Assembly: GCA_903854805.1 (NCBI GenBank)
Contig: CAINXK010000013.1
Location: forward strand, 16,411-80,410
DNA from: an uncultured Anaerolineae bacterium
Lineage (GTDB): Bacteria; Chloroflexota; Anaerolineae; Anaerolineales; Villigracilaceae
Direction: 5' to 3'
DNA length: 64,000 nucleotides
Numbering within the stretch: the first letter of the stretch is position 1; every line of letters starts with the position of its first letter. Made by a program: the position numbers and the translations under genes. Of this stretch, positions 1 through 64,000 are shown piece after piece. The notes under the pieces were generated by a model, which had not been told where the DNA came from, searched no databases, and was given only the letters and a program-made list of their open reading frames with translations.

Positions 1-262
1 CGCCGGGCTTTCCCATGCGCGCTTCACCACGAGCAAATCCGTCCACCGCGGCAGGCGAAGTAGCCTGCGCAACCTGGGTATGAAGCGCTCCCTGGGTAAT
101 CATCACACCAGTAGCTTGAACGCGCGCTGTTTTAGCTATATTTTGGAGATGGGCAAGATCTCCCAGGCGCGCACTAAAATTCATTACCATGAAGAGCACC
201 AGGCCAATGACAATGAATATGCCCAAACGACGGAAGTCAATTTCGAGGGGGCCAATTTTCAT
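1..262 (-). CDS. Septum formation initiator-like (DivIC/FtsB-like) protein, partial
   Basis: The reading frame starts with ATG at 262 and runs off the left edge, so only the first 87 residues are seen. It has a short cytoplasmic head, one transmembrane helix at about residues 12-28 (LGIFIVIGLVLFMVMNF), then a helical stretch that looks like a short coiled coil. The segment ATSPAAVDGFARGEARMGKPG-like (residues 67-87) resembles the A-S-xx-V-E-xx-AR-E-xx-x-M-xx-PGE signature near the end of DivIC/FtsB-type septum proteins. These are bitopic membrane proteins of the divisome. The family call rests on topology and that signature; the C-terminus is missing. Confidence 0.6.
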   Translation of the reverse strand, partial: MKIGPLEIDFRRLGIFIVIGLVLFMVMNFSARLGDLAHLQNIAKTARVQATGVMITQGALHTQVAQATSPAAVDGFARGEARMGKPG

Positions 263-330
263 ATTTATATTTTACCACCTGCGACCCCATGGTCGTCATT
301 TTCAATATGCACCCAAAAACGAATTAGCTT

Positions 331-363
331 AAAAAAAGAAAACCTATATTTCTACAGGTTTTC
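331..363 (-). terminator. Rho-independent terminator of the tRNA-Leu gene
   Basis: On the minus strand an 8-bp stem (GAAAACCT / AGGTTTTC, plus positions 338-345 and 356-363) with a 10-base loop is followed by a run of seven T. It sits directly after the tRNA and fits the tRNA's own terminator. Confidence 0.8.
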
Positions 364-368
364 TTAGG

Positions 369-452
369 TGCCGAAGGAGGGACTTGAACCCTCACTCCCT
401 TACAGGAACTAAGCCCTGAACCTAGCGCGTCTGCCAATTCCGCCACTTCGGC
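369..452 (-). tRNA. tRNA-Leu (anticodon CAG)
   Basis: The minus strand folds as a class II tRNA. The acceptor stem is GCCGAAG / CTTCGGC with discriminator A, the T arm holds GGTTCAAGTCC, the variable arm is long as expected for Leu, and the anticodon stem CTAGG / CTTAG encloses the loop TTCAGGG, so the anticodon is CAG. After the discriminator the genome reads CCT, so the terminal CCA is not fully encoded and must be added post-transcriptionally. Confidence 0.93.
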
Positions 453-465
453 CTTAGCGAAGTGT

Positions 466-493
466 ATTGTATCCATTTTCTGAGTTTTGTCAA
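466..493 (-). promoter_or_regulatory. Housekeeping-type promoter of tRNA-Leu
   Basis: On the minus strand a perfect -35 (TTGACA) is separated by 16 bases from TACAAT. The predicted start is only a few bases before the tRNA 5' end at 452. It is the best consensus promoter in the window. Confidence 0.8.
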
Positions 494-766
494 CCTTTGG
501 ATTCGCCGTTGTTAGCCCAAAGTAGTAATATCCCTTTAGAAAGGCTAAGAAAACGGACATCACCTTGAACAAGAGCTCAAAATAGCTGGATAGACTGGGC
601 ACAATGAATTCAAAAGCTGGCGGAAAAGCGAATAAACCAGACGAAATCAGCAGCAATTCTGCATTTGCAAACACGAGACCATGCACAGATAATTTATATT
701 AACCGAACAGTTGTCAAAATAATTCACAATAAAAACGCCTTATATTTTTCGGGTTCGTAGTATGAT
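494..766. other. Intergenic, no gene seen
   Basis: Between the tRNA promoter and the next gene there is no coding frame with a ribosome binding site. The region is AT-rich towards its right end (TTGTCA at 711, TATATT at 741, TATGAT at 761), so it probably holds the promoter of the following gene, but no pair of boxes has ordinary spacing. Confidence 0.4.
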
Positions 767-2230
767 TTGGGAAAACGAAAAACATCAAGTTCATCTGGTC
801 TTCACCAGAATAGTTCATCACAGCAAATCAGGCGTTCTTCACTAATGCAAGTACAGGTCATCAAACAAATTGTTCTGATCGCAACAGGGCTGGCAAGCAT
901 TATTGCCCTGTTGATTGGTTTTAACAGCATTCGGACTGGACGCAAAAGCCCTTATTACCGCATCCGACAAAAACGCATCGCAGATGGCTGGCGCTGGATC
1001 GGAATTGCCTGCATTTTCAGCGCACTTGCTGCACTGACAGTTCGTTTTACAGAACCGCTTACCGCACTTGTCTACCCACCAACCCCAACCATCACCGCTA
1101 CGGCGACCTTTACACCCTTACCATCGCAAACGCCCGAGCCCAGCCAAACAGAAACACTCGAACCATCACCGAGCGCATCCCATACTTTGCCGCCCGGATT
1201 TATAGCAAGCCGGACCCCAACGGGTACGCCAACAGTTACCAGCACCAAGACTCCGCGCTTTACACCTTCGCCTTACCTGAGCCGGACACCCACCGTGACC
1301 CGCACGCCGACGGTCACCATGACACCGTCCATAACGCCTACGGTTACCGACACCAAAACTCCACGATTTACACCTTCGCCTTATCTGAGCCGGACACCCA
1401 CCGTGACCCGCACGCCGACGGTCACAATGACACCATCCATAACGCCAACTGTTACCGACACCAAAACTCCGCGCTTTACACCTTCGCCTTACCTGAGCCG
1501 GACACCCACCGTGACCAGCACGCCGACGGTCACAATGACCCCGTCCAGCACACTGACGCCAACAGTATCCAAGACTCCCCAGGATACTGTCACTGCGTCC
1601 GCTACACCAACAATTACCCAGACCCCCACCACAAGCAGGACACCCACGGTAACAAATACGCGCGCGCCTACCTTCACCAACCCGCCAAAACTAATCATCC
1701 CGACAGGGACGATTACAACCACACCAACGATCACCCAGACTTCTACCCCCAGCCGCACACCCACGGTGACAAATACACGCGCCCCGACACTAACAATCAC
1801 GCCCACTTACACCATCCCCCCCAGCCGCACAGCCGTCAGCGTTAGCATCCCAACCCTATTCTCGACACGAGTACCAACCCACACAATTACTCCGACGCAA
1901 ACGCCACTTACACAAAAAACAACTGCCGCTCCTCAAGTGCCCACAATCACTCTGACGAAAAAAGCCACCCCAAAAACGAGACCGGGAGCTTTAACCATGA
2001 CTGCTTTGTTTAGCGGAAACCGCTCAGTAACCAACCCTAGCCCGACAACGGTGCCGGTTTCGACTTCTGCGTCAGCGAATTCGCTCAATTTACCTCAGGC
2101 CGCAACTGCCACCCCAACATCTACGAACAACCCAGGCCCAATATTTTCACAAACCTTACTGCTCATCCTGACCCTGATCATCGCGCTGAGGTTAATCTAT
2201 CATTGGGCAAGACCGCGACAATCCCGTTGA
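767..2230 (+). CDS. Thr/Pro-repeat membrane protein
   Basis: 487 residues from a TTG start; an ATG at 845 is an alternative because neither has a good ribosome binding site. Two hydrophobic segments lie at about residues 31-51 and 76-93, then about 360 residues of almost pure Thr/Pro/Ser (TPTVT-like units), and a last membrane helix at about 463-480. No catalytic domain is visible. The Thr/Pro part contains three 36-residue units coded by exact 108-bp steps. Such extended, probably O-glycosylated linkers are common in surface proteins of Chloroflexota, so an extracytoplasmic loop or stalk anchored at both ends is likely. Function unknown. Confidence 0.7.
   Translation: MGKRKTSSSSGLHQNSSSQQIRRSSLMQVQVIKQIVLIATGLASIIALLIGFNSIRTGRKSPYYRIRQKRIADGWRWIGIACIFSALAALTVRFTEPLTALVYPPTPTITATATFTPLPSQTPEPSQTETLEPSPSASHTLPPGFIASRTPTGTPTVTSTKTPRFTPSPYLSRTPTVTRTPTVTMTPSITPTVTDTKTPRFTPSPYLSRTPTVTRTPTVTMTPSITPTVTDTKTPRFTPSPYLSRTPTVTSTPTVTMTPSSTLTPTVSKTPQDTVTASATPTITQTPTTSRTPTVTNTRAPTFTNPPKLIIPTGTITTTPTITQTSTPSRTPTVTNTRAPTLTITPTYTIPPSRTAVSVSIPTLFSTRVPTHTITPTQTPLTQKTTAAPQVPTITLTKKATPKTRPGALTMTALFSGNRSVTNPSPTTVPVSTSASANSLNLPQAATATPTSTNNPGPIFSQTLLLILTLIIALRLIYHWARPRQSR
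1244..1567 (+). repeat. Three tandem 108-bp coding repeats
   Basis: Copies begin at 1244, 1352 and 1460 with ACCAARACTCC and each encodes a 36-residue unit (TKTPRFTPSPYLSRTPTVT..). The copies differ at a few, mostly third-position, bases. The third copy decays towards its end. The spacing is an exact multiple of three so the frame is kept. Confidence 0.85.
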
Positions 2231-2294
2231 CCCGAATGAAAAACTCCGGCAGTAAGTTTTCGATGTAAAATATGTACCGAGGAGATAGAAAAAA

Positions 2295-2996
2295 ATGGCA
2301 AAAAACAAAAGGCCGATAAAAAAGAATATGCAAAAATTAAGCACCATTCAACAAATTGCGATTGCCGTCGCAATTGTTGGGGTACTGGTAATTATCTGGG
2401 TCATGTTATCCGGACAAAAGAATAATGCCGCACAGACCGCTGCCAACCAACCCACCCAGGCATCCGCAGCAGCCCCAGCCGTAAGCGCTAAGCAATATCC
2501 AGCAGCACCGCCTATGACGATTGATGTCAAAAAGCAGTACTTCGCAACCTTCAAAATGGCCAAGGGTGTGGAGTTTATTGTGCAGCTATACCCTGACAAA
2601 GCACCCATCACGGTCAACAGCTTTGTATTTCTGGCAAAGGATGGTTTCTTTAATGGGGTGACCTTCCACCGTGTACTGGAAGGATTCATGGCCCAGGGCG
2701 GCGACCCAACCGGCACAGGCATGGGTGGCCCAGGATACGAATTTGTCAACGAGGATAGCGATTTAAAGTTTGACAAAGCCGGAGTAGTCGCCATGGCCAA
2801 CGCTGGACGGGATACAAATGGCAGCCAATTCTTTATCACATTTGGCCCAACGGAACAGCTTAATGGTGGTTACACCATCTTCGGGCAGGTCACCAGTGGC
2901 ATGGATGCGGTCAGCGCCATAACCCGCCGCGATCCAGATCAAAACCCCAATTTCAACGGTGATGTAATCACAAGTATCACAATCGAAGAAAAATAG
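2295..2996 (+). CDS. Membrane-anchored cyclophilin-type peptidyl-prolyl isomerase
   Basis: 233 residues. An N-terminal signal anchor (about residues 22-42) and an Ala/Gln-rich linker precede a cyclophilin domain from about residue 75 to the end. Family signatures are clear: GVTFHRVLEGFMAQGGDPTG (the catalytic Arg in FHR), GSQFFIT and the final GGYTIFGQV. It catalyses cis-trans isomerisation of Xaa-Pro bonds, here outside the membrane, helping exported proteins fold. GAGGAG lies 6 bases before the ATG. A strong bidirectional terminator follows. The length and fold are typical of bacterial anchored cyclophilins. Confidence 0.93.
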   Translation: MAKNKRPIKKNMQKLSTIQQIAIAVAIVGVLVIIWVMLSGQKNNAAQTAANQPTQASAAAPAVSAKQYPAAPPMTIDVKKQYFATFKMAKGVEFIVQLYPDKAPITVNSFVFLAKDGFFNGVTFHRVLEGFMAQGGDPTGTGMGGPGYEFVNEDSDLKFDKAGVVAMANAGRDTNGSQFFITFGPTEQLNGGYTIFGQVTSGMDAVSAITRRDPDQNPNFNGDVITSITIEEK

Positions 2997-3009
2997 AAGC
3001 GTAACCAAA

Positions 3010-3046
3010 AAAGCCCCGGCTTCTTTACGAAGCCGGGGCTTTTCTT
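3010..3046. terminator. Bidirectional terminator
   Basis: A 13-bp GC-rich stem (AAGCCCCGGCTTC with its complement, 3011-3023 and 3029-3041) is flanked by A runs on the left and T runs on the right, so it can serve both the cyclophilin gene and the converging MFS gene. Confidence 0.88.
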
Positions 3047-3056
3047 ATTCGAATGA

Positions 3057-4241
3057 TCAGACTCGTTGGGGGATACGAACTTGCAACGCGACAAAAAAAT
3101 TAATGATGGAAATAATCACCCCCAAGAGAAATACATACTGAAAACCAAAAGTATTCCAGATTAGTCCGCCAAGTAATGCAACCAGGATGGAGAAAATGTG
3201 ATCGATAGTGACCCCGGCTGCCAGAGCAGGCTGCACATCTTCGGGCTGCAAGGCGATTTTCTTTATGTACATTGCACGCGCCATACCTACCGAAAAAAGC
3301 ATTTGGTCAAGCAAGTAAAACACACACACGGCGATAAAAGCCACACCAGCTGGGAGCACAAATTTTGAAAAGCCATAGCCAAAACAAACTCCCACCAACA
3401 ATACCGCCTCAGAAGCCAGCACAAAACGCTCGCCCAACTGGTCAATCATTCGCCCTAGGAAAGGTTGGAACACAATCCCGATAATCCCGCCGATCGTCAT
3501 CAGGGTAGCCAGGGTTTGGGTAGGCTGATTAAAGACCGTTACAATCACCCAGGGGGCAAAAGTAATGAAGATTTGCTTGCGCGAACCGGAAAGAACATTG
3601 AGAAGGTAAAAAAGGCGGTATTCTGGACGCAGTTTCAAGAATAGCCGGGAATGCTGGTTTTCATCCGACTGCATCGCAAACATCAAAAAGGCAGCAATAC
3701 CTAAACCGATTGCGACCATGACAAAGGCATGTTGGAATGTGAATCCCAGATATTTGAAACCCAGAAATACCAGAAAACTCCCGCCAATGGCTGCCAGGTT
3801 GCGGATAGCATTCAACTGTCCAAGCCGCTGGCCGGTTTTACCAGGTTCAGCCAGTTCCATGCCGATGGAAGTTGCAATTGGCATAAACAGGTGCTGTCCG
3901 AGGCTGTAGATAAATAGAAAAAATACCATGATCGCATAGGTGGGTGCAAAAAAACCAATCAGTAATACACCTATAAAACTCAACAACAACGACCAGGCTC
4001 CCAATCGACGGCTGCACAGGAACCACAATAAGGCCGAGACAAATACAACTAAAAAACCCGGGAGTTCACGCGGAAATTCGATGAACGATCGTTGGAAGCC
4101 GCTAAGCGCATAGTGCTCATTTAAGAAATTATTAAAGGTGGAATCGAAAATGCTGTATGCCATCCCCATTGATAACGAAGCCAAAGCAAATAGTTTTAGT
4201 TCGCGCGGGGCCAGGCCCAAGCGTTTGATCCAGGTAATCAT
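3057..4241 (-). CDS. MFS transporter
   Basis: 394 residues from the ATG at 4241, chosen because GAGGA lies 6 bases upstream; a more upstream in-frame ATG at 4262 lacks a site. There are about 12 hydrophobic segments with a longer cytoplasmic loop in the middle (about residues 185-215), the layout of the major facilitator superfamily. The N-terminal half contains the typical small-residue helices; an RLGQLNAIRNLAA segment precedes helix 5. The substrate cannot be read from the sequence. It is a single gene converging on the cyclophilin gene and probably has its own promoter in the gap to the right. Confidence 0.82.
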   Translation of the reverse strand: MITWIKRLGLAPRELKLFALASLSMGMAYSIFDSTFNNFLNEHYALSGFQRSFIEFPRELPGFLVVFVSALLWFLCSRRLGAWSLLLSFIGVLLIGFFAPTYAIMVFFLFIYSLGQHLFMPIATSIGMELAEPGKTGQRLGQLNAIRNLAAIGGSFLVFLGFKYLGFTFQHAFVMVAIGLGIAAFLMFAMQSDENQHSRLFLKLRPEYRLFYLLNVLSGSRKQIFITFAPWVIVTVFNQPTQTLATLMTIGGIIGIVFQPFLGRMIDQLGERFVLASEAVLLVGVCFGYGFSKFVLPAGVAFIAVCVFYLLDQMLFSVGMARAMYIKKIALQPEDVQPALAAGVTIDHIFSILVALLGGLIWNTFGFQYVFLLGVIISIINFFVALQVRIPQRV

Positions 4242-4262
4242 AATTTTCCTCGATGATGCCAA

Positions 4263-4591
4263 ATTTTATCAAACATGAGCCAAGCGATGACATACAAGCA
4301 CCCACGGGATACTAATAATCAAGACCGCATCTATCCGCGTAAATCTCACTTGAGGCTATGATATAGTAAATATATATTAACATGGATCGTGGATAACGTT
4401 GATTATCGGATCAGAGTTTTCCAGCTTGTGGCAATTACCACCTTGGTCTGCCCGCAGATAGTGTTTTTACGTAAAAAGTGTCCAAAAATACTACAAATAT
4501 TCACTTCTGTTGGCGGGGATCTGAAGAATTCCACGAATTCATTACCGGTGTTATATCACTGCCATACAGTTTATAAGCAAGCGGAGGGCTT
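4263..4591. other. Divergent intergenic region, no gene seen
   Basis: The region must hold promoters for the MFS gene to the left and the membrane protein to the right. An AT-rich patch (TATAGTAAATATATATTAACATGG at 4360-4385, given here only by position for its length) is the best promoter candidate. An open frame from 4389 has no ribosome binding site and no sensible composition, so I do not call it a gene. Confidence 0.4.
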
Positions 4592-5686
4592 ATGAATTTT
4601 TTAATCAATCGCATCCGCCGGCCGGTAGAACGGGACGGGGCTGCATTTTATGTTTTTCTGACCCTGGTGAGTTTCGCAATCACCGTGGTACTCGTACGCT
4701 TATTCTTACAGTTAACCGGATATCCGCAACTGGGCGGTAAGACACTGCATATTGCACATCTTTTGTGGGGAGGTTTGCTATTATTTGTTGGATCTCTGGG
4801 TATGCTAATATTTGTCAACCGCTGGGCCTACCGGTGGGGCGCCATCTTGAGCGGTGTGGGTGTTGGCTTGTTCATCGATGAAGTCGGCAAGTTCATTACA
4901 CGCACGAATGATTACTTCTACCCACCCGCTGCGCCAATTATTTACGCTTTTTTTCTGCTTGTCGTACTGGTATACCTACGGTTGCGCCGCCAAAAACCAC
5001 TTGATGCCCGCTCTGAGTTATACCGGGTATTCGATACGCTGGAAGAAGTTTTGGAACACGATTTGGATGAGCTGGAGCAATCTCAGTTGGAATCCCGGCT
5101 ACAGTTTATTATCACTCAAGCCGAATACCCTGAACAAAAACAGCTGGCTCAAGAACTTCTACACTTCCTGCGCTCTGAACACATCGCACTTGTCGCGCGC
5201 AAGCCTGGCTGGATGGAACGTACGGTTCGGAAATTCAAAGAAATGGATGAACGCTGGATTACCAAACGACGATTGAAAGCTGTTTTAGTGGGCGGCTTGG
5301 GAACCCTTGGGCTGTGGTCGATGCAAGAGTTGGTTAAATCACTGGCTGCCGTACTTTCTTCTATCGGACCGAACGCTTTACCACAGAGATTGCTCCTTGC
5401 TGGACGCCTGAACGATGGTACAGATCTTCGTTGGCTGCAGACTACAATCTCATTGCAGGCCGGTTGTGGTCTGGTACTCCTTTTCGGCACTTTTCTTTTT
5501 ATCCTAAACCACGATAAGCGCGGTGTGCGGGTATCCTTTATTGGGCTGCTGCTATTCCTAACAATCGCCAATTTACTGGAGTTTTATTTTGACCAGTTTT
5601 CGACAATTGGTCCTGCACTAACCCAGCTTACCCTGATGTTGTTGCTTTTACATTACCGTCAGCGGTTTACACCTGCCGCACTGTAA
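4592..5686 (+). CDS. Multi-pass membrane protein of unknown function
   Basis: 364 residues with GCGGAGGG about 5 bases before the ATG. Four hydrophobic segments occur in the first 130 residues (about 20-40, 55-75, 80-105, 112-130). A charged, helical cytoplasmic section follows (about 130-225, rich in Glu, Leu, Gln and Arg), then four more hydrophobic segments to the end. The motif GLFIDEVGKF at about 91-100 is a polar patch between helices 3 and 4. I do not recognise the family. It stands alone between two terminator-like structures, so it is probably monocistronic. Confidence 0.75.
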   Translation: MNFLINRIRRPVERDGAAFYVFLTLVSFAITVVLVRLFLQLTGYPQLGGKTLHIAHLLWGGLLLFVGSLGMLIFVNRWAYRWGAILSGVGVGLFIDEVGKFITRTNDYFYPPAAPIIYAFFLLVVLVYLRLRRQKPLDARSELYRVFDTLEEVLEHDLDELEQSQLESRLQFIITQAEYPEQKQLAQELLHFLRSEHIALVARKPGWMERTVRKFKEMDERWITKRRLKAVLVGGLGTLGLWSMQELVKSLAAVLSSIGPNALPQRLLLAGRLNDGTDLRWLQTTISLQAGCGLVLLFGTFLFILNHDKRGVRVSFIGLLLFLTIANLLEFYFDQFSTIGPALTQLTLMLLLLHYRQRFTPAAL

Positions 5687-5740
5687 TCTCATATTTCGCA
5701 TATGCAGTTGAGGCATTTGGCAACTGAATATATTAAAATA

Positions 5741-5786
5741 AAAACAAAGACTTTCGGGGTGGCTGCCTCGAAAGTCTTTGTTTTTT
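5741..5786. terminator. Bidirectional terminator
   Basis: A 16-bp perfect stem (5741-5756 and 5769-5784) begins with AAAACAAAG and ends with CTTTGTTTT. It serves the membrane protein gene on the left and the DUF4404 gene on the right. Confidence 0.85.
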
Positions 5787-5796
5787 CCCTAGCGGG

Positions 5797-6069
5797 TCAG
5801 ATGCCTGCGTTGCTCAGGGTCTCGAGAAGTTTGGAGAGTGTATTCGTCAACGTTGGATGGGTGACTTCAAGGTAACTGATGGACTCTTCCAATCTTCCTA
5901 ACAAAGATTGGTTAGCCCGAGTCGGGTCTTCCTCTGAGCGCGCTAGCAATTCGCGAATATCACTCCCCAAATCCCGTAACAATTCGCGACCTTTTTCATC
6001 CACGCTCTGAGTATGTTCAAGCTCAGCATGAAGCTGTTCCAGTAAATTACGAAGACCCTGTTCGTTCAT
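5797..6069 (-). CDS. DUF4404 family protein
   Basis: 90 residues from the ATG at 6069, chosen because GGAGG lies 7 bases upstream. The protein is almost wholly helical and acidic, with LRNLLEQLHAELEHTQSVDE near the start, the pattern of the DUF4404 family of about 85-90 residues. No function is established for this family as far as I know. The gene ends next to a bidirectional terminator and follows the APC permease gene on the same strand at about 130 bases, so weak co-transcription is possible. Confidence 0.75.
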   Translation of the reverse strand: MNEQGLRNLLEQLHAELEHTQSVDEKGRELLRDLGSDIRELLARSEEDPTRANQSLLGRLEESISYLEVTHPTLTNTLSKLLETLSNAGI

Positions 6070-6196
6070 GACAATACCTCCATCGAAATTTTTCAAATAG
6101 CATATCCACTTTCATTTTACATCGTTTCATGGGAATGAGGAAAAATCAGGGCAGGCACAGGTAGAAAGTGGCTGCCAACAGGTCATCATACGCGTT

Positions 6197-8032
6197 TTAT
6201 TCTCGTATTGAAAAGGGAATGTCGATGATAGCCCGGGTATGACCGTGTTTGCGGCGGGAATAAAGGATAGCCAACCTGAGCAGATTGGCTGTCTGGTTGT
6301 GGAGCAGATTTTGCCACCAGTGCGCCAGGATAAATTCTGGAAGAAGCACAGTCGCCTGCTGTCCATCATTATGTTGACGGTCTGTTTGCTCCAGAAATTC
6401 TAGTAAAGGCCCAACGATCGAACGGTAAGGAGATGGAATAATTACAAGTGGAACATCCTGGCCCCAAACAGCCCAGGCCTGCTGAATTTTTATGGTTTCT
6501 TCTTCATGGATCTCAACATATACCGCGCTGACATCATTGGAAATGGATCGGGCGTAACGCAGCGCTTCAACCACTCCACGATGAACACTGGAAATGGGAA
6601 TAACAAGCCTTGGGATTGGGTATGGCAGCAGCGAAGGAGGAAGACCGCGTAATGTTAGCGCACTGGCGATATTTTGATAATGTCCCCGGATGCGAAGCAA
6701 AACAACCACAACCAAGGGGATAATGAAAATGGTAACCCAGGCCCCCTCAACAAATTTACTCAGCCCTACCACCAACAGGGTCGTGCCCGTGGCAAGCGCG
6801 CCGAGTCCATTGGCAAGAAATTTCAAAACCCAATTTGTGCCGCGCTCACGCCACCAGTGTACAACCATACCCGCCTGTGAAAGGGTAAAAGCCAGAAAAG
6901 CCCCAACCGCAAAAAGCGGAACCAGCAAATGAGTTGCCCCCTGGAACACGATGATCAGAAAGGCTGTAATAGCTACCAGTGCAAGGATGCCGTTGGTAAA
7001 TACCAACCGGTCTCCCAACCCGGTAAACTGGCGAGGCAAAAAACCATCTTTCGCCAGGATGGCGGCAATACGTGGAAAACCGGCAAAACTGGTATTGGCA
7101 GCCACTGCCAGAATCAGCATAGTGCTGACCTGGACCAGAAAGTAAATCGGTCCGGTACCCAATAGACGCCGTGCCAACGCCGAAAGAATGGTCTCGTTTG
7201 GCCCGGCAATTACACCCAGAAATTGAGTCAAACCAATACTTCCTAAGAAAAGAATACCCATCAGAATCGCCATGATAATCAGAGTCAGACCAGCATTTTT
7301 AGATTCTGGAGATTCGAAAACTGGCACGCCATTACTGATGGCCTCAATTCCAGTCAAGGCAGTACACCCGGTAGAAAAAGCATGCAGCAGCAGTAAAGGT
7401 GTCAGATTTACACTGGCCGGCGGAGCTACCTGGACCATCGAAACAGGCCCATCCATCCATAGTCTGATAGCCCCATAAATCAACATAGGCAGATATGTAA
7501 ACAAAAATAGGTAGACAGGGATGGACATAAGCGCGCCAGTTTCGCGTATGCCACGTAAATTTAAAAAGGTAATTAAGGCTAAAAGGATTAATGCAACCAC
7601 AACCCTATACTGCCATAACCACGGGAAGGCCGAAGCTATGGCATCCATGCCGGCTGTTAGGCTGACAGCCGCAGTAAGAACATAGTCGATCAGCAGGGCA
7701 GCAGCCGCTATCAACCCCATTTGTGTGCCCAGGTTGCTGCGTGCAACAATATAAGAACCACCTCCACCCGGATAAGCATGGATGGTCTGGTAGTATGAAA
7801 TGGCAACAATGAGGAGCACACCAACGATAGTCAAGCCTACCGGCCAGGCGAACCCCAACCCAGCACTGCCTGCCACCACCAAACCCAAGTATATCTCCTG
7901 GTTGGCATAAGCAATTGACGAAAGTGCGTCTGGCGAAAAAGCCGCCAGCGCGCGAACTTTATTCAAGCGTTCGCTGCTCAACTTTGAGGTTGGAAGGGGC
8001 GCACCTGTGATAAATTCACGAAGGGTTTGCAT
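6197..8032 (-). CDS. APC superfamily amino-acid permease
   Basis: 611 residues. About 12 membrane helices fill residues 30-450, beginning with the APC-like segment FSPDALSSIAYANQEIYLGL. Helix 1 and helix 6 show the Gly/Ser/Ala-rich breaks expected for substrate binding, as in GCTALTGIEAISNG. The last 150 residues are soluble, beginning PRLVIPISSVHRGVVEALRY and resembling a universal-stress-type fold, an arrangement common in large bacterial APC permeases. Substrate unknown, presumably amino acids or polyamines. The start ATG at 8032 was kept because conserved sequence begins soon after it. Confidence 0.85.
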   Translation of the reverse strand: MQTLREFITGAPLPTSKLSSERLNKVRALAAFSPDALSSIAYANQEIYLGLVVAGSAGLGFAWPVGLTIVGVLLIVAISYYQTIHAYPGGGGSYIVARSNLGTQMGLIAAAALLIDYVLTAAVSLTAGMDAIASAFPWLWQYRVVVALILLALITFLNLRGIRETGALMSIPVYLFLFTYLPMLIYGAIRLWMDGPVSMVQVAPPASVNLTPLLLLHAFSTGCTALTGIEAISNGVPVFESPESKNAGLTLIIMAILMGILFLGSIGLTQFLGVIAGPNETILSALARRLLGTGPIYFLVQVSTMLILAVAANTSFAGFPRIAAILAKDGFLPRQFTGLGDRLVFTNGILALVAITAFLIIVFQGATHLLVPLFAVGAFLAFTLSQAGMVVHWWRERGTNWVLKFLANGLGALATGTTLLVVGLSKFVEGAWVTIFIIPLVVVVLLRIRGHYQNIASALTLRGLPPSLLPYPIPRLVIPISSVHRGVVEALRYARSISNDVSAVYVEIHEEETIKIQQAWAVWGQDVPLVIIPSPYRSIVGPLLEFLEQTDRQHNDGQQATVLLPEFILAHWWQNLLHNQTANLLRLAILYSRRKHGHTRAIIDIPFSIRE

Positions 8033-8081
8033 ATTCTCACAACGATTGTTCCGTCAATAAAATTATCCGATCAGAAAACAA

Positions 8082-8339
8082 CTAATGTAATATTTCCTGA
8101 TCGGCCTGGTCCGCTTCCCGAATGACACGCAAGGCATCTGCCTTAATTTCCGCACTCGCTCCCGCAGATTGCGGAATAAATTTGACCAGGTCGCGTGCCT
8201 GTCTCAGCAGGTCTTTGACTTGGGCGATATATGAAAATTCATATTTTCCACCATCTGCAGGTAAGGGCACCTCATGTGCTTTCTGGATCAGGGCACGAGC
8301 AAGAACAAGACGTTCAGCAGCGAGGATAAGACGAGGCAT
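8082..8339 (-). CDS. Small helical protein of unknown function
   Basis: 85 residues, with GAAGGAG placed 6 bases before the ATG, a strong ribosome binding site. The protein is predicted wholly helical with no membrane segment and no Cys. It has LARALIQKAHEVPLPADGGK and a later LLRQARDLVKFIPQSAG pattern. I do not recognise the family. It precedes the APC permease by about 50 bases on the same strand, so the two could be one transcript. Confidence 0.6.
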   Translation of the reverse strand: MPRLILAAERLVLARALIQKAHEVPLPADGGKYEFSYIAQVKDLLRQARDLVKFIPQSAGASAEIKADALRVIREADQADQEILH

Positions 8340-9189
8340 GCAAGCTCCTTCAGGGGGTATGAAACAATTCTATCGCCCATTCAAGCATTATGGACAACCG
8401 GGACTGAACGAAAGTTATTTATTAGCTATCTGGCTATGACCAAGACTTTCAAATTTTTTATTAATCCCAGCAAACTGGTACTGTACCCAATCGTTTTTGT
8501 ATTGGTCGTCATTTGGAAGGACACTGGTCAGAAAAATAAATTCAAACATGCGGTTACCGGTCGAGCGCATATTCTCACCATTTGATCACGGGTCGACGAG
8601 CCCGGTAACTTTATCTTTCACTCAGAAGAATATTGCAACGGCTACAATATCTGACGATTTTGACCGTTACATCAATGCTGTTTTCTAGCAGATCGCCCTT
8701 TATATGCAGCACATCTGTGGAATGACTTATTTTCGCCATAAGGTCCCCAACAAGCAACGGCGCAAGTATGGCGATGATCTCCGATCGGAGAGTACGGAGT
8801 GGCATACCAATCGCCGAAATGGAAGTAGCAGGTGGGCTGTCGCAGGAACCAAAACTGGCGTGGACATACAGGCTGCCTGAATCAATTGTAGACTGAACAG
8901 AATCACTCTAAATCTGGTTATCGAGTTCAGATTAAATGATAGAAAATAAACAGATAATTTCATGTAGCCCATTGGGACTATAGGTTTTCCAATTGGTATT
9001 TTAAACCTACAGGATGACCATGTATCGGCCTGGCATGGTAAAGCCAGGCAATATACATGATTTTCCTGCCCTACACAAGGATAAATTATCAAATACAGAA
9101 ACTACCCAATTGTCTCTTGCCCATCAACCCAAGATAAGCCCAGATAGGTAGACCCTGTCTGCAGGGGCAGGCCGGGTTCTTTCATTAGG
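8340..9189. other. Long stretch without a supported gene
   Basis: About 850 bases in which open frames on both strands lack ribosome binding sites and show no recognisable protein. It may be a decayed gene or a regulatory region. The only structure I see is the hairpin at 9021-9057. Confidence 0.5.
9021..9057. repeat. Imperfect inverted repeat
   Basis: Arms TGTAT-cg-GCCTGGC and GCCAGGC-aat-ATACA enclose an 8-base loop. No T run follows on either strand, so it is not a typical terminator. Confidence 0.55.
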
Positions 9190-9813
9190 CTAAATCCATC
9201 CGAGTATTCCCGCAAAGACACCCAGCATGAGCACATCCAACCCGGCCAGCGAAACGATAAAAAATACCTGTTTTTTGGGTTTCCAGTCATAGCAATAGAA
9301 CGCAGCCAGGAAAAAGGGAATATAAACTGTCACAAAAACTGGAAAGGCTCCCCACCAGGAATACACCCAGACAAAAGCGGGCGTTCGAGCAAGAAATATT
9401 TCCACAACAGCAAAGAAGGCTGCATTTCCAATTGCAAATAATATGCGATTGTTAATCCCCAATAATTTCAAATCTGGATCTGCTGGCAATAGTTTGCTCA
9501 TCACCAGCCCTGCAATCGAAAACATAAAACTCAATTCAATGCCAACGCCCACCAACAACAAAAAGGCTGTGCCTGTTGGAACTGTCCAAAGAGCATGACC
9601 GCTGAAATGCTGGATCAGGGCATTCAAAATTTCATAAAACCAATGAACAGCATAGAGCGACAGGCCTGCGGCAATACCCTTCCAGTTCCGTAGAGAAATT
9701 TCTGACGCATAAACATATACCACCAGCGCCAGCAGCGCAATTAGATACCACTGAAAATTATCACCCTTGCGCAGGATGCTCAAGGCCATTTGGGTTGATT
9801 CAGGATGGTTCAT
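9190..9813 (-). CDS. Integral membrane protein of unknown function
   Basis: 207 residues with TTAGGAG about 9 bases before the ATG. Six hydrophobic segments are spread across the length (about 23-40, 46-64, 79-105, 120-145, 150-172, 185-205). The short loops carry few charges, and the family is not recognised. It lies 12 bases after the LysM lipoprotein gene on the same strand, so they form a two-gene operon. An envelope role is likely from this partner but is only inference. Confidence 0.7.
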   Translation of the reverse strand: MNHPESTQMALSILRKGDNFQWYLIALLALVVYVYASEISLRNWKGIAAGLSLYAVHWFYEILNALIQHFSGHALWTVPTGTAFLLLVGVGIELSFMFSIAGLVMSKLLPADPDLKLLGINNRILFAIGNAAFFAVVEIFLARTPAFVWVYSWWGAFPVFVTVYIPFFLAAFYCYDWKPKKQVFFIVSLAGLDVLMLGVFAGILGWI

Positions 9814-9825
9814 ATTTTTTAGCTC

Positions 9826-10764
9826 CTAAGGACGGGCTTCTACAAACACTTCCACCCGCTGAATTGAAGTGCCAAGGCTGTAGACCGGCAGGATAAAAGG
9901 CTGGGAGCCACCTGGCTGCAGCGCTCCGCTCCATTCCCAGCGACGGTACCCAACAATCTGATCTTGGATATCATAGGCTACTGCAGCCAGCCATATACTG
10001 GTCGCAGGCTTTTCAGTCTCGGCAAGCAAAACCAAACCCTGCACATTGGCAGAAAGCCCATCCCAATTGATGCTGACCAGCTGGTTCTGGATAGAAGTCT
10101 GCAGATAACGATGGTCTCCGGGTTCCAGCCGCATGGAAGTCACCAATCCGGCCTGTGCAGACACACCGGCTGTTGATGTGCTAAAAAAAACAACTGCAGG
10201 TAGAACCTTGTCCGGTGGCAGAAGGTTCAACGGCAAGACGGCTTCCTGGCTTGCCAACGACTGTCCACTCTCATCATATAAAGTCACTTGCACTTTTACA
10301 TTTTCCAGTGCCTGAGGGTAAGGATTATGAACCGGGATCAGGCATATAACCCCATTACCAGAAGGCTGGCATATACTAGGGCCAAGGTCAAGCGGCACAG
10401 GCGTGGAACTTAGCGCCGTAACTGCACTCTGCGAAGCAGATGGAATGATGAGCGTCTGGCCCACAGAAAGAGATTCTGGAATAATACCGGGGTTGGCAGC
10501 CAGAAGTGCTTCAAGAACAACCCCGTAACGACTGGCGATGCCACTCAAAGTGTCATTGCGGGCAATCGTATAGATCATGGGAGTAAGTGTGGGAACCGCA
10601 GTCTGGGTGACAGGCAGTGTCAGAGAAGCCGTAATGAATGGAGTTCGAGTAAAATATGGAGATAAACTTATAGGCAAGACTGACTGACGCGAATCGAGTG
10701 AAGAACTGCAACCTGCAAAAATAATAAAGCCAGGAATTAATGCAAATAACCAGAAAATACGCAT
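9826..10764 (-). CDS. LysM-domain lipoprotein
   Basis: 312 residues. The signal peptide ends in the lipobox IFAG-C, so Cys19 should be lipidated. A Thr/Pro-rich spacer leads to one LysM domain at about residues 64-107 (YTIARNDTLSGIASRYGV..ANPGI..LSVGQTLIIP), which binds the glycan of peptidoglycan. The C-terminal 190 residues form a beta-rich domain that I do not recognise; it has a Cys pair (CQPSGNGVICLIPV) that could make a disulphide. A surface or cell-wall-binding lipoprotein is likely. It is the first gene of an operon with the downstream membrane protein and diverges from the TPR gene. Confidence 0.85.
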   Translation of the reverse strand: MRIFWLFALIPGFIIFAGCSSSLDSRQSVLPISLSPYFTRTPFITASLTLPVTQTAVPTLTPMIYTIARNDTLSGIASRYGVVLEALLAANPGIIPESLSVGQTLIIPSASQSAVTALSSTPVPLDLGPSICQPSGNGVICLIPVHNPYPQALENVKVQVTLYDESGQSLASQEAVLPLNLLPPDKVLPAVVFFSTSTAGVSAQAGLVTSMRLEPGDHRYLQTSIQNQLVSINWDGLSANVQGLVLLAETEKPATSIWLAAVAYDIQDQIVGYRRWEWSGALQPGGSQPFILPVYSLGTSIQRVEVFVEARP

Positions 10765-10875
10765 CTGACTCCTTATTTAACAACCAATTGTCCATTGGAA
10801 TTGACCACATGAACGCATTGGATAATAATTGATTATATCAACCAACTTACTTGCACGATTCTCGAACAAGGACAC

Positions 10876-10904
10876 TTGCCGCACCTGCATGGCTGTGCTA
10901 AACT
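10876..10904 (+). promoter_or_regulatory. Promoter of the TPR gene, probably leaderless
   Basis: TTGCCG, a 17-base spacer and TAAACT end 6 bases before the ATG at 10911, and there is no Shine-Dalgarno. Transcription would start at or next to the initiation codon. Confidence 0.6.
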
Positions 10905-10910
10905 CAACTT

Positions 10911-12773
10911 ATGGTCCAAAATAATCTCACGCCCGCACCGCCCCCCGAAGAAAGTATGCTCCAGCAGGCTATAGCTGCCATTCGTGCCGAGCAGTTCGTG
11001 CAAGCGCGAGAAATATTAACAAATCTGCTGCATACCGACCAGCAAAACCCCGAATATTGGATTTGGCTGAGTGCAGCGATGGAAACACAACGAGAGCGTC
11101 TGTACTGTTTACAAACCGCCTTCAAGCTCGATCCAACCAACGCAACTACTCGACGCGGCCTGGCCTTATTAGGAGCACTGCCACAGACTGGACCGATCCA
11201 ACCGTTCCCATTAAGCTACCCGCCCCTGTGGGAAGAAAAGGCGAAACAAGAAGAAAAAAGAAATAAACCAAAGTTTTCGATGAGCCTTGTTTTCAGACTG
11301 GCGACAGCAATAGGTCTGATCAGTTTTGTTTTAATCGGAACAATTGTTGGGGTAGGCATTTTGACCAAGCCACCAGCTGCCACCTTGGTTATCCAAGGTA
11401 CGATGCGGCCAACTGTAACGCCATATGCTACAAATAGCAACAAATCCGCTCCAGCGGCATCCACTCTGCGACCACTGGCCGGGCTACTAAGCACACCCTA
11501 CACCCCAACACCTATTTATGCGGCCACACCGCATGGTGAAGCGGCGGGCGATAGTTACAAAGGCGCTATTCGTGCTTACAATAACAGCCAATGGGAAAAT
11601 GTAGCCGTCATGATGGCGCAGGTGGCTACATCCCAACCAGGTTCGGCCGACGCGCTATATTTTATCGGAGAAGCCAACCGCTTGAGCGGAAAATACCAGG
11701 AAGCCATCAATTATTACAGGACTGCCATCGAGTTAAATTCAACATTTGCCCCTTCGTACCTGGGGCGCGCTCGCGCCAATATTGCTCTCAACCCTCTGCA
11801 AGATGTAATCGGCGATTTGAACCTTGCCATCCGTACCGATCCAAATTACTCCGAAGCGTATTTGGAAAGGGGGCTGTACTTTATAAAGAAAAAAGACCTG
11901 AAATCTGCTCAAACTGACCTGGAAATGGCTTCAGGATTAGGCGATTCTCCACTTGTTGAGATTAACCTGGCACGAGTCTTGCTAGCCCAGCATGAAAACG
12001 CTGCCGGGTTGGAAGCCGCCCAACGCGCCAATCAGATGGATGTTACCATGCTGGAAGGCTACCTGGTTCTGGGCATGGCTTTACAGGCCAATGGCCAGAT
12101 TGACCAGGCCGTGGACGAATTGGAAACCTACCTACAATACCAGCCTGATAATGCCGAGGCCTTTGCCATGCTTGGTGCGGCCTATTACAGCCACGGCGAT
12201 TACATCAATGCTGAAGACAACTTAACACAATCCTTGCGACTCAATGCAAACAACGCCGATGGCTATTTCTGGTTGGGGCAGACTTATCTAGCCCAAAAAA
12301 ATAATGAGAAAGCCTTGGTGAATTACCAAAAAGCTCGCAGCCTGATTCCGGAATCGTTTGACTTCAGCGAAGGACTGGCCAAAGCTTATATGGCAATTGG
12401 AGAGTACAATAATTCTTATGTCGTTATTAATAAAGCAGAAAAATACGCAGAGTCCCCATCTGAACTTGCCCGCTTTCTCTTTATTCGCGCCCAGTCTTTA
12501 GAACAACTAAATCAAGGCGATTCAGCCTTCCTGGATTGGAGTAACCTACTGGCATTGCCAGTAGGAGCAGCTACGGAAGAAATGCGCCAAATAGCTCAAG
12601 CGCGCATAGCAACACTGCATTCGCCGACTCCGGCTGCCAAAGCTGTCAAACTTACACTTACCGCAACTGCTACAGTTACGCCAGCCCCGCTCAAACCTTC
12701 AAATACGCCCAGGCCAACAGATACACGCATGCCAAGGAGTACCGCACTGGCATCACCCACTCCCACCCGCTAA
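10911..12773 (+). CDS. TPR-repeat membrane protein
   Basis: 620 residues. The first 85 form TPR-like helices facing the cytoplasm (AIRAEQFVQAREILTNLL..NPEYWIWLS). One membrane helix lies at about 122-147. A Thr/Pro linker follows, then about nine TPR units outside the membrane (about 205-560; for example ADALYFIGEANRLSGKYQEA and GYFWLGQTYLAQKNNEKALV). A Thr/Pro tail ends the protein. TPRs mediate protein-protein contacts; no enzyme domain is seen. The gene has a promoter-like sequence directly before ATG, and a rhodanese gene follows at 100 bases. Confidence 0.85.
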   Translation: MVQNNLTPAPPPEESMLQQAIAAIRAEQFVQAREILTNLLHTDQQNPEYWIWLSAAMETQRERLYCLQTAFKLDPTNATTRRGLALLGALPQTGPIQPFPLSYPPLWEEKAKQEEKRNKPKFSMSLVFRLATAIGLISFVLIGTIVGVGILTKPPAATLVIQGTMRPTVTPYATNSNKSAPAASTLRPLAGLLSTPYTPTPIYAATPHGEAAGDSYKGAIRAYNNSQWENVAVMMAQVATSQPGSADALYFIGEANRLSGKYQEAINYYRTAIELNSTFAPSYLGRARANIALNPLQDVIGDLNLAIRTDPNYSEAYLERGLYFIKKKDLKSAQTDLEMASGLGDSPLVEINLARVLLAQHENAAGLEAAQRANQMDVTMLEGYLVLGMALQANGQIDQAVDELETYLQYQPDNAEAFAMLGAAYYSHGDYINAEDNLTQSLRLNANNADGYFWLGQTYLAQKNNEKALVNYQKARSLIPESFDFSEGLAKAYMAIGEYNNSYVVINKAEKYAESPSELARFLFIRAQSLEQLNQGDSAFLDWSNLLALPVGAATEEMRQIAQARIATLHSPTPAAKAVKLTLTATATVTPAPLKPSNTPRPTDTRMPRSTALASPTPTR

Positions 12774-12872
12774 GAACTCTCCAGAACCTGTTAGAAGACT
12801 TTGAGCCTTTAGCCCGAAAGCGCACAGTGCAATTCAGCCTGTGCGCAAATTTTGTGCAAGTAAGAGGAAGCC

Positions 12873-13334
12873 ATGGCAAAAAAACGATCCAACATTCGTA
12901 AAAGCAACAATCCGATCTCACGATATTTGCGCTTGCCATCCGTGCAAATTGGGCTGGGTGTATTTGTAGTTTTGTTAATCATCATCATGATTTACATCGG
13001 GAACAGCAATAAATCCGCGGCATTGGCAGCGGAAATCAACACTGCTCAGGCTTACCAGATGTACCAGCAAAAAACAGCTTTTTTTGTTGATGTGCGCGAA
13101 CAAGCTGAATGGGATTCGTTTCACATCCCCGGAACTACACTTATTCCGCTCGGAACGCTGGCGGACCGATTGCAGGAAGTCCCTAAAGACCAACAAGTGG
13201 TGGTGGTCTGCCGTTCAGGAAATCGTTCGGTACAAGGAAGAGATATCTTGAAACAAGCCGGCTACACCAATGTTACCAGTATGAGTGGTGGCGTGAACGA
13301 TTGGAAAGCAAAGGGCTACCCGATAGAACCATAG
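12873..13334 (+). CDS. Membrane-anchored rhodanese-domain protein
   Basis: 153 residues with AAGAGGAAG before the ATG. One membrane helix lies at about 29-47, then a single rhodanese domain (about 55-150). The active-site loop is VVVVCRSGNRS with the catalytic Cys at about 112, and the FVDVREQAEWDSFHIPGT segment is typical. Rhodanese domains carry sulfur as Cys persulfide or bind anions. The anchor and orientation put the domain outside the membrane. Its exact substrate is unknown. Confidence 0.9.
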   Translation: MAKKRSNIRKSNNPISRYLRLPSVQIGLGVFVVLLIIIMIYIGNSNKSAALAAEINTAQAYQMYQQKTAFFVDVREQAEWDSFHIPGTTLIPLGTLADRLQEVPKDQQVVVVCRSGNRSVQGRDILKQAGYTNVTSMSGGVNDWKAKGYPIEP

Positions 13335-13419
13335 CAAAAATTCGGCTCTGACGCGATATAAAAATTACTTCTGCTGGGCGAAAATGAGCAAAAATCTACC
13401 CAACGATTACTGTTATCAT

Positions 13420-13455
13420 AAAAATGGGAGACCTTTCCAGGCCTCCCATTTTTAT
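13420..13455. terminator. Bidirectional terminator
   Basis: Arms AAAAATGGGAG (13420-13430) and CTCCCATTTTT (13443-13453) enclose a 12-base loop. A and T runs on both sides make it bidirectional. It overlaps the stop codon of the DUF971 gene. Confidence 0.85.
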
Positions 13456-13802
13456 TTGTTTTTTCCACGTCGGCACACAGGACAGGGACATAAAGCCCGC
13501 AAAAAATGCCAGTTATAAATACCATAGTCGTGACCGTCTTCCCAAACAATGGTGATTGCATAGGAGCCCGTTGGTTTAACAGTCACAAGCCGGGAAGCAG
13601 GAGAGTTATCGAGCTGGAAGTTAAATACATCTGCATCCGGCTCTGACTTCATATTTTCATGCCCCCCACGGCATTGGGCACACGGACAGGCTGCCCGCAG
13701 TAATGTAAATGGGTAAATGCTGGTATGACCATCAGCCCAGGTGATCGTCATTTCCAACGCAGGCCGGTTTGCTGTTATTCCACCAGGTTTTTCAGAGATC
13801 AT
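13452..13802 (-). CDS. DUF971 domain protein
   Basis: 116 residues. It matches the DUF971 family: the ADGHTSIYPFTLLRAACPCA segment near residue 24 and IVWEDGHDYGIYNWHFLRAL later. The same fold forms the N-terminal domain of gamma-butyrobetaine hydroxylase, and small stand-alone copies are often found beside iron-sulfur or sulfur-transfer genes. Cys pairs CPCAQC and CPCPVC could bind a metal. A rhodanese gene lies just across the shared terminator, which fits a sulfur-linked neighbourhood but proves nothing. It lies 9 bases behind the SH3 gene in the same operon. Confidence 0.85.
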   Translation of the reverse strand: MISEKPGGITANRPALEMTITWADGHTSIYPFTLLRAACPCAQCRGGHENMKSEPDADVFNFQLDNSPASRLVTVKPTGSYAITIVWEDGHDYGIYNWHFLRALCPCPVCRRGKNK

Positions 13803-13811
13803 GGTTTCCTT

Positions 13812-14330
13812 TTATGGATTGATAATAGGTGTCAAGAAATTGGAGGCCGCCCAGCCAGTACGCTTCTGGTCATTGATGGCCGCCAGATAATACCAGCTAT
13901 AGCCATCCACAGCGCGGGGGCCGTCCATCACAGTGTATGCTTCAGTATCAAAGCCCAAAAACAATTGCTTTCCATTCAAACCGGGCTCAGAGCGGATACG
14001 CAGACCTTCGCCCTGGGTCCCGGATATCTGTACAAATGAACCAATACCAAATTCGCCAGGCGCAAGCGTAGGCGTGGGCGTGGATGCATAAGCATCAAAC
14101 GTGGGAGTGGCTGCCGGCGCTGGGGTACCAGTCGGCATGGGAATAACAGTAACCGCAGCCATCAGTCCAGCAGCGTCTGGAGGCGGTGGAGCCGACCAGG
14201 CAACCCATAAGAAAGTCATGACCAACATAATGATTGCCACAATAATCGCCCCCACAAATACTCCAGGAGTAAATAGGCGCTTATTATCAGTCGTGGCGTT
14301 AGCCCTTGCCCGAGATGAACGAGGTCTCAT
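13812..14330 (-). CDS. Membrane-anchored bacterial SH3-domain protein
   Basis: 172 residues. One membrane helix lies at about 25-47, then a Pro/Thr linker and a C-terminal SH3b-type domain (about 100-168; LRIRSEPGLNGKQ, YSWYYLAAI, TGWAASNFL). SH3b domains usually bind cell-wall peptides or other envelope ligands. It is the first gene of an operon with the DUF971 gene 9 bases downstream. The initiation ATG at 14330 is the only one near the domain boundary. Confidence 0.82.
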   Translation of the reverse strand: MRPRSSRARANATTDNKRLFTPGVFVGAIIVAIIMLVMTFLWVAWSAPPPPDAAGLMAAVTVIPMPTGTPAPAATPTFDAYASTPTPTLAPGEFGIGSFVQISGTQGEGLRIRSEPGLNGKQLFLGFDTEAYTVMDGPRAVDGYSWYYLAAINDQKRTGWAASNFLTPIINP

Positions 14331-14609
14331 AATGAAAATTATAACCCAGCATTCGATTGGCGGATTTTAAATTTAAGGACTCTTTGGAAATTCAGGGAAA
14401 AAGCATACGTAGCCATCCAGATATCCATCCCATAAACTACCTACTAATTTGGCAAACCATATTTCCAATAAAACTTGTAGGTTATCAGGAACGGCCCTTG
14501 CACTTGAAGTACAATAACCTTGACCTTGAAGAATTTTATAAATTCCGGGCCAAAAAAAATTACCCGTCGATACATACTACCCGCCACTATCGAATAACCA
14601 CTTATAAAA

Positions 14610-16037
14610 ATGAACAGGGCCATCATGCGATCACTCGAAATTATCATTCCAGCCATACTCGCCATCAATATCATCTGGCCGCTTATCGGGTCACGCTTGC
14701 GGATCATTACAGTTTTACCGGCCATCGCAATTGTGCTGATATCGATTCACCTCGCCACTGAAGGTGCGCGCTGGCAAATGTACCCCATCTATTTCTTCAC
14801 AGCTGTTTTATTTATTATTGGGCTGCCAGCGCTGTTTAATAGCGGACTCGTAGCATCAACTCGGATCCATGGCTGGTCACTGACCTTACCCATCCTTGCG
14901 CTTATCCTGTTAAGCATTTCTACTACCATCCCGGTGCTGCTGCCAGTCCCCAACCTGTCGGTACCCAGTGGTCCATATACAGTAGGCACGCGAACAATTG
15001 TAATCACCGACCAGAACAGAAAAGAAATTTACTCTGGCAAAGACGAAGCGCGCCAGTTTATGATCGAAGTATGGTACCCGGCCGTCCCGCCCGCGCCAGG
15101 GACTAAACCGGCACTCTGGATGCCGGAAGCCAAAATTGTGGCCCCGGCGATTGCAGATTATATTAAGTTACCGCACTTCTTCTTGGACCACCTGGTCTTG
15201 GCAAAATCATCTTCATACGAAAATATTCCCGCAAACTATAGCAGCAGTCCTTACCCAGTGTTGATTTTTTCGCATGGTTGGAACGGGTTCCGCCAGCAAA
15301 GCACTTTTTTAATGCAGGAACTTGCCAGTCACGGATATTTTGTAGTGGCCATGGAACACCCCTACGGCGCACGGCTGACGGTTTACCCCGATGGCAGGAT
15401 TATTCCAAATAACCCAGCAGCCTTGCCAAAAGGGAAGCCAACCGATGAATACGAAACTGCGGCACGAATCCTGGTAAACCAGTGGTCTGAAGATATTAGC
15501 TACACGCTGGATTACCTGGTAGCATTAAATCAAAGCGATCCCCAGAACCAGTTCACGAATCTGCTTGACACAGATAAGGTAGGCATATTCGGACATTCCA
15601 CCGGCGGTGGGGCAACCATCCAATTCTGCGGCACCGACTCACGCTGCAAAGCCGGGTTAACCCTGGATGCTTTCACGCGCCCAATCAGCCTGAATGTGCT
15701 GGATCACGGTACCAAACAACCCTTTTTCTATATGTTTAGCGAATTATGGCCCTTCGAGCGCAATACGGAATTATTCAACCGTTATTATAGTCATGGCAGC
15801 CCTTCCAACCATGTTATTACGATCCTCGGCGCCGACCATTACGATTTCAGCGACCTGCCCGCTCTCAGCCCACTTGCGCCACAGTTAGGGCTGAAAGGCC
15901 CAATCAATGGCAGCCGTGTCCAAAAAATAATCAATACCTATGTACTGGCATTCTTCAATCAACAATTTAAAGGAATCCCGACCAATCTATTTGATGGGCA
16001 GCAGGTCGCTTTTCCGGATGTACGTTACGATCACTGA
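14610..16037 (+). CDS. Alpha/beta hydrolase with N-terminal membrane region (PAF-acetylhydrolase-like)
   Basis: 475 residues. Four hydrophobic segments occupy about residues 8-110. The remaining part is an alpha/beta hydrolase like the bacterial platelet-activating-factor acetylhydrolase/dienelactone hydrolase group: oxyanion strand VLIFSHGWNG, nucleophile elbow FGHSTGGG (Ser about 330) and the catalytic His in GADHYDFSD (about 410). An Asp in the LDAF segment (about 353) is a likely acid. It should hydrolyse an ester or short acyl group at the membrane. The first ATG is at 14610; a second at 14625 is equally possible because neither has a clear ribosome binding site. Confidence 0.85.
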   Translation: MNRAIMRSLEIIIPAILAINIIWPLIGSRLRIITVLPAIAIVLISIHLATEGARWQMYPIYFFTAVLFIIGLPALFNSGLVASTRIHGWSLTLPILALILLSISTTIPVLLPVPNLSVPSGPYTVGTRTIVITDQNRKEIYSGKDEARQFMIEVWYPAVPPAPGTKPALWMPEAKIVAPAIADYIKLPHFFLDHLVLAKSSSYENIPANYSSSPYPVLIFSHGWNGFRQQSTFLMQELASHGYFVVAMEHPYGARLTVYPDGRIIPNNPAALPKGKPTDEYETAARILVNQWSEDISYTLDYLVALNQSDPQNQFTNLLDTDKVGIFGHSTGGGATIQFCGTDSRCKAGLTLDAFTRPISLNVLDHGTKQPFFYMFSELWPFERNTELFNRYYSHGSPSNHVITILGADHYDFSDLPALSPLAPQLGLKGPINGSRVQKIINTYVLAFFNQQFKGIPTNLFDGQQVAFPDVRYDH

Positions 16038-16263
16038 ACCACGGAAACCCAGCCTGGGCAACATTCGTCCCTGCGTACTACGGTTCTATCGTTGCAGCGA
16101 CAAAAGTACAGGACAAGCTGGGTGGCAGGAAAATTCCATCTCAAACTTTTGAGATGCAGCAGACATTGAATTACTCATATTATGGTTTTTCCGGACCTGG
16201 GTCTCTTTTTCTACCCCTATTGCCAGGCAAGTTGTCTGAAGGCTACCGAAAAGGCTAATTTTC

Positions 16264-17094
16264 GTGATATCAAAAATTCGTCATGTCTTTGGATTTACCA
16301 GGCAGTCTTATGCGCTGCTCAGCATCTTCATGCTGACCTGTCTGTTGATCATTTATATCTGGTGGCCCTTAGTGGAAGAGTACCTGGCTTACATGGACGG
16401 GCGCTTTCCCTGGTATTACTACGTCGACTGGCTGCTGCTTGGCATCTTCACTTTTATGTCGTTAAGCATCATGGCTCGCGCAGATTTAAAGACCGATGGA
16501 TTGATCATATTTGTCGGTCTGTGCGGAGGATTGGCAATTGAAAGTTGGGGGACTCAGACCAATCTGTGGCATTATTACACTGCAGAACGCCCGCCACTCT
16601 GGATCATCCCAGCCTGGCCAATTGCATCACTATCCATTGACCGTATCACTCGTAGTCTGGAACATATTTCCAACAGATTTTTAGAAGCCCAGGGATCAGA
16701 ATCAAACCTGAAGGTCATTGGCAAATCCATATATTGGTTTGTTTTTGGGGGTTTCTATATTTTAATGTTGTGGTTCATTGCCCCAACTTTGGGAAAATCC
16801 TACACGATTGCGGCGTTGGTCATTTGCGCTTTAATGATCCTGACCCCGCCAGACATGCGGAAAGCGTTTTTGGTTTTTGCTGCCGGGTCTGGGCTTGGTT
16901 ATTTTCTGGAACGATGGGGCACAACTCGCGAATGCTGGGTCTATTACACAAACCAAACACCGCCACTATTTGCAGTCCTTGCACACGGCATGGCTGCGGT
17001 TGCTTTCTGGCGAACCGGTATTTTGATACAAAGTGTATGGGAAAAGGTAAAAAGCTTATTATCATCCAGCTACAGGGATCACTCAACCGAATAA
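16264..17094 (+). CDS. Multi-pass membrane protein of unknown function
   Basis: 276 residues from a GTG start. About seven hydrophobic segments are present. Conserved-looking polar clusters lie between helices: AIESWGTQTNLWHYYT (about 95-110) and a similar ERWGTTRECWVYYTNQTPPL (about 215-235). This internal similarity suggests two repeats of a membrane domain, a pattern also seen in carotenoid-biosynthesis-like membrane proteins. I do not assign a function. No strong neighbour signal exists; a pair of small membrane proteins follows on the same strand. Confidence 0.65.
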   Translation: MISKIRHVFGFTRQSYALLSIFMLTCLLIIYIWWPLVEEYLAYMDGRFPWYYYVDWLLLGIFTFMSLSIMARADLKTDGLIIFVGLCGGLAIESWGTQTNLWHYYTAERPPLWIIPAWPIASLSIDRITRSLEHISNRFLEAQGSESNLKVIGKSIYWFVFGGFYILMLWFIAPTLGKSYTIAALVICALMILTPPDMRKAFLVFAAGSGLGYFLERWGTTRECWVYYTNQTPPLFAVLAHGMAAVAFWRTGILIQSVWEKVKSLLSSSYRDHSTE

Positions 17095-17164
17095 AACGCA
17101 TACGCTGTGTGTTATTAGGTAAAAAAAGATACCCTTTGTGCCAGGTTCACGTATAATTTCCGGC

Positions 17165-17575
17165 ATGAATAATATTGGAGTCATATGCGCACTCACAACG
17201 TTCCTGAATGTCTGGCTGGGGCACGTGATAGTCAGATATATTGAGGCACGCGCGGTTTCAATAAAACTACCCGCTGCAACATTTCTAATTGCCGGCCTTA
17301 TACTCGTGGCTGGCGCGCTGAAAACCCCTTCGCTGCCGGTTTCAGCGGTTATGGGAATTATGGGGGTTATCACGATCTGGGATGCATTTGAATTCGTTCG
17401 GCAACAACGCAGAATCACCAGGGGACATGCACCTGCCAACCTAAAAAATCCACGCCACCAACGAATTCTGGCCCAATATCCATCAGCAACCTGCATTCAT
17501 TGGCTACAGCGTGAACCGCTGGGCCGACCAGTTTCCAGCGCTGAACAAAACGCTATCCAGGAGGCTTCTGAATGA
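17165..17575 (+). CDS. Small membrane protein, DUF4491-like
   Basis: 136 residues from the ATG at 17165; an in-frame upstream start exists but adds only unlikely sequence. Three hydrophobic segments (about 3-22, 35-55, 62-80) are followed by WDAFEFVRQQRRITRGHAPAN and a polar tail. The layout, with small membrane helices then a conserved Glu/Phe-rich segment and a basic tail, matches the partner gene just downstream, so both may belong to the DUF4491 group. The last four bases are ATGA, overlapping the next start, so translation is coupled. Confidence 0.6.
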   Translation: MNNIGVICALTTFLNVWLGHVIVRYIEARAVSIKLPAATFLIAGLILVAGALKTPSLPVSAVMGIMGVITIWDAFEFVRQQRRITRGHAPANLKNPRHQRILAQYPSATCIHWLQREPLGRPVSSAEQNAIQEASE

Positions 17576-17904
17576 ACTGGTTTGGACTTATCCTTGGAAT
17601 TACGACCCTCTTTGTTATTGGGTTGGGCTTTTTTTGGGTCATCCGTGGGGAACGTTATTTTGGCCTACATTGGTGGCCCTATTTGATCTTGATGGGAATA
17701 ACAATCATCCTGGGTTCACTCTTCATTCCATCAAATTGGGGATCGGGATTCATGGGGATTGTTGGTGCATCCATCCTTTGGGGCGCAACAGAGTTTAAGG
17801 AACAAGCCGTACGCACAGAACTGGGCTGGTATCCATTCCATGAGGAAAAAATTCAGCCTCCCTTCGCAGAAATCATCAAAAAATGGCGTCCACCCCACCT
17901 ATAA
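17572..17904 (+). CDS. DUF4491 family membrane protein
   Basis: 110 residues; the start overlaps the stop of the preceding gene (ATGA) and AGGAGG lies 9 bases before it. It begins MNWFGLILGITTLFVIGLGF, then has the GERYFGLHWWPY segment and ATEFKEQAVRTELGWYPFHE, which fit the DUF4491 pattern of three short helices and an acidic/basic C-terminal motif. The function of the family is unknown. The two genes end at a stem-loop. Confidence 0.75.
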   Translation: MNWFGLILGITTLFVIGLGFFWVIRGERYFGLHWWPYLILMGITIILGSLFIPSNWGSGFMGIVGASILWGATEFKEQAVRTELGWYPFHEEKIQPPFAEIIKKWRPPHL

Positions 17905-17915
17905 ACCCAAAAACC

Positions 17916-17952
17916 AAACTCCCCGGTACCCACAGGCACCGGGGAGTTTCAA
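17916..17952 (+). terminator. Terminator-like hairpin
   Basis: A 12-bp GC-rich stem (17916-17927 and 17938-17949) follows the membrane-protein pair; only three T follow, so termination may be partial. Confidence 0.6.
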
Positions 17953-18060
17953 TCTCGACAAGTTTCGTCTATTTCTGCATATTTTCTGCATATTTGGCGA
18001 TTATGCTTGTGATTGTGGTCCCGGTTTCGGCACGGGATGAAAATTTTCGGAGGATCCGAC

Positions 18061-19512
18061 ATGGCATTGAACGTGAATCTAGAAAGCAAAAAAAAATCCA
18101 ACCGGGTCTACTGGCTGATTGCCGGTCTATTCCTGTTAGTTGCGGCTGGCGGATCTTATTTATGGGTAAACCAGGCACAGATCACAGAACGCGGTACTTA
18201 CCAGACGAGTACTGCAACCCTGGGCACACTGACTGCCAACGTAGGTGCTACTGGAACTATACGCGCAGGACATTCAGCAATATTGGTATGGAATACAAGT
18301 GGTCGGGTGGAAATTGTCAACGCCGGCCTAGGCACAAAAATCAAAACTGACCAGGTTCTGGCTGCGCTATCGCCAGATTCAGTTTCGAAAAATATCATCC
18401 TGGCCGAAGCAGACCTGGTGACAGCCCAGAAAAATCTCGATACACTGCTGCTATCAAACAGCACCGAATCGCTAGCCATGCAAAAGCTAGCCGATGCCAA
18501 ACAAACCGTATCCGATGCGCAGGATAAGTACGATTTCATTACCCAGGAACGTGTTCCAGGCGAAGTAATTCAAGACGCATCAGATCAAATTGTAAAAGCC
18601 AAAAAACAACTAAAACAACTGGAATTCTTTTACAACCTGTTTTATTCCAATCGGCCGGATGGCGCCACAGATAAAGCCTTGATGATTGTCCAGCTAACCA
18701 AATCCAAACAAAATATCGCAGACCTGACATCCAAATACAACTGGTACACCAGCCAGGCAAGTCCAATCGAAATTGAGAAAACCCTGGCCGCGTTGAACCT
18801 GGCAAAAGCCAAACAGGAAGATGCACAACGCGCCCTGGACCGGCTGAAAAATGGTGGGAAATTAGCCGATATTACCGCAGCCAAAGCCAGGGTCGCTGCA
18901 GCAACGGCAACCATCAATCAGGCACAGATCGTCGCCCCTTTTGATGGCACAGTTACCCAATCCACGATCCAGGCGGGAGATCGCGTATCTACCGGTCAGA
19001 CCGCTTTCCGAGTGGACGACCTCACTTTGTTGATGGTAGATTTGCAAATTTCAGAAGTTGACATCAATAATGTAGCGGTAGGCCAAGCCGTTACCGTCAG
19101 TATGGATGCCGTGCCCGACAAGACGTACCAAGGTATTGTTTCCAAAGTTAATCAATCGGCAAAAGCCGGACAGGGTGGCATCAATTTTACGGTAAGTGTG
19201 ACCCTGACCGATAATGATGAACTCGTTAAACCTGGCATGACGGCTGATGTCACAATTATAGTGAAACAGGTGGCGGATGCCTTGTTGGTGCCGAACCGCG
19301 CCGTGCGCATGGTGAGCGGAAAGCGTATTGTTTATATTCTCAAAGACAAACAACCCCTGCCCGTGGCCATTCGCCTGGGCGCCAGCGCAGATGAAAACAG
19401 CCAGGTGATCGGCGGCGACTTAAAGGCGGGTGATCTGATTATTTTGAACCCACCCAATGCAGCCAACCCAGACGCTCAAAGCGCCAGTCCAACATTGACA
19501 CCCGTGAAATAA
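18061..19512 (+). CDS. MacA/HlyD-type efflux adaptor 1
   Basis: 483 residues from the ATG at 18061, which has GGAGGAT 5 bases upstream. One N-terminal membrane helix (about 14-35) is followed by a lipoyl/barrel-sandwich half, a long coiled-coil hairpin (about 100-290, rich in Lys, Ala and Gln), the second half (IVAPFDGTVTQSTIQAGDRV), a beta-barrel and a membrane-proximal domain ending in GDLIILNPP. It is the periplasmic-type adaptor of a tripartite-like ABC exporter. In an organism with a single membrane or unusual envelope it would link the permease to the outside. A close paralogue follows. Confidence 0.88.
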   Translation: MALNVNLESKKKSNRVYWLIAGLFLLVAAGGSYLWVNQAQITERGTYQTSTATLGTLTANVGATGTIRAGHSAILVWNTSGRVEIVNAGLGTKIKTDQVLAALSPDSVSKNIILAEADLVTAQKNLDTLLLSNSTESLAMQKLADAKQTVSDAQDKYDFITQERVPGEVIQDASDQIVKAKKQLKQLEFFYNLFYSNRPDGATDKALMIVQLTKSKQNIADLTSKYNWYTSQASPIEIEKTLAALNLAKAKQEDAQRALDRLKNGGKLADITAAKARVAAATATINQAQIVAPFDGTVTQSTIQAGDRVSTGQTAFRVDDLTLLMVDLQISEVDINNVAVGQAVTVSMDAVPDKTYQGIVSKVNQSAKAGQGGINFTVSVTLTDNDELVKPGMTADVTIIVKQVADALLVPNRAVRMVSGKRIVYILKDKQPLPVAIRLGASADENSQVIGGDLKAGDLIILNPPNAANPDAQSASPTLTPVK

Positions 19513-19654
19513 AAGCGGAAAAAGTGGTCAGTGATAAACACAGTGCAAGAACAGCGCCTGACCGATTGAAATCAATCTAAGAATAATGTGCCCGATGGTA
19601 GCTTGCACCAGGCACACTGAAATAGACCAAGCAATAAGTACCCGGAGGATTGTT

Positions 19655-21052
19655 ATGAAAATTGGAAGCTTTTTAAAAAAATATTGGATCGTTATTCTCG
19701 TGGTAATCGCAGCCGTCGCCGCAGGGCTCATCTGGCAAAATAGCCGGAAAGCAGCCAGCGACAGTGTCTACCAGACAGTTGCCACCTCGCGCGGCACACT
19801 GACAGCCAACATAGGCGCCACAGGTACAGTTCGCGCCGGACAGAGCGCCAGCCTTACCTGGCAAACCAGCGGCCGCGTGGAAAGCGTCAAAGGTTCGATT
19901 GGGGACGCGGTAAAAACTGATGATGTGCTGGCTTCACTCTTGCAGACATCCATGTCGCAAAACATTATCCTGGCCGAAGCCGATCTGATTACGGCTCAGA
20001 AAAACTTGGACGATTTAATGGCCTCAAAAACCAGCCTTGCTCAGGCTCAACAAAGCCTGGCCAATGCAAAACAGGCCGTGGAAGATGCGCAAGAGAAGGT
20101 CGACAGCCTCAGTTTCGACCGCGCATCCGATAACTTGATCCAACAAACCCAGGCCAATATTGACCTTGCCAAACGCGACGTTACCCGGGCCGAAGATAAC
20201 TATAAGCTGTATGTAAAAAAACCTGAAGGTGACTCAAATAAAGCGCAAGCTCTTTTGACCCTGACAAACGCGCGCCAAAAGCTAACCGATATGACTAACA
20301 AGTACAACTGGTATACAGGCAAAGCTACTGATCTGGACGCTGAAAAATACCGCGCCAATCTGGCAGTTGCTCAGGCTCAAGAAGCCGATGCCCAACGTGA
20401 AGTAGACCGCATAAAGAATGGCCCCAGCGCAGATGATATCGCTGCCGCCAAAGCCAGGGTCGCCGCAGCCGAATCGACTCTGAACCAATCCAGAATCGTT
20501 GCACCTTTTGATGGTATGCTCACCCAGGTTGAGCCCGTGCCAGGTGACATGGTTTCGCCCGGCACAACAGCCTTCCGCATCGATGATCTCGTGCACCTTT
20601 TAGTCGACCTACAAATATCGGAAGTGGATATCAACAACGTGACCGAGGGACAACCCGTCACGATAACATTCGATGCCGTACAGGGCAAAACCTACAACGG
20701 GATTGTATCCAAGATCAGCCAGGCTGGTAACTCGAGTGGCTCTGGAGTCAACTTCACCGTTACAGTTGCATTGACCGAAATAGATGAACTGGTCAAGCCT
20801 GGCATGACCGCGGCGGTAAATATCACTGTCCGAGAACTGAGTAATGCCTTACTGGTCCAGAATCGAGCGGTACGCCAGGTCAATGGCAAACGCGTTGTGT
20901 ATGTGCTTAAAGACAACAAACCTGTGGCCGTGGAAATTCGCCTGGGCGCTACATCTGATACTACCAGCGAAGTGGCCGGTGGTGACTTGAAGGAAGGCGA
21001 TCTGATCATTCTTAATCCGCCATCCACAAGTGGTGGACCTTTCGGCGGGTAA
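19655..21052 (+). CDS. MacA/HlyD-type efflux adaptor 2
   Basis: 465 residues; the ATG at 19655 has GGAGG 6 bases upstream. Domain order is the same as in the preceding gene: membrane helix (about 10-28), barrel-sandwich, coiled-coil hairpin (about 95-265), IVAPFDGMLTQVEPVPGDMV, beta-barrel and final GDLIILNPPS. Long stretches match the first adaptor (for example DLQISEVDINNV), so this is a tandem duplication that has diverged. It lies 11 bases before the ATPase gene and is surely in the export operon. Confidence 0.88.
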   Translation: MKIGSFLKKYWIVILVVIAAVAAGLIWQNSRKAASDSVYQTVATSRGTLTANIGATGTVRAGQSASLTWQTSGRVESVKGSIGDAVKTDDVLASLLQTSMSQNIILAEADLITAQKNLDDLMASKTSLAQAQQSLANAKQAVEDAQEKVDSLSFDRASDNLIQQTQANIDLAKRDVTRAEDNYKLYVKKPEGDSNKAQALLTLTNARQKLTDMTNKYNWYTGKATDLDAEKYRANLAVAQAQEADAQREVDRIKNGPSADDIAAAKARVAAAESTLNQSRIVAPFDGMLTQVEPVPGDMVSPGTTAFRIDDLVHLLVDLQISEVDINNVTEGQPVTITFDAVQGKTYNGIVSKISQAGNSSGSGVNFTVTVALTEIDELVKPGMTAAVNITVRELSNALLVQNRAVRQVNGKRVVYVLKDNKPVAVEIRLGATSDTTSEVAGGDLKEGDLIILNPPSTSGGPFGG

Positions 21053-21063
21053 GTGAGGAATTC

Positions 21064-21747
21064 ATGACTGAACCTGTAATTATTGCAGAAGACCTGGTCA
21101 AAACATACCTGATGGGTGATGTAGAAGTAAATGCCCTGCGCGGGCTGACCATGAGCATCGACCGAGGTGAAGTGGTAGCGATCGTAGGACCCTCGGGGTC
21201 GGGTAAATCTACCTTGATGAATATTCTGGGTTGTCTCGACCGCCCGACCACTGGCACATACACACTGGATGGCGAATCGGTTGCCGGACTAAGCGATGAC
21301 CAGTTGGCCAATATTCGTAACCGCAAGGTTGGCTTCATTTTTCAAAGCTTCAACCTGCTCTCACGCCAAACAGCACTTTCAAACGTCGAGTTACCTTTAC
21401 GTTACTCTGGAAAAAAAGAAGGCCGCAAAGAACGCGCCCGGCAGTCACTGATATCAGTCGGATTGCAGGATCGCATCAACCACAAACCTTACGAACTTTC
21501 CGGTGGACAGCAACAGCGTGTGGCCATTGCGCGGGCATTAGTCAATGATCCGGCCATCATCATGGCCGATGAACCCACCGGCAACCTGGATTCAAAGGTT
21601 GGACAGGAGATCATGGACCTCTTGCTTAATCTTAACAGACAGGTGGGCACAACCCTGATTATTGTGACCCACGACCCTAAAATTGCCGCACAAACTCAAC
21701 GCATCATCCGCATCCGTGACGGAATGGTAGATACGGAGATCCAATGA
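21064..21747 (+). CDS. ABC transporter ATP-binding protein, MacB/LolD type
   Basis: 227 residues with all nucleotide-binding motifs: Walker A GPSGSGKST (42-50), Q-loop Gln94, signature LSGGQQQ (145-151), Walker B IIMADE (165-170) and the switch His in VTHDP. Length and the GCLDRPTTGTY motif fit the MacB/LolD (FtsE-like) class, which powers mechanotransmission exporters rather than import. It overlaps the permease start by ATGA, so the two subunits are made together. Confidence 0.93.
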   Translation: MTEPVIIAEDLVKTYLMGDVEVNALRGLTMSIDRGEVVAIVGPSGSGKSTLMNILGCLDRPTTGTYTLDGESVAGLSDDQLANIRNRKVGFIFQSFNLLSRQTALSNVELPLRYSGKKEGRKERARQSLISVGLQDRINHKPYELSGGQQQRVAIARALVNDPAIIMADEPTGNLDSKVGQEIMDLLLNLNRQVGTTLIIVTHDPKIAAQTQRIIRIRDGMVDTEIQ

Positions 21748-22994
21748 ACGCAACTCAAATCCTTGTTGAAGCTTTAGAAAGCCTGAATTCCAATAAAATG
21801 CGCTCAGGGCTGACCATTTTGGGCATCGTCATCGGTGTAGCAGCCGTAATCGCCATGCTGGCAGTTGGGCAGGGTGCACAGAATTCCATTACCGGATCCA
21901 TCAATGGGATTGGGACCAATGTGCTTTTCGTCTTCACAGGCAACCAAATGGGCCCTCCCGGACGAAACCAGGGCGCTTCAAAAAATGTACGCCCACTGAC
22001 CATGAACGATGCACAGGCTATCAATGATGTCTTTGCGGCGCCCTCTGTGTCGGCAGTTGCACCAGTTTTACAGGGTTCAGCCGAAGCTGCTGCCCTGGGT
22101 CAGACCAGTAATACCACAGTTAATGGGGTTACCCCAGCCTACGGAGCGGTCCGCAACGAAACAGTTACCGAGGGTGAATTTATCAACAATGAACAATATC
22201 TGGGACATGCTTCCGTTGCAGTAATCGGCCCTGACCTGGCAGATAAGTTATTCGGCCGGAAAGAAGGGTTGGTTGGGGAAACCATGCGCCTGGCCGGACA
22301 GCCTTTCCGCATTATTGGTGTGCTTGGCAGTAAAGGCGGCTCAGCCTTTGGGAATGCCGATAACCAGGTTGTTATCCCATTAACAACGGCAAGAGATCGT
22401 GTCACCCACCGTAGTGGCGATAATGTAGATGTCATCTTTGTCGAATCAGTCAGCGCCGATGCCACCACCCTGGCCGCAGACGAGATCAAGCAGATCATGC
22501 AGACGCGCCACAACATCCCGGTTGGAGGCGAAAATGACTTTACCGTATTTACCCAACAGGACATGCTGCAGACAGCCTCATCAATCACTGGCATCCTGAC
22601 AATTTTTCTGGGTGGAATTGCTGGTATTTCGCTGCTGGTAGGTGGTATCGGCATCATGAACATCATGCTGGTCTCAGTGGCAGAACGTACCCGCGAGATT
22701 GGTTTACGTAAAGCTCTGGGTGCCAGAAAACGAGACATTCTGACCCAATTCCTGGCCGAATCTTCGCTGCTCAGCCTTTTGGGCGGCATCATAGGCATCA
22801 TGCTCGGTTGGACCATCTCATTTATCGTTGGCAGGGTAGCGGTGGCAACAGGCAACGCATTTGAACCATCGATAACGGTCAGCTCTGTGCTGCTTGCCAC
22901 GATTTTTTCGGCAGCCATAGGCATGTTCTTTGGAATATATCCGGCCAATCGAGCCGCCGGCCTGCAGCCAGTTGAAGCTCTGCGGTACGAATAG
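21744..22994 (+). CDS. ABC transporter permease, MacB/FtsX type
   Basis: 416 residues, starting inside the stop of the ATPase gene. Helix 1 lies at about 20-42 (MRSGLTILGIVIGVAAVIAM), then a large extracytoplasmic MacB_PCD domain (about 45-270), then three helices forming the FtsX fold at about 285-310, 335-360 and 375-400, with VAERTREIGLRKALGARKRD as the coupling helix. This is the MacB permease architecture with the ATPase on a separate chain. Together with two adaptors it forms an exporter for a peptide, lipid or drug; substrate unknown. Confidence 0.93.
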   Translation: MNATQILVEALESLNSNKMRSGLTILGIVIGVAAVIAMLAVGQGAQNSITGSINGIGTNVLFVFTGNQMGPPGRNQGASKNVRPLTMNDAQAINDVFAAPSVSAVAPVLQGSAEAAALGQTSNTTVNGVTPAYGAVRNETVTEGEFINNEQYLGHASVAVIGPDLADKLFGRKEGLVGETMRLAGQPFRIIGVLGSKGGSAFGNADNQVVIPLTTARDRVTHRSGDNVDVIFVESVSADATTLAADEIKQIMQTRHNIPVGGENDFTVFTQQDMLQTASSITGILTIFLGGIAGISLLVGGIGIMNIMLVSVAERTREIGLRKALGARKRDILTQFLAESSLLSLLGGIIGIMLGWTISFIVGRVAVATGNAFEPSITVSSVLLATIFSAAIGMFFGIYPANRAAGLQPVEALRYE

Positions 22995-22998
22995 AAAA

Positions 22999-23035
22999 GC
23001 AATGATCGATTGCAATCATTATTAATCATTGCAAT
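22999..23035. promoter_or_regulatory. Cluster of dyads upstream of the two-component system
   Basis: ATTGCAAT, itself a palindrome, occurs at 23009-23016 and 23028-23035, with GCAAT / ATTGC arms at 23000-23004 and 23009-23013. The two copies are 19 bases apart. OmpR-type regulators often bind such spaced repeats, so this is a candidate autoregulatory site. Confidence 0.4.
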
Positions 23036-23080
23036 ATTCGAATTATCCTTCAGTCCTATTTTCCACCCAGCGGCAACCTT

Positions 23081-23758
23081 ATGCCAAAAAAAATCCTCGT
23101 CATCGATGACGAACCCAAGATCGTCGAAATCTGCCAAGATTACCTCAAAGCATCTGGCTTTGAGGTAATTTCGGCCCGCGATGGACTGCAGGGGCTAAAT
23201 ATTGCCCGCCGCGAAAAACCTGATCTAATCGTGCTCGACCTGATGATGCCCGGTATGGATGGTCTGGATGTGTGCAGGAACTTGCGCCGCGAAGGCAACA
23301 TCCCCATCATCATGCTGACTGCGCGCGTGGAAGAAAGCGATAAGCTGGTCGGTTTGGAGCTTGGAGCAGATGATTACATTACCAAGCCATTCAGCCCACG
23401 CGAATTGGTGGCACGAGTACGGGTGGTGCTGCGACGCGCAAGCGGAGACGCAACCAGTGAGATTATCCGAGTTGGCGAAGTTAGTATTGACCGTACTCGT
23501 TATGAAGCCATTTTGCCAGACAAGACCATCCTGCTCACACCTACTGAATTTGAAATCCTGACAACTTTGATGAAACAACCCGGACGTATTTTCTCGCGTG
23601 CGCAATTGCTGACAGCCGTACACGGCATCGCCTTTGAAAGCTACGAACGGGCTATCGATTCGCACATCCGCAACCTACGTCGAAAGCTTGAAACAGCAGC
23701 TGGAGATGCCCGTTACATCATCACTGTTCATGGTGTTGGATATAAATTTGAAGGCTAA
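23081..23758 (+). CDS. OmpR-family response regulator
   Basis: 225 residues. The receiver domain (1-120) has the acid pocket DD at 9-10, the phospho-acceptor Asp53 in IVLDLMMPGMDG, the conserved Thr and Lys in LTAR and TKPF. The winged-helix output domain (about 130-223) ends IITVHGVGYKFEG, typical of OmpR/PhoB regulators. The histidine kinase gene starts 1 base after its stop. Its likely targets are the adjacent export operon or itself. Confidence 0.95.
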   Translation: MPKKILVIDDEPKIVEICQDYLKASGFEVISARDGLQGLNIARREKPDLIVLDLMMPGMDGLDVCRNLRREGNIPIIMLTARVEESDKLVGLELGADDYITKPFSPRELVARVRVVLRRASGDATSEIIRVGEVSIDRTRYEAILPDKTILLTPTEFEILTTLMKQPGRIFSRAQLLTAVHGIAFESYERAIDSHIRNLRRKLETAAGDARYIITVHGVGYKFEG

Positions 23759-23759
23759 T

Positions 23760-25118
23760 ATGACCAATACTACTGTGCGCTCGATCCAAACCCGCCTTTT
23801 TACCTTGCTGCTGCGAGCGTTTAGTGCTGCCGTTTTATTCATAACATTGGTAATTCTGGCTGCAATGGCATATTTTTTGACTTATCCATCCAGCTATAAT
23901 CCTATCGAGCGCTTACCAATCATTACCCGGCTGGAGACCTTTTACCTGGTAAAAAACAGTTGGCAGGGAGTGGAAGTACTGCCTAAAAATGATATCGATG
24001 CAGATTACCACCGTTTCTGGGCCAGATCAATTCTGCTGGATGCGCAAGGAAAAGTTGTTCTAGACCATGGCAGCACCCAAACAGCTCTGATTGGTACGAC
24101 TTATATCAAGAAAAAAAGCGACCCGGCCATCCCGATCCTGACCCACGGAAAATTGACAGCCACATTGTTGTTTGATGAATCTTTTTTTCCAGCGCAGCAA
24201 CAGCTATCCTTCGACTTTTTACTACCGATTGGCATGATCGCAATGGTCATGGCCATTCCCACTATTATCATTGGGCTTGTGCTGATGCGCCGTTTTGTAA
24301 CCCCACTGGCGGAGGTCATCGCCGCAGCGCGAGCCGTTGCCGGGGGAGATTTATCGACTCGTGTGCGTGCTTCCGGACCGGATGATCTGCGCGCACTCTC
24401 AGATAGCTTTAACCATATGGCCGCTTCCCTGGAACAAAGCGACAGCGAACGCCGTAACATGCTGGCAGATATAGCACATGAACTGCGCACGCCTTTAACG
24501 GTCATGCGTGGGCGTCTGGAAGGCATTGTAGACGGCATCTACGACGCCAGCCCAGATCAAATTAGCCCGGCGCTCGAAGAGACCTATTTACTCGAACGCC
24601 TGGTGGAAGACCTGCGCTTGCTAACTCTGGCGGAAACACGGCAGTTACACTTTGAACACAAGCATGTGAATCTTGGCGAGGTCGTTACTTATGTCATCGA
24701 TTTATTCCAGGCCGAGGCAGATGATAAAAACATCAAGCTCAGCTTTGAAGATATCGACAAAACTGCAGCTGCCATGCTAGACCCTCAGCGCATAAAACAG
24801 GTGGTGGGAAATCTCGTCAGCAATGCTTTGCGCTACACGCCTGAAGGCGGGAACGTAATCCTGACAGTCGTCAACACTGCCGGGATGGTGCTCCTAACCA
24901 TCAGCGATGACGGCCCGGGAGTACCAGCCGAAGATCTATCCAGCATTTTCAAACGCTTCTGGCGTGGAGAAAAATCACGTTCACGCGCATCCGGTGGGGC
25001 GGGCCTGGGCCTTGCAATTGCCCGGCAGCTGGTAGAAGCCCAAGGCGGCCAAATTCATGCTAAAAACCGCGACCTTGGCGGGTTAAATATCTCTATCCAA
25101 TTCCCCGCATTGACATAA
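23760..25118 (+). CDS. Sensor histidine kinase
   Basis: 452 residues; the ATG at 23760 is 1 base after the regulator's stop. Two membrane helices (about 16-42 and 155-177) bracket an extracytoplasmic sensor of about 110 residues. HAMP (178-230) leads to the H box LADIAHELRTPL with phospho-acceptor His240, the N box VVGNLVSNALRYTPEGG, G1 DDGPGVP and G2 GGAGLGLAIA. It should phosphorylate the upstream regulator. The location directly after a MacAB-like exporter suggests sensing of an envelope stress or a toxic compound, as in Bce/Mac-type modules, but the ligand is unknown. Confidence 0.95.
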   Translation: MTNTTVRSIQTRLFTLLLRAFSAAVLFITLVILAAMAYFLTYPSSYNPIERLPIITRLETFYLVKNSWQGVEVLPKNDIDADYHRFWARSILLDAQGKVVLDHGSTQTALIGTTYIKKKSDPAIPILTHGKLTATLLFDESFFPAQQQLSFDFLLPIGMIAMVMAIPTIIIGLVLMRRFVTPLAEVIAAARAVAGGDLSTRVRASGPDDLRALSDSFNHMAASLEQSDSERRNMLADIAHELRTPLTVMRGRLEGIVDGIYDASPDQISPALEETYLLERLVEDLRLLTLAETRQLHFEHKHVNLGEVVTYVIDLFQAEADDKNIKLSFEDIDKTAAAMLDPQRIKQVVGNLVSNALRYTPEGGNVILTVVNTAGMVLLTISDDGPGVPAEDLSSIFKRFWRGEKSRSRASGGAGLGLAIARQLVEAQGGQIHAKNRDLGGLNISIQFPALT

Positions 25119-25160
25119 CAATTTCTTCTATTCTTGGGAAAAACCTGAAAAACAAATAAT

Positions 25161-25901
25161 ATGGAACTCTATTTTATTCGTCACGGACAATCACAAAATA
25201 ATGCCAATGTGCAAAACCCTGAGTATAGGGAGAGCCCAGACCCTGAGCTAACTGAAATTGGGTCTGCGCAAGCCAACTACCTGGTTGAATTTTTCAAGAA
25301 AAACCAGGTGCTTGATCAAAAAGCTGGATGGAATATCCAAAATCAGTATGGATTTGGTTTTACTCACATCTACACCAGCCTGATGATCCGAGCAGTAGGC
25401 ACGGCTGCCCCCACCGCTCGCGTCCTGGGGATCCCGTTCACAGCATGGCCAGAAATACACGAGGAAGGGGGCATTTTCAACCGGGACGATAAAACCATCC
25501 GGAGCGGGCTGCCAGGAAAAACACGCTCCTACTTTGAACAGAATTTCCCTGAATTAAGCTTACCAAATGACCTGGATGAAACCGGCTGGTGGAACCGGCC
25601 CTTCGAGGCTGAGGACCAACGCCAGGCGCGCGCTGAAAACTTCCTGGCTGATCTGCTGGCGCGCCACAGCGACCGGGATGACCAACCAGAAGATCGCGTC
25701 GTTTTATTCAGCCACGGCGGTTTTTTTGTGCGCCTGGTGTGTGCCATGCTAAAGCTTCCCTGGCGACAGGCCACCCATGACCTGAAATCATGGTTTTTAT
25801 TGAACAATGGCTCAATCAGTCGTTTTGACATCCACCAGAATGAACTGACAATCTGTTATTTGAACCGCACAGATCATTTTCCTTCTGGCCTGATCACATA
25901 A
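25161..25901 (+). CDS. Histidine phosphatase family protein
   Basis: 246 residues. The phosphoglycerate-mutase-like fold shows RHG at 7-9 (catalytic His8), the partner Arg in the SLMIRAVGTA segment and the second His in VVLFSHGGF. Members are phosphatases or mutases that go through a phosphohistidine; substrate not predictable. It follows the kinase gene at 42 bases and could be co-transcribed. A 42-base palindrome lies after it. Confidence 0.88.
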   Translation: MELYFIRHGQSQNNANVQNPEYRESPDPELTEIGSAQANYLVEFFKKNQVLDQKAGWNIQNQYGFGFTHIYTSLMIRAVGTAAPTARVLGIPFTAWPEIHEEGGIFNRDDKTIRSGLPGKTRSYFEQNFPELSLPNDLDETGWWNRPFEAEDQRQARAENFLADLLARHSDRDDQPEDRVVLFSHGGFFVRLVCAMLKLPWRQATHDLKSWFLLNNGSISRFDIHQNELTICYLNRTDHFPSGLIT

Positions 25902-26027
25902 CAAACTTGAACGGCTTGCCATCGGCGAAAAATTGTTCGAATTCGGAAAAGTCATATACTTGCAAAAAATTGTGCCGTGGCTGATCCGAGCATAGAAATA
26001 AACCAGTTAATTCACATCTTCCACAGT

Positions 26028-26069
26028 ACCCAGAACCCCATTCGGCTGTAGCCGAATGGGGTTCTGGGT
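26028..26069. repeat. Near-perfect 42-base palindrome
   Basis: Twenty-base arms (26028-26047 and 26050-26069) are exact reverse complements with two bases between them; the left arm starts ACCCAGAACCCC. No T run follows, so it is either an unusual terminator for the phosphatase gene or a small mobile palindromic element. Confidence 0.7.
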
Positions 26070-26185
26070 TAAGAATTGCTATCAGATTGGGGTTTTTACA
26101 CTGATTTTTCAAATATTTGGCCAAAAAACAGTACTTAAGTAATGCTAGACTCGTGGAACGAAAAGCTTTACTATTGTGGTACGCT

Positions 26186-26196
26186 TGGTCTGACCA
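26186..26196. promoter_or_regulatory. Candidate GntR-type operator upstream of the ubiquitin-like operon
   Basis: TGGTC-T-GACCA is a perfect palindrome 18 bases before the E1 ATG. FadR-type GntR regulators bind TGGTNNNACCA-like sites, and the E1 itself begins with a GntR-type HTH. Outer GTGGT (26176-26180) and ACCAC (26201-26205) are near-symmetrical extra half-sites. Confidence 0.55.
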
Positions 26197-26214
26197 CCAA
26201 ACCACAGGAGACTT

Positions 26215-27855
26215 ATGAAAATTCAACCGGTTGCCCGTCACTCACTGGCCGAGGCCGTGGCAGGAAAAATAGCCAGCACATTATTAGATGGAAGCCTGAA
26301 ACCTGGAGCTCAACTGCCCCCAGAAAGAGAATTAATCAGCCAATTGGAAATCAGCCGGGCTACACTGCGCGAAGCACTCAAGGCCCTGGAAGAAAATCAG
26401 TTGATCGAATCCCGGCCAGGGGTTGGATGGTTCGCATGTGCTATCAGCGCAAAGAATGTCTCGCAAGCACACGAACTGGCTCGCGAAGTGGCAACACATC
26501 CAGCTCAGCGCAAAGCCGGGGATGAGCCCAAAACTGGGCCGCGCCGTGTGCCAATTGCGCCCGAAAAACCGATCCACATTCCCAACCTGCGTACCGATCG
26601 CCTCGGTACCTTTGAATTTATTTCCTGGTGGGAACGCGATAAGGTTGCAGATGCAAAAGTGATGGTGGTGGGAGCTGGAGCCCTTGGAAATGAAGTCATC
26701 AAGAACCTGGCACTGATGGGCATTGGAAATATTTTTATTGTTGACTTTGACACTATTGAAGCCGCCAACCTGAGCCGCTCGGTGCTCTTCCGCGAATCAG
26801 ACAATCAGCGCAGCAAAGCAGAAGTGGCGGCAGCGCGAGCAAAATCAATCAACCCACAATTAAATGTGCAGTACCTAAACGGTGATATCACATCCGGACT
26901 GGGATTAGGAGTCATCCGAAGAATGGATGTTGTGATTGGCTGCCTGGATAATCGCGAAGCCCGATTGGCAGTCAACCGCTTCTGTTATTGGATGAACAAA
27001 CCCTGGGTCGATGGAGCCATTCAAGAACTGCTGGGCCTCGCGCGCGTCTTTGTCCCCGGAAAAGGCGCCTGCTACGAATGCACTCTGACAGAAGCAGCCA
27101 TCCGCGATCTCTCACTGCGCTATTCCTGCCCACTGCTGGCCCGCCAGAACATTCTGCTCGGCAAAGTTCCGACCACTCCAACGATTGCTTCGATCATTGG
27201 TGGCATCCAATCCCAGGAGGCCCTCAAACTGATCCATTCAATGCCGGTGGATGCAGGGAAGGTCACACATTATAACGGGCTGAACAATGAGATGCACACC
27301 ACCGCCTATGTGCCCCGCGAAGACTGCGAGAGCCATTGGACCTATGGTGAGATTATCGAACTGCCCGCCCGCGCCGAAAGCACAACCCTTGAAGACCTGC
27401 TGCGCATCGTTCGGGCAGATCTCGGGCCGCAAGCAATCATCGAATTGGACCAGGAGCTTTTGACCTCACTAGATTGCCCGGTCTGCCATACCAGCGAGCA
27501 AATTTTTCTTCCATTAAGTGAGGTTAGTTTTGAAGAAGGCCATTGTGCTGTCTGCGGCACATTGCGTGACACAGTGCTTACCCACTCAATTACCGGCGGA
27601 GAAAATTTTCTGCACCGCACCCTGGCGAGCATTGGCGTTCCGTCCTTGCATATTCTGCGCGCCAATAATGGAGAAGAGTATCGCTTTTACGAATTAACCG
27701 GCGACCTTTCTGATGCGCTGCACTTCAAGCATTTTACAAAAACCGAAGAACTGGCTTCCGGGCCTGCACGCGGACGTATCCGCATCAAAGGTGATTTACA
27801 ACCATCAGACACACTCCACATCAAGGTTCACGGGCGCGTAAAACTGCGCAATTAG
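26215..27855 (+). CDS. E1-like ubiquitin-activating enzyme fused to a GntR-type HTH
   Basis: 546 residues with CAGGAG before the ATG. Residues 1-75 are a winged HTH of the GntR family (LPPERELISQLEISRATLRE, then ALEENQLIESRPGVGWF). Residues 125-340 are a ThiF/E1 adenylation domain: nucleotide loop GAGALG at 153-158, acidic Asp177, ANLSRSVLF at about 184-192 (the Arg-finger region), Lys201, and CLDNREAR at 243-250. CYEC (286-289) then YSCP places Cys305 where UBA3/UBA2-type E1 enzymes have the catalytic Cys (ECTL..C). The C-terminal part has CPVC (421) and CAVC (444), a likely zinc site. It should adenylate the C-terminal Gly of the ubiquitin-like protein and pass it to the E2. DNA-binding fused to E1 is unusual. 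Confidence 0.92.
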   Translation: MKIQPVARHSLAEAVAGKIASTLLDGSLKPGAQLPPERELISQLEISRATLREALKALEENQLIESRPGVGWFACAISAKNVSQAHELAREVATHPAQRKAGDEPKTGPRRVPIAPEKPIHIPNLRTDRLGTFEFISWWERDKVADAKVMVVGAGALGNEVIKNLALMGIGNIFIVDFDTIEAANLSRSVLFRESDNQRSKAEVAAARAKSINPQLNVQYLNGDITSGLGLGVIRRMDVVIGCLDNREARLAVNRFCYWMNKPWVDGAIQELLGLARVFVPGKGACYECTLTEAAIRDLSLRYSCPLLARQNILLGKVPTTPTIASIIGGIQSQEALKLIHSMPVDAGKVTHYNGLNNEMHTTAYVPREDCESHWTYGEIIELPARAESTTLEDLLRIVRADLGPQAIIELDQELLTSLDCPVCHTSEQIFLPLSEVSFEEGHCAVCGTLRDTVLTHSITGGENFLHRTLASIGVPSLHILRANNGEEYRFYELTGDLSDALHFKHFTKTEELASGPARGRIRIKGDLQPSDTLHIKVHGRVKLRN

Positions 27856-27858
27856 AAA

Positions 27859-28695
27859 ATGGCAGTACGGACAACCACGATGAGCGACTCGAGCGTACAA
27901 CCAGCTTTACCTTTGCGATCTGAATTTCCACGCAAAGTAACCTTGCTATTTTTGCTCATCACCGATACGGCCGTCGGCATATTCTTTTTATTCAGGTTCA
28001 GACCTGAAACCCACCTGCTGGTGCGCCTGATCTTTGCAGATTTGGTCATCGGCATCGTGGCTGGGTTTGCAGCCCGGATCTTATTTCGAAGACGAGCCTG
28101 GTTTATCCGCTTTATCTCAGCGGCAGCAGCTGTGATCATCGGGCTACTCATCTTGGGAGTTCTGACAAGATTCCGACTGGGTTTTGGCCCTCTCTATTTC
28201 TGGCGTAACACCATCGATTGGTCTGGCCTGGCACATATCACCCTTGGCTTAAACTGCATGCTGCTGGCAATGCAGGCATGGTCAAAACCAAGGCAGGCAA
28301 GGACAAATCAAAGTTCAGCAACGCCAGGCACAGCTACACCAGCCCCAGCACAGGTTCACTCACGGACAAGACCAAAACGGAAAAGGACAAAATCAGCGCT
28401 TTCCAGTGGGACGCCTTCCAACAATGAAACCACCCGGACAGAGCATCGCGCAAAACCTATTATTACCAGGAAGCGAAACGCAAAAACAGAAAGCAAATCA
28501 GTTCCCAATCTTTTTCACCGCAAGCCGCAAGTCCGCTTATCACTGGTCGAGAAACACCTTTGCCCGTACTGTCTGGAGCCTGTTGTTCAAAAAGATCCGC
28601 GCGGGATCGTGGAATGTGACATCTGCCACACCCTGCACCACGGAGATTGTTGGGCCATTGCCGGATACTGCCAGGTGCCGCACTATACAGCCTAA
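27859..28695 (+). CDS. Membrane RING-type protein, probable E3 ligase
   Basis: 278 residues, starting 3 bases after the E1 stop. Four hydrophobic segments (about 28-47, 53-75, 82-103, 124-141) are followed by a basic, low-complexity linker (about 142-225) and a C-terminal binuclear treble clef: C235-x2-C238, C253-x2-C256, H260/H261 with C264, then C271 and H275. This matches the bacterial RING families that comparative genomics has linked to ubiquitin-like genes. It would hold the E2 at the membrane and give substrate choice. A structural RING without ligase activity is possible. The ATG at 27880 is an alternative start. Confidence 0.85.
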   Translation: MAVRTTTMSDSSVQPALPLRSEFPRKVTLLFLLITDTAVGIFFLFRFRPETHLLVRLIFADLVIGIVAGFAARILFRRRAWFIRFISAAAAVIIGLLILGVLTRFRLGFGPLYFWRNTIDWSGLAHITLGLNCMLLAMQAWSKPRQARTNQSSATPGTATPAPAQVHSRTRPKRKRTKSALSSGTPSNNETTRTEHRAKPIITRKRNAKTESKSVPNLFHRKPQVRLSLVEKHLCPYCLEPVVQKDPRGIVECDICHTLHHGDCWAIAGYCQVPHYTA

Positions 28696-28723
28696 GTCAT
28701 TGTTTTAGCAACAAGGAGAGAGC

Positions 28724-29569
28724 ATGCCCGATTTAAATATCACCATCATTCTACCCAGCGGCGGCGCCCGCAATGCCGATATCCCCGACGATGTCGCCAT
28801 CCACGATCTGATGACCGAACTGGCCTCACTACTGCAGCTCCCAACGGTCGGCCCGGATGGTCGCCCTATGGGTTATCGCCTGGACAGCAAAGGCCTGGGC
28901 CGCGAACTGAAAGAGACAGAGACGCTATCCTCGGCTGGAGTGCCCAATAACGACCGTCTGATGCTTACGGCCGATATCACTGCCGGTGGTGTTGACCTGA
29001 ACCAGAGCCCAAGAATTCGGCGATTACGCGCAGACGCAGAGCTAATGCGTGAATTGGCTGCCCGCAGCGACCTGATCTCCTTCACCGCGCAATCCCCGCA
29101 ACCCAACGTTCCGCCAGATAGATATATCATAACCTTCAAATGCAAAAGTATCGTCGGAGTGGATCTACTCGGAAAACCAAAATACAGCGAACATCACCAG
29201 GTTGAGATCTATCTGCATAACCAGTACCCTCAACGTTGGCCTGGGATGAAATGGATGACACCCATCTGGCATCCCAATATTAACCATTTGAATGGGACAG
29301 TCTGCATCGATGCCGCCTGGTGGACAGCCAGCCGCTCGCTCGACCGGCTCGTGATTATGCTGGGTGAAATGCTCCAATGGAAAAACTTCCACGATGACCC
29401 AACCAAACCTCCTTTTCCCTGGGACGCGGATGCTGCGCGCTGGTCACGTGAATATCGCAAGAAAAATCCTGATGCTTTTCCTCTGGATAAACGCGAACTG
29501 CTGCGACCAGAACGAATCAAGATTATCGAAGAAGCCGCAAAACCCAGGCCAAAAATTCACCTCAAATGA
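28724..29569 (+). CDS. Ubiquitin-like domain fused to an E2-like conjugating enzyme
   Basis: 281 residues with AAGGAGAG before the ATG. Residues 1-89 are a beta-grasp domain close to the free ubiquitin-like protein encoded downstream (58 of 83 aligned residues identical, counted by eye without gaps). From about 95 to 245 the protein is a canonical UBC fold: the YP of the beta-meander (168-169), HPN at 183-185, catalytic Cys194 in GTVCID, then a Trp pair and LVIMLGEMLQWKNFHDDP. All residues expected of an active E2 are present. The fused copy ends ITAGGVDL, so it cannot be released as a free C-terminal Gly without cleavage; it may act as a built-in non-covalent partner. Confidence 0.93.
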   Translation: MPDLNITIILPSGGARNADIPDDVAIHDLMTELASLLQLPTVGPDGRPMGYRLDSKGLGRELKETETLSSAGVPNNDRLMLTADITAGGVDLNQSPRIRRLRADAELMRELAARSDLISFTAQSPQPNVPPDRYIITFKCKSIVGVDLLGKPKYSEHHQVEIYLHNQYPQRWPGMKWMTPIWHPNINHLNGTVCIDAAWWTASRSLDRLVIMLGEMLQWKNFHDDPTKPPFPWDADAARWSREYRKKNPDAFPLDKRELLRPERIKIIEEAAKPRPKIHLK

Positions 29570-29702
29570 TATCTTCCGCTGCTGCATGTTGTACATGCAC
29601 AGAATATTATTCCAGGACTGAACCCAGTCCTTCTCATCCCGCCTGACCCCATTTTCATCGAGGGTCAGCCAGCGGGGCCCATAGAAAAAGGAGAAATAAA
29701 CC
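29570..29702 (+). other. Structured intercistronic region between E2 and Ubl genes
   Basis: 133 bases with three separate hairpins: TGCATGT / ACATGCA (29583-29599), AGGACT / AGTCCT (29614-29631) and CTGACCC / GGGTCAG (29643-29668). None has a T run. It may stabilise or process the downstream message so that the ubiquitin-like protein is made in excess. Confidence 0.5.
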
Positions 29703-29969
29703 ATGTCAGACACACCTGTAACAATCGTACTTCCTTCTGGTGGCAGCCGAAACGCAGAAATCCCCAACGACGTACCCGTAAAAGAGTTGCTCCCTGAGCT
29801 AACCACCTCGCTCGAGCTGCCAACCACGGGCCCAGATGGGCGACCAGTATCCTACCGGTTGGACAGCAAAGCATTAGGTCGTGAGCTTAAAGAAGTTGAA
29901 ACCCTCTCGCAGGCCGGCGTACCCGAAGGGGACCGGCTGATGATGACTGCTGATGTAACTGCCGGGTAG
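29703..29969 (+). CDS. Free ubiquitin-like protein
   Basis: 88 residues with AAGGAG before the ATG. The beta-grasp pattern is clear: VTIVLPSGGSRNAEIPNDVP as the first hairpin, a helix (VKELLPELTTSLELP), then YRLDSKALGRELKEVETL and a final GDRLMMTADV strand. It belongs near the YukD/EsaB-like ubiquitin fold. The last residues are TAG, with a single C-terminal Gly, exactly at the position of Gly88 in the E2-fused copy. No residue follows the Gly, so it would need no maturation before E1 activation. It is the expected modifier of this operon. Confidence 0.9.
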   Translation: MSDTPVTIVLPSGGSRNAEIPNDVPVKELLPELTTSLELPTTGPDGRPVSYRLDSKALGRELKEVETLSQAGVPEGDRLMMTADVTAG

Positions 29970-30033
29970 CTCATCCAGCCCACCTACCCCCAGCTTTTCG
30001 GGGCGGTCAGATCCGGGATCCATTCAACACTTG

Positions 30034-30073
30034 CCTCTCACCTGCGGTCATTACCAGGCCGCAGGGAGAGGGG
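30034..30073 (+). repeat. Intercistronic hairpin
   Basis: Arms CCTCTCACCTGCGG and CCGCAGGGAGAGG pair with one bulged base, between the ubiquitin-like and JAMM genes. It may be an attenuator or a processing site. Confidence 0.5.
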
Positions 30074-30097
30074 TAAGCATAAAGCACACGAGCACAT

Positions 30098-30751
30098 ATG
30101 AAGCCCAAACATTCCATCCGAATCCAACCTATAGAAGTTCAGAAACCAAACCCGGCGCCCATGCCCATCGAGACGGCTCAGCATTGGCGTTCTCCTTTCG
30201 ACGGAAATGGATTGGCAACAGCGGTAAAGGTCTTTGTGACCCAGCCAGCTTACGCGATCATGTGTGTCCACGCCAGTGGCGATATGGAACAAGAGACAGG
30301 CGGCATGCTGGTAGGACAGTGGTGCGCGGATATTGATACAAACGAAGAGTTTATTGTTGTCGAGCACGCTCTTCCGGCCCGTTATACCCGCCAGGGAAGT
30401 GTTTATTTAACCTTTACACAAGATACGATCGTAACAATACACGACGAAATCGAAAAACGCTATCCGGGCAAACAGATTGTCGGTTGGTATCATACCCACC
30501 CCAAAATGGGCATTTTTCTCTCGCATTATGACACCTGGCTGCACAGCAATTTTTTCCCTGAACCCTGGCAGGTGGCACTGGTGATCGAACCGCACAAAAA
30601 GCTGGGCGGTTTGTTTATCCGCCAGACCAACGGTGAGTTTGATCCTTCGCGTTATTTCGGGTTTTATGAATTAGAAGATAACCCCCAATGGAGTATCGTA
30701 CATTGGAACAATTTACACCGCAGTTTTGAAAACACCCATGAAGGAGGCTAG
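30098..30751 (+). CDS. JAB/MPN-domain (JAMM) deconjugating peptidase
   Basis: 217 residues. The JAMM metal site is complete: Glu66 in QETGGMLVG, then H132-x-H134-x7-S142-x2-D145 (YHTHPKMGIFLSHYD). These residues bind zinc and cut isopeptide or peptide bonds after a C-terminal Gly, as in Rpn11. Since the free modifier already ends in Gly, its main job is probably removal of the modifier from targets, or cutting after the Gly-Gly inside the E2 fusion. The start ATG has no strong ribosome binding site. The gene is 6 bases before the FHA gene. Confidence 0.92.
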   Translation: MKPKHSIRIQPIEVQKPNPAPMPIETAQHWRSPFDGNGLATAVKVFVTQPAYAIMCVHASGDMEQETGGMLVGQWCADIDTNEEFIVVEHALPARYTRQGSVYLTFTQDTIVTIHDEIEKRYPGKQIVGWYHTHPKMGIFLSHYDTWLHSNFFPEPWQVALVIEPHKKLGGLFIRQTNGEFDPSRYFGFYELEDNPQWSIVHWNNLHRSFENTHEGG

Positions 30752-30757
30752 TATTTT

Positions 30758-31618
30758 ATGAACAGACGCATGCGAACCTATTATTACGCAGTTTTGGGCG
30801 CAATTGGTGGCCTGGTTGGCTGGAAGGTCAGTGATCTTTTAGGACTTTCCTTTGTCTCCAACATATATCTAAGTGAGGCAATCGTTGGCGCGCTGATCGG
30901 GCTGAGCATTGGCTTTTTCATCGGTATCACCGAAGGCGCACTGACTCGCAACCCTGTACAGGCGGGAAAATCCGGACTGACGAGCGGCGTACTTGGCCTG
31001 ATTGCCGGAGCCATTGGGCTGCCCCTCAGCGAACTTCTTTTTCAGGGCGTAGGCGCTGGCTGGATCGGCCGCATGTTAGGCTGGGGCATCTTTGGCTTGC
31101 TGATCGGGCTGGCCGAAGGAGTGCTCGGAAAAAACCAGGCCTGGAAAGGTATGTTGGGCGGTCTGCTAGGCGGCGCATTGGGGGGTCTCCTACTGGAAAG
31201 TACCCATACCTGGCTCAAAGATCCGCTGATTGGAAAGGTGGTCGGGCTCATCCTGCTCGGGGCTTCTACCGGGGCTTTTATCTCATTGATCGTAGTGCTG
31301 CTTTCAAAAGCCTGGTTGGAAGTTGCGTCGGGCAAACTAAAGGGCACGGAATTCATTCTGGATAAGTTCATGAAACAAGGCGGCCCAGCCATCGCGATTG
31401 GAAGCTCGGCACTTAAATCTGAGATCGTCTTTCCAGATCCGGATATTGCCCCACAGCACGCCATGCTCACCAGTGATGGACTCGTTTTCTCCCTCAAAGA
31501 CATGAGCATGAACGGTACCTTTATCAACAATAAACGTATTGAGCGCTCCCAACTCTCCAACGGTCAGCGCATCCGCATGGGAAACACCGAGTTGGTTTAC
31601 CACGAAAAGAGGTCCTAA
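30758..31618 (+). CDS. Multi-pass membrane protein with C-terminal FHA domain
   Basis: 286 residues with GGAGG 8 bases upstream. The first 190 residues are hydrophobic and Gly-rich (GIFGLLIGLAEGVLG, GMLGGLLGGALGGLL), probably packed glycine-zipper helices. Residues 210-283 form an FHA domain: the phosphopeptide loop IGSSALKSEIVF, PQHAM and MNGTFINNKRI with the conserved Asn. FHA domains bind phosphothreonine. It could bring phosphorylated targets to the membrane near the RING protein, using the kinase encoded just downstream. It overlaps the VWA gene by one base. Confidence 0.85.
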   Translation: MNRRMRTYYYAVLGAIGGLVGWKVSDLLGLSFVSNIYLSEAIVGALIGLSIGFFIGITEGALTRNPVQAGKSGLTSGVLGLIAGAIGLPLSELLFQGVGAGWIGRMLGWGIFGLLIGLAEGVLGKNQAWKGMLGGLLGGALGGLLLESTHTWLKDPLIGKVVGLILLGASTGAFISLIVVLLSKAWLEVASGKLKGTEFILDKFMKQGGPAIAIGSSALKSEIVFPDPDIAPQHAMLTSDGLVFSLKDMSMNGTFINNKRIERSQLSNGQRIRMGNTELVYHEKRS

Positions 31619-32745
31619 TGAACTCAACAATTCGACGATCATGCCAGGCTCTCACGATCCTGTTCGTAACTTTGATGGCAATCTCCCCGGTGGTATCTGT
31701 CAGGGCACAGGATGATACCCAGATTCGAATTACCCAGGTTGATAACTCAAAATTTCCTGAAGTCACAGTATATGTCTCGGTAACCAACGCGGCAGGGGAA
31801 CCGGTTGGCATCGACCCCAGCAAGATCCAGCTCTCTGAAAACGGAAAGCTGATGAATACCAAGGATGCTGGCGGCGCTGGAGAAATCGGCCCGCTGACAA
31901 CCCTGCTGGTAATCGATGTCTCAGGCAGCATGCTGCAGGCTGGCAAGCTGAACGGAGCCAAGGAAGCTGCCAGAGCCTACGTTGAACAAATGCGCCCAGG
32001 AGACCAGGCCGGCTTGGTGACCTTTAACACCGAGGTCAGGTATGTACAACCGCTAACCACAGACTTGAAAGAGTTAACCGCAGCAATTAACAAATTGAAT
32101 GCGTATGAAGATACGGCCATGTTTGATGCGCTTGCCCAGGGCACCCAGATACTGAAGGATGTTACCGGACGTAAAGCCATCATTGTTCTGACTGATGGGC
32201 TTGACAACGTCAGCAAAAATACACCAGATCAGGTCATCGAGGGCATTGGCCCAATCGGTTTATCAATTTCCACCATCGGCCTGGGAGACCCGAAGAAAAC
32301 GGGCGTAAACTCAGGGTTAGACGAAACTGGTCTGCGGACCTTCTCGGAACGGGCCGGAGGAATATATTCCTACGCCAACGATCCAGACACCTTGCAGGGC
32401 TTATATCAACTATATGCACGCGCCTTGCAAAGCGAATATCGTATCATATACACATCCCCAGCCACACTACGCGATGGCGCCAACCGTACCCTGAGCATTA
32501 ATCTGGACAGGGCAGGTGGTGTATCCAGCAGCAGCACACAAGTGGAATACAATCCGGGTGGGGTACTGCCAGAAGTGGCACAATCTGCCTCATGGCCCAT
32601 CTTTGGAGCCTTGCTTGCCGGACTGTTGGTGCTTTTATTCATTCCCTTCGCTCTCGGGAACCTGAAGAAACAGCCGGCCAACTCATCAGCAAGCCCAAAA
32701 TCTGGCCCGGCTCCAACAAAAAAGCCGAATATCAAGCTGAAATAA
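31618..32745 (+). CDS. Secreted VWA-domain protein with C-terminal anchor
   Basis: 375 residues. A signal peptide (about 1-30, ending SVRA-Q) is followed by a beta-rich domain, then a VWA domain (about 98-275) with an intact MIDAS: DVSGS, the Thr in DTAMFDA and Asp in VLTDGLDN. One membrane helix (about 325-345) and a short basic tail end the protein. VWA domains bind other proteins through a metal ion. It is translated from the previous gene's stop (TAATG), so it is tightly tied to the operon. Its ligand is unknown. Confidence 0.88.
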   Translation: MNSTIRRSCQALTILFVTLMAISPVVSVRAQDDTQIRITQVDNSKFPEVTVYVSVTNAAGEPVGIDPSKIQLSENGKLMNTKDAGGAGEIGPLTTLLVIDVSGSMLQAGKLNGAKEAARAYVEQMRPGDQAGLVTFNTEVRYVQPLTTDLKELTAAINKLNAYEDTAMFDALAQGTQILKDVTGRKAIIVLTDGLDNVSKNTPDQVIEGIGPIGLSISTIGLGDPKKTGVNSGLDETGLRTFSERAGGIYSYANDPDTLQGLYQLYARALQSEYRIIYTSPATLRDGANRTLSINLDRAGGVSSSSTQVEYNPGGVLPEVAQSASWPIFGALLAGLLVLLFIPFALGNLKKQPANSSASPKSGPAPTKKPNIKLK

Positions 32746-32820
32746 AGCCTGCCCGAACCCGCCGGACCACCTGACAAGGAACCGGCAACCCAGGACACAA
32801 AAATCAGAAGGACACACTCA

Positions 32821-32855
32821 TAGTAGAAACGCCCGCGAACCGGGCGTTTCTACTA
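32821..32855 (+). terminator. Stem-loop at the end of the operon
   Basis: A 15-bp perfect stem (32821-32835 and 32841-32855, arms starting TAGTAGAAACG) encloses a 5-base loop. There is no T run on the plus strand, so it may be a processing or partial termination point between the VWA and kinase genes. Confidence 0.55.
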
Positions 32856-32867
32856 TGAACGGGATGA

Positions 32868-32873
32868 TATAAT
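32868..32873 (+). promoter_or_regulatory. -10 box directly before the kinase gene
   Basis: TATAAT lies 9 bases before the ATG at 32883 and no Shine-Dalgarno is present, so the kinase may be expressed from a nearly leaderless message. I see no good -35. Confidence 0.45.
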
Positions 32874-32882
32874 TTCATCATA

Positions 32883-33962
32883 ATGGCTGAACCCGCCCTA
32901 CTAAACAACCGTTACCAACTGCTCGAACCGCTCGGCACAGGCGGAATGGCACAGGTATACCGTGCCCGCGACCTGATGCTGGAGCGGTATGTTGCTATTA
33001 AAATGCTGCGGGCGGATTATTCTGCAGACCCCACCGTGCAAATACGCTTCCGGCAGGAGGCCAAATCAGCCGCCAATCTTTCGCACCCCAATATCGTTAC
33101 CGTACATGATTTCGGTTTTGATCAGGGGAAATTATTCATCGTGATGGAACACATCCCCGGCACCAACCTGAAGGTTATGATCGACAACCTTGGCAAATTT
33201 GGGCCGGAGGACGCACTTCCAATCATTATCCAGGTTTGTGCCGGACTGGGATATGCACATCGGGCTGGAATTGTCCACTGCGATGTAAAACCACACAATA
33301 TTCTGATCACGCCAGACCGCCGGGTAAAGGTCACCGATTTCGGCATTGCCCGGGCGATTTCGGGGATCCACCCGGACGAGCACAACGATGTGGTTTGGGG
33401 ATCGCCGCTATACTTTTCGCCAGAACAGGCCTCCGGGCAAGCTCCATCGCCAGCATCAGATGTCTATTCTTTAGGCGTGGTCATGTATGAAATGCTCGCT
33501 GGACGTCCACCCTTTGTAGCAAAAACGCCAGAAACACTGGCGCGCCTGCACCGTGAAATGGCACCTCAGGCACCAAGTACGTTCAACCCACGGATCAAGC
33601 CAGAATTGGAACAGATCATACTGAAGGTACTCTCAAAAGAGCCTTCAGCACGATACCGAACCGCAGATCAGCTTGGGCGCGTTCTGACAACTTTCGGGCA
33701 ACACAGGCCCGCTGCACCTCGGTCCGTTGCTGCGGCGACCTCCAGCCCACGCCCCAGCGCCGCCACAGTGGCCGTCAGGCCCACCAATTCTCAGCCTATT
33801 CCAGTATTTTCAGAACCTGCGGCCGAACCTGAACCCTACGAAGAAGCAGAAGGAATGGATTGGATTTCCATCGGACTTGGACTGGTGGCACTGGCAGCTG
33901 TAGGCGGTCTGATACCCTTGTGGCTGGCCATATTCTTCCGTTGGAATAATGCGCTGCCCTAA
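32883..33962 (+). CDS. Membrane-anchored Ser/Thr protein kinase
   Basis: 359 residues. A complete Hanks-type domain fills 1-275: Gly-rich loop GTGGMAQVY (18-26), Lys40 in VAIKML, catalytic loop HCDVKPHNIL with Asp134 and Asn139 (HCD in place of HRD), DFG at 152-154 and SPEQ after the activation loop. A Pro/Ala linker leads to one membrane helix (about 333-352) with almost no outside domain. It follows the ubiquitin-like operon by 137 bases and could supply the phosphothreonine read by the FHA protein. Its stop TAA is followed by the rpe ATG. Confidence 0.95.
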   Translation: MAEPALLNNRYQLLEPLGTGGMAQVYRARDLMLERYVAIKMLRADYSADPTVQIRFRQEAKSAANLSHPNIVTVHDFGFDQGKLFIVMEHIPGTNLKVMIDNLGKFGPEDALPIIIQVCAGLGYAHRAGIVHCDVKPHNILITPDRRVKVTDFGIARAISGIHPDEHNDVVWGSPLYFSPEQASGQAPSPASDVYSLGVVMYEMLAGRPPFVAKTPETLARLHREMAPQAPSTFNPRIKPELEQIILKVLSKEPSARYRTADQLGRVLTTFGQHRPAAPRSVAAATSSPRPSAATVAVRPTNSQPIPVFSEPAAEPEPYEEAEGMDWISIGLGLVALAAVGGLIPLWLAIFFRWNNALP

Positions 33963-34634
33963 ATGCCTACAAATGTGATTGCCCCATCGATTCTTTCTGC
34001 TGACTTCTCCCGCTTGGGGGTTGATCTGGTTGCCTGCGAAAACGCGGGAGCTGATTGGATTCACATCGATGTAATGGATGGGCACTTTGTTCCGAATATG
34101 ACGATTGGACCGCTGGTGGTAGCAGCCTGCCGGCAGGCTACAAAACTTCCGCTTGATGTGCATCTGATGGTCGAAAAACCAGAAAATATGCTGGAAGCCT
34201 TTGCCAAAGCAGGTGCAGACCGGCTAACCGTGCACGTAGAAACCTGCCCGCATTTGCACCGGACCATTCAACAAATTAAATCATTAGGCATAAAAGCTGG
34301 CATTACGCTCAACCCGGCCACCCCAGCAATCATGCTGCAAGAAGTCTACGCTGAGGTGGACCTGGTACTGGTAATGACCGTCAATCCGGGTTTTGGTGGA
34401 CAAAGTTTTATATCGGGAATGCTTCCCAAGGTTGCCGGCATTCGACAGGCACTCAACCAGATTGGTTCACTTGCCTGGCTGGAAGTGGACGGCGGTGTAT
34501 CAGAAAAAACATTACCGGCACTGCTAAGCGCCGGAGCAAATGCCTTTGTTGCCGGGAATTCCGTCTTCAACCACCCAGGTGGAATTGCGAACGGCATTAA
34601 ATCTTTAAAAGACTGCATCGAGCTGAATACCTGA
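33963..34634 (+). CDS. rpe: Ribulose-phosphate 3-epimerase
   Basis: 223 residues, a TIM barrel. The enzyme signature is complete: IAPSILSADFSRLG, IHIDVMDGHFVPNMTIGP with the metal His and catalytic Asp, LDVHLMVEKPE, VNPGFGGQSF and LEVDGGVSEKT with the second catalytic Asp. It interconverts ribulose-5-phosphate and xylulose-5-phosphate in the pentose phosphate pathway. It directly follows the kinase gene (TAAATG), a frequent kinase-rpe pairing in bacteria. Confidence 0.96.
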   Translation: MPTNVIAPSILSADFSRLGVDLVACENAGADWIHIDVMDGHFVPNMTIGPLVVAACRQATKLPLDVHLMVEKPENMLEAFAKAGADRLTVHVETCPHLHRTIQQIKSLGIKAGITLNPATPAIMLQEVYAEVDLVLVMTVNPGFGGQSFISGMLPKVAGIRQALNQIGSLAWLEVDGGVSEKTLPALLSAGANAFVAGNSVFNHPGGIANGIKSLKDCIELNT

Positions 34635-34726
34635 TATGAACTCCAGGTGCTTAAACAAAAATCACCGGCATTGCACCCAGAAATCGAGTGCCAGGCCGTG
34701 ATCTTTGATGAGAAGGAAGAAATTGA

Positions 34727-34909
34727 TTAGACTGTTTTTACCATTGTGCGAATGCACTTGGTGCACAGCGTCTTCTTGGTCTTGGTACCCTTCTCGTAAA
34801 CGGTCACCTTCTGCAAGTTCGGTAAGAACTTGCGATTGGTAGCCCGCAATGAGAAAGAACGGTTGTGACCAAAAGTGGTAGTCTTACCACAGTGAGCGCA
34901 TTTAGCCAT
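34727..34909 (-). CDS. rpmB: 50S ribosomal protein L28
   Basis: 60 residues from the ATG at 34909, with AAAGGA 9 bases upstream. It begins MAKCAHCGKTTTFGHNRSFS, then NLQKVTVYEKG and ends LCTKCIRTMVK. The CxxC pairs (CAHC, CTKC) mark the zinc-binding form of L28. It binds 23S rRNA in the large subunit. An upstream promoter is visible. Confidence 0.96.
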   Translation of the reverse strand: MAKCAHCGKTTTFGHNRSFSLRATNRKFLPNLQKVTVYEKGTKTKKTLCTKCIRTMVKTV

Positions 34910-34970
34910 CGTGAATTGTCCTTTCTTGCTATAATACCATTGAGCCATTTGGTTCTGGTTCAGGCCAAAA

Positions 34971-34999
34971 ATTTTACCACAAAGCGTATCCTTCTACAA
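34971..34999 (-). promoter_or_regulatory. Promoter of rpmB
   Basis: On the minus strand TTGTAG, a 17-base spacer and TAAAAT precede the gene, giving a 5' leader of about 55 bases. Confidence 0.55.
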
Positions 35000-35034
35000 G
35001 TCAAGTGTTAATACTCACGCAAAGGATTGAAACT

Positions 35035-35391
35035 ATGGGACAGGAAAAGACTACATTGGGAAGTATTCATATATCGCCAAGCGCAATTGCCACTATCAGC
35101 TATCACGCCACCTTGCAATCGTACGGCGTTGTTGGGCTGGCCCCCAAAAATTTAGCTGAGGGTATCGCATCCACCATCACCCGCGAACCTACTCGCGGCG
35201 TCAGCGTGCACTTCGAACATGACAATCTGGATATCGATATTTATATTATCGTCGAGTTCGGCACGCGTATCGCCTCGGTGGCTCAGAGTGTGGCCAACGC
35301 AGTCCGCTATTCGGTGGAAAAAAATATTGGGTTGAAAGTTCACGAAGTAAACGTTCATGTACAGGGATTGCGGGTCAGTAATCCTGATTGA
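35035..35391 (+). CDS. Asp23/Gls24 family protein
   Basis: 118 residues from the ATG at 35035, with AAAGGA 8 bases upstream. The pattern SIHISPSAIATISYHATLQ, then GVSVHFEHDNLDIDIYIIVEFG and the final VNVHVQGLRV is the Asp23/Gls24 domain. Such proteins sit just before the FakA (YloV) gene in many Gram-positive-like bacteria, which is the case here. A role in envelope stress or as a FakA partner has been proposed for some. Confidence 0.92.
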   Translation: MGQEKTTLGSIHISPSAIATISYHATLQSYGVVGLAPKNLAEGIASTITREPTRGVSVHFEHDNLDIDIYIIVEFGTRIASVAQSVANAVRYSVEKNIGLKVHEVNVHVQGLRVSNPD

Positions 35392-35513
35392 CACAACAGA
35401 CCGTGGCGCCATTACTTTCTGATGCATTTTCGTGCACCAGAAGCTGCGCTGATCTTTTATCAACATCCACAGAAATTCAAATTATGATCGTCCGCGCGAG
35501 GAGATTCTTACGC

Positions 35514-37154
35514 ATGCAAAGCAAGTCTTTTGACGGTTTGATGTTAAAACAGCTGGTGGAAGCAGGACTAACCTGGTTGCGGACCAATCATCAGTTAGTA
35601 AATGCGTTAAATGTATTTCCAGTGCCCGATGGCGATACCGGGACGAATATGCTCCTGACCATGACATCTGCATACAACGAGGTCAGCAGCCTGGGACATC
35701 ATAATGCGGGACAGATGGCAGCCGCAGTAGCACAAGGCGCTTTGATGGGCGCACGAGGCAACTCTGGGGTAATACTATCGCAGATATGGCGCGGTTTTTC
35801 ACGCGCCCTGCACGGAAAAGATATCATTGATGGCCCCGCACTAGCAGCAGCGTTTGCTGAAGCACGTGATACAGCTTATAAAGGGGTTGTCCGACCTGTG
35901 GAAGGTACTATTCTGACTGTCTCCAAGGATATTGCCGCTGCGGCCGCACTGGCAATTCTGGATACTGATGATGCCGTGCTTGTACTGCGACGCTGCGTGG
36001 CAGCTGCAGATGTATCCGTCCAGAGTACACCTGAATTCCTGCCTATTCTGAAACAAGCTGGAGTGGTAGATTCAGGCGGTAAGGGACTGTTCTTCATTCT
36101 CGAAGGCATGCTGCGCTATCTGGATGGTGAATCACTTGATTCAGCCTTGGTCTCAGTTCAGCCTCTCTCTGCTATGAATCTGGAAAACGCGCTGGAAGAT
36201 GTTGAAGAGGGTCAAGATTGGGAAGTAGTGGTAGATTTCCGCCCAAACAATGATTTCGAACTTCAGAAGTTCTACAACCAACTTGAAACAATGGGAACAT
36301 CCATCCAGGTGGGTGAAGGCGAAGGCATGTACCGCATGCATATCCATACACCCTTAGAAAAACGCTACGAACCGATAGATTATATCTTGGGGATAGGCAC
36401 CATCACCAAAGTAGCCATGGAAAACCTGCTGGCCCAAATGGACGATATTGAAAACCGGGCAATCCATTCCCGGCTCGAATTGACGACGATTGAGCCTGGA
36501 CAAATCGCTGTTGTAACTGTTTCACCGGGAACTGGTTTATCGCGCATCTTTGCCAGCTTGGGGGCAGCAGCGGTCATCAGCGGTGGGCAAACGATGAATC
36601 CTTCTACCAAGGATATTCTGGAAGCCTTTGAAAACCTACCCACTGATCGGGTCATCATTCTACCGAATAATAAAAATATCGTGCTGGCAGCTAACCAGGC
36701 CAAGGACGTGACCGCAAAAAATGTGCGTGTTGTTCCCAGCCGGAATGTACCCCAAGGTTTCTCTGCCATGCTGCACATGAACCCGGATGGCGACCTGGAT
36801 GCAGTTGCTGAAAAAATGGCGAGCGCAATGGAAAATGTGGTCACAGGCGAAGTGACAATTGCCACCCGTTCAGTGGAAATTGATGGGGTAACAGTCAAAG
36901 ATGGACAGGTGATCGCCCTGCTCAACGGTAAGCTGGCAGTCTCTGCCGACAACCTGGAGCAGGCTTGCATGGAATTACTCGAAAAAGCAAATGCCGGCGA
37001 TTACGAACTGATCACTATGTTCTATGGCGAAGAATTAAAACACACCGAAGCCAATCGCATAGCTGACCTGATTCGTGAAAAATACCGCGACCAGGAAATC
37101 GAAGTACAAGAAGGCGGGCAGCCGCACTACCAATTTATCTTCTCTATTGAATAA
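35514..37154 (+). CDS. fakA: DAK2-domain fatty acid kinase subunit (FakA/YloV)
   Basis: 546 residues from the ATG at 35514, which has GAGGAG about 10 bases upstream; earlier in-frame starts have no site and the family length (about 550) fits. The N-terminal DhaL/DAK2 nucleotide-binding domain shows ALNVFPVPDGDTGTNM, with the Mg-binding Asp residues, and GARGNSGVILSQ. A middle domain and a C-terminal DegV-like half follow. FakA phosphorylates fatty acids presented by DegV-type FakB proteins, two of which are encoded nearby. Confidence 0.92.
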   Translation: MQSKSFDGLMLKQLVEAGLTWLRTNHQLVNALNVFPVPDGDTGTNMLLTMTSAYNEVSSLGHHNAGQMAAAVAQGALMGARGNSGVILSQIWRGFSRALHGKDIIDGPALAAAFAEARDTAYKGVVRPVEGTILTVSKDIAAAAALAILDTDDAVLVLRRCVAAADVSVQSTPEFLPILKQAGVVDSGGKGLFFILEGMLRYLDGESLDSALVSVQPLSAMNLENALEDVEEGQDWEVVVDFRPNNDFELQKFYNQLETMGTSIQVGEGEGMYRMHIHTPLEKRYEPIDYILGIGTITKVAMENLLAQMDDIENRAIHSRLELTTIEPGQIAVVTVSPGTGLSRIFASLGAAAVISGGQTMNPSTKDILEAFENLPTDRVIILPNNKNIVLAANQAKDVTAKNVRVVPSRNVPQGFSAMLHMNPDGDLDAVAEKMASAMENVVTGEVTIATRSVEIDGVTVKDGQVIALLNGKLAVSADNLEQACMELLEKANAGDYELITMFYGEELKHTEANRIADLIREKYRDQEIEVQEGGQPHYQFIFSIE

Positions 37155-37157
37155 CTT

Positions 37158-38618
37158 GTGTCGGATACCTTTGCCATTTCCTCAACCAAGAAATCACTGA
37201 TTTCAGGTTCCGGGCCGCTGCTTACACTCATCGTATTATGTGGCTTGGTACTACGTATAGGTGAGTTGAATGGTCCGGTCGAGTACGACGAAGCGTATTC
37301 GGTGGTTGAATTTGCAAGTCGCTCATGGTGGACAGTCATTTCAGATTATTCACTGCCCAACAACCACATTTTTCACAACCTGCTGGTGCGCTCCAGCCTG
37401 CTGAGCCTGGGCTTGCACGCCTGGAGCATCCGGCTGCCCGCTCTGGTGGCCGGGCTGGGAATGATTGCTGCGGCTTACTTCATGGGCAAGGCATTCTACA
37501 GTAAAGAAACGGGGCTGGTCGCCGCTTCCCTGACGGCGTTCTTCCCTGAACTGGTGCACTTCTCAACCATCGCCAGGGGCTACACCCTTGTAGGACTCTT
37601 TAGCCTGCTAATTTTCTGGCTGGCCCAGCAAATTATTACCAGACCAGCCAGGCGGTACTGGGTCATGATGACAGCCTGCAGTGCCTTGGGCTTATGGACC
37701 ATTCCAATTATGCTTTACCCCGCCAGTGCTGCTTACCTGTGGGTCGCGCTCGAAGGTCCGCGCAACCGCAAATTTTTTACTGGTTGGCTGACATCCGGAC
37801 TGGCAATTGGGCTGTTCGCTGGGTTGCTTTACAGCCCAGCGCTGGCCATTTCAGGGTGGAGGCGCATACTGGACAACGGCTTTGTGCAACCAGTCGACGC
37901 TAAAAGATTTTTTGATTGGCTGCTTCTGGCACGCCTGGAACAAACCTGGGGGAATTGGACAAACCAACTTCCCTGGCAGCTAACCAGCGTCCTAGTGTGC
38001 GGGTTTCTGTTATCAGTGATATTGCACCGCAAACTTGGATCCAGCCGCTGGCCACTTTCCGTACTGTTATTGGGATGGTGCGCCTTGTTAGTGCTCGCCC
38101 GCCGCCCCGATGCTTTTGATCGCTTTTGGTCCTGGATGATTGCGCCTCTGTTGGTCTGGTCAGCAGCCGGTCTGGTGGAAACAACCCGCCGGATCCGAAA
38201 CCAGCAGGTAAGTTGGCCCACGATTTTAAGCTGGCTTGCGATCGTTGGATTAGCTATCAGCGCCATAATAAGCTTGCCAGGCATGCCCCTGCGGTGGGCC
38301 AAGGTAAGTAATGTCCAGGCATCTGCATTGTATTTGGCAGCAGAGCTTCAACCAGGAGATGCAATCCTGGCAGGTTATCCAAATAACGCAGCACTGTGGT
38401 ATTACCTGAAAGAATATGGCGTATCAGACACTGCCTGGCAGGCACACGCAAATGCCGGACGTTATCTGGTACTACTGGCAACTAATCAGAAGGACCAAAG
38501 CATAGAAACCATTTTCAAATCATACGGTCTGGACCCAACCCGCATTGACCTGAAAAATGTAATCGCCCTTGGGGAATATGGAAAAATAAGAATCTTTGCG
38601 TGCAAACCTTTGAAATAA
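37158..38618 (+). CDS. GT-C family glycosyltransferase (PMT-like)
   Basis: 486 residues from a GTG start 3 bases after the fakA stop. About 11 membrane helices are present. A first extracytoplasmic loop has EYDEAYSVVEFASRSWWTV, the acidic motif of the dolichyl-phosphate-mannose-protein mannosyltransferase/ArnT class of GT-C enzymes. They transfer sugars from lipid carriers to proteins or lipids outside the membrane. The Thr/Pro-rich surface proteins in this window would be natural acceptors, but that link is inference. Confidence 0.82.
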   Translation: MSDTFAISSTKKSLISGSGPLLTLIVLCGLVLRIGELNGPVEYDEAYSVVEFASRSWWTVISDYSLPNNHIFHNLLVRSSLLSLGLHAWSIRLPALVAGLGMIAAAYFMGKAFYSKETGLVAASLTAFFPELVHFSTIARGYTLVGLFSLLIFWLAQQIITRPARRYWVMMTACSALGLWTIPIMLYPASAAYLWVALEGPRNRKFFTGWLTSGLAIGLFAGLLYSPALAISGWRRILDNGFVQPVDAKRFFDWLLLARLEQTWGNWTNQLPWQLTSVLVCGFLLSVILHRKLGSSRWPLSVLLLGWCALLVLARRPDAFDRFWSWMIAPLLVWSAAGLVETTRRIRNQQVSWPTILSWLAIVGLAISAIISLPGMPLRWAKVSNVQASALYLAAELQPGDAILAGYPNNAALWYYLKEYGVSDTAWQAHANAGRYLVLLATNQKDQSIETIFKSYGLDPTRIDLKNVIALGEYGKIRIFACKPLK

Positions 38619-38674
38619 AGCAAGCGTTCTGAATACATCCCGCTTTCTTGGACCCAGCAAGGTAAATTTATAAC

Positions 38675-39457
38675 ATGAGCCTGTGCATCCTGACCAATGC
38701 AACCGCACTTTTTCCGCCCACATCATCAACCAGTATAGGGCTTATCCGCAGCATGCCGCTGGAGATAGATGAAAATGGTATTATCCTGCCTGGTATTGAG
38801 GATTTTAGCCGCTTGTATAACGATTTGGAGCGCGAATTCAAAACTATTCTGGTGTTGACCGCTTGCGACTCTGTATTACCGATTGCAAGAACAGCTCAAT
38901 TAGCAGCTCAGAGTCATGGTGGAACAGCCAACATCAAGATCCTTAATACAATGCAATTAGGTCCCGGCGTTGGCATTTTGGCGCAACTGGCTGCTCGAAA
39001 AGCTGCCGCGGGCGCTTCCTTATCAGAATTGGAAGAATACATCCGCTCAGTAATCCCTCACATATTTACACTTCTTTACCCAGATAGGACTCCCCTTTAC
39101 TCAGACGGAAAAAACAACAACCATAAACCTGCGCGCAGTAGTGACCAGATGAGCACGCTGCCCGTTTACATTCTCGACGAAGGACTGCTCATACCTTACA
39201 AGAAGGTACGGACTCAACGGCATCTGCTTGAAAGTTTACAGGAGTTCGTGGGAGAATTTGAAAAACCACAGCATCTGGCCTATTTCCATGGCAAGGAAGC
39301 CACCTTACACACCCGCCCCTTGCGGGAAACAGCCGGTAGTTTGTTCCCGGGCACCCATTATAACGATCTTGATCTGAACATAGAGCTTACCGCTCTTTTT
39401 GGCGACCATACAGTAGGGCTAACTGTGTTGGAAATGCCAGAGATTGGCTGGATTTAG
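38675..39457 (+). CDS. DegV-like protein, divergent
   Basis: 260 residues. It keeps the length and fold cues of DegV/FakB proteins, including LVLTACDSVLP and the last GLTVLEM strand. The N-terminal TDSxxDL signature is changed to TNATALF and the middle is shortened, so the lipid-carboxylate site may be lost or altered. It lies 5 bases before a normal DegV gene and probably arose by duplication. It may be a regulatory subunit or a protein with a new ligand; no ribosome binding site stands out. Confidence 0.7.
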   Translation: MSLCILTNATALFPPTSSTSIGLIRSMPLEIDENGIILPGIEDFSRLYNDLEREFKTILVLTACDSVLPIARTAQLAAQSHGGTANIKILNTMQLGPGVGILAQLAARKAAAGASLSELEEYIRSVIPHIFTLLYPDRTPLYSDGKNNNHKPARSSDQMSTLPVYILDEGLLIPYKKVRTQRHLLESLQEFVGEFEKPQHLAYFHGKEATLHTRPLRETAGSLFPGTHYNDLDLNIELTALFGDHTVGLTVLEMPEIGWI

Positions 39458-39462
39458 CCTTT

Positions 39463-40311
39463 ATGCAGATTGGGCTAGTCACCGACTCCGCAGCAGATCT
39501 ACCTGATGACCTTGTCGAGCGCTTCAATATTGAGGTTGTGCCCGCCATTCTCGTAATAGATGGCCAATCTTACCTGGACGGTATTGAAATTACACGTAGC
39601 GAGTTTTATACCCGTCTGCCATCGCTTGGCATTTCGCCAACAACCGCGGCCCCATCGGGTGAACAATTTTCAACCCGCTATCGAAAATTACTCGCATCAG
39701 GATGTGAATACGTTGTTGGCATATTCACGGCTGAAAAGCTAACCGCCATTGCTGATATCGCGCGTAAAGCCGCAGAGGATTTTGGTGGCAAGGTCATTGT
39801 GATCGAATCCGGCTCGCTTTCGATGGGAAGCGGTTACCAGGTTTTAGCCGCCGCCGAGGCTGTGGAGCAAAGGTTGCCGCTGGCGGATGTACTTGCCCGC
39901 GTACAAAACCTGCGCAAGCGGCTGAAGGTGTATGCGGCCCTGGACACGATCGAATATCTGCGTCGTTCAGGACGGGTACCACAGGCAGTGGCAACGCTGG
40001 GAGGTTTGTTAAAAATCAAACCGGTCGTTGAATTATTGGAGGGGGTTGTAAAACCTTTGGACGCGCCACGTACCAACGGTCAAGCAGCCGATAAGCTGAT
40101 TGGCTTGCTCAATAATCTGGGCTCTATCGAAAAGTTATGTATTTTACATACCAATGCCGAACTTCGCGCCCAGGATTTTTTTGCCCAAATAGCAACCAGC
40201 CAGGGTAAGCTTTTACCAGACGATATTCGAATCGTTAACGTCACAACAGTAATCGGCACGCATGTTGGGCCAAACGGATTGGGCCTCGTAGCGGTAAAGA
40301 AAAAACCATAA
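39463..40311 (+). CDS. DegV family fatty-acid-binding protein (FakB-like)
   Basis: 282 residues. The N-terminal VTDSAADLPDDLVERF motif, the ISPTTAAPSGEQF segment that holds the lipid carboxylate, the LDTIEYLRRSGR loop and the GTHVGPNGLGLV end all match DegV/FakB. It binds a fatty acid and hands it to FakA for phosphorylation. It closes the fakA cluster, 5 bases behind its divergent paralogue. Confidence 0.93.
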   Translation: MQIGLVTDSAADLPDDLVERFNIEVVPAILVIDGQSYLDGIEITRSEFYTRLPSLGISPTTAAPSGEQFSTRYRKLLASGCEYVVGIFTAEKLTAIADIARKAAEDFGGKVIVIESGSLSMGSGYQVLAAAEAVEQRLPLADVLARVQNLRKRLKVYAALDTIEYLRRSGRVPQAVATLGGLLKIKPVVELLEGVVKPLDAPRTNGQAADKLIGLLNNLGSIEKLCILHTNAELRAQDFFAQIATSQGKLLPDDIRIVNVTTVIGTHVGPNGLGLVAVKKKP

Positions 40312-40328
40312 GACAAGGATTATTGGGC

Positions 40329-41654
40329 TTAAATCCTTACTTCAGCCTCGATTTTGCCGAAATTCACCTTTACACCAACCACCAGCGTCACACTCTTCCC
40401 GGGTTCTACGTCTTTGATACTTCCATCCAGAGCAGTAATCACCCACTTCTCATTCGTCAGGTTTTTCAACCCCCAAATTTTTTGATCAGTTGGGTGGCGA
40501 ATAACTCTGGCAACAGGCATAGAAAAATCATACAACCGCCCATGATCAATATGATGTGGGAACAATTGCGTATCATTATTTAGCATAACAATGCTAGCTC
40601 CGATCCGAATATGAAAAGGTAGCATTATTTCTTTTTTGCAATTCCAGCAAACATTCGGTTTTTTATTATTCTTAAGCATCTCAGGGTCATAAAAGTTCTC
40701 ACTCTGGCACGCCGGGCAAAAAATTATAGTATCGCGCAAAGTTGCCAGTGCACTACGCCATTCACTTTCTCTGACCCGCGCTCGAACATCATGAAGCCCA
40801 TCTGTAAAAGCCTTTGTAAACAGATCACGCACAAATTGTGGGTAGATAGGCCAGTACGCGAGAGCATTGTCATGAATTCCTTTTACAGGCCGGTTCGACT
40901 TGTTTTTTGGATCAAAAATAAAAACCGGGTCCGAGCCATAAATCTTATTCATCGCGGGAAGATCAAAACAGCGAATCGAAGCTTCCTTATCTCCCTCGAG
41001 CGGATGGCTAACCATCAACATGTAAAATAATAATACAGACAACGAGAAAAGATCAGTCTGCGTGCTGGGTCTGGCATCACCGCGTACAATTTCCGGAGCC
41101 ATAAAACGAGGCGTACCCAACACACCTGCAATTCCATCTCCATCCACACCTACATTATCATTATCACAGATTAATATTGTGCCAGCATCTGGATGAAAAA
41201 ATACATTCCCAAAAGAAATATCCCGGTAACAAAGACCTTTGGCGTGTAATTGCAAAAAGCTGTTGGATAAATCAAGCCCAGCCGTGATCAGAGCTTTAAA
41301 AGTCGGTTCAACCCGGCGCTTCATCAAGTCAACAATACTCTTATAGCCAGATTCGCGCAGCAGCATAAGATAACCAAAACCTGGTACACCTTGAGCAGAA
41401 GCCAATTCAATCGGCCACAAAAAACGATCATTCGGAGCACCACGCTTAATCAATATATCCAATGCAGCGCGTTGTTGGGGCGTGGCTGTGTGTTGAAAGT
41501 ACCACTTTAAAGCAATCGGTTTGCCACCCAGGGTAGCTCTATAAACTTCACCCTGCCCGCCTCCGCCCAAAAATTGTTCAACGGTACAGGCAAGGTGGGA
41601 AGATTCTGTGGTTACAATTTGTTTCAACTTCAGGGTTTGGCCAGAAGAAACCAT
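40329..41654 (-). CDS. Protein kinase with C-terminal zinc ribbon (TerY-triad kinase)
   Basis: 441 residues with AAGGAA about 10 bases before ATG. The kinase domain fills about 18-330: Gly-rich GGGGQGEVYRA, Lys in PIALKWY, catalytic loop CYRDISFGNVF (YRD in place of HRD) and CDND where DFG is normal, so the Mg loop is altered. A zinc ribbon follows: CPAC and CWNC around 335 and 360. The last part is a beta-rich domain of about 60 residues. Kinase, PP2C and VWA genes together form the TerY-type phosphorylation triad described by comparative genomics. It is the last gene of this minus-strand cluster. Confidence 0.85.
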   Translation of the reverse strand: MVSSGQTLKLKQIVTTESSHLACTVEQFLGGGGQGEVYRATLGGKPIALKWYFQHTATPQQRAALDILIKRGAPNDRFLWPIELASAQGVPGFGYLMLLRESGYKSIVDLMKRRVEPTFKALITAGLDLSNSFLQLHAKGLCYRDISFGNVFFHPDAGTILICDNDNVGVDGDGIAGVLGTPRFMAPEIVRGDARPSTQTDLFSLSVLLFYMLMVSHPLEGDKEASIRCFDLPAMNKIYGSDPVFIFDPKNKSNRPVKGIHDNALAYWPIYPQFVRDLFTKAFTDGLHDVRARVRESEWRSALATLRDTIIFCPACQSENFYDPEMLKNNKKPNVCWNCKKEIMLPFHIRIGASIVMLNNDTQLFPHHIDHGRLYDFSMPVARVIRHPTDQKIWGLKNLTNEKWVITALDGSIKDVEPGKSVTLVVGVKVNFGKIEAEVRI

Positions 41655-41982
41655 AATACTTCATTCCTTATTGATATTTTATCGGATAAATTTCAATAGA
41701 TTTCCTCCATTATAGAACAAATCTCGGCGCTTAGAGCCCGTCTGACTTTACCATAAGCACCTAAATGCTATCCTGAATTCCGATAGCGTTAAATTATCAT
41801 AATCGGCTTAAGCTGCTGACAACTTTATGGTCGCTTTCATCTCCGATTATTTATTATTAAGCGCTGGGAATATTTTACAGGAATTCCACTTTTTGACTAT
41901 TTTCGATATTCGAGATGGCGAAAACCCCTTATTGCCAATTAATACATAATTCAATCAGAAATTCTTCGCACAATTCTTACAG
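41655..41982. other. Intergenic region, no gene seen
   Basis: 328 AT-rich bases between the kinase and the beta-helix gene. No frame with a start signal is visible and no strong hairpin. A promoter for the kinase gene may lie here. Confidence 0.4.
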
Positions 41983-43161
41983 TTACGTCCTCGCATCGGT
42001 CAAGCATTGTAGTAAACCTAAAAGATCAATCGAATCATGGATTGGCTGGGGTTGATGCATTTTGCTGAAATTGAGACTGCCTAATGAGCTCTTTACAAAA
42101 TTGACCTTGCTGCTAGGGCATAATTTCATAATATGGATATCACATTCTTCAAGATGCAATGTGCCACTGTCGGTGTCTATTTTTTCAATATTGCAGTTAC
42201 TGGCCAATAATTTCGAGGATTCTCCAATTACTCTAATCTCTCCGAGCACCTGGCAACCGCACAAATCTAATCGTCCTTTTTCAACAGAACAGAAGCCTCG
42301 CAACGTGACATTCTGAATTTTTGAATGTTCACAAGCTGTCACCATACAGGCTTCAGAATCTACGACAACATCACCGGGCTGTCCGTCACCAATCACTTCA
42401 AGCGACTTATTTAATACGATGGTTTCTTTATAATGCCCCGGCTTGACGATTATTCTCATTCCTGGGGTAGCGGCATGAATGGCTTCGCTGATGCTCTTAT
42501 AATGACCCCCACCAAATCTTGAAACGATCAATGCTGGTCGCCCATCGGATGCCAAAGCTGACCGAAAGCCCCCTGTTTTTTGCGCAACCGATTGAGCACA
42601 AGGATTAGAAAAATCAGACAACTCAGGCAGTGTAATATAACCTAACGCCAGTGCCCATGCTTCAACAACCCAACGAGCAGCTTCTGGGGTAATTGAATAG
42701 CTATTGATCATACGCGTTTCAAACTGGCAAAGAATAAGGTGCTTTGGAAAAGTTCTTTCTGTGATTGAACCGTTTGAGGACTGATCGCCAAATTCTGCCA
42801 CGCCATCCAAATTGCTAATTTGATTGAATAAATCTTGCGGAATACCTTCCTTCAGCGCCATGATTAACAGGTTAACTTCACGCTTATAGACACCGGAACA
42901 ATCTCGAAGCAGGCCCTCGCAACGTCGACGATCAGTAACCACTGCACAACCGTACGTACCAACTAATTCGACCAGTTTTTGTCGCGAAATTTCATTCATC
43001 GTATACACAGCGCTGTTATTGTGCACAGGTTTTTTATCGGCAGGCAAGGGCACGTTATTGGAATACAAACGCAAATTGCTATTGCGGAATGAATCCTGGG
43101 TGCTTGTTGTGCTGTCGGATATTACGTTGATAGATGGAAAAACATTTGTTGTCGTGACCAT
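41983..43161 (-). CDS. Beta-helix protein of a TerY-type locus
   Basis: 392 residues from the ATG at 43161, which has AGGTG just upstream; a TTG at 43236 would add 25 residues. Residues about 55-180 form a helical domain (SRQKLVELVGTYGCAVV, KREVNLLIMALKEGIPQDL, TPEAARWVVEAWALALG) that I recall from several bacterial signalling proteins, but I cannot name it with certainty. From about 230 on there are short repeated beta-strands (GGHYKSISEAIHAATPGMRI, then IVLNKSLEVIGDG, VTLRGFCSV) that look like a right-handed parallel beta-helix of the pectate-lyase type, as in carbohydrate-binding or sensor proteins. No catalytic residues are recognised. Confidence 0.7.
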   Translation of the reverse strand: MVTTTNVFPSINVISDSTTSTQDSFRNSNLRLYSNNVPLPADKKPVHNNSAVYTMNEISRQKLVELVGTYGCAVVTDRRRCEGLLRDCSGVYKREVNLLIMALKEGIPQDLFNQISNLDGVAEFGDQSSNGSITERTFPKHLILCQFETRMINSYSITPEAARWVVEAWALALGYITLPELSDFSNPCAQSVAQKTGGFRSALASDGRPALIVSRFGGGHYKSISEAIHAATPGMRIIVKPGHYKETIVLNKSLEVIGDGQPGDVVVDSEACMVTACEHSKIQNVTLRGFCSVEKGRLDLCGCQVLGEIRVIGESSKLLASNCNIEKIDTDSGTLHLEECDIHIMKLCPSSKVNFVKSSLGSLNFSKMHQPQPIHDSIDLLGLLQCLTDART

Positions 43162-43523
43162 TTTCACCTGGCGCTTTACCTTCGGCCGCGAAATCTGGCA
43201 AAAGATGCTAATAACGATGTGAACAGCAACAGCCAAACAATTATTTCTAAGAATCTTGTCGATAAATTAATGGTAGCGCATATTCATATCCGTAAATATA
43301 ACAAATAAAGGCATTCTCCGCATCCATGTGGTGTTTCTATTTTGTGTAAGTTTTGTTTAGGCAAGTCTCAACAATTGTTGAGCGAAACATGAACATATTT
43401 CCCCGAAACCCAGTTTCATATTGATACGATTTAATAGATTATCGTAAAATCAACCCACTACACCAATTCACTTTTTCTTACCAACCTATTGATGATTAAC
43501 CTATTTCACCAAATCTAATAAAG
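43162..43523. other. AT-rich intergenic region, no gene seen
   Basis: About 360 bases between the beta-helix and TerY_C genes. It is markedly AT-rich and has no clear frame. A promoter for the downstream two genes probably lies here. Confidence 0.4.
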
Positions 43524-43886
43524 TCACCGGTCATTTTCAGTATTCATCGATTCAATCACACCCTTTATTTCACCTGTTGCCCCACACCAGGGACAGGTAA
43601 GCAAACGGCCTTCGCCATCCCAGCAGGCTATCTTACCGCAGCCACACTTGAAGAAACCAGGTGCATGGCAATGTGGGCAGCCCGGATAATGCGCGGCATC
43701 AATCGCAAATGAACCCCGAATTTCGGTGCGATCATAGCCCTCTTTAACAGCTTTGTTTTCCGGAATGGAGAAAGCCCAATCAGCAATCCACTGAGCTTTA
43801 GATTTTTCCTCAATCCGAATCCCAAAAGATTTTCTTGAACCACGGCACCGGGCAATCGAAACGATAACTTTTGGCAGCTCTTGCAT
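43524..43886 (-). CDS. Stand-alone TerY_C zinc-ribbon protein
   Basis: 120 residues from the ATG at 43886, with AGAAGA upstream. Eight Cys occur in the last 65 residues: CPHC, CGCG with its preceding KC, an IACWD site and CPWCG. This is the pattern of the TerY C-terminal metal-binding domain, which is usually fused to the VWA protein. Here it is on its own chain, with an extra N-terminal beta domain (VSIARCRGSRKSFGIRIEEK). It probably binds one or two zinc ions and acts as a partner of the VWA protein encoded upstream. Confidence 0.82.
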   Translation of the reverse strand: MQELPKVIVSIARCRGSRKSFGIRIEEKSKAQWIADWAFSIPENKAVKEGYDRTEIRGSFAIDAAHYPGCPHCHAPGFFKCGCGKIACWDGEGRLLTCPWCGATGEIKGVIESMNTENDR

Positions 43887-44002
43887 ACTTATCTTCTCTT
43901 TTTTACTTTGCTGATAGTTGGATTGGGAGACCAAGAAACTTGAGCCAATCCTGAAAAACCTGTTTGGTGCACCTCAAAATTGACAACAGGCCAGATAGCC
44001 AT

Positions 44003-44920
44003 TTAATGCGCACCAAGATCAAGGGCATCCTGGCGATAAATTATTCCAAGCGTAATATCATCACCGCTACCCGATTGCGATGCTTCATTCAACCAATCTG
44101 GTATGGCCCGTCTCACAGATTCGGGGGTATCCTGACGCAGCATTTCCAAAACATCTGTCCCAACTTTTAAAAAGCTTTCATCATCACGAAATGAATTTGA
44201 ATATCCATCGGTAGACAACAAAATTAGTGCTGGAGGCGTGGAGATGATGGGTAAAAGGCTCGTACGAAAATCCTGCCATGGGGATTTATCGGACAATGAG
44301 GTGGTTTCGTTCGCAATCAGCCGTTCATCTTTCGGCAAAGGCCGGCCGACTTCGCCAGCATCAGACACAACCAGTATGTCGCCATCGCCAAGCTGTAAAA
44401 TTGCGAGAAAAGTCTCTGTTACAAAAACGGCAAGAAGGGTTGCCCCGTAAGCCAGGTAATTGTTGTCTTCCACCTTTATTCGAGCCGATGAACCTTCTTT
44501 TTCTCCCAGGCCGATTAATTCTTCGCTCGTAAATGGATTATCCCGAATATGCCGATCCACAGATCTTCGCCAGTTTTGGACAAGGTCGCGGGGCAGGCGT
44601 TCCTCAAAAAGATGTTTCACAATGGATAGATCTGAGAGCGAAATATCCGAAGACAGGAATTGCTTGATGACATCCTTGGCGCTTTTTGTGGCAAACTGGG
44701 CGCCTAAATTACTTCTAAAACATTTAGAACTGCCATGACCGTCCGAAAGCGTCATAATTATCGGTAGGCCAAATGCCTTCGCAGATCTAGGAGACCAATC
44801 TATTCCGTCCTGATTTACCAGGCCATTCCGCATGTGGGCTGCCCCGCGAACAGAATCGCCCAGGGCGTGCCAGATGTAACCCGGGGTACTACCTGACATA
44901 AAATCACTTTTACCAGACAT
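44003..44920 (-). CDS. PP2C-type protein phosphatase of the TerY triad
   Basis: 305 residues. The N-terminal part has VNQDGIDW and TLSDGHGSSKCF, the metal-binding Asp/Gly motifs of PP2C, and GDGDILV and STDGYSNS give the later Asp residues. It should remove phosphates from Ser/Thr, opposing the kinase in the cluster. Its start overlaps the VWA gene by 11 bases, so they are translated together. The C-terminus shows the acidic DDITLG strand with the last metal ligand. Confidence 0.9.
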   Translation of the reverse strand: MSGKSDFMSGSTPGYIWHALGDSVRGAAHMRNGLVNQDGIDWSPRSAKAFGLPIIMTLSDGHGSSKCFRSNLGAQFATKSAKDVIKQFLSSDISLSDLSIVKHLFEERLPRDLVQNWRRSVDRHIRDNPFTSEELIGLGEKEGSSARIKVEDNNYLAYGATLLAVFVTETFLAILQLGDGDILVVSDAGEVGRPLPKDERLIANETTSLSDKSPWQDFRTSLLPIISTPPALILLSTDGYSNSFRDDESFLKVGTDVLEMLRQDTPESVRRAIPDWLNEASQSGSGDDITLGIIYRQDALDLGAH

Positions 44921-45605
44921 CAGTAGCCGATGACGCTGTTACATCTGGCGGAGTTGGTATGGGAACATTGTTGGTCATGACCGTTGCATCAGCACTCTGG
45001 CTAGCTGGTGATGATGCAGACTGAAGAACAGCGGTTGAGACCCATTTAATGTACTTGACCAGGGTTTCGGAGTTGTTTGCCTGCAGCGGCTTGATCTCTG
45101 AATTACCAATAAACTTTTGAAGGACATCGGTATCGGCATCTTCACCAATCGCGATGGAAATTCGAACCGCTTTTTTGCCCCACTGCAAACTCATCAGGTC
45201 CTTGAGCCCCGCATCAAAATTATCAGTTGGCTGCCCATCTGAAATCAGGACAAGAACCGGGGGCAAACCACGATCAGAAAGCAGCTTGAGCTGTTCGGCC
45301 ACCATTGAGAGCGCCTTGCCCATATCGGTCACGCCGTCCGCAGTCAGATCCTGCCATTTAAAATCGGCCGCCTTAACTGGTTGAGAGATAGTCCATTGGG
45401 CGCCATTTGAAAACTTGATTGCGCGCACCAGCACGTCTGCATTCGGATTTTCATCCGCAATTTTTTGCATATCAGGTATTGCATTTTGAATAGCGTAATT
45501 TAAGGACTGAACCTTGCCATCCACGGCCATTGAACCCGAACAATCGCATATCCAGATAAAATGTAATGGGCGTGTCGCTAATTCTCCACCAGGTCTATTG
45601 GGCAT
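44910..45605 (-). CDS. TerY-type VWA protein
   Basis: 231 residues with GAGGAG 5 bases before the ATG. A VWA domain (about 12-195) has the MIDAS DCSGS and Thr in DGVTDMGKA, and Asp in LISDGQPTDN. The C-terminal tail is a short, Ser/Pro-rich stretch without the zinc ribbon that normally follows in TerY; that domain is encoded separately downstream. TerY proteins occur with kinase and PP2C genes in tellurite/stress and defence-linked islands. It is the first gene of the minus-strand cluster. Confidence 0.9.
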   Translation of the reverse strand: MPNRPGGELATRPLHFIWICDCSGSMAVDGKVQSLNYAIQNAIPDMQKIADENPNADVLVRAIKFSNGAQWTISQPVKAADFKWQDLTADGVTDMGKALSMVAEQLKLLSDRGLPPVLVLISDGQPTDNFDAGLKDLMSLQWGKKAVRISIAIGEDADTDVLQKFIGNSEIKPLQANNSETLVKYIKWVSTAVLQSASSPASQSADATVMTNNVPIPTPPDVTASSATDVW

Positions 45606-46080
45606 GTTTACTCCTCGTTTCGTTGATTTTGGTTAAATCAGAGATAGATTTCCATAAAAGCAAGCTTGAAATTCGTTTTTACGAGTGGATACTCAACCTT
45701 GCCAGACACCATGATGAGTATTCCCTGGTTTCCGCCAGACCAAAACGATAATTTCAGAGAGACGGGTGGATCTCATAAAAATTCTGGCCCCAAATCTCGG
45801 CTGATTTTTCTTTTTGTCAAGCAAATTCCATGTAACTGATTTATACTTGAACACTGCAGCACAACAATTGTAGAAAGTCGAGCCGTTGGGAATTGGTCAT
45901 AAACCAAACAAATAATCCAATTTACATAGTTTACTACTGTTTCAATTTTACATATTAATCGAAAACCTGCAAATAAATGAAAACGGGGATAGTCACTTTC
46001 CGGGCAGTAATTCTTAGCGGATTCAATCCCAGACAGCGGACGTTTCGTGTTTCAGGTTTCACATAGGGTAAAATAACTTC
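45606..46080. other. Divergent intergenic region
   Basis: 475 bases without a supported gene, between the TerY-type cluster and recG. TAAAAT at 46069-46074 ends 6 bases before the recG ATG and is a plausible -10 for a leaderless transcript; I see no good -35. Confidence 0.45.
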
Positions 46081-48624
46081 ATGCAATCATCTCTCGAAAA
46101 ACTAAGAAAATTTTTTCGCCTCGAAGCCGAGAATAAGTACGCCAACACTGCCGTCATCGGCGGTCTGGCGAAGATATTGGATTTCTGGGAAGCCGAAGCC
46201 CGTAATGAAGGCCTGTCCGAAGAGCTCGTCCAACTTGTAGCAACACGCCTGCGAGATTACCAACGTTTAACGCCAACATCTCGTGCCGATACGCTCAAGG
46301 GTGTTTGGAAGCGCATTCAAGGCCAGATCCCGGATGCGGGCCTGCCGACCCCGGTGTATGCAGATGACCAACTAAAGCAGCTACCAGAAAAATCTGTGGA
46401 ACCGCCTTTACATGAAGAAAGACCTTCTGCACCCAGGCCGCAGCAGCCTCAATCCCAATCCCAGGCACAACCAAAACCTCAGCCGGCGCGAACCGAGCGC
46501 AAACCGGTTCCATCGCGAGCATCATCCTACCCCGGTGCGCAAACATCCCAAACGCCAGTGGCATTGAACGCCAGCCTGACCGTATTGCAAGGGGTTGGAC
46601 CCAAAAATGCCACTTCACTCGAAAAACTGGGCATGTTTACCCTGGGCGATATGCTCTATTACTTTCCACGCCGCTACGACGATTACAGTCAGCTCAAACC
46701 AATCCGTTCGCTGGTTTACGGTGAAGTGGTAACGGTAATTGGTCAAATCCAGACCGTCATTAGCCGACCAATTCGTGGTGGCAAGATGCAGATTGTTGAA
46801 GCTGTCATCAGCGATGGAACTGGTGGACTGCGCATCAGCTGGTTTAACCAGCCCTGGCTTATGAACCGCTTGAGTGAAGGAATGAATATCGCGGTAGCAG
46901 GTAAAATTGAACAATATCTGGGCCGGCTGGTGTTAAACAGCCCGGACTGGGAACCCATTGAAACTGAGCACCTGCACACCAACCGTATTGTGCCCATCTA
47001 TCCATTGACCGCCAATGTCACTCAAAAATGGCTGCGTCAGCTGATGGATCAGGTGATCAAGTTCTGGTCGCCCCGGGTGGCAGATCCGCTCCCCGAATCG
47101 GTAAAACAAGCCGCGGGTCTGAACAGTTTGGGCGAATCGATTCACCAGGCTCACTTTCCAGATTCGCAAGAATCGCTAAAAGCATCGCGCGAACGCCTCG
47201 CCTTTGACGAAATTTTCTACCTGCAAATGGGCGTCCTGCGCCAAAAGCGTGATTGGCAAGCTGTTGTCGGTCGAATTTTTGATGTACCAGAAGATTGGCT
47301 AAGCGAACGAATTTCTGCGCTACCTTTTACATTGACTGGAGCGCAGAAAAAGACTGTAGATGACATTTGTGTGGACGTTGGTTCTGGTCGCCCAATGAAC
47401 CGGCTGATTCAGGGTGATGTTGGTTCCGGAAAGACCGTTGTAGCGGCGATGGCAGCCTTGATGATTGTGCGAAGTGGTGCCCAGGCAGCCATCATGGCAC
47501 CGACTTCGATTTTGGCCGAACAACATCTCAAGAGCTTTAGCCGGCTGATGACAGGGGAAGGTCTTCTGGCAGAAAACCAGATCCGCCTATTAACCGGCGA
47601 TACAAATACATCAGAGCGCGCAGCCATCCAGGATGGCCTCGCATCAGGCGATGTGAAGGTATTAATTGGAACCCATGCGTTGATCGAAGATCCAATAACA
47701 TTTAAGGATCTACAGCTGACCGTGATTGACGAACAGCACCGCTTTGGTGTCGATCAACGCGCCGCATTGCGCAGCAAAGGCACCAATCCACACCTGCTGG
47801 TTATGACAGCCACCCCCATTCCGCGATCTCTGGCGCTGACCCTCTATGGTGATTTGGACATTTCGGTAATGGATGAGATGCCCGCCGGGCGCGAACCCGT
47901 TTCAACACATATATTGCGGCCCCAAGAGCGCGAGCGCGGCTATTCGCTGATTAAAGGCCAGATTGAGATTGGTAGGCAAGCATTCATCGTCTACCCCCTG
48001 ATCGAGGAAAGCGAAAAGTTGGAAACGCTCAAAGCAGCCGTGGATGACCACGAACGCCTCTCAAAAGAGATATTCCCAACTCTCAAATTGGGATTGCTGC
48101 ATGGCAAAATGAAGCCAGATGAAAAGGACCAAATCATGGCTGATTTTCGAGACCAAAAATATGACATTCTGGTCTCGACAACCGTCATAGAAGTCGGTGT
48201 GGATGTTCCCAACGCAACCGTAATGCTGATCGAAGGCGCAAATCGGTTTGGCCTGGCACAGCTGCACCAACTGCGTGGACGAGTTGGCCGCGGTGGTGGA
48301 GAATCCTTCTGCTTGCTGATCCCCGACCAGGCAGATGGAGCCGAGAATGAACGACTGCAAGCCATGACCGAAACCAATGATGGTTTCAAACTGGCCGAAC
48401 TTGACCTCAAACAGCGTGGCCCCGGAGAATTTCTTGGCACGCGCCAATCCGGGAATGCTACCACCTTGAAAATGGCATCGCTCACCGATGTGACCCTGAT
48501 CGAGAAAGCTCGCGTCCATGCCAAGAAAATGTTTGAAATCGACGCAGAACTGAAAGCCCCCGAACATGCCCTGCTGGCCGAAGCCTTGGATCGTTTTTGG
48601 GGTCACAAAGGCGACATGAGCTAG
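46081..48624 (+). CDS. recG: ATP-dependent DNA helicase RecG
   Basis: 847 residues. An N-terminal extension of about 160 residues (a helical part then a Pro/Gln-rich linker) comes before the wedge domain (LQGVGPKNATSLEKLGMFT..), which has an OB fold. The helicase core shows GDVGSGKT at about 445 and DEQH at 550-553, then TATPIPRSLAL and QLRGRVGRG. RecG remodels stalled forks and Holliday junctions. Extensions of this kind also occur in Thermotoga and other Chloroflexota RecG proteins, so I think the ATG at 46081 is right. Confidence 0.95.
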   Translation: MQSSLEKLRKFFRLEAENKYANTAVIGGLAKILDFWEAEARNEGLSEELVQLVATRLRDYQRLTPTSRADTLKGVWKRIQGQIPDAGLPTPVYADDQLKQLPEKSVEPPLHEERPSAPRPQQPQSQSQAQPKPQPARTERKPVPSRASSYPGAQTSQTPVALNASLTVLQGVGPKNATSLEKLGMFTLGDMLYYFPRRYDDYSQLKPIRSLVYGEVVTVIGQIQTVISRPIRGGKMQIVEAVISDGTGGLRISWFNQPWLMNRLSEGMNIAVAGKIEQYLGRLVLNSPDWEPIETEHLHTNRIVPIYPLTANVTQKWLRQLMDQVIKFWSPRVADPLPESVKQAAGLNSLGESIHQAHFPDSQESLKASRERLAFDEIFYLQMGVLRQKRDWQAVVGRIFDVPEDWLSERISALPFTLTGAQKKTVDDICVDVGSGRPMNRLIQGDVGSGKTVVAAMAALMIVRSGAQAAIMAPTSILAEQHLKSFSRLMTGEGLLAENQIRLLTGDTNTSERAAIQDGLASGDVKVLIGTHALIEDPITFKDLQLTVIDEQHRFGVDQRAALRSKGTNPHLLVMTATPIPRSLALTLYGDLDISVMDEMPAGREPVSTHILRPQERERGYSLIKGQIEIGRQAFIVYPLIEESEKLETLKAAVDDHERLSKEIFPTLKLGLLHGKMKPDEKDQIMADFRDQKYDILVSTTVIEVGVDVPNATVMLIEGANRFGLAQLHQLRGRVGRGGGESFCLLIPDQADGAENERLQAMTETNDGFKLAELDLKQRGPGEFLGTRQSGNATTLKMASLTDVTLIEKARVHAKKMFEIDAELKAPEHALLAEALDRFWGHKGDMS

Positions 48625-48700
48625 TTTATTATGGTATCGGGTTAGTCCATGACACCCCGGTTAGCCGCAAGAAAATATGCAGGCAGGAGAATAATCACAA

Positions 48701-49219
48701 ATGGTCCGAGCCATGTTCCCCGGCACATTCGACCCAATCCACTATGGTCACATGGACATAGCCGAACGTGCTGCGAGGTTGTTTGATGAAGTTGTAATCG
48801 CCGTTTACGACAAACCGCTCAAATCACTTTTATTTTCGCCAGAAGAACGCATAAGCCTGGTTCAGCAGTCTTTTATCAACCATCCAAAAATCCGCATTAC
48901 CGGCTATAGTGGTTTAACTGTCAATATGGCGCACGATAATAATGCCCAGGTAATTGTCCGTGGATTGCGCGTTTTTTCCGATTTCGAGTTTGAGTTTCGC
49001 ATGGCACTTGCCAATCACCGCCTGGCAAAAGATGTCGAAACCATCGCATTTATCACCAACGAAGAGCACACCTTTATCTCGTCCACGACGGTCCGGGAGA
49101 TTGCCATGCTCGACGGCGATATTTCAAGCATGGTGCCGCCGCATGTGGAAGCTGCACTCAAACATAAAGTACTCGGAATGAGTGACAGTCAGCGCCCGGC
49201 AAACGCATTGCGAGATTAA
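48701..49219 (+). CDS. coaD: Phosphopantetheine adenylyltransferase
   Basis: 172 residues with AGGAGA 12 bases before the ATG. It begins MVRAMFPGTFDPIHYGH, which holds the HxGH nucleotidyl-transfer motif, and ends its core with HTFISSTTVREIA. The enzyme makes dephospho-CoA from 4-phosphopantetheine and ATP, the fourth step of CoA synthesis. recG lies 76 bases upstream and may share its transcript. Confidence 0.96.
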   Translation: MVRAMFPGTFDPIHYGHMDIAERAARLFDEVVIAVYDKPLKSLLFSPEERISLVQQSFINHPKIRITGYSGLTVNMAHDNNAQVIVRGLRVFSDFEFEFRMALANHRLAKDVETIAFITNEEHTFISSTTVREIAMLDGDISSMVPPHVEAALKHKVLGMSDSQRPANALRD

Positions 49220-49308
49220 TTTTGAATAGTTGTTATATAATTGTTATTATATATATGTTCATTTCAGATGAAAATATACCATCTGTTCTGTAGGGAACGG
49301 AGGAGCCC

Positions 49309-49815
49309 ATGGATATCCTGCATCTTGTAGACCGCATAGAAGAACTCTTCAATGAAAGCCGCGCCGTGCCGTTCACCCGCAACGTAGTTGTGGATGAGGA
49401 TAAAATGCTGGACATTATTGACCAGATGCGCGTCACCATTCCCGAAGAAGTCAAAAAAGCCCAACAGATTGTTGCGCAGAAAGACCGCATCGTTGCCCAG
49501 GCCCAGGAAGAAGCCAGCCGGATTGTGGCACTTGCCAAGGAAAAGGCCGAGCAAATTGTGGAACGTGAGGCCATCGTAAAAAGTGCTCAAACCCGTGGCG
49601 CGCAGATTGTTGCCCAGTCCCGTGAAGACGCCGCCACGACCCGCCATGATGCAGATGATTATGTCGTCGACTCATTACAAACCCTGGAAGAGGAAGTCAC
49701 CAAACTGCTCACACAGGTACGTAACGGCATCCGCAAAATAGAAGAAGACCGCCTGCATGGGTCAGCCCTTACAACACCAGAAGCCCGAGAATCGGTACAG
49801 GCAAAAAATAACTAA
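49309..49815 (+). CDS. Coiled-coil protein, possible cell-division or ATP-synthase-b-like
   Basis: 168 residues with CGGAGGAG before the ATG. After a short domain (1-35) the protein is a long helix rich in Ala, Glu, Gln, Lys and Arg (about 40-135; VKKAQQIVAQKDRIVAQAQE and following), as in DivIVA-like or ATP-synthase subunit b proteins. There is no membrane helix, so b subunit is unlikely. Homologues following coaD are common in Chloroflexota as far as I recall. A good terminator follows. Confidence 0.7.
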   Translation: MDILHLVDRIEELFNESRAVPFTRNVVVDEDKMLDIIDQMRVTIPEEVKKAQQIVAQKDRIVAQAQEEASRIVALAKEKAEQIVEREAIVKSAQTRGAQIVAQSREDAATTRHDADDYVVDSLQTLEEEVTKLLTQVRNGIRKIEEDRLHGSALTTPEARESVQAKNN

Positions 49816-49846
49816 AAAAAGTCCCCGTGCAGGGGACTTTTTTTAC
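49814..49846 (+). terminator. Rho-independent terminator
   Basis: A 13-bp stem, with the core GTCCCC / GGGGAC and A/T tails (49814-49826 and 49832-49844), has a 5-base loop and ends in seven T. Confidence 0.92.
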
Positions 49847-49891
49847 ATGATCGAACGTGGATATTGGTATTCTTTGTCAGGATAAATCTTA

Positions 49892-50785
49892 TCAGGCTGG
49901 GTACACATCCGCATAAACGAAGGTTGGCGAGCCGGTAACATCCGTCAAAACACGAAATAGCCCACCCGAGGCAGGAAATGCAGCCAGATCTGCCGAATCC
50001 AAACCTTTTCGCGCAGTTGTAATAAATAACTGATCCAGCCTTGGACCGCCGAATACACATGAAGTGACATTTTTGGCAGGGATGGCAATTTTCTCCACCA
50101 GGGCACCATTCTTCGGATTCCAGACCGAAAGGGCCGCGCCGCCCCATAGGGCGACCCACAGGTAACCATTAGAGTCTGACGTCATTCCATCCGGCCAGCC
50201 CATTTCTGCAGGAACGCTTACTACAGCACGAGGGTTCGCGATATCTCCGCTTGCGAGATCGTAATCGTAGGCCATCACCTGGCGCGTGGGGGTATCGATA
50301 AAATACATGATTGTCCGATCAGGACTCCAGGTCAGACCATTCGAGATACCGATACCCGAGAGCAGGGTCTGAAGCGTACCATCAGACGCCAGAGAATAAA
50401 GTGAGCCGCTGGCATCCACCTCAGCATTATCCATCGACCCAACCAGAAAGCGCCCATCAGGACCACATTTGCCATCATTAAAACGGTTGCCCGGCAAGTG
50501 ACTCTCGGGGTACATAATATTAGTTATGTGAGAATTCGTAGGGTCAAGTATTGCCAGGCTGTTCTGTAGCCCCAGGATCAGCCTACCGCTGCGCGTGGGA
50601 GCTGCGCAGCCAAGCGGCTGGCCTACATCGATAATTTGATCCTGGCGACTGCCTGGATCAAAACAATGCAAATGGCCGGCAATTATATCGACCCAATACA
50701 GCTGCTGCCGGGCGGCATCCCAGGTGGGACCTTCGCCAAGAAAAGCCTGAGTATCAAGAATTAATTCAGGAGCAGAAAGGCGCAT
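49892..50785 (-). CDS. SMP-30/gluconolactonase-like protein
   Basis: 297 residues of a six-blade beta-propeller. The metal ligands of the family are present: Glu18 (FLGEGPTWD), Asn in GNRFNDGKC, Asn in ISNGLTW and Asp in WPDGMTSD. Members hydrolyse lactones such as gluconolactone in sugar-acid pathways. The gene stands alone and converges on the coiled-coil gene across a terminator. Confidence 0.93.
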   Translation of the reverse strand: MRLSAPELILDTQAFLGEGPTWDAARQQLYWVDIIAGHLHCFDPGSRQDQIIDVGQPLGCAAPTRSGRLILGLQNSLAILDPTNSHITNIMYPESHLPGNRFNDGKCGPDGRFLVGSMDNAEVDASGSLYSLASDGTLQTLLSGIGISNGLTWSPDRTIMYFIDTPTRQVMAYDYDLASGDIANPRAVVSVPAEMGWPDGMTSDSNGYLWVALWGGAALSVWNPKNGALVEKIAIPAKNVTSCVFGGPRLDQLFITTARKGLDSADLAAFPASGGLFRVLTDVTGSPTFVYADVYPA

Positions 50786-50970
50786 AGCTGGTTACCATTC
50801 TTTATGAGAAGTAGAATACTGAACAAAGTATACAACTAAAGGTACGGCACTGGCTATTGGTAACCTGATTCAATTAAAAGGTTCTTTTAGAATCTCCGTG
50901 GTACCCAAAAAATATGGGGGTAGGTTGAGGTGGTAAAATATTGGAAAATCTTGATGAGACGAGTAGATCC

Positions 50971-51145
50971 ATGACAAAACTACAAGTATCCATTCCTTTA
51001 GATTTAGCAGATTAAATCTCGCGAATCAGATTAAAGTGAGTGTGGCAAAGAGTCAGATCGCCAGGCCTTGATTACTTTGGTTGATGGCAAAGGTACGCAT
51101 TACCTCCTCTGCCGAACCTTGACCATCTACAAAATTGGAGATTAA
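50971..51145 (+). pseudogene. Possible remnant of a small gene
   Basis: An ATG at 50971 gives MTKLQVSIPLDLAD and then a stop. In a different frame the bases up to 51145 read RQALITLVDGKGTHYLLCRT and end in a stop codon that touches the next gene's start. The two pieces look like parts of one protein broken by indels, but I cannot identify it. Confidence 0.25.
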
Positions 51146-51146
51146 C

Positions 51147-52583
51147 ATGCATCGTCCACAAGATGTTGCCCCCACTTATACGGAAATCATGACGGGAATT
51201 CTGGACTCCACTACGGGCCCGATCCCAGTCAAGGAATTTTCCGAACTAGTCCTGGCTCAGCGCCCAAGCACGGCCAAAGATCCAAAGCAGGCGATTCGAA
51301 ACCAACTCCGACAGGAAAATGGACATCTGCTGGTTTTTCTGGATGATGAGACTATTTTGCCAACACGCCTGGCATTGCAGGGCGCGCGCTTTCGTATCCA
51401 GATTGATCACGGAGCTATTAACACCGGGTTGATTGAAATTGATAATCTCCTGTCTTCCTATCTACCCAAGCAGTTCCCAATCGAGAAGGTTTGCTTTTTT
51501 GACACAGAACAACAACCTATTGAGTTTAAGACGAAATCGGTTACCCAAAAGGTGAAATCCATCTTGGGAACCTATAACATTTCAGTATTATATGCAAACC
51601 TTGGCGGCTGGCTGCGTAAACAAAAGGCGTATCTCAAAGATTACATAATATTTACAGTGGTGGATTGGCAAAATGGTGTTTTCCAACTTGAACGCGAACA
51701 ATACGCCAAGCGTCAGGTTGTCTTATTGGAGCAGCAAAACCAGTTGCTGGCTAACATGTTCTATGAATTGCTGGAGAATGCGGCGAAAGAGGAACTTTAC
51801 ACTTACGTTGCCGTTCCAACAGTTTACGCCCGCCTGCCAGAGAAAAGCGCTTATCCACCCGATCATTGGGTGATCGCGTTAAAGGGTGATAAACGCATGA
51901 GCGTTAACGATTGGAGTATTCGCTACAGCGAACACCGGTTGTCTCCGTTGGAAAAACTGGCCAAGGATATTACCGGTGAATCGAGAAGAATGCCCAACCG
52001 CCCCATTCAAAAGGAGCAGGCCGGTCAAGTCTACCGCTTCAAGGCCGAGCTCAAACACAACCCGAAAATATGGCGAGAGGTTGAAATCTTAGGTAAGCAA
52101 TCACTTGCAGAACTGAGCACGACCCTGGTAAACGCCTTCAAACATGACTCGGACCACATGAGCGGTTTTTGGAAACTTGTTCCACGCAAAGCCACAAGCC
52201 GCGGTGTAACGCGATACCGCGAAGTGGAATTGGGAAATATAAACCCTTTTGGAGAAGGGGATGGCTCTGATGTGAAAATTGCCGGGCTTGAACTTTCCGT
52301 AGATGCCAAACTCAAATTTGTCTTTGACTTTGGCGATTGGATCGAACACATTTTGACACTCATTGCCATCGAGCCCCCACTAACAAGTACGCAATACCCG
52401 CGCGAGATTGCCCGCAATCAGCCAAAACATATCTACTGTGTCGAATGCGCGGATAAAGCTAAAAAAACGGTGGCAAAATGGATTTGCGTGACCTGCACTA
52501 ATGAACAGCAAAAGAAATTGGCGTTCTGCCAAAAATGCGGCGCAAATCATGAAGATCATTATTTGGAAGAAATAATGTATTAA
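51147..52583 (+). CDS. pRiA4b ORF-3-like protein with C-terminal zinc finger
   Basis: 478 residues from the ATG at 51147, with GGAG 6 bases upstream. Residues about 1-280 contain a domain I do not recognise. About 285-420 match the plasmid pRiA4b ORF-3 family (YRFKAELKHNPKIWREVEIL, KLKFVFDFGDWIEHIL), which is common on mobile or accessory DNA and has no firm function. The C-terminus has zinc-binding Cys: CVEC, CVTC and CQKCG with a His pair. Such fusions may be nucleic-acid-binding. It sits in an accessory-like part of the window with a decayed gene upstream. Confidence 0.8.
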   Translation: MHRPQDVAPTYTEIMTGILDSTTGPIPVKEFSELVLAQRPSTAKDPKQAIRNQLRQENGHLLVFLDDETILPTRLALQGARFRIQIDHGAINTGLIEIDNLLSSYLPKQFPIEKVCFFDTEQQPIEFKTKSVTQKVKSILGTYNISVLYANLGGWLRKQKAYLKDYIIFTVVDWQNGVFQLEREQYAKRQVVLLEQQNQLLANMFYELLENAAKEELYTYVAVPTVYARLPEKSAYPPDHWVIALKGDKRMSVNDWSIRYSEHRLSPLEKLAKDITGESRRMPNRPIQKEQAGQVYRFKAELKHNPKIWREVEILGKQSLAELSTTLVNAFKHDSDHMSGFWKLVPRKATSRGVTRYREVELGNINPFGEGDGSDVKIAGLELSVDAKLKFVFDFGDWIEHILTLIAIEPPLTSTQYPREIARNQPKHIYCVECADKAKKTVAKWICVTCTNEQQKKLAFCQKCGANHEDHYLEEIMY

Positions 52584-52727
52584 AGAGCATGCTTGACCAT
52601 ATCCACCTACACCGCCACCGCCATCTCGAACCCCAACATCGCAGTGGCTATGTTGGTACAAGGGATTGTCAATTACGGTGTCAACAAGACTTGTTATCCC
52701 CGAACATAGTGATACTCAGGGGTAGGA

Positions 52728-52774
52728 TTACAAACAATTACGCTCCCAAAAATTGGGAGCGTAATTGTTTGTAA
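52728..52774. repeat. Perfect 22-bp inverted repeat
   Basis: Arms 52728-52749 and 52753-52774 (starting TTACAAACAATTACG) are exact reverse complements around AAA. It resembles a terminator stem but has only a five-A run (52773-52777) on the plus strand and no T run. Confidence 0.75.
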
Positions 52775-53019
52775 AAATGCCGGTATTTGCGTAATGCTGA
52801 CAATGACAGCACTCTTATTGCATTTGGCGCGGTGCTTTGGTATATGGGAATTGACCCGATTCGCATAACCTGGTGAGCAAATCGTTAATTCAGGGTAGGG
52901 TGATCGTAGCATTGAATTATTCCCTTTCAGCTTATGTCCAACCCGGGCCATGATTGCAATGTCAGTTCCTGCCAACTACTGGCTGTTTTTATATTAGGTC
53001 TTTTTTATCTGATATAGAC

Positions 53020-53025
53020 TATAAT
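53020..53025 (+). promoter_or_regulatory. -10 box of MalT-like gene 1
   Basis: TAGAC-TATAAT-AA lies 5 bases before the ATG; the same block precedes the second MalT-like gene. No Shine-Dalgarno is present. Confidence 0.6.
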
Positions 53026-53030
53026 AAATT

Positions 53031-55775
53031 ATGTTATCACCAATTTTAGCCACGAAACTTTACATTCCCCCGCCACGGCCTAAAATTGTCGCGCGTCTTC
53101 CCCTGATCGAGAAACTCAACGAAGGTCTCGCTGCGGGCCGCAAACTAACCCTAATCTCTGCTCCGGCAGGCTTCGGGAAAACCACGCTGATCAGCGAATG
53201 GGTCGCCAACTGTGGGCGGCCGGTTGCCTGGTTTTCGCTGGATGAAAGGGATAACGACCCCACACGTTTTCTAACTTATCTCGTCACTGCTTTGCAGACG
53301 ATATTACCGGATATTGGAGCGGGGGTTATGGATGCACTCCAATCCCATCAGCCACCGCCGACAGAATCGATCCTGACAAGCCTGCTCAATGAAATCGTCG
53401 CAATCCCAAAGAATTTCATGCTCGTGCTTGACGACTACCACGTGATTGATGCCAGGGCGGTTGACGAGGCCCTGGCTTTTCTGCTTAAGCACCTGCCGCC
53501 ACAGATGCATCTGGTCATCACCACACGTGAGGATCCAAATCTGCCCCTAGCCCGTTTGCGCGCCCGGGGTCAATTGACCGAGCTGCGCGCCGCCGATCTG
53601 CGTTTCAGCCCATCCGAAGCCGCGGGATTTCTCGAAGATATGATGGGGCTGCAGCTTTCCGCCGAAGATATCGCCGTTTTGGAAACCCGCACGGAAGGCT
53701 GGATTGCAGGACTGCAACTCGCTGCTCTCGCCATACTCGCCATGCAAGGACACGCATCGCGAGACGCTGCGGGCTTCATAAAATCATTTACGGGTACCCA
53801 CCATTTCGTGATGGACTATCTTGTTGAAGAAGTGCTGCAGCAACAATCTGAAAAGATCCAGACTTTTCTACTGCGCACATCCATCCTAGACCGCCTGTGT
53901 GGACCTCTTTGTGACGCCATTCTGCTCGACTCCTTCGTAAATGGGCAGGAAACCCTCGAGTATATCGAACACGCCAACCTGTTCCTGATTTCTCTGGATA
54001 ACGAACGGCGTTGGTACCGGTATCACCATCTCTTTACAGATTTGCTGCGGCAGCGGCTGGGAAAAATCCAGACACCCGAAGAGATAGCCCAATACCATAT
54101 CTGCGCCAGCGAATGGTATGAAAAGAACGGCGATAAGGCTGAAGCATTTCGCCATCTCATCGCTGCCAGGGATTTCAGCCGGGCGGCAGGGTTGGCTGAA
54201 ACATCCTGGCAAAGGATGAACGAAAATTATCAGTCCGCTGCCTGGCTTGGTTGGGTGAAACAGCTGCCCGAGGAGTTGATCTGCTCCCGTCCAGTGCTCT
54301 GCACACAGATAGCCTGGGGATTTATGGATTCTGGCGAAGTGGATGTCAGCGAGTCACGCCTGAGGGACGCTGAGCGGTGTCTGGAGGGTCCATCCGATGG
54401 GATGGTTATCGTGGATCAGGAGCAGTATCGAATACTGCCAGCCAGGATCGCGTTTGCCCGTTGTTACAATGCTCAGACTCAGCGTGATTTTGTCTCCGCA
54501 ATGAAGTTCGCAGAACTGGTCTTCAAACTCATTCCTGAAGAAAACCATTTCTTGCGCGCTCAAACCGCTGCAATTCTGGGAGCCACCTATTGGGCGCATG
54601 GTAACCTGGAGGCGGCCTGCAGGTCTTTAAGCGATTGGATCGACAGTGCGCTAAAGGTTGGTAATTTTATATTTGCCATTGCCGGCGCATCTGGTAAAGC
54701 AGACATTCTGACGGCGCAGGGACATCTCCGCGAAGCCTTAGGAACCTTGCAGCAATCTTTACAACTGGCTGCAAAGCATGAAACGGAGGCACAGCAGGTT
54801 ACAGCCCAAAATTATTTAGGGGCGGGGATGCTGTACCACGAAATGGGGGATGATGAAGCTGCCACACTGCACATTCAAAAAAGCCATGTCCTGGGTGACC
54901 AGTTCATCAGGGTTGACTGGCCCTACCGCAAGAATCTCGCCCAGGCTCGAATAAGCGAGTCTGCGGGAGAACTGGAAACTGCAATCGACCTGTTGGATGA
55001 AGCCAAGCGTTTTTACATTAAGACGCTTATCCCTTACACACGCCCCATTGAAGCGATAAAGGCGAGAATTTATCTAAAGCAAGGACGATTGCTCAAAGCA
55101 GAAGAGTGGGTGCGCGAGCATGAACTTTCTATTGAGGATGAACTCAGTTACTTGCGCGAGTTCGAACATATTACGCTTTTACGGGTGCTGCTCGCCGAGT
55201 ATCAGAGCAACCGGGCAGAACATTTTATTCTTGAGGCATTGGGCTTGTTAGAACGCCTTTTGAAGGCAGCAGAAGATGGAAAAAGGATGGGCAGCGTGCT
55301 CGAGATCCTGGTGACACAGGTACTCGTTTACCAGGCGCAGGGCAGCACATCCCAGGCTTTCAAGTCGCTGGAACGCGCCTTGACCCTGGCACAGCCAGAA
55401 GGCTACGCCCGAATCTTTATCAATGAGGGCGAACCGATGCGATCGTTGCTGTTGGATTTTAGAGCATCCATTGAAAAGCAATTGCGTGGCAATGATTATC
55501 AACTGAAGGAATATATAGATAAGCTTCTGTCTGCCTTTCCGAAACCCAGGAATGTGCCGCAACCCGGGCTAAGCGAGTCGTTGCTGAGCCAACGCGAGTT
55601 GGAGGTTCTGGGCCTGGTTGCGCAAGGACTTTCGAATCGGGAAATTAGCGAGCGACTTTTCATCGCCTTGAGTTCTGTTAAAGGACACAATCAGATAATC
55701 TTTAGCAAGTTACACGTTCAAAGCCGCACCGAGGCTGTCGCCCGGGCCCGTGAATTGGGTCTTGTTGTAACCTGA
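53031..55775 (+). CDS. MalT-like LuxR-family transcriptional regulator 1
   Basis: 914 residues. The NTPase begins with TKLYIPPPRPKIVARLPLI and has Walker A APAGFGKTT (44-52) and Walker B MLVLDDYH, an NB-ARC-like STAND fold. A long helical TPR-like region (about 350-840) follows. The C-terminal LuxR HTH is SQRELEVLGLVAQGLSNREI, with SSVKGHNQIIFSKLHVQSRT. Such proteins act as ATP- and ligand-dependent activators, as MalT does for maltose genes. The inducer is unknown. A second closely similar gene lies 4.5 kb downstream, with oxidoreductase and DUF4386 genes between the two. Confidence 0.93.
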   Translation: MLSPILATKLYIPPPRPKIVARLPLIEKLNEGLAAGRKLTLISAPAGFGKTTLISEWVANCGRPVAWFSLDERDNDPTRFLTYLVTALQTILPDIGAGVMDALQSHQPPPTESILTSLLNEIVAIPKNFMLVLDDYHVIDARAVDEALAFLLKHLPPQMHLVITTREDPNLPLARLRARGQLTELRAADLRFSPSEAAGFLEDMMGLQLSAEDIAVLETRTEGWIAGLQLAALAILAMQGHASRDAAGFIKSFTGTHHFVMDYLVEEVLQQQSEKIQTFLLRTSILDRLCGPLCDAILLDSFVNGQETLEYIEHANLFLISLDNERRWYRYHHLFTDLLRQRLGKIQTPEEIAQYHICASEWYEKNGDKAEAFRHLIAARDFSRAAGLAETSWQRMNENYQSAAWLGWVKQLPEELICSRPVLCTQIAWGFMDSGEVDVSESRLRDAERCLEGPSDGMVIVDQEQYRILPARIAFARCYNAQTQRDFVSAMKFAELVFKLIPEENHFLRAQTAAILGATYWAHGNLEAACRSLSDWIDSALKVGNFIFAIAGASGKADILTAQGHLREALGTLQQSLQLAAKHETEAQQVTAQNYLGAGMLYHEMGDDEAATLHIQKSHVLGDQFIRVDWPYRKNLAQARISESAGELETAIDLLDEAKRFYIKTLIPYTRPIEAIKARIYLKQGRLLKAEEWVREHELSIEDELSYLREFEHITLLRVLLAEYQSNRAEHFILEALGLLERLLKAAEDGKRMGSVLEILVTQVLVYQAQGSTSQAFKSLERALTLAQPEGYARIFINEGEPMRSLLLDFRASIEKQLRGNDYQLKEYIDKLLSAFPKPRNVPQPGLSESLLSQRELEVLGLVAQGLSNREISERLFIALSSVKGHNQIIFSKLHVQSRTEAVARARELGLVVT

Positions 55776-55982
55776 ACATCCATTTACCTGCGAACCAGAT
55801 CCAGAACTGAACGCTGCTGATCAATAAGCCAGCGTTTTAAAATATCCCCCATCTATTAATCAACAACAGTACCTCCTGACCCTACTTAAGTATCTAGGGT
55901 TAGTTTCACATTGTAGATAAACTATATCTATATTCAACGAGTGGCACGGGTAGGTATCGCCGGCCATGAAAGGTGGACGGTA

Positions 55983-56255
55983 ATGTCGAATGAACGCAAC
56001 CAAAAAACAGATCCAAGTCAGCCAGTGATCTATGAAATCAGGCTCAAAGGTCATCTGGACCATGGATGGACAGACTGGTTTGATGGACTGACCATCACCC
56101 TGGATGACAACGGCGATACGCTGATAACCGGCCCGGTGGTAGATCAGGCCGCGCTGCACGGATTGCTCAAAAAGGTGCGTGATTTGGGCATGCCCTTGCT
56201 CTCGGTCATTCCTATAGGGCCCGACCAGCCCGAAGCGCCAAATGTTAAACCGTAA
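55983..56255 (+). CDS. Small conserved protein of unknown function
   Basis: 90 residues from the ATG at 55983, with AAGGTGG upstream. The sequence IYEIRLKGHLDHGWTDWFDG followed by LTITLDDNGDTLITGPVVDQ and LHGLLKKVRDLGMPLLSV looks like one compact alpha/beta domain that recurs in Chloroflexota and actinobacteria next to MalT/LuxR-like genes as far as I recall. No catalytic residue is obvious. It may be the conserved partner of the regulator just upstream. Confidence 0.7.
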   Translation: MSNERNQKTDPSQPVIYEIRLKGHLDHGWTDWFDGLTITLDDNGDTLITGPVVDQAALHGLLKKVRDLGMPLLSVIPIGPDQPEAPNVKP

Positions 56256-56373
56256 GTTGAGGCAAGAAACTTAGCATGAAGGTATCCAAATAAGGGATTT
56301 GATAAAGAAAGCAGATGAGCGTTATGTGTAAGACTTTATTGATTGTCAACCATATTCACAAGGAGAAAATACG

Positions 56374-57117
56374 ATGACTACCAAACAAGAAATGACTACC
56401 GTGAACTCACCAAAACGTCTTGCAAGAATCGCCGGCGTCTTCTACCTATTTGTGGCCATCTTCGGCGGTTTTGCTGAAGGGTTCGCGGATTCCAAGATGT
56501 ACGTTGCCGGCAATGCGGCAGCCACGGCAGCGAATGTGCTCGCGAACCTGGGACTTGTCCGACTGAGCGTCGCTTCCCACTTTCTGGATGCGACCTTCTT
56601 GATTCTCACAGCCATGGCCCTTTATAGCCTGCTTCAAAACGTTAATAAAAACGTCGCGAGGGCTATGGTCGTTTTCGTGATCCTTGCAGCCGGCATCAAA
56701 TCTCTCAATGCGGTCTTCCAGTTCGAGGCCTTGCAGGTCGCGACAGGCGGATCCTACGTAACCGCTTTCAGCGCTGCCGGCTCGAATGCGCTCGTGCTGC
56801 TCCTGCTCGACATCCAGCACTATGGGACGCTGAGCGCTCAGGTCTTCTTCGGCCTGTGGCTGGCACCGCTCGGCTACCTGGCCTACAAATCCGGGCTGTT
56901 CTCCAAGGCTCTGGGAGTCACCCTCATCGCGGCGACTGTCTGCTACCTGGTGGATTTGTACGCGGCGTTCCTGGTGCCCGACTTCGGCAGCCAGATCCAC
57001 CCGTTCATCGTCATCGTGCCCATCCTCGCCGAGATCTGGATGCTCCTGTACCTGCTAGTGGTTGGTGTTAGGAGCGTGAAACCAGGCAAGGAAATCCTTG
57101 CCGCCGCTGCGGCGTAA
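56374..57117 (+). CDS. DUF4386 membrane protein 1
   Basis: 247 residues with AAGGAG 9 bases before the ATG. Seven hydrophobic segments follow the DUF4386 pattern, starting RIAGVFYLFVAIFGGFAEG, with the conserved polar spots in SHFLDATFLILTAMALY. The family function is unknown. The middle of the gene is GC-rich compared with its neighbours, which hints at transfer. The 5' leader resembles that of the second DUF4386 gene. A hairpin follows. Confidence 0.85.
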   Translation: MTTKQEMTTVNSPKRLARIAGVFYLFVAIFGGFAEGFADSKMYVAGNAAATAANVLANLGLVRLSVASHFLDATFLILTAMALYSLLQNVNKNVARAMVVFVILAAGIKSLNAVFQFEALQVATGGSYVTAFSAAGSNALVLLLLDIQHYGTLSAQVFFGLWLAPLGYLAYKSGLFSKALGVTLIAATVCYLVDLYAAFLVPDFGSQIHPFIVIVPILAEIWMLLYLLVVGVRSVKPGKEILAAAAA

Positions 57118-57127
57118 ATGCTGCTGC

Positions 57128-57159
57128 ACCCTGGCAGCCCTTTCATTGGCTGCCAGGGT
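57128..57159 (+). terminator. Terminator-like hairpin
   Basis: Twelve-bp arms (57128-57139 and 57148-57159; ACCCTGGCAGCC and complement) enclose 8 bases. No T run is present, so termination is uncertain. Confidence 0.5.
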
Positions 57160-57253
57160 GGACAAAGTGGTAGAAGAAACCGATAAGAAAGCAGATAAGC
57201 ACGAAGCATAAGATTCCATTAAATTGTCAACCATCATCCAAGGAGAAAACATA

Positions 57254-58003
57254 ATGGCTACCAAAGAAAAGTTAAATACATACAGAACGACGGCTACAGT
57301 CGTAGGGATCGTGTACCTGGCGGGGTTCGTTGTAGGCATTTTGGGAAACATAATGATCCTATCCATTCTTGACGCGCCGGATCACCTTTCCACGATTACA
57401 TCGAACAGCATGATGCTGGCATTCGCCGCGGTACTCTGGCTGATGGCAGTCATTGGCGACGCCGCTCACGGTATCTTGATGTTCCCCATCCTGAAGCAGC
57501 ACAGTGAGCGCATGGCCATTGGCTACCTCGCCTTCAGGATTGTTGACGCCATCTTTATTGCCGTCATGGTTCTCATCGTACTGATTCAAATACCGCTGGG
57601 AAGCGAGTACTTGAAAGCAGCGGCATCCAACGTTTCCTTTTTTCAAGCTCTGAGCACTCTATTGTTACAGGGGAAGCTTTATGCCTATGAAATCGGAATG
57701 AGCGCTCTTGGAGTGTCAGGTTTGATACTTTGCTACACATTGTACAAGGCAAAGCTGGTTCCGGGTTGGATGGCCATCTGGGGACTCGTTGGATATGCAA
57801 CCATTTTTATCGGGATGTTGTCTGCAGTCATGGGGTCTGGTCTCGGTGATCTATCCTCGTATCTGGGCGGCCTATGGGAAGCGTTCATAGGAGTGTGGCT
57901 GATCGCCAGAGGATTCAATTCCTCCGCCTTTATTTCCCAGCCCACAAAAACCGGTTACGTGGCAGAACCGCTTTACCCATCGGCAAAGCCAACAAATTCG
58001 TGA
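57254..58003 (+). CDS. DUF4386 membrane protein 2
   Basis: 249 residues from the ATG at 57254, with AAGGAG 9 bases upstream. Six or seven hydrophobic segments again follow the DUF4386 layout (TVVGIVYLAGFVVGILGN, DAIFIAVMVLIVLIQIP, ALGVSGLILCYTLYKAKL). It is a diverged tandem copy of the previous gene, with a more ordinary GC content. Function unknown; oxidoreductase genes follow at 130 bases. Confidence 0.85.
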   Translation: MATKEKLNTYRTTATVVGIVYLAGFVVGILGNIMILSILDAPDHLSTITSNSMMLAFAAVLWLMAVIGDAAHGILMFPILKQHSERMAIGYLAFRIVDAIFIAVMVLIVLIQIPLGSEYLKAAASNVSFFQALSTLLLQGKLYAYEIGMSALGVSGLILCYTLYKAKLVPGWMAIWGLVGYATIFIGMLSAVMGSGLGDLSSYLGGLWEAFIGVWLIARGFNSSAFISQPTKTGYVAEPLYPSAKPTNS

Positions 58004-58133
58004 ATAGCGATCAATAAGCGTAATTTCCCAAAAGGGGGCTGGGCAGCCCGGCCCAGTCCACGCAAGCAAAAGAAACCAACTGCCTCATTAAGCCAAATCA
58101 TTTGTACAAATTCAATTAAAAGGAAAAATACTC

Positions 58134-59108
58134 ATGAAAGCAATTGTGTACACAAAATACGGATCACCGGATAATCTTGAATTAAAAGATATGGAAAAAC
58201 CTACTTTCAAGGATGATGAAGTCCTGGTCAAGGTTATTGCGGTGTCCGTAAATGCGGCTGACCTGCATCTATTGAGGGCTGAGCCATTCCCGATCCGCTT
58301 CATGTCCGGACTTCTCGAACCAAAGAATAAGATACTCGGATCAGACATTGCCGGTCGTGTTGAAGCGGTTGGTAGCAATGTAAAAATGTTTAAGCCAGGC
58401 GATGATGTCTTCGGGGATATATCCGCGTGCGGTTGGGGCGGTTTTGCCGAGTATGCGTGCGCCCGGGAAGAAGCGCTGGTCTTGAAACCGGCCAATATTT
58501 CCTTCGAGCAAGCGGCAGCTGTGCCGATGGCGGCAGTCACTGCCCTGCAAGGCATTCACTACGCCGGCCAGATTCGACCTGGGCAAAAGGTTTTGATCAA
58601 CGGAGCATCCGGCGGTGTGGGCACATTTGCAGTACAGCTCGCGAAATCGTTCGGGGCGGAGGTCACGGCCGTGTGCAGTACGAAAAATTTGGATATGGCG
58701 CGCTCGATTGGCGCAGACCATGTCATTGACTATACTAAAGAAGATTTCTCCAAGAACGGACAACAGTATGACCTGATCCTTGCCGCAAACGGAGACCGCT
58801 CGATTTCAGATTACAGGCGCGCATTAAGCCCCAATGGGATTTACGTTCAGATGGGAGGTTCCATGGCACAAATGTCTCAGGCCATGCTTCAGGGACCCTG
58901 GATTTCAATGACCGGGAGTAAGAAAATGGGTAACATGGGAGTAGCGAAACCCAACCAAAACGATTTGGTTATTATGAAGGAACTCATCGAAAGGGGCAAA
59001 GTAAGGCCTGTGGTTGATAAATGTTTCCCACTGAATAGAACGGCTGAAGCGATTCGATATCTTGAAGAAGGACATGCCCAGGGAAAAGTCGTCATCACAG
59101 TGGCGTAG
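58134..59108 (+). CDS. Zinc-independent MDR oxidoreductase 1
   Basis: 324 residues. The N-terminal GroES-like domain begins MKAIVYTKYGSPDNLELKDM. The Rossmann segment has [20 protein letters not shown] at about 157-176, and the Cys ligands of zinc alcohol dehydrogenases are absent, so this is a quinone-oxidoreductase-type NAD(P)H enzyme. Its substrate is not predictable. A close paralogue follows 36 bases on. AAAAGGAAAA lies before the ATG. Confidence 0.92.
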   Translation: MKAIVYTKYGSPDNLELKDMEKPTFKDDEVLVKVIAVSVNAADLHLLRAEPFPIRFMSGLLEPKNKILGSDIAGRVEAVGSNVKMFKPGDDVFGDISACGWGGFAEYACAREEALVLKPANISFEQAAAVPMAAVTALQGIHYAGQIRPGQKVLINGASGGVGTFAVQLAKSFGAEVTAVCSTKNLDMARSIGADHVIDYTKEDFSKNGQQYDLILAANGDRSISDYRRALSPNGIYVQMGGSMAQMSQAMLQGPWISMTGSKKMGNMGVAKPNQNDLVIMKELIERGKVRPVVDKCFPLNRTAEAIRYLEEGHAQGKVVITVA

Positions 59109-59144
59109 AAAAACCAAACCTGACCAGATCTGAGAGGATTATTT

Positions 59145-60140
59145 ATGAAGGCAATTGTATGGACAAAATACGGACCGCCAGATGGTCTTGAACTCAGAGA
59201 GATCGAAAAACCGACTCTTAAGGACAATGAAGTACTGGTAAGAATAATGGCGACAACCGTAACTGCCGGGGACTGTGAGATGCGCAGTCTCAAAATCCCT
59301 TTCTTGTTCCGGTTTCCCATGCGAATATTGATGGGTTTCAGAAAACCAAGAGATATTATCCTTGGCCAGGAACTGGCTGGGGAAGTTGATTCCGTTGGCA
59401 AAGATGTCAAACTGTTCAAGAGAGGTGACCAGGTTTTCGCAACCACCGGTCTTGGTTTTGGTGCTTACGCCGAGTACAAATGTCTGCCTGAGCATCCCAA
59501 AATGGGGGTGTTGGCAAATAAGCCGGTCAATATGACCTATGAGGAAGCCGCCGCTGTTCCCACCGGAGGACTTGAGGCATTGCATTTTCTCAGAAGAGGA
59601 AATATCCAAAAAGGACAAAAGGTTTTGATTATCGGCGCCGGAGGAAGTATCGGTACTTTTGCTGTCCAGCTTGCCAGGTACTTTGGGGCGGAAGTGACCG
59701 GTGTGGACAGCGCGGGCAAATTGGACGTGCTGCGCTCGATTGGCGCAAGCCACGTCATAGATTACACTCAAGAGGATTTCACGAAACGGGCTGAAACCTA
59801 TGATGTTATTTTTGATGTGATGGGCAAGGGTTCGTTTTCGGGTACTGTCGGTTGTTTAAAGCAAAATGGTCGTTATCTTTTAGGAAATCCCGGGCCAGCC
59901 CAGATAATTCGAGGGCGATTGACTTCGATGGGAAAAGGCAAGAAAGTAATTTTTGGGGCAGCCAACCAGAAGTCTGAAGATTTAATTTTCATCAAAGAGC
60001 TTATTGAAACGGGAAAGATAAAATCGGTGATTGATAGATGCTATCCCTTGGAGCAAATTGCCGAGGCTCACAGATATGTTGATTCTGGACAAAAAAAAGG
60101 GAATGTAGTCGTAACCGTGGCTCGTTCGTTGGATGGGTAA
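59145..60140 (+). CDS. Zinc-independent MDR oxidoreductase 2
   Basis: 331 residues. It follows the same plan as the preceding gene, starting [20 protein letters not shown], with [20 protein letters not shown] in the nucleotide loop. It has diverged further in the substrate half and lacks zinc ligands. GAGAGGA lies about 9 bases before the ATG. The pair is a tandem duplication, and the two MalT-like genes flank it at a distance. Confidence 0.92.
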
Positions 60141-60297
60141 CTAAAATGCACTGGTCTGACTCGCGTGCGGTTTAACTGGATACGGATTGGATGGTTTGAT
60201 TTGCAAGGCTGTCTTCGCTTGGAACAACGCCAGCAGGTTGGTGACCTGACAATCTGTCGATTTTGGGTATATCCGATCTTTTTTATAAAATTTAGAC

Positions 60298-60303
60298 TAT
60301 AAT
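60298..60303 (+). promoter_or_regulatory. -10 box of MalT-like gene 2
   Basis: TAGAC-TATAAT-AA ends 6 bases before the ATG at 60310, matching the block before the first MalT-like gene, with TCTTTTTTAT conserved about 20 bases further upstream. No Shine-Dalgarno is seen. Confidence 0.6.
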
Positions 60304-60309
60304 AATTGT

Positions 60310-63090
60310 ATGTTAAAAACAATTTTAGCCACTAAACTTTACATACCGCCGCCACGGTCTAAAATTGTCGCGCGTCCTGATCTGATCGGGAAGCTCAACA
60401 AGGGTCTCGCTGTTGGCCGCAAACTGACCCTTATCGTTGCCCCGGCCGGTTTTGGCAAAACCACGCTGCTCAGCGAATGGATTGCGACCCTCACACCCAA
60501 CCCCTTTCCCAATGGGAGTGGAGAAGGTGTGAGGGTCGCCTGGTTTTCGTTGGACGAAGGCGATACCGACCCCACCCGCTTTCTGACGTATTTCGTCAGG
60601 GCTTTGCAGTCGATTGAGCCGGATATTGGAGCGGGGGTACTGGGAGTGCTGCAGGACACCCAAGCACCGCTGATTGAATTGATCCTGACAACCCTGCTCA
60701 ATGAGATCTCCGCGATCCCAAAGAATTTCATCTTCGTTCTTGATGATTACCACATGCTCGATTCCAAGGCAGTTGACAATGCCCTGACTTTTTTGCTCGA
60801 GCACCAGCCGCCACACATGCACCTGGTCATCACCTCCCGTGAAGATCCCAATCTACCCCTGGCGCGCTTACGTGTGCGGGGCCAATTGACCGAACTGCGC
60901 GCCGCTGATTTGCGTTTTAGCCCATCTGAAGCTGCCGAATTTCTCAACCAGGTAATGGGCCTGAACCTCACCGGTGAAAACATCGCCGTGCTGGAAGCCC
61001 GAACGGAAGGCTGGGTTGCCGGTCTACAGTTGGCCGCGCTTTCGATGCAGGGGCATCAAGATGTTTCAGGTTTCATCCAGGCCTTTGCCGGAGATCACCG
61101 CTATATTGTCGACTATCTGGTCGAAGAGGTCTTGAAGCGCCAGTCTGAAGCTGTTCGAAACTTCCTGATCCAGACCGCCATCCTTGAGCGCTTGAATGGT
61201 TCGCTGTGCGAGGCTGTCACCGGCCAGCCGGGAGGCAAGGCGCGCCTGGAGAACTTGCAGCGCGGCAACTTCTTTCTTATTGCGCTGGATGACAGGCGTT
61301 ACTGGTTTCGCTATCACCATCTTTTTGCCGATGTCCTTCATATGCACTTGCTGGCGGAGCAGCCCGATCTGGTGTCTACTCTGCATCGACGCGCCAGTGA
61401 ATGGTACGAGCAGAATGGTTCGACAGCCGATGCGATCCGCCACGCGCTGGCTGGCGGGGACTTCGAGCGGGCGGCGGACCTGGTTGAACAAATATTTCCA
61501 GCGATGAGCCGGAACAGGCAGGATGTCATCCTGCTTGGCTGGCTTAAGGCGCTTCCGGATGCGCTGGTCCGTGACCGTCCTGTGCTCTGTAATTTGTATG
61601 CCGGGGCAATAATGCGAAACGGCGAGATCCAGGGTGTGGAAACCTGGCTATTGGCCGCTGAGCGCTGGCTGATCCTGACGGATGACGGGCGTGAGTGGTC
61701 GGATGTTGTGTCTGAGACAATGGTTGTAGCTGATCCAGAAGAGTTTCGCCGGTTGCCTGGTGCGGTCGCTGTACACCGCGCAGGACAGGCCTTGCTACTC
61801 GGCAATGTGCCCGGCGCAATGGAATACGCCCGGAGGGCTCTCGATGTCGCGGCGGAAGACGACTTTCTCAGGCGCGGCGGGGCAGCGACACTTCTGGGGC
61901 TCGCATACTGGACAGATGGAGATCTCGATGCAGCCCAGCGCATGTATGCCGATGGCATTTCCTGGATTCGGCGGGCTGGTTTCATCTCTGATGTAATCGG
62001 CTGTGCCCTCGCCCTGGCGGATATTACCATTGCGCAGGGTCATCTCCGCGAGGCCATCCGCACCTACGAGCGAGCATTACAGCTCGCGGCTGAGCACGGA
62101 ACGCCAACCATGCGAGGCACAGCCGATATGCTGGTGGGGATGAGCGAGCTTTACCTTGAGCAGAACGATCTGCAGGCCGCCAGCCAATACCTGCAGAAAA
62201 GCAAGGATCAGGGCGAACATACCGGGTTACCCCAAAACCCGTATCGCTGGTGCGTGGCGCTGGCGCGCATCCGGGAGGCCGAAGGCGCTCTGGACGGCGC
62301 GCTCGACCTGCTCGATGAGGCGGAGCGCCTGTATATAGGCGACTTTTCCCCAAATGTGCGACCAATCCCGGCATTGAAGACACGCGTGTGGATCGCACAG
62401 GGTCGGCTGACTGAAGTTCTTGATTGGGCGCGTGAGCAGGGACTGTCCAACCAGGACGAGCTCACTTACCTGCGCGAGTTTGAACACATCACCCTGGCTC
62501 GGGTACTCTTAGCCCAATCTAAAAACAACCCTAAAGACAGCTCCACTCTTGATGCAATGAAACTACTCGAGCGGCTCCTGAAAGCAGCGCAAGAAGGCGG
62601 GCGGTTAGGAAATGTCATTGAAATCCTGGGATTGCAGGCGCTTGCTTACCAGGCGCAAGGCGACATCCCGGCTGCTGTCAAGCTGCTGCAGCAAGCCCTG
62701 ACGCTGGCGGAGCCGGAGGGCTACATGCGCATGTTTCTGGATGAAGGTTTACCCATGGCGCAACTGCTTCGCGAAGCTGCCGCTCGCAGGATCATGCCAG
62801 GCTATACGGGCAAGCTGTTGGCAGGATTTGAAGCTGAGGGACAAAGCAGCGCAGGCGAAGCGCCTCTCCTTACTACTCCTGCTTCACAATCTCTGATCGA
62901 ACCGCTCAGCCAGCGCGAGCTTGAAATTCTGCACTTGTTCAAAACCGAGCTGTCTGGACCCGAAATCGCCCGCGAACTCGTGATCGCCTTGAGCACAGTG
63001 CGCACACACACCAAGAGCATCTTCAGCAAACTCAACGTTAATGATCGCCGGGCGGCCGTCAAGCGCGCCGCCGAACTCGGTTTGATCTAA
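60310..63090 (+). CDS. MalT-like LuxR-family transcriptional regulator 2
   Basis: 926 residues, a close relative of the first MalT-like gene. Walker A is APAGFGKTT (44-52) and Walker B FVLDDYH. Between the first helix after Walker A and the next strand (about residues 60-75) there is an 11-residue net insertion (TLTPNPFPNGSGEGVR) that its paralogue lacks. It is encoded by a palindromic repeat and keeps the frame. The TPR-like middle leads to the LuxR HTH (SQRELEILHLFKTELSGPEI, STVRTHTKSIFSKLNVNDRR). Whether the NTPase still works with the insertion cannot be told from the sequence. Confidence 0.92.
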   Translation: MLKTILATKLYIPPPRSKIVARPDLIGKLNKGLAVGRKLTLIVAPAGFGKTTLLSEWIATLTPNPFPNGSGEGVRVAWFSLDEGDTDPTRFLTYFVRALQSIEPDIGAGVLGVLQDTQAPLIELILTTLLNEISAIPKNFIFVLDDYHMLDSKAVDNALTFLLEHQPPHMHLVITSREDPNLPLARLRVRGQLTELRAADLRFSPSEAAEFLNQVMGLNLTGENIAVLEARTEGWVAGLQLAALSMQGHQDVSGFIQAFAGDHRYIVDYLVEEVLKRQSEAVRNFLIQTAILERLNGSLCEAVTGQPGGKARLENLQRGNFFLIALDDRRYWFRYHHLFADVLHMHLLAEQPDLVSTLHRRASEWYEQNGSTADAIRHALAGGDFERAADLVEQIFPAMSRNRQDVILLGWLKALPDALVRDRPVLCNLYAGAIMRNGEIQGVETWLLAAERWLILTDDGREWSDVVSETMVVADPEEFRRLPGAVAVHRAGQALLLGNVPGAMEYARRALDVAAEDDFLRRGGAATLLGLAYWTDGDLDAAQRMYADGISWIRRAGFISDVIGCALALADITIAQGHLREAIRTYERALQLAAEHGTPTMRGTADMLVGMSELYLEQNDLQAASQYLQKSKDQGEHTGLPQNPYRWCVALARIREAEGALDGALDLLDEAERLYIGDFSPNVRPIPALKTRVWIAQGRLTEVLDWAREQGLSNQDELTYLREFEHITLARVLLAQSKNNPKDSSTLDAMKLLERLLKAAQEGGRLGNVIEILGLQALAYQAQGDIPAAVKLLQQALTLAEPEGYMRMFLDEGLPMAQLLREAAARRIMPGYTGKLLAGFEAEGQSSAGEAPLLTTPASQSLIEPLSQRELEILHLFKTELSGPEIARELVIALSTVRTHTKSIFSKLNVNDRRAAVKRAAELGLI
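60484..60539. repeat. Palindromic repeat inserted in the MalT-like gene
   Basis: Arms GCGACCCTCACACC (60484-60497) and GGTGTGAGGGTCGC (60526-60539) are exact reverse complements, with a partly paired middle (CCTTTCCC, AATGGGAG). It resembles the widespread family of small palindromic elements that encode TPNPSPxGRGEG-like peptides when inserted in genes. Confidence 0.8.
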
Positions 63091-63113
63091 CCGCACAAAA
63101 GCACCACACTTAG

Positions 63114-63154
63114 CCCTGCCAGGTATGCCAGCATTCATGGTTTACCTGGCAGGG
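63114..63154 (+). terminator. Terminator-like hairpin
   Basis: Arms CCCTGCCAGGTA and TACCTGGCAGGG (63114-63125 and 63143-63154) close a 17-base loop just after the regulator gene; the bases after it are T-rich (TCTATATTTTCTC). Confidence 0.65.
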
Positions 63155-63337
63155 TCTATATTTTCTCTGGCCCCCCTGAGAAATTCTCGCATACTTTACC
63201 TTATATCCCCACATATATCCCCACACATGGGGATGACAGCTCCCCACATTTATTTGTATATTGTACTTAGTCGAACCCAAACAGGCAGTTATGCCTTTCA
63301 ACACTTATCGATATCGTTCAAAAAAGGAGACAAACTC

Positions 63338-64000
63338 ATGACCATCAATACAAAGACCGCGATCAAGGAGAACAAAATGCAGATAACAAGCTCGAAAGTC
63401 ATCCGTTGGGCAGGTTTGGCAGCGATGGGGTCAGGGATCCTGTATATCACTGTTCAGGCGATCCATCCACTTGACGTTTTTTCGTCAGTCACCACCGCCC
63501 GCTGGGCGATCGTCCACTACTTGAGCATCGTCATGGATATCCTGGGTATGCTTGGCCTTGCGGGGCTCTACGCCAGACAGGTGGAAAAATCAGGTTGGCT
63601 GGGTCTGGCGGGCTTTCTCCTGTTTAGCGGCTTCTGGGCGTTCTCAGTGGCCCTCCATTTCATCGAAGCCTTTATTTCGCCGGTGGTGGCGAATGCAGCG
63701 CCGAAGTTTGTCGAGGGACTTTTGGGGATGGTTACCAACACCCCAGGTGAGTTTAACCTCGGCGCTCTCCCAAACGTCTATGGGCTGCTAATAGGGGTTG
63801 TTGGATATGTGCTCGGTGGACTTTTGTTTGGCATCGCTACGTTCCGCGCCCGTGTCCTGCCGCGCTGGGCGGGCGCGCTACTTGCAGTGGGTGTCATATT
63901 GCCCCCCCTTCTGTCAACCGTGGTTCACCACCCATTCGATCGGTTATTCGCAGTGCCGGTGGGGTTGGCTATGGCCTGGCTGGGATATGCGCTCTGGTCT
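63338..64000 (+). CDS. Multi-pass membrane protein, incomplete at the right edge
   Basis: 221 codons are visible from an ATG at 63338, with AAAAAGGAGA upstream. About six hydrophobic segments (for example VIRWAGLAAMGSGILYITVQ, IVMDILGMLGLAGLY, LGLAGFLLFSGFWAFSVAL) alternate with short loops. The pattern is like that of the DUF4386 proteins upstream and of other small Chloroflexota membrane proteins, but I cannot name the family. The first 13 codons before a second ATG at 63377 are not hydrophobic and could be dispensable. The end of the gene lies outside the window. Confidence 0.65.
   Translation, partial: MTINTKTAIKENKMQITSSKVIRWAGLAAMGSGILYITVQAIHPLDVFSSVTTARWAIVHYLSIVMDILGMLGLAGLYARQVEKSGWLGLAGFLLFSGFWAFSVALHFIEAFISPVVANAAPKFVEGLLGMVTNTPGEFNLGALPNVYGLLIGVVGYVLGGLLFGIATFRARVLPRWAGALLAVGVILPPLLSTVVHHPFDRLFAVPVGLAMAWLGYALWS

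What the first reader, a model, noticed from the sequence alone, without database searches (positions are those of the whole stretch)
26215..32745. Complete eukaryote-like ubiquitin-type operon in a bacterium
E1, RING E3 candidate, canonical E2, free modifier and JAMM deconjugase are encoded in one operon with membrane FHA and VWA proteins. All catalytic residues looked for are present (E1 Cys305, E2 HPN and Cys194, JAMM E-HxH-S-D). Comparative genomics has described bacterial E1-E2-JAB-Ubl sets, and some are antiphage (Bil-type), but I do not know this full arrangement with a membrane RING, HTH-E1 and phospho-reading partners.
Basis: partly seen in the sequence, partly recalled or inferred. 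Interest (0 to 1): 0.95.

Follow-up and report, generated by a model that had tools for sequence, protein, structure and literature searches.

The report
Ubiquitin-like operon run by its E1
Anaerolineae bacteria carry a seven-gene set that resembles our ubiquitin machinery, and its first enzyme is fused to a DNA-binding domain that likely switches the set's own genes, so one protein would both start protein tagging and control how much of the machinery is made.

Summary
At 26215-32745 seven same-strand genes encode an E1, a membrane RING-type protein, an E2, a free YukD-type modifier, a JAMM protease, a membrane FHA protein and a VWA protein. The order recurs in 25 of 30 related loci (four are cut, one lacks FHA and VWA); the catalytic residues checked are invariant (48-50 sequences each). 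Three things were missed. (1) The E1 carries a GntR-type DNA-binding domain, and the palindrome TGGTCnGACCA sits just before it: exact in 29 of 29 discovery regions and 13 of 20 fresh loci (the other 7 differ by 1-2 bases), absent before 11 E1 genes lacking the domain. The E1 therefore likely represses its own operon, as BirA does. (2) The "canonical E2" is a modifier-E2 fusion that keeps the modifier's end, TAG, at the joint (49 of 49), a likely JAMM cleavage site. (3) E2 and VWA tails, and some E1 tails, share an IKLK-like motif (44 of 49 E2s, 0 of 398 flanking reading frames). Conjugation, repression and cleavage are untested. E1/E2/RING/JAB/modifier operons are a known prokaryotic kind; this is a new variant.

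The parts
26186..26196 (+). Predicted operator TGGTCTGACCA, 29 bases before the E1 start; lies inside an outer inverted repeat TGTGGT (26175-26180) / ACCACA (26201-26206)
   Evidence: Read directly; exact TGGTCnGACCA in 29 of 29 upstream regions, at most 2 mismatches in 20 of 20 fresh loci, 0 of 11 E1 genes without the DNA-binding domain
26215..27855 (+). E1-type activating enzyme with N-terminal GntR-type winged helix (residues 11-73), ThiF adenylation domain (135-371), catalytic Cys305, predicted ubiquitin-fold-like C-terminal domain (about 380-500), low-confidence tail with RIRIK/HIKVH/RVKLR motifs
   Evidence: Pfam; PDB sequence matches; model and fold comparison; invariant residues; tail
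27859..28695 (+). Membrane-anchored RING-type protein, predicted E3: three hydrophobic segments (26-47, 50-77, 79-110), C-terminal C-C-C-C-H-C-C-H zinc domain
   Evidence: Prok-RING_1 in 27 of 28 sequences scanned; ligands 50 of 50; hydropathy
28724..29569 (+). Modifier-E2 fusion: YukD-type domain (1-88, ends TAG) joined by a short linker to a UBC domain with HPN 183-185 and Cys194; C-terminal KIHLK
   Evidence: Pfam; UBE2K-type PDB matches; model; junction
29703..29969 (+). Free ubiquitin-like modifier, 88 aa, ends TADVTAG at the stop
   Evidence: Pfam; ends in 48 of 50 rows; 76-99% identical in 29 of 30 discovery loci, L026 not scored as a free modifier there
30098..30751 (+). JAMM metalloprotease (predicted deconjugase and processing enzyme)
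   Evidence: Pfam; closest solved relative by sequence is the Caldiarchaeum Rpn11 homologue 6fjv, 8.6e-08; motif 48 of 48
30758..31618 (+). Membrane protein with C-terminal FHA domain
   Evidence: Pfam; hydrophobic segments
31618..32745 (+). VWA protein: N-terminal hydrophobic segment (8-30), VWA domain, C-terminal membrane segment (322-351), short basic tail ending NIKLK
   Evidence: Pfam; hydropathy; tail motif

Best explanation
The operon encodes an E1, a membrane RING-type protein, a modifier-E2 fusion, a free modifier ending in a single glycine, a JAMM protease and membrane FHA and VWA proteins; together they likely attach the modifier to proteins at the cell membrane and remove it again, and the E1, which carries a GntR-type DNA-binding domain, likely represses its own operon at the TGGTCnGACCA palindrome found just before its start codon. 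Steps: (1) inferred: the E1 adenylates Gly88 of the modifier and takes it onto Cys305; (2) inferred: it passes the modifier to Cys194 of the E2; (3) inferred: the membrane RING protein brings the loaded E2 to targets near the membrane, with FHA as a phosphothreonine reader and VWA as an outward-facing sensor; (4) inferred: JAMM removes the modifier and also cuts the modifier-E2 fusion after its conserved TAG; (5) inferred from shown anatomy: E1 dimers sit on the palindrome beside the promoter and shut the operon down. (6) speculative: the IKLK-like tails of E2, VWA and many E1s bind the acidic modifier, as SUMO-interacting motifs bind SUMO with the charges reversed, and hold the set together.
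For: Anatomy and invariant catalytic residues. Gene order in 25 of 30 discovery loci and 19 of 20 fresh loci, the twentieth cut by a contig end. E1 fold into the C-terminal domain. The GntR domain is listed for all of the best 120 homologues shown, out of 7979 scored under 1e-60; Arg38, Arg48 and Arg52 are 49 of 49; PdhR is the nearest solved relative, 3.7e-12. Operator: 29 of 29 exact in discovery; in 20 fresh loci 13 exact, 6 with one and 1 with two mismatches, against about 2% of shuffled 60-mers; 0 of 11 E1 genes without the domain (Pfam finds no GntR in these 11). Of 20 other TGGTC[A/T]GACCA sites examined in four carrier genomes, 19 lie inside reading frames and 1 before a gene whose start looks GntR-like by eye, so the target is likely the operon alone. 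BirA precedent: an HTH on an adenylating protein ligase that represses when its adenylate accumulates (PMC4016012, passages). TAG kept in 49 of 49 fusions; 3 of 12 relatives' free modifiers carry short extensions after TAG, as pro-ubiquitin does in Caldiarchaeum (PMC5654768 passage). Tail motif 44 of 49 E2s, 36 of 45 VWAs, 18 of 49 E1s against 0 of 398 flanking reading frames; free modifier mean net charge -7.4, E2 tails +6.1 over 20 residues.
Against: No activity has been measured. The relatives are closely related (E1 58-85% identical to the window's), so conservation counts are not independent events; the shuffles do not correct for relatedness, although no palindrome apart from the operator was shared by more than 8 of the 29 regions. 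L028 and L030 could not be tested for the operator. The promoter scan found nothing at the window's operator. L026 has no FHA or VWA in its right flank. The tail motif was defined after seeing the tails; in the fresh loci it holds for 19 of 20 E2s and 14 of 19 VWAs but only 3 of 20 E1s, and the 398 control frames are mechanical ORFs. In unfused relatives the modifiers are near neutral and the E2 tails are not basic, and one of the two E2-type genes of L067 does not end in the acidic motif. The AlphaFold models are of middling confidence (mean pLDDT 67.0 and 67.6; the region round Cys305 is under 50) and the UBC half of the E2 model is weak. No degradation partner is known: Pup in 0 of 19 carrier genomes, proteasome family in 1 of 19, just over its cut-off. 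The single-Gly end (AG) differs from the GG of ubiquitin.
Confidence: 0.65

Rival explanations
1. It is a working conjugation operon, but the winged helix on the E1 does not regulate genes: it is a leftover or binds protein, as the winged-helix RRE domains of some E1-like peptide-modifying enzymes do.
For: Winged-helix domains with E1-like proteins can bind peptides (recalled; a paper on such a system, PMC10634744, was seen only in the listing). Relatives of the system do without the domain.
Against: The domain scores far above the GntR cut-off; arginines at the positions recalled as DNA-reading in FadR are 49 of 49; the palindrome stands before all 49 tested E1 genes that have the domain (42 exact, 7 with 1-2 mismatches) and before 0 of 11 that lack it.
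Confidence: 0.14
2. It is an antiphage system of the Bil or Bub kind that tags phage proteins.
For: PADLOC E1-E2 and JAB models match the E1 and the JAMM protein; known bacterial modifier systems are said to work mainly in phage defence (PMC12687455 passage). Presence is patchy: 62 full-length fusions in 301 genomes of the order. Outside one subgroup the operon has no fixed place: 3 of 20 fresh loci show the ribosomal-protein/lexA neighbours, and the window's copy does not.
Against: In 18 of 25 discovery relatives with at least 2.7 kb to the left it follows rplK-rplA-rplJ-rplL, and in 19 of 24 with at least 2.6 kb to the right it faces lexA, so in that subgroup it is likely inherited as a core locus rather than moved in defence islands. 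The E2 has the classical HPN histidine that 6d-type E2s lack (table; that 6d is Bil is recalled).
Confidence: 0.14
3. The modifier domain on the E2 is not a precursor to be cut off but a permanent docking domain, for instance to hold the E2 on the E1 or to hold the E2 closed. (This concerns one step of the main reading and is not exclusive of the rest.)
For: The fused domain is a lasting copy distinct from the free one in the 29 sequences aligned.
Against: Its last three residues stay TAG in 49 of 49, followed by a small residue in nearly all and a variable linker, which docking would not need; 3 of 12 relatives' free modifiers have short extensions after TAG.
Confidence: 0.35
4. It is a sulphur-carrier or cofactor pathway (ThiF/MoeB-like), as the automatic names 'adenylyltransferase/sulfurtransferase' say.
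For: Source names of homologues; NCBIfam ThiF/MoeB models match below their cut-offs.
Against: An E2 with HPN and Cys, a RING-type protein and an E1 that aligns with SUMO E1 into the C-terminal domain have no known role in sulphur transfer.
Confidence: 0.03

Closest known systems
Prokaryotic E1/E2/RING/JAB/YukD-modifier operons predicted by Burroughs, Iyer and Aravind 2011 (paper not held; recalled, title seen in reference lists) and E1/E2/JAB/modifier operons of Iyer 2006 (PMC1779556, passages)
   Same: Same roles encoded together; YukD-type modifier; Pfam family Prok-RING_1
   Different: GntR-E1 fusion with matching operator, modifier-E2 fusion beside a free modifier, FHA and VWA membrane partners and shared IKLK tails; whether Burroughs 2011 lists any of these I could not check
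Caldiarchaeum subterraneum ubiquitylation operon (PMC5654768, passages)
   Same: Ubiquitin, E1, E2, small RING and Rpn11/JAMM in one cluster; the JAMM here is nearest to its Rpn11 homologue by sequence; precursor trimming at the modifier's C-terminus
   Different: Archaeal; di-glycine modifier; no DNA-binding domain on the E1 in the passages read; small RING protein rather than a membrane one
Bil (6d type, recalled equation) and Bub systems
   Same: Bacterial modifier, E1, E2 and JAB protease in one operon
   Different: 6d-type E2 lacks the classical histidine that is present here; of 544 Bub operons 219 go with separate regulators CapW or CapH+CapP and 59 with CapK+CapS (PMC13373217 passages), here the likely regulator is part of the E1
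BirA, biotin protein ligase and repressor (PMC4016012, passages)
   Same: N-terminal HTH on an adenylating enzyme that couples a group to protein lysines and regulates the pathway's genes
   Different: Different enzyme and HTH families; likeness of logic only, not kinship
GntR/FadR-family regulators such as PdhR
   Same: HTH homology; palindrome of the FadR kind (FadR site recalled)
   Different: E1 enzyme in place of the usual effector-binding domain

Membership tests
Prokaryotic E1-E2-RING-JAB-modifier conjugation system | E1 adenylation domain with catalytic cysteine | tested here: met
   ThiF 2.5e-55; Cys305 49 of 49
Prokaryotic E1-E2-RING-JAB-modifier conjugation system | E2 with HPN and active cysteine | tested here: met
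   UQ_con 42.5 bits, cut-off 27; HPN and Cys194 49 of 49
Prokaryotic E1-E2-RING-JAB-modifier conjugation system | RING-type zinc domain | tested here: met
   Prok-RING_1 in 27 of 28 sequences scanned, the window's own match below cut-off; 8 ligands 50 of 50
Prokaryotic E1-E2-RING-JAB-modifier conjugation system | Beta-grasp modifier with C-terminal glycine | tested here: met
   YukD; ubiquitin-like fold of the fused copy; ends in single Gly in 48 of 50 rows, two explained
Prokaryotic E1-E2-RING-JAB-modifier conjugation system | JAMM metalloprotease motif | tested here: met
   48 of 48
Prokaryotic E1-E2-RING-JAB-modifier conjugation system | Covalent conjugates form | not testable with these tools
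   needs biochemistry
Bil (6d-type) antiphage system | E2 lacking the classical histidine | tested here: not met
   His183 present 49 of 49; definition from the PMC1779556 table; that 6d is Bil is recalled
Bub system | Sequence membership in Bub E1/E2/modifier families | not tested
   papers I recalled as defining it are not held
GntR/FadR-family repressor | GntR winged helix above curated cut-off | tested here: met
   65.8 bits against 27
GntR/FadR-family repressor | Palindromic operator at the promoter | tested here: met
   palindrome before the start codon; the promoter itself was not found by the scan in the window
GntR/FadR-family repressor | Ligand-binding C-terminal domain (FCD/FadR_C type, recalled) | tested here: not met
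   ThiF domain follows instead and no such family is listed
GntR/FadR-family repressor | Binds DNA and represses | not testable with these tools
   needs gel shift and reporter
Type VII (ESX) secretion YukD | ESX genes such as WXG100 beside the YukD gene | tested here: not met
   none among the ten genes scanned, 25161-34634; WXG100 over the cut-off in 3 of 19 carrier genomes; the window's own genome is not held
Pup-proteasome system | Pup and 20S proteasome in carrier genomes | tested here: not met
   Pup 0 of 19; proteasome family 1 of 19, just over cut-off; the window's own genome is not held

The most novel reading that the evidence does not exclude
A ubiquitin-activating enzyme that is itself the transcription factor of its ubiquitin system: charged or dimeric HTH-E1 represses the operon at TGGTCnGACCA, so the cell reads the state of its protein-tagging machinery straight into gene expression, and E1, E2 and a membrane VWA sensor are held together by a shared C-terminal IKLK tag that binds the modifier like a charge-reversed SUMO-interacting motif.
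Probability: 0.42. Interest if true: 0.92.

Novelty: new variant of a known kind. Interest (0 to 1): 0.8.

Why it matters
Ubiquitin systems are thought to have prokaryotic roots, but the bacterial ones worked out so far are said to be mainly antiviral (PMC12687455 passage). Here is a full E1-E2-RING-JAMM-modifier set, in one subgroup anchored between ribosomal-protein genes and lexA, with an E1 that likely controls its own operon. I recall no E1 described as a transcription factor, and none showed up in the listings of the searches made (open-licence papers only). One carrier, Pelolinea submarina MO-CFX1, is a named strain with a complete genome, so the targets of a bacterial ubiquitin-like system could be looked for directly, and the charged-E1-as-corepressor idea is testable with purified protein and a short piece of DNA.

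Tried and rejected
Sulphur carrier pathway, Pup-proteasome and ESX secretion were tested and not supported. A wider regulon for the HTH-E1 was looked for: TGGTCnGACCA was scanned in 10 genomes, 20 further TGGTC[A/T]GACCA sites in four of them were fetched, and 19 lie inside reading frames, the twentieth before a gene that looks GntR-like by eye, so I dropped it; sites in the other six genomes were not inspected. The adjacent kinase (32883-33962) was considered as a partner and dropped: one of 30 relatives' stretches shows it, about 7 kb away. The sigma-70 scan round the operon gave no more promoter-like sites than shuffles (7 against 6.5) and none at the operator; TATAAT-like elements before the palindrome are seen only by eye, in many relatives and not in the window. 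In the E2 fold comparison the modifier half filled the list, so the UBC half rests on sequence matches. A universal core locus was my first reading; the check in the fresh loci (3 of 20) cut it back to one subgroup, and I raised the odds of the defence rival from 0.10 to 0.14 and lowered the main ones slightly for that and for the E1 tails (3 of 20). Literature: Burroughs 2011 (PMC5938088), Ye 2026 (PMC12885553), Gong 2025 (PMC12145246), Chambers 2024 (PMC11476048) and one further id are not held; what I say of Burroughs 2011 is recall plus its title in reference lists. FadR contact residues and site, the RRE remark and the SUMO-interacting-motif comparison are recalled. Rows dropped before counts: L030 (E1 cut), L028 (no E1; E2 cut) and L029 (E2 frame breaks), L011 (modifier cut), L008 (JAMM cut), L015 and L029 (FHA), L021 (VWA). 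Loci L051-L060 (3.8 kb) were too short to test the operator and are left out of its counts. In the modifier table two rows are not complete free modifiers (L080, picked from the fused gene; L083, deletion), so 48 are counted.
Full report
OBSERVATION. Seven genes on the + strand from 26215 to 32745 lie 133 bases apart or less. Pfam gives GntR plus ThiF for the first, UQ_con plus YukD for the third, YukD for the fourth, JAB for the fifth, FHA for the sixth and VWA for the seventh; the second matches Prok-RING_1 below its cut-off, while 27 of 28 sequences scanned (window plus 27 relatives) match that family at E <= 0.01. Nearest solved relatives by sequence are UBA7 and UBA1 for the E1, UBE2K-type enzymes for the E2 profile and the Caldiarchaeum Rpn11 homologue for the JAMM.

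RELATIVES. A scan of one genome per species with the E2 gene gave 30 loci, titled as Anaerolineae/Anaerolineales, Villigracilaceae, Pelolinea or Chloroflexi/Chloroflexota and the like. Twenty-five of the 30 show E1-RING-E2-modifier-JAMM-FHA-VWA in that order; of these two (L020, L023) have a second JAMM match, two are cut at one end (L021, L030) and L029 has broken frames. Four more are cut by a contig end (L008, L011, L015, L028) and L026 shows no FHA or VWA. Full-length fused E2 genes (E < 1e-140 over both domains) occur in 62 of 301 genomes of the order, 11 of 298 of the class and 9 of 400 of the phylum, overlapping samples. Twenty fresh loci from the list, none of them among the 30, were fetched; 19 of 20 show all seven genes and the other ends at a contig edge.

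THE E1 IS LIKELY A REPRESSOR. Residues 11-73 are a GntR winged helix (65.8 bits, cut-off 27), nearest in the PDB to PdhR; the best 120 homologues listed, of 7979, all carry both domains. Before the E1 start codon lies a perfect palindrome. In the 29 upstream regions with enough sequence (window and 28 loci) TGGTCnGACCA occurs in 29, 26-37 bases before the start; elsewhere in these stretches it occurs once (L009). Thirty composition shuffles never put one five-base palindrome in more than 2 regions, and no real palindrome apart from the operator was shared by more than 8. In the 20 fresh loci 13 are exact, 6 have one mismatch and 1 has two, and in that one (L080) both ends changed symmetrically, CGGTCAGACCG; shuffled 60-mers reach two or fewer mismatches in about 2%. 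Of 11 E1 genes in which Pfam finds ThiF but no GntR, none has a site within two mismatches. Twenty other TGGTC[A/T]GACCA sites in four carrier genomes were inspected: 19 fall inside reading frames and one before a gene that looks GntR-like by eye. In the complete Pelolinea genome the A/T-centred site occurs once, at the operon. So the E1 likely acts on its own promoter only. Which state of the E1 represses here is not known.

MODIFIER ENDS AND THE FUSION. The free modifier ends TAD[V/I]TAG at the stop in the 48 complete rows. The E2 gene begins with a second copy of the modifier that keeps TAG at the same place in 49 of 49, then one residue, Gly, Ala or Ser in all but L083 (Lys), and a short variable linker. 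In 16 other genomes of the class sample modifier and E2 are separate genes, and G287 (L066) is a further split case. Of 12 such relatives' modifiers read, 8 end VTAG, L064, L065 and L066 carry a few residues after TAG, and L067 ends SAR with no glycine. I therefore think TAG is the JAMM cutting site and the fusion is a precursor; a permanent docking domain is the rival.

SHARED TAILS. E2, VWA and many E1s end in a short strand-like motif such as IKLK, IRLK or RVRLRD. A strict form in the last eight residues is present in 44 of 49 E2s, 36 of 45 VWAs and 18 of 49 E1s (32 of 49 in the last 60), and in 0 of 50 RING, 0 of 48 JAMM, 0 of 45 FHA and 0 of 398 flanking reading frames of 80 or more residues, some of which are surely not genes; the one hit among 50 modifier rows is the L080 row, which is really an E2. 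The form was chosen after seeing the tails; in the fresh loci alone it holds for 19 of 20 E2s, 14 of 19 VWAs and 3 of 20 E1s. The tails are basic (E2 +6.1, VWA +5.8 over 20 residues) and the free modifier is acidic (mean -7.4, range -11 to -1). In L066 the modifier is acidic (-6) and the E2 tail reads PPIRLKQP. In a second, distant system in Pelolinea (L067) the modifier is mildly basic (+2) and one E2-type protein ends DIEITVL, though the other ends IIIKK. In the unfused systems the modifiers are near neutral (-3 to +1) and the tails are not basic. This fits a modifier-binding tag like a charge-reversed SUMO-interacting motif, but it is a correlation across few independent cases.

PLACE IN THE GENOME AND FUNCTION. 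In 18 of 25 discovery relatives with at least 2.7 kb to the left the operon follows rplK-rplA-rplJ-rplL (with nusG before them in 17), and in 19 of 24 with at least 2.6 kb to the right it faces lexA (gene names by NCBIfam on one example each). In the 20 fresh loci only 3 show these neighbours, and the window's copy does not. So a fixed core place holds for one subgroup, which speaks for inheritance there, and not for the family. Carriers lack Pup (0 of 19), and 18 of 19 lack a proteasome-family protease by this search, so tagging likely signals or sorts rather than feeds a proteasome. The RING and FHA proteins have several hydrophobic segments and VWA one at each end, which points to events at the membrane.

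OLDER RELATIVES. Unfused systems (L061-L065, L068-L072) have separate modifier and E2 genes and two JAMM matches each; the E1, found in nine of the ten, has no winged helix. In L062, the one scanned gene by gene, a dynamin-like GTPase, a CAP protein and two Prok-RING_1 proteins lie in the same cluster. L066 looks intermediate: no winged helix, separate but overlapping modifier and E2 genes, two Prok-RING_1 matches, with VWA and FHA nearby.

KNOWN OR NEW. Prokaryotic E1/E2/RING/JAB/modifier sets are a known kind. I could read Iyer 2006 (passages) but not Burroughs 2011, which from memory predicts conjugation of YukD-type modifiers with RING proteins. In the listings of the searches made and the passages read I saw no ubiquitin-type E1 with a DNA-binding domain or operator. 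I file it as a new variant of a known kind.

Noticed in passing
window 32883-33962: A serine/threonine kinase gene follows the VWA gene on the same strand; a possible partner of the FHA protein, but in relatives it was seen only in L018, about 7 kb away.
   Followed up: partly
L067 (Pelolinea submarina, G001:C1:1477500-1494500): A second, distant conjugation system: E1, two E2-type genes, a modifier that ends SAR with no terminal glycine, JAMM, VWA and RING-like genes; one E2 tail is acidic.
   Followed up: partly
L061-L065, L068-L072: Unfused modifier systems with two JAMM matches each; in L062 a dynamin-like GTPase and a CAP protein lie just upstream, so they may be a membrane-remodelling variant.
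   Followed up: partly
L066 (G287): Intermediate operon: a modifier ending TAG-RQL overlaps the E2 start by four bases; a small RING protein has an array of LKVK-like motifs in its N-terminal half.
   Followed up: partly
L009:2951-2961: A second exact operator copy 231 bases before the E1 start.
   Followed up: no
L026: E1-RING-E2-modifier-JAMM without FHA and VWA in the right flank, a natural test of whether the membrane partners are needed.
   Followed up: no
L083 (G377:C1:500-11500): A deletion removes the end of the free modifier and the start of JAMM; natural loss or assembly error.
   Followed up: partly
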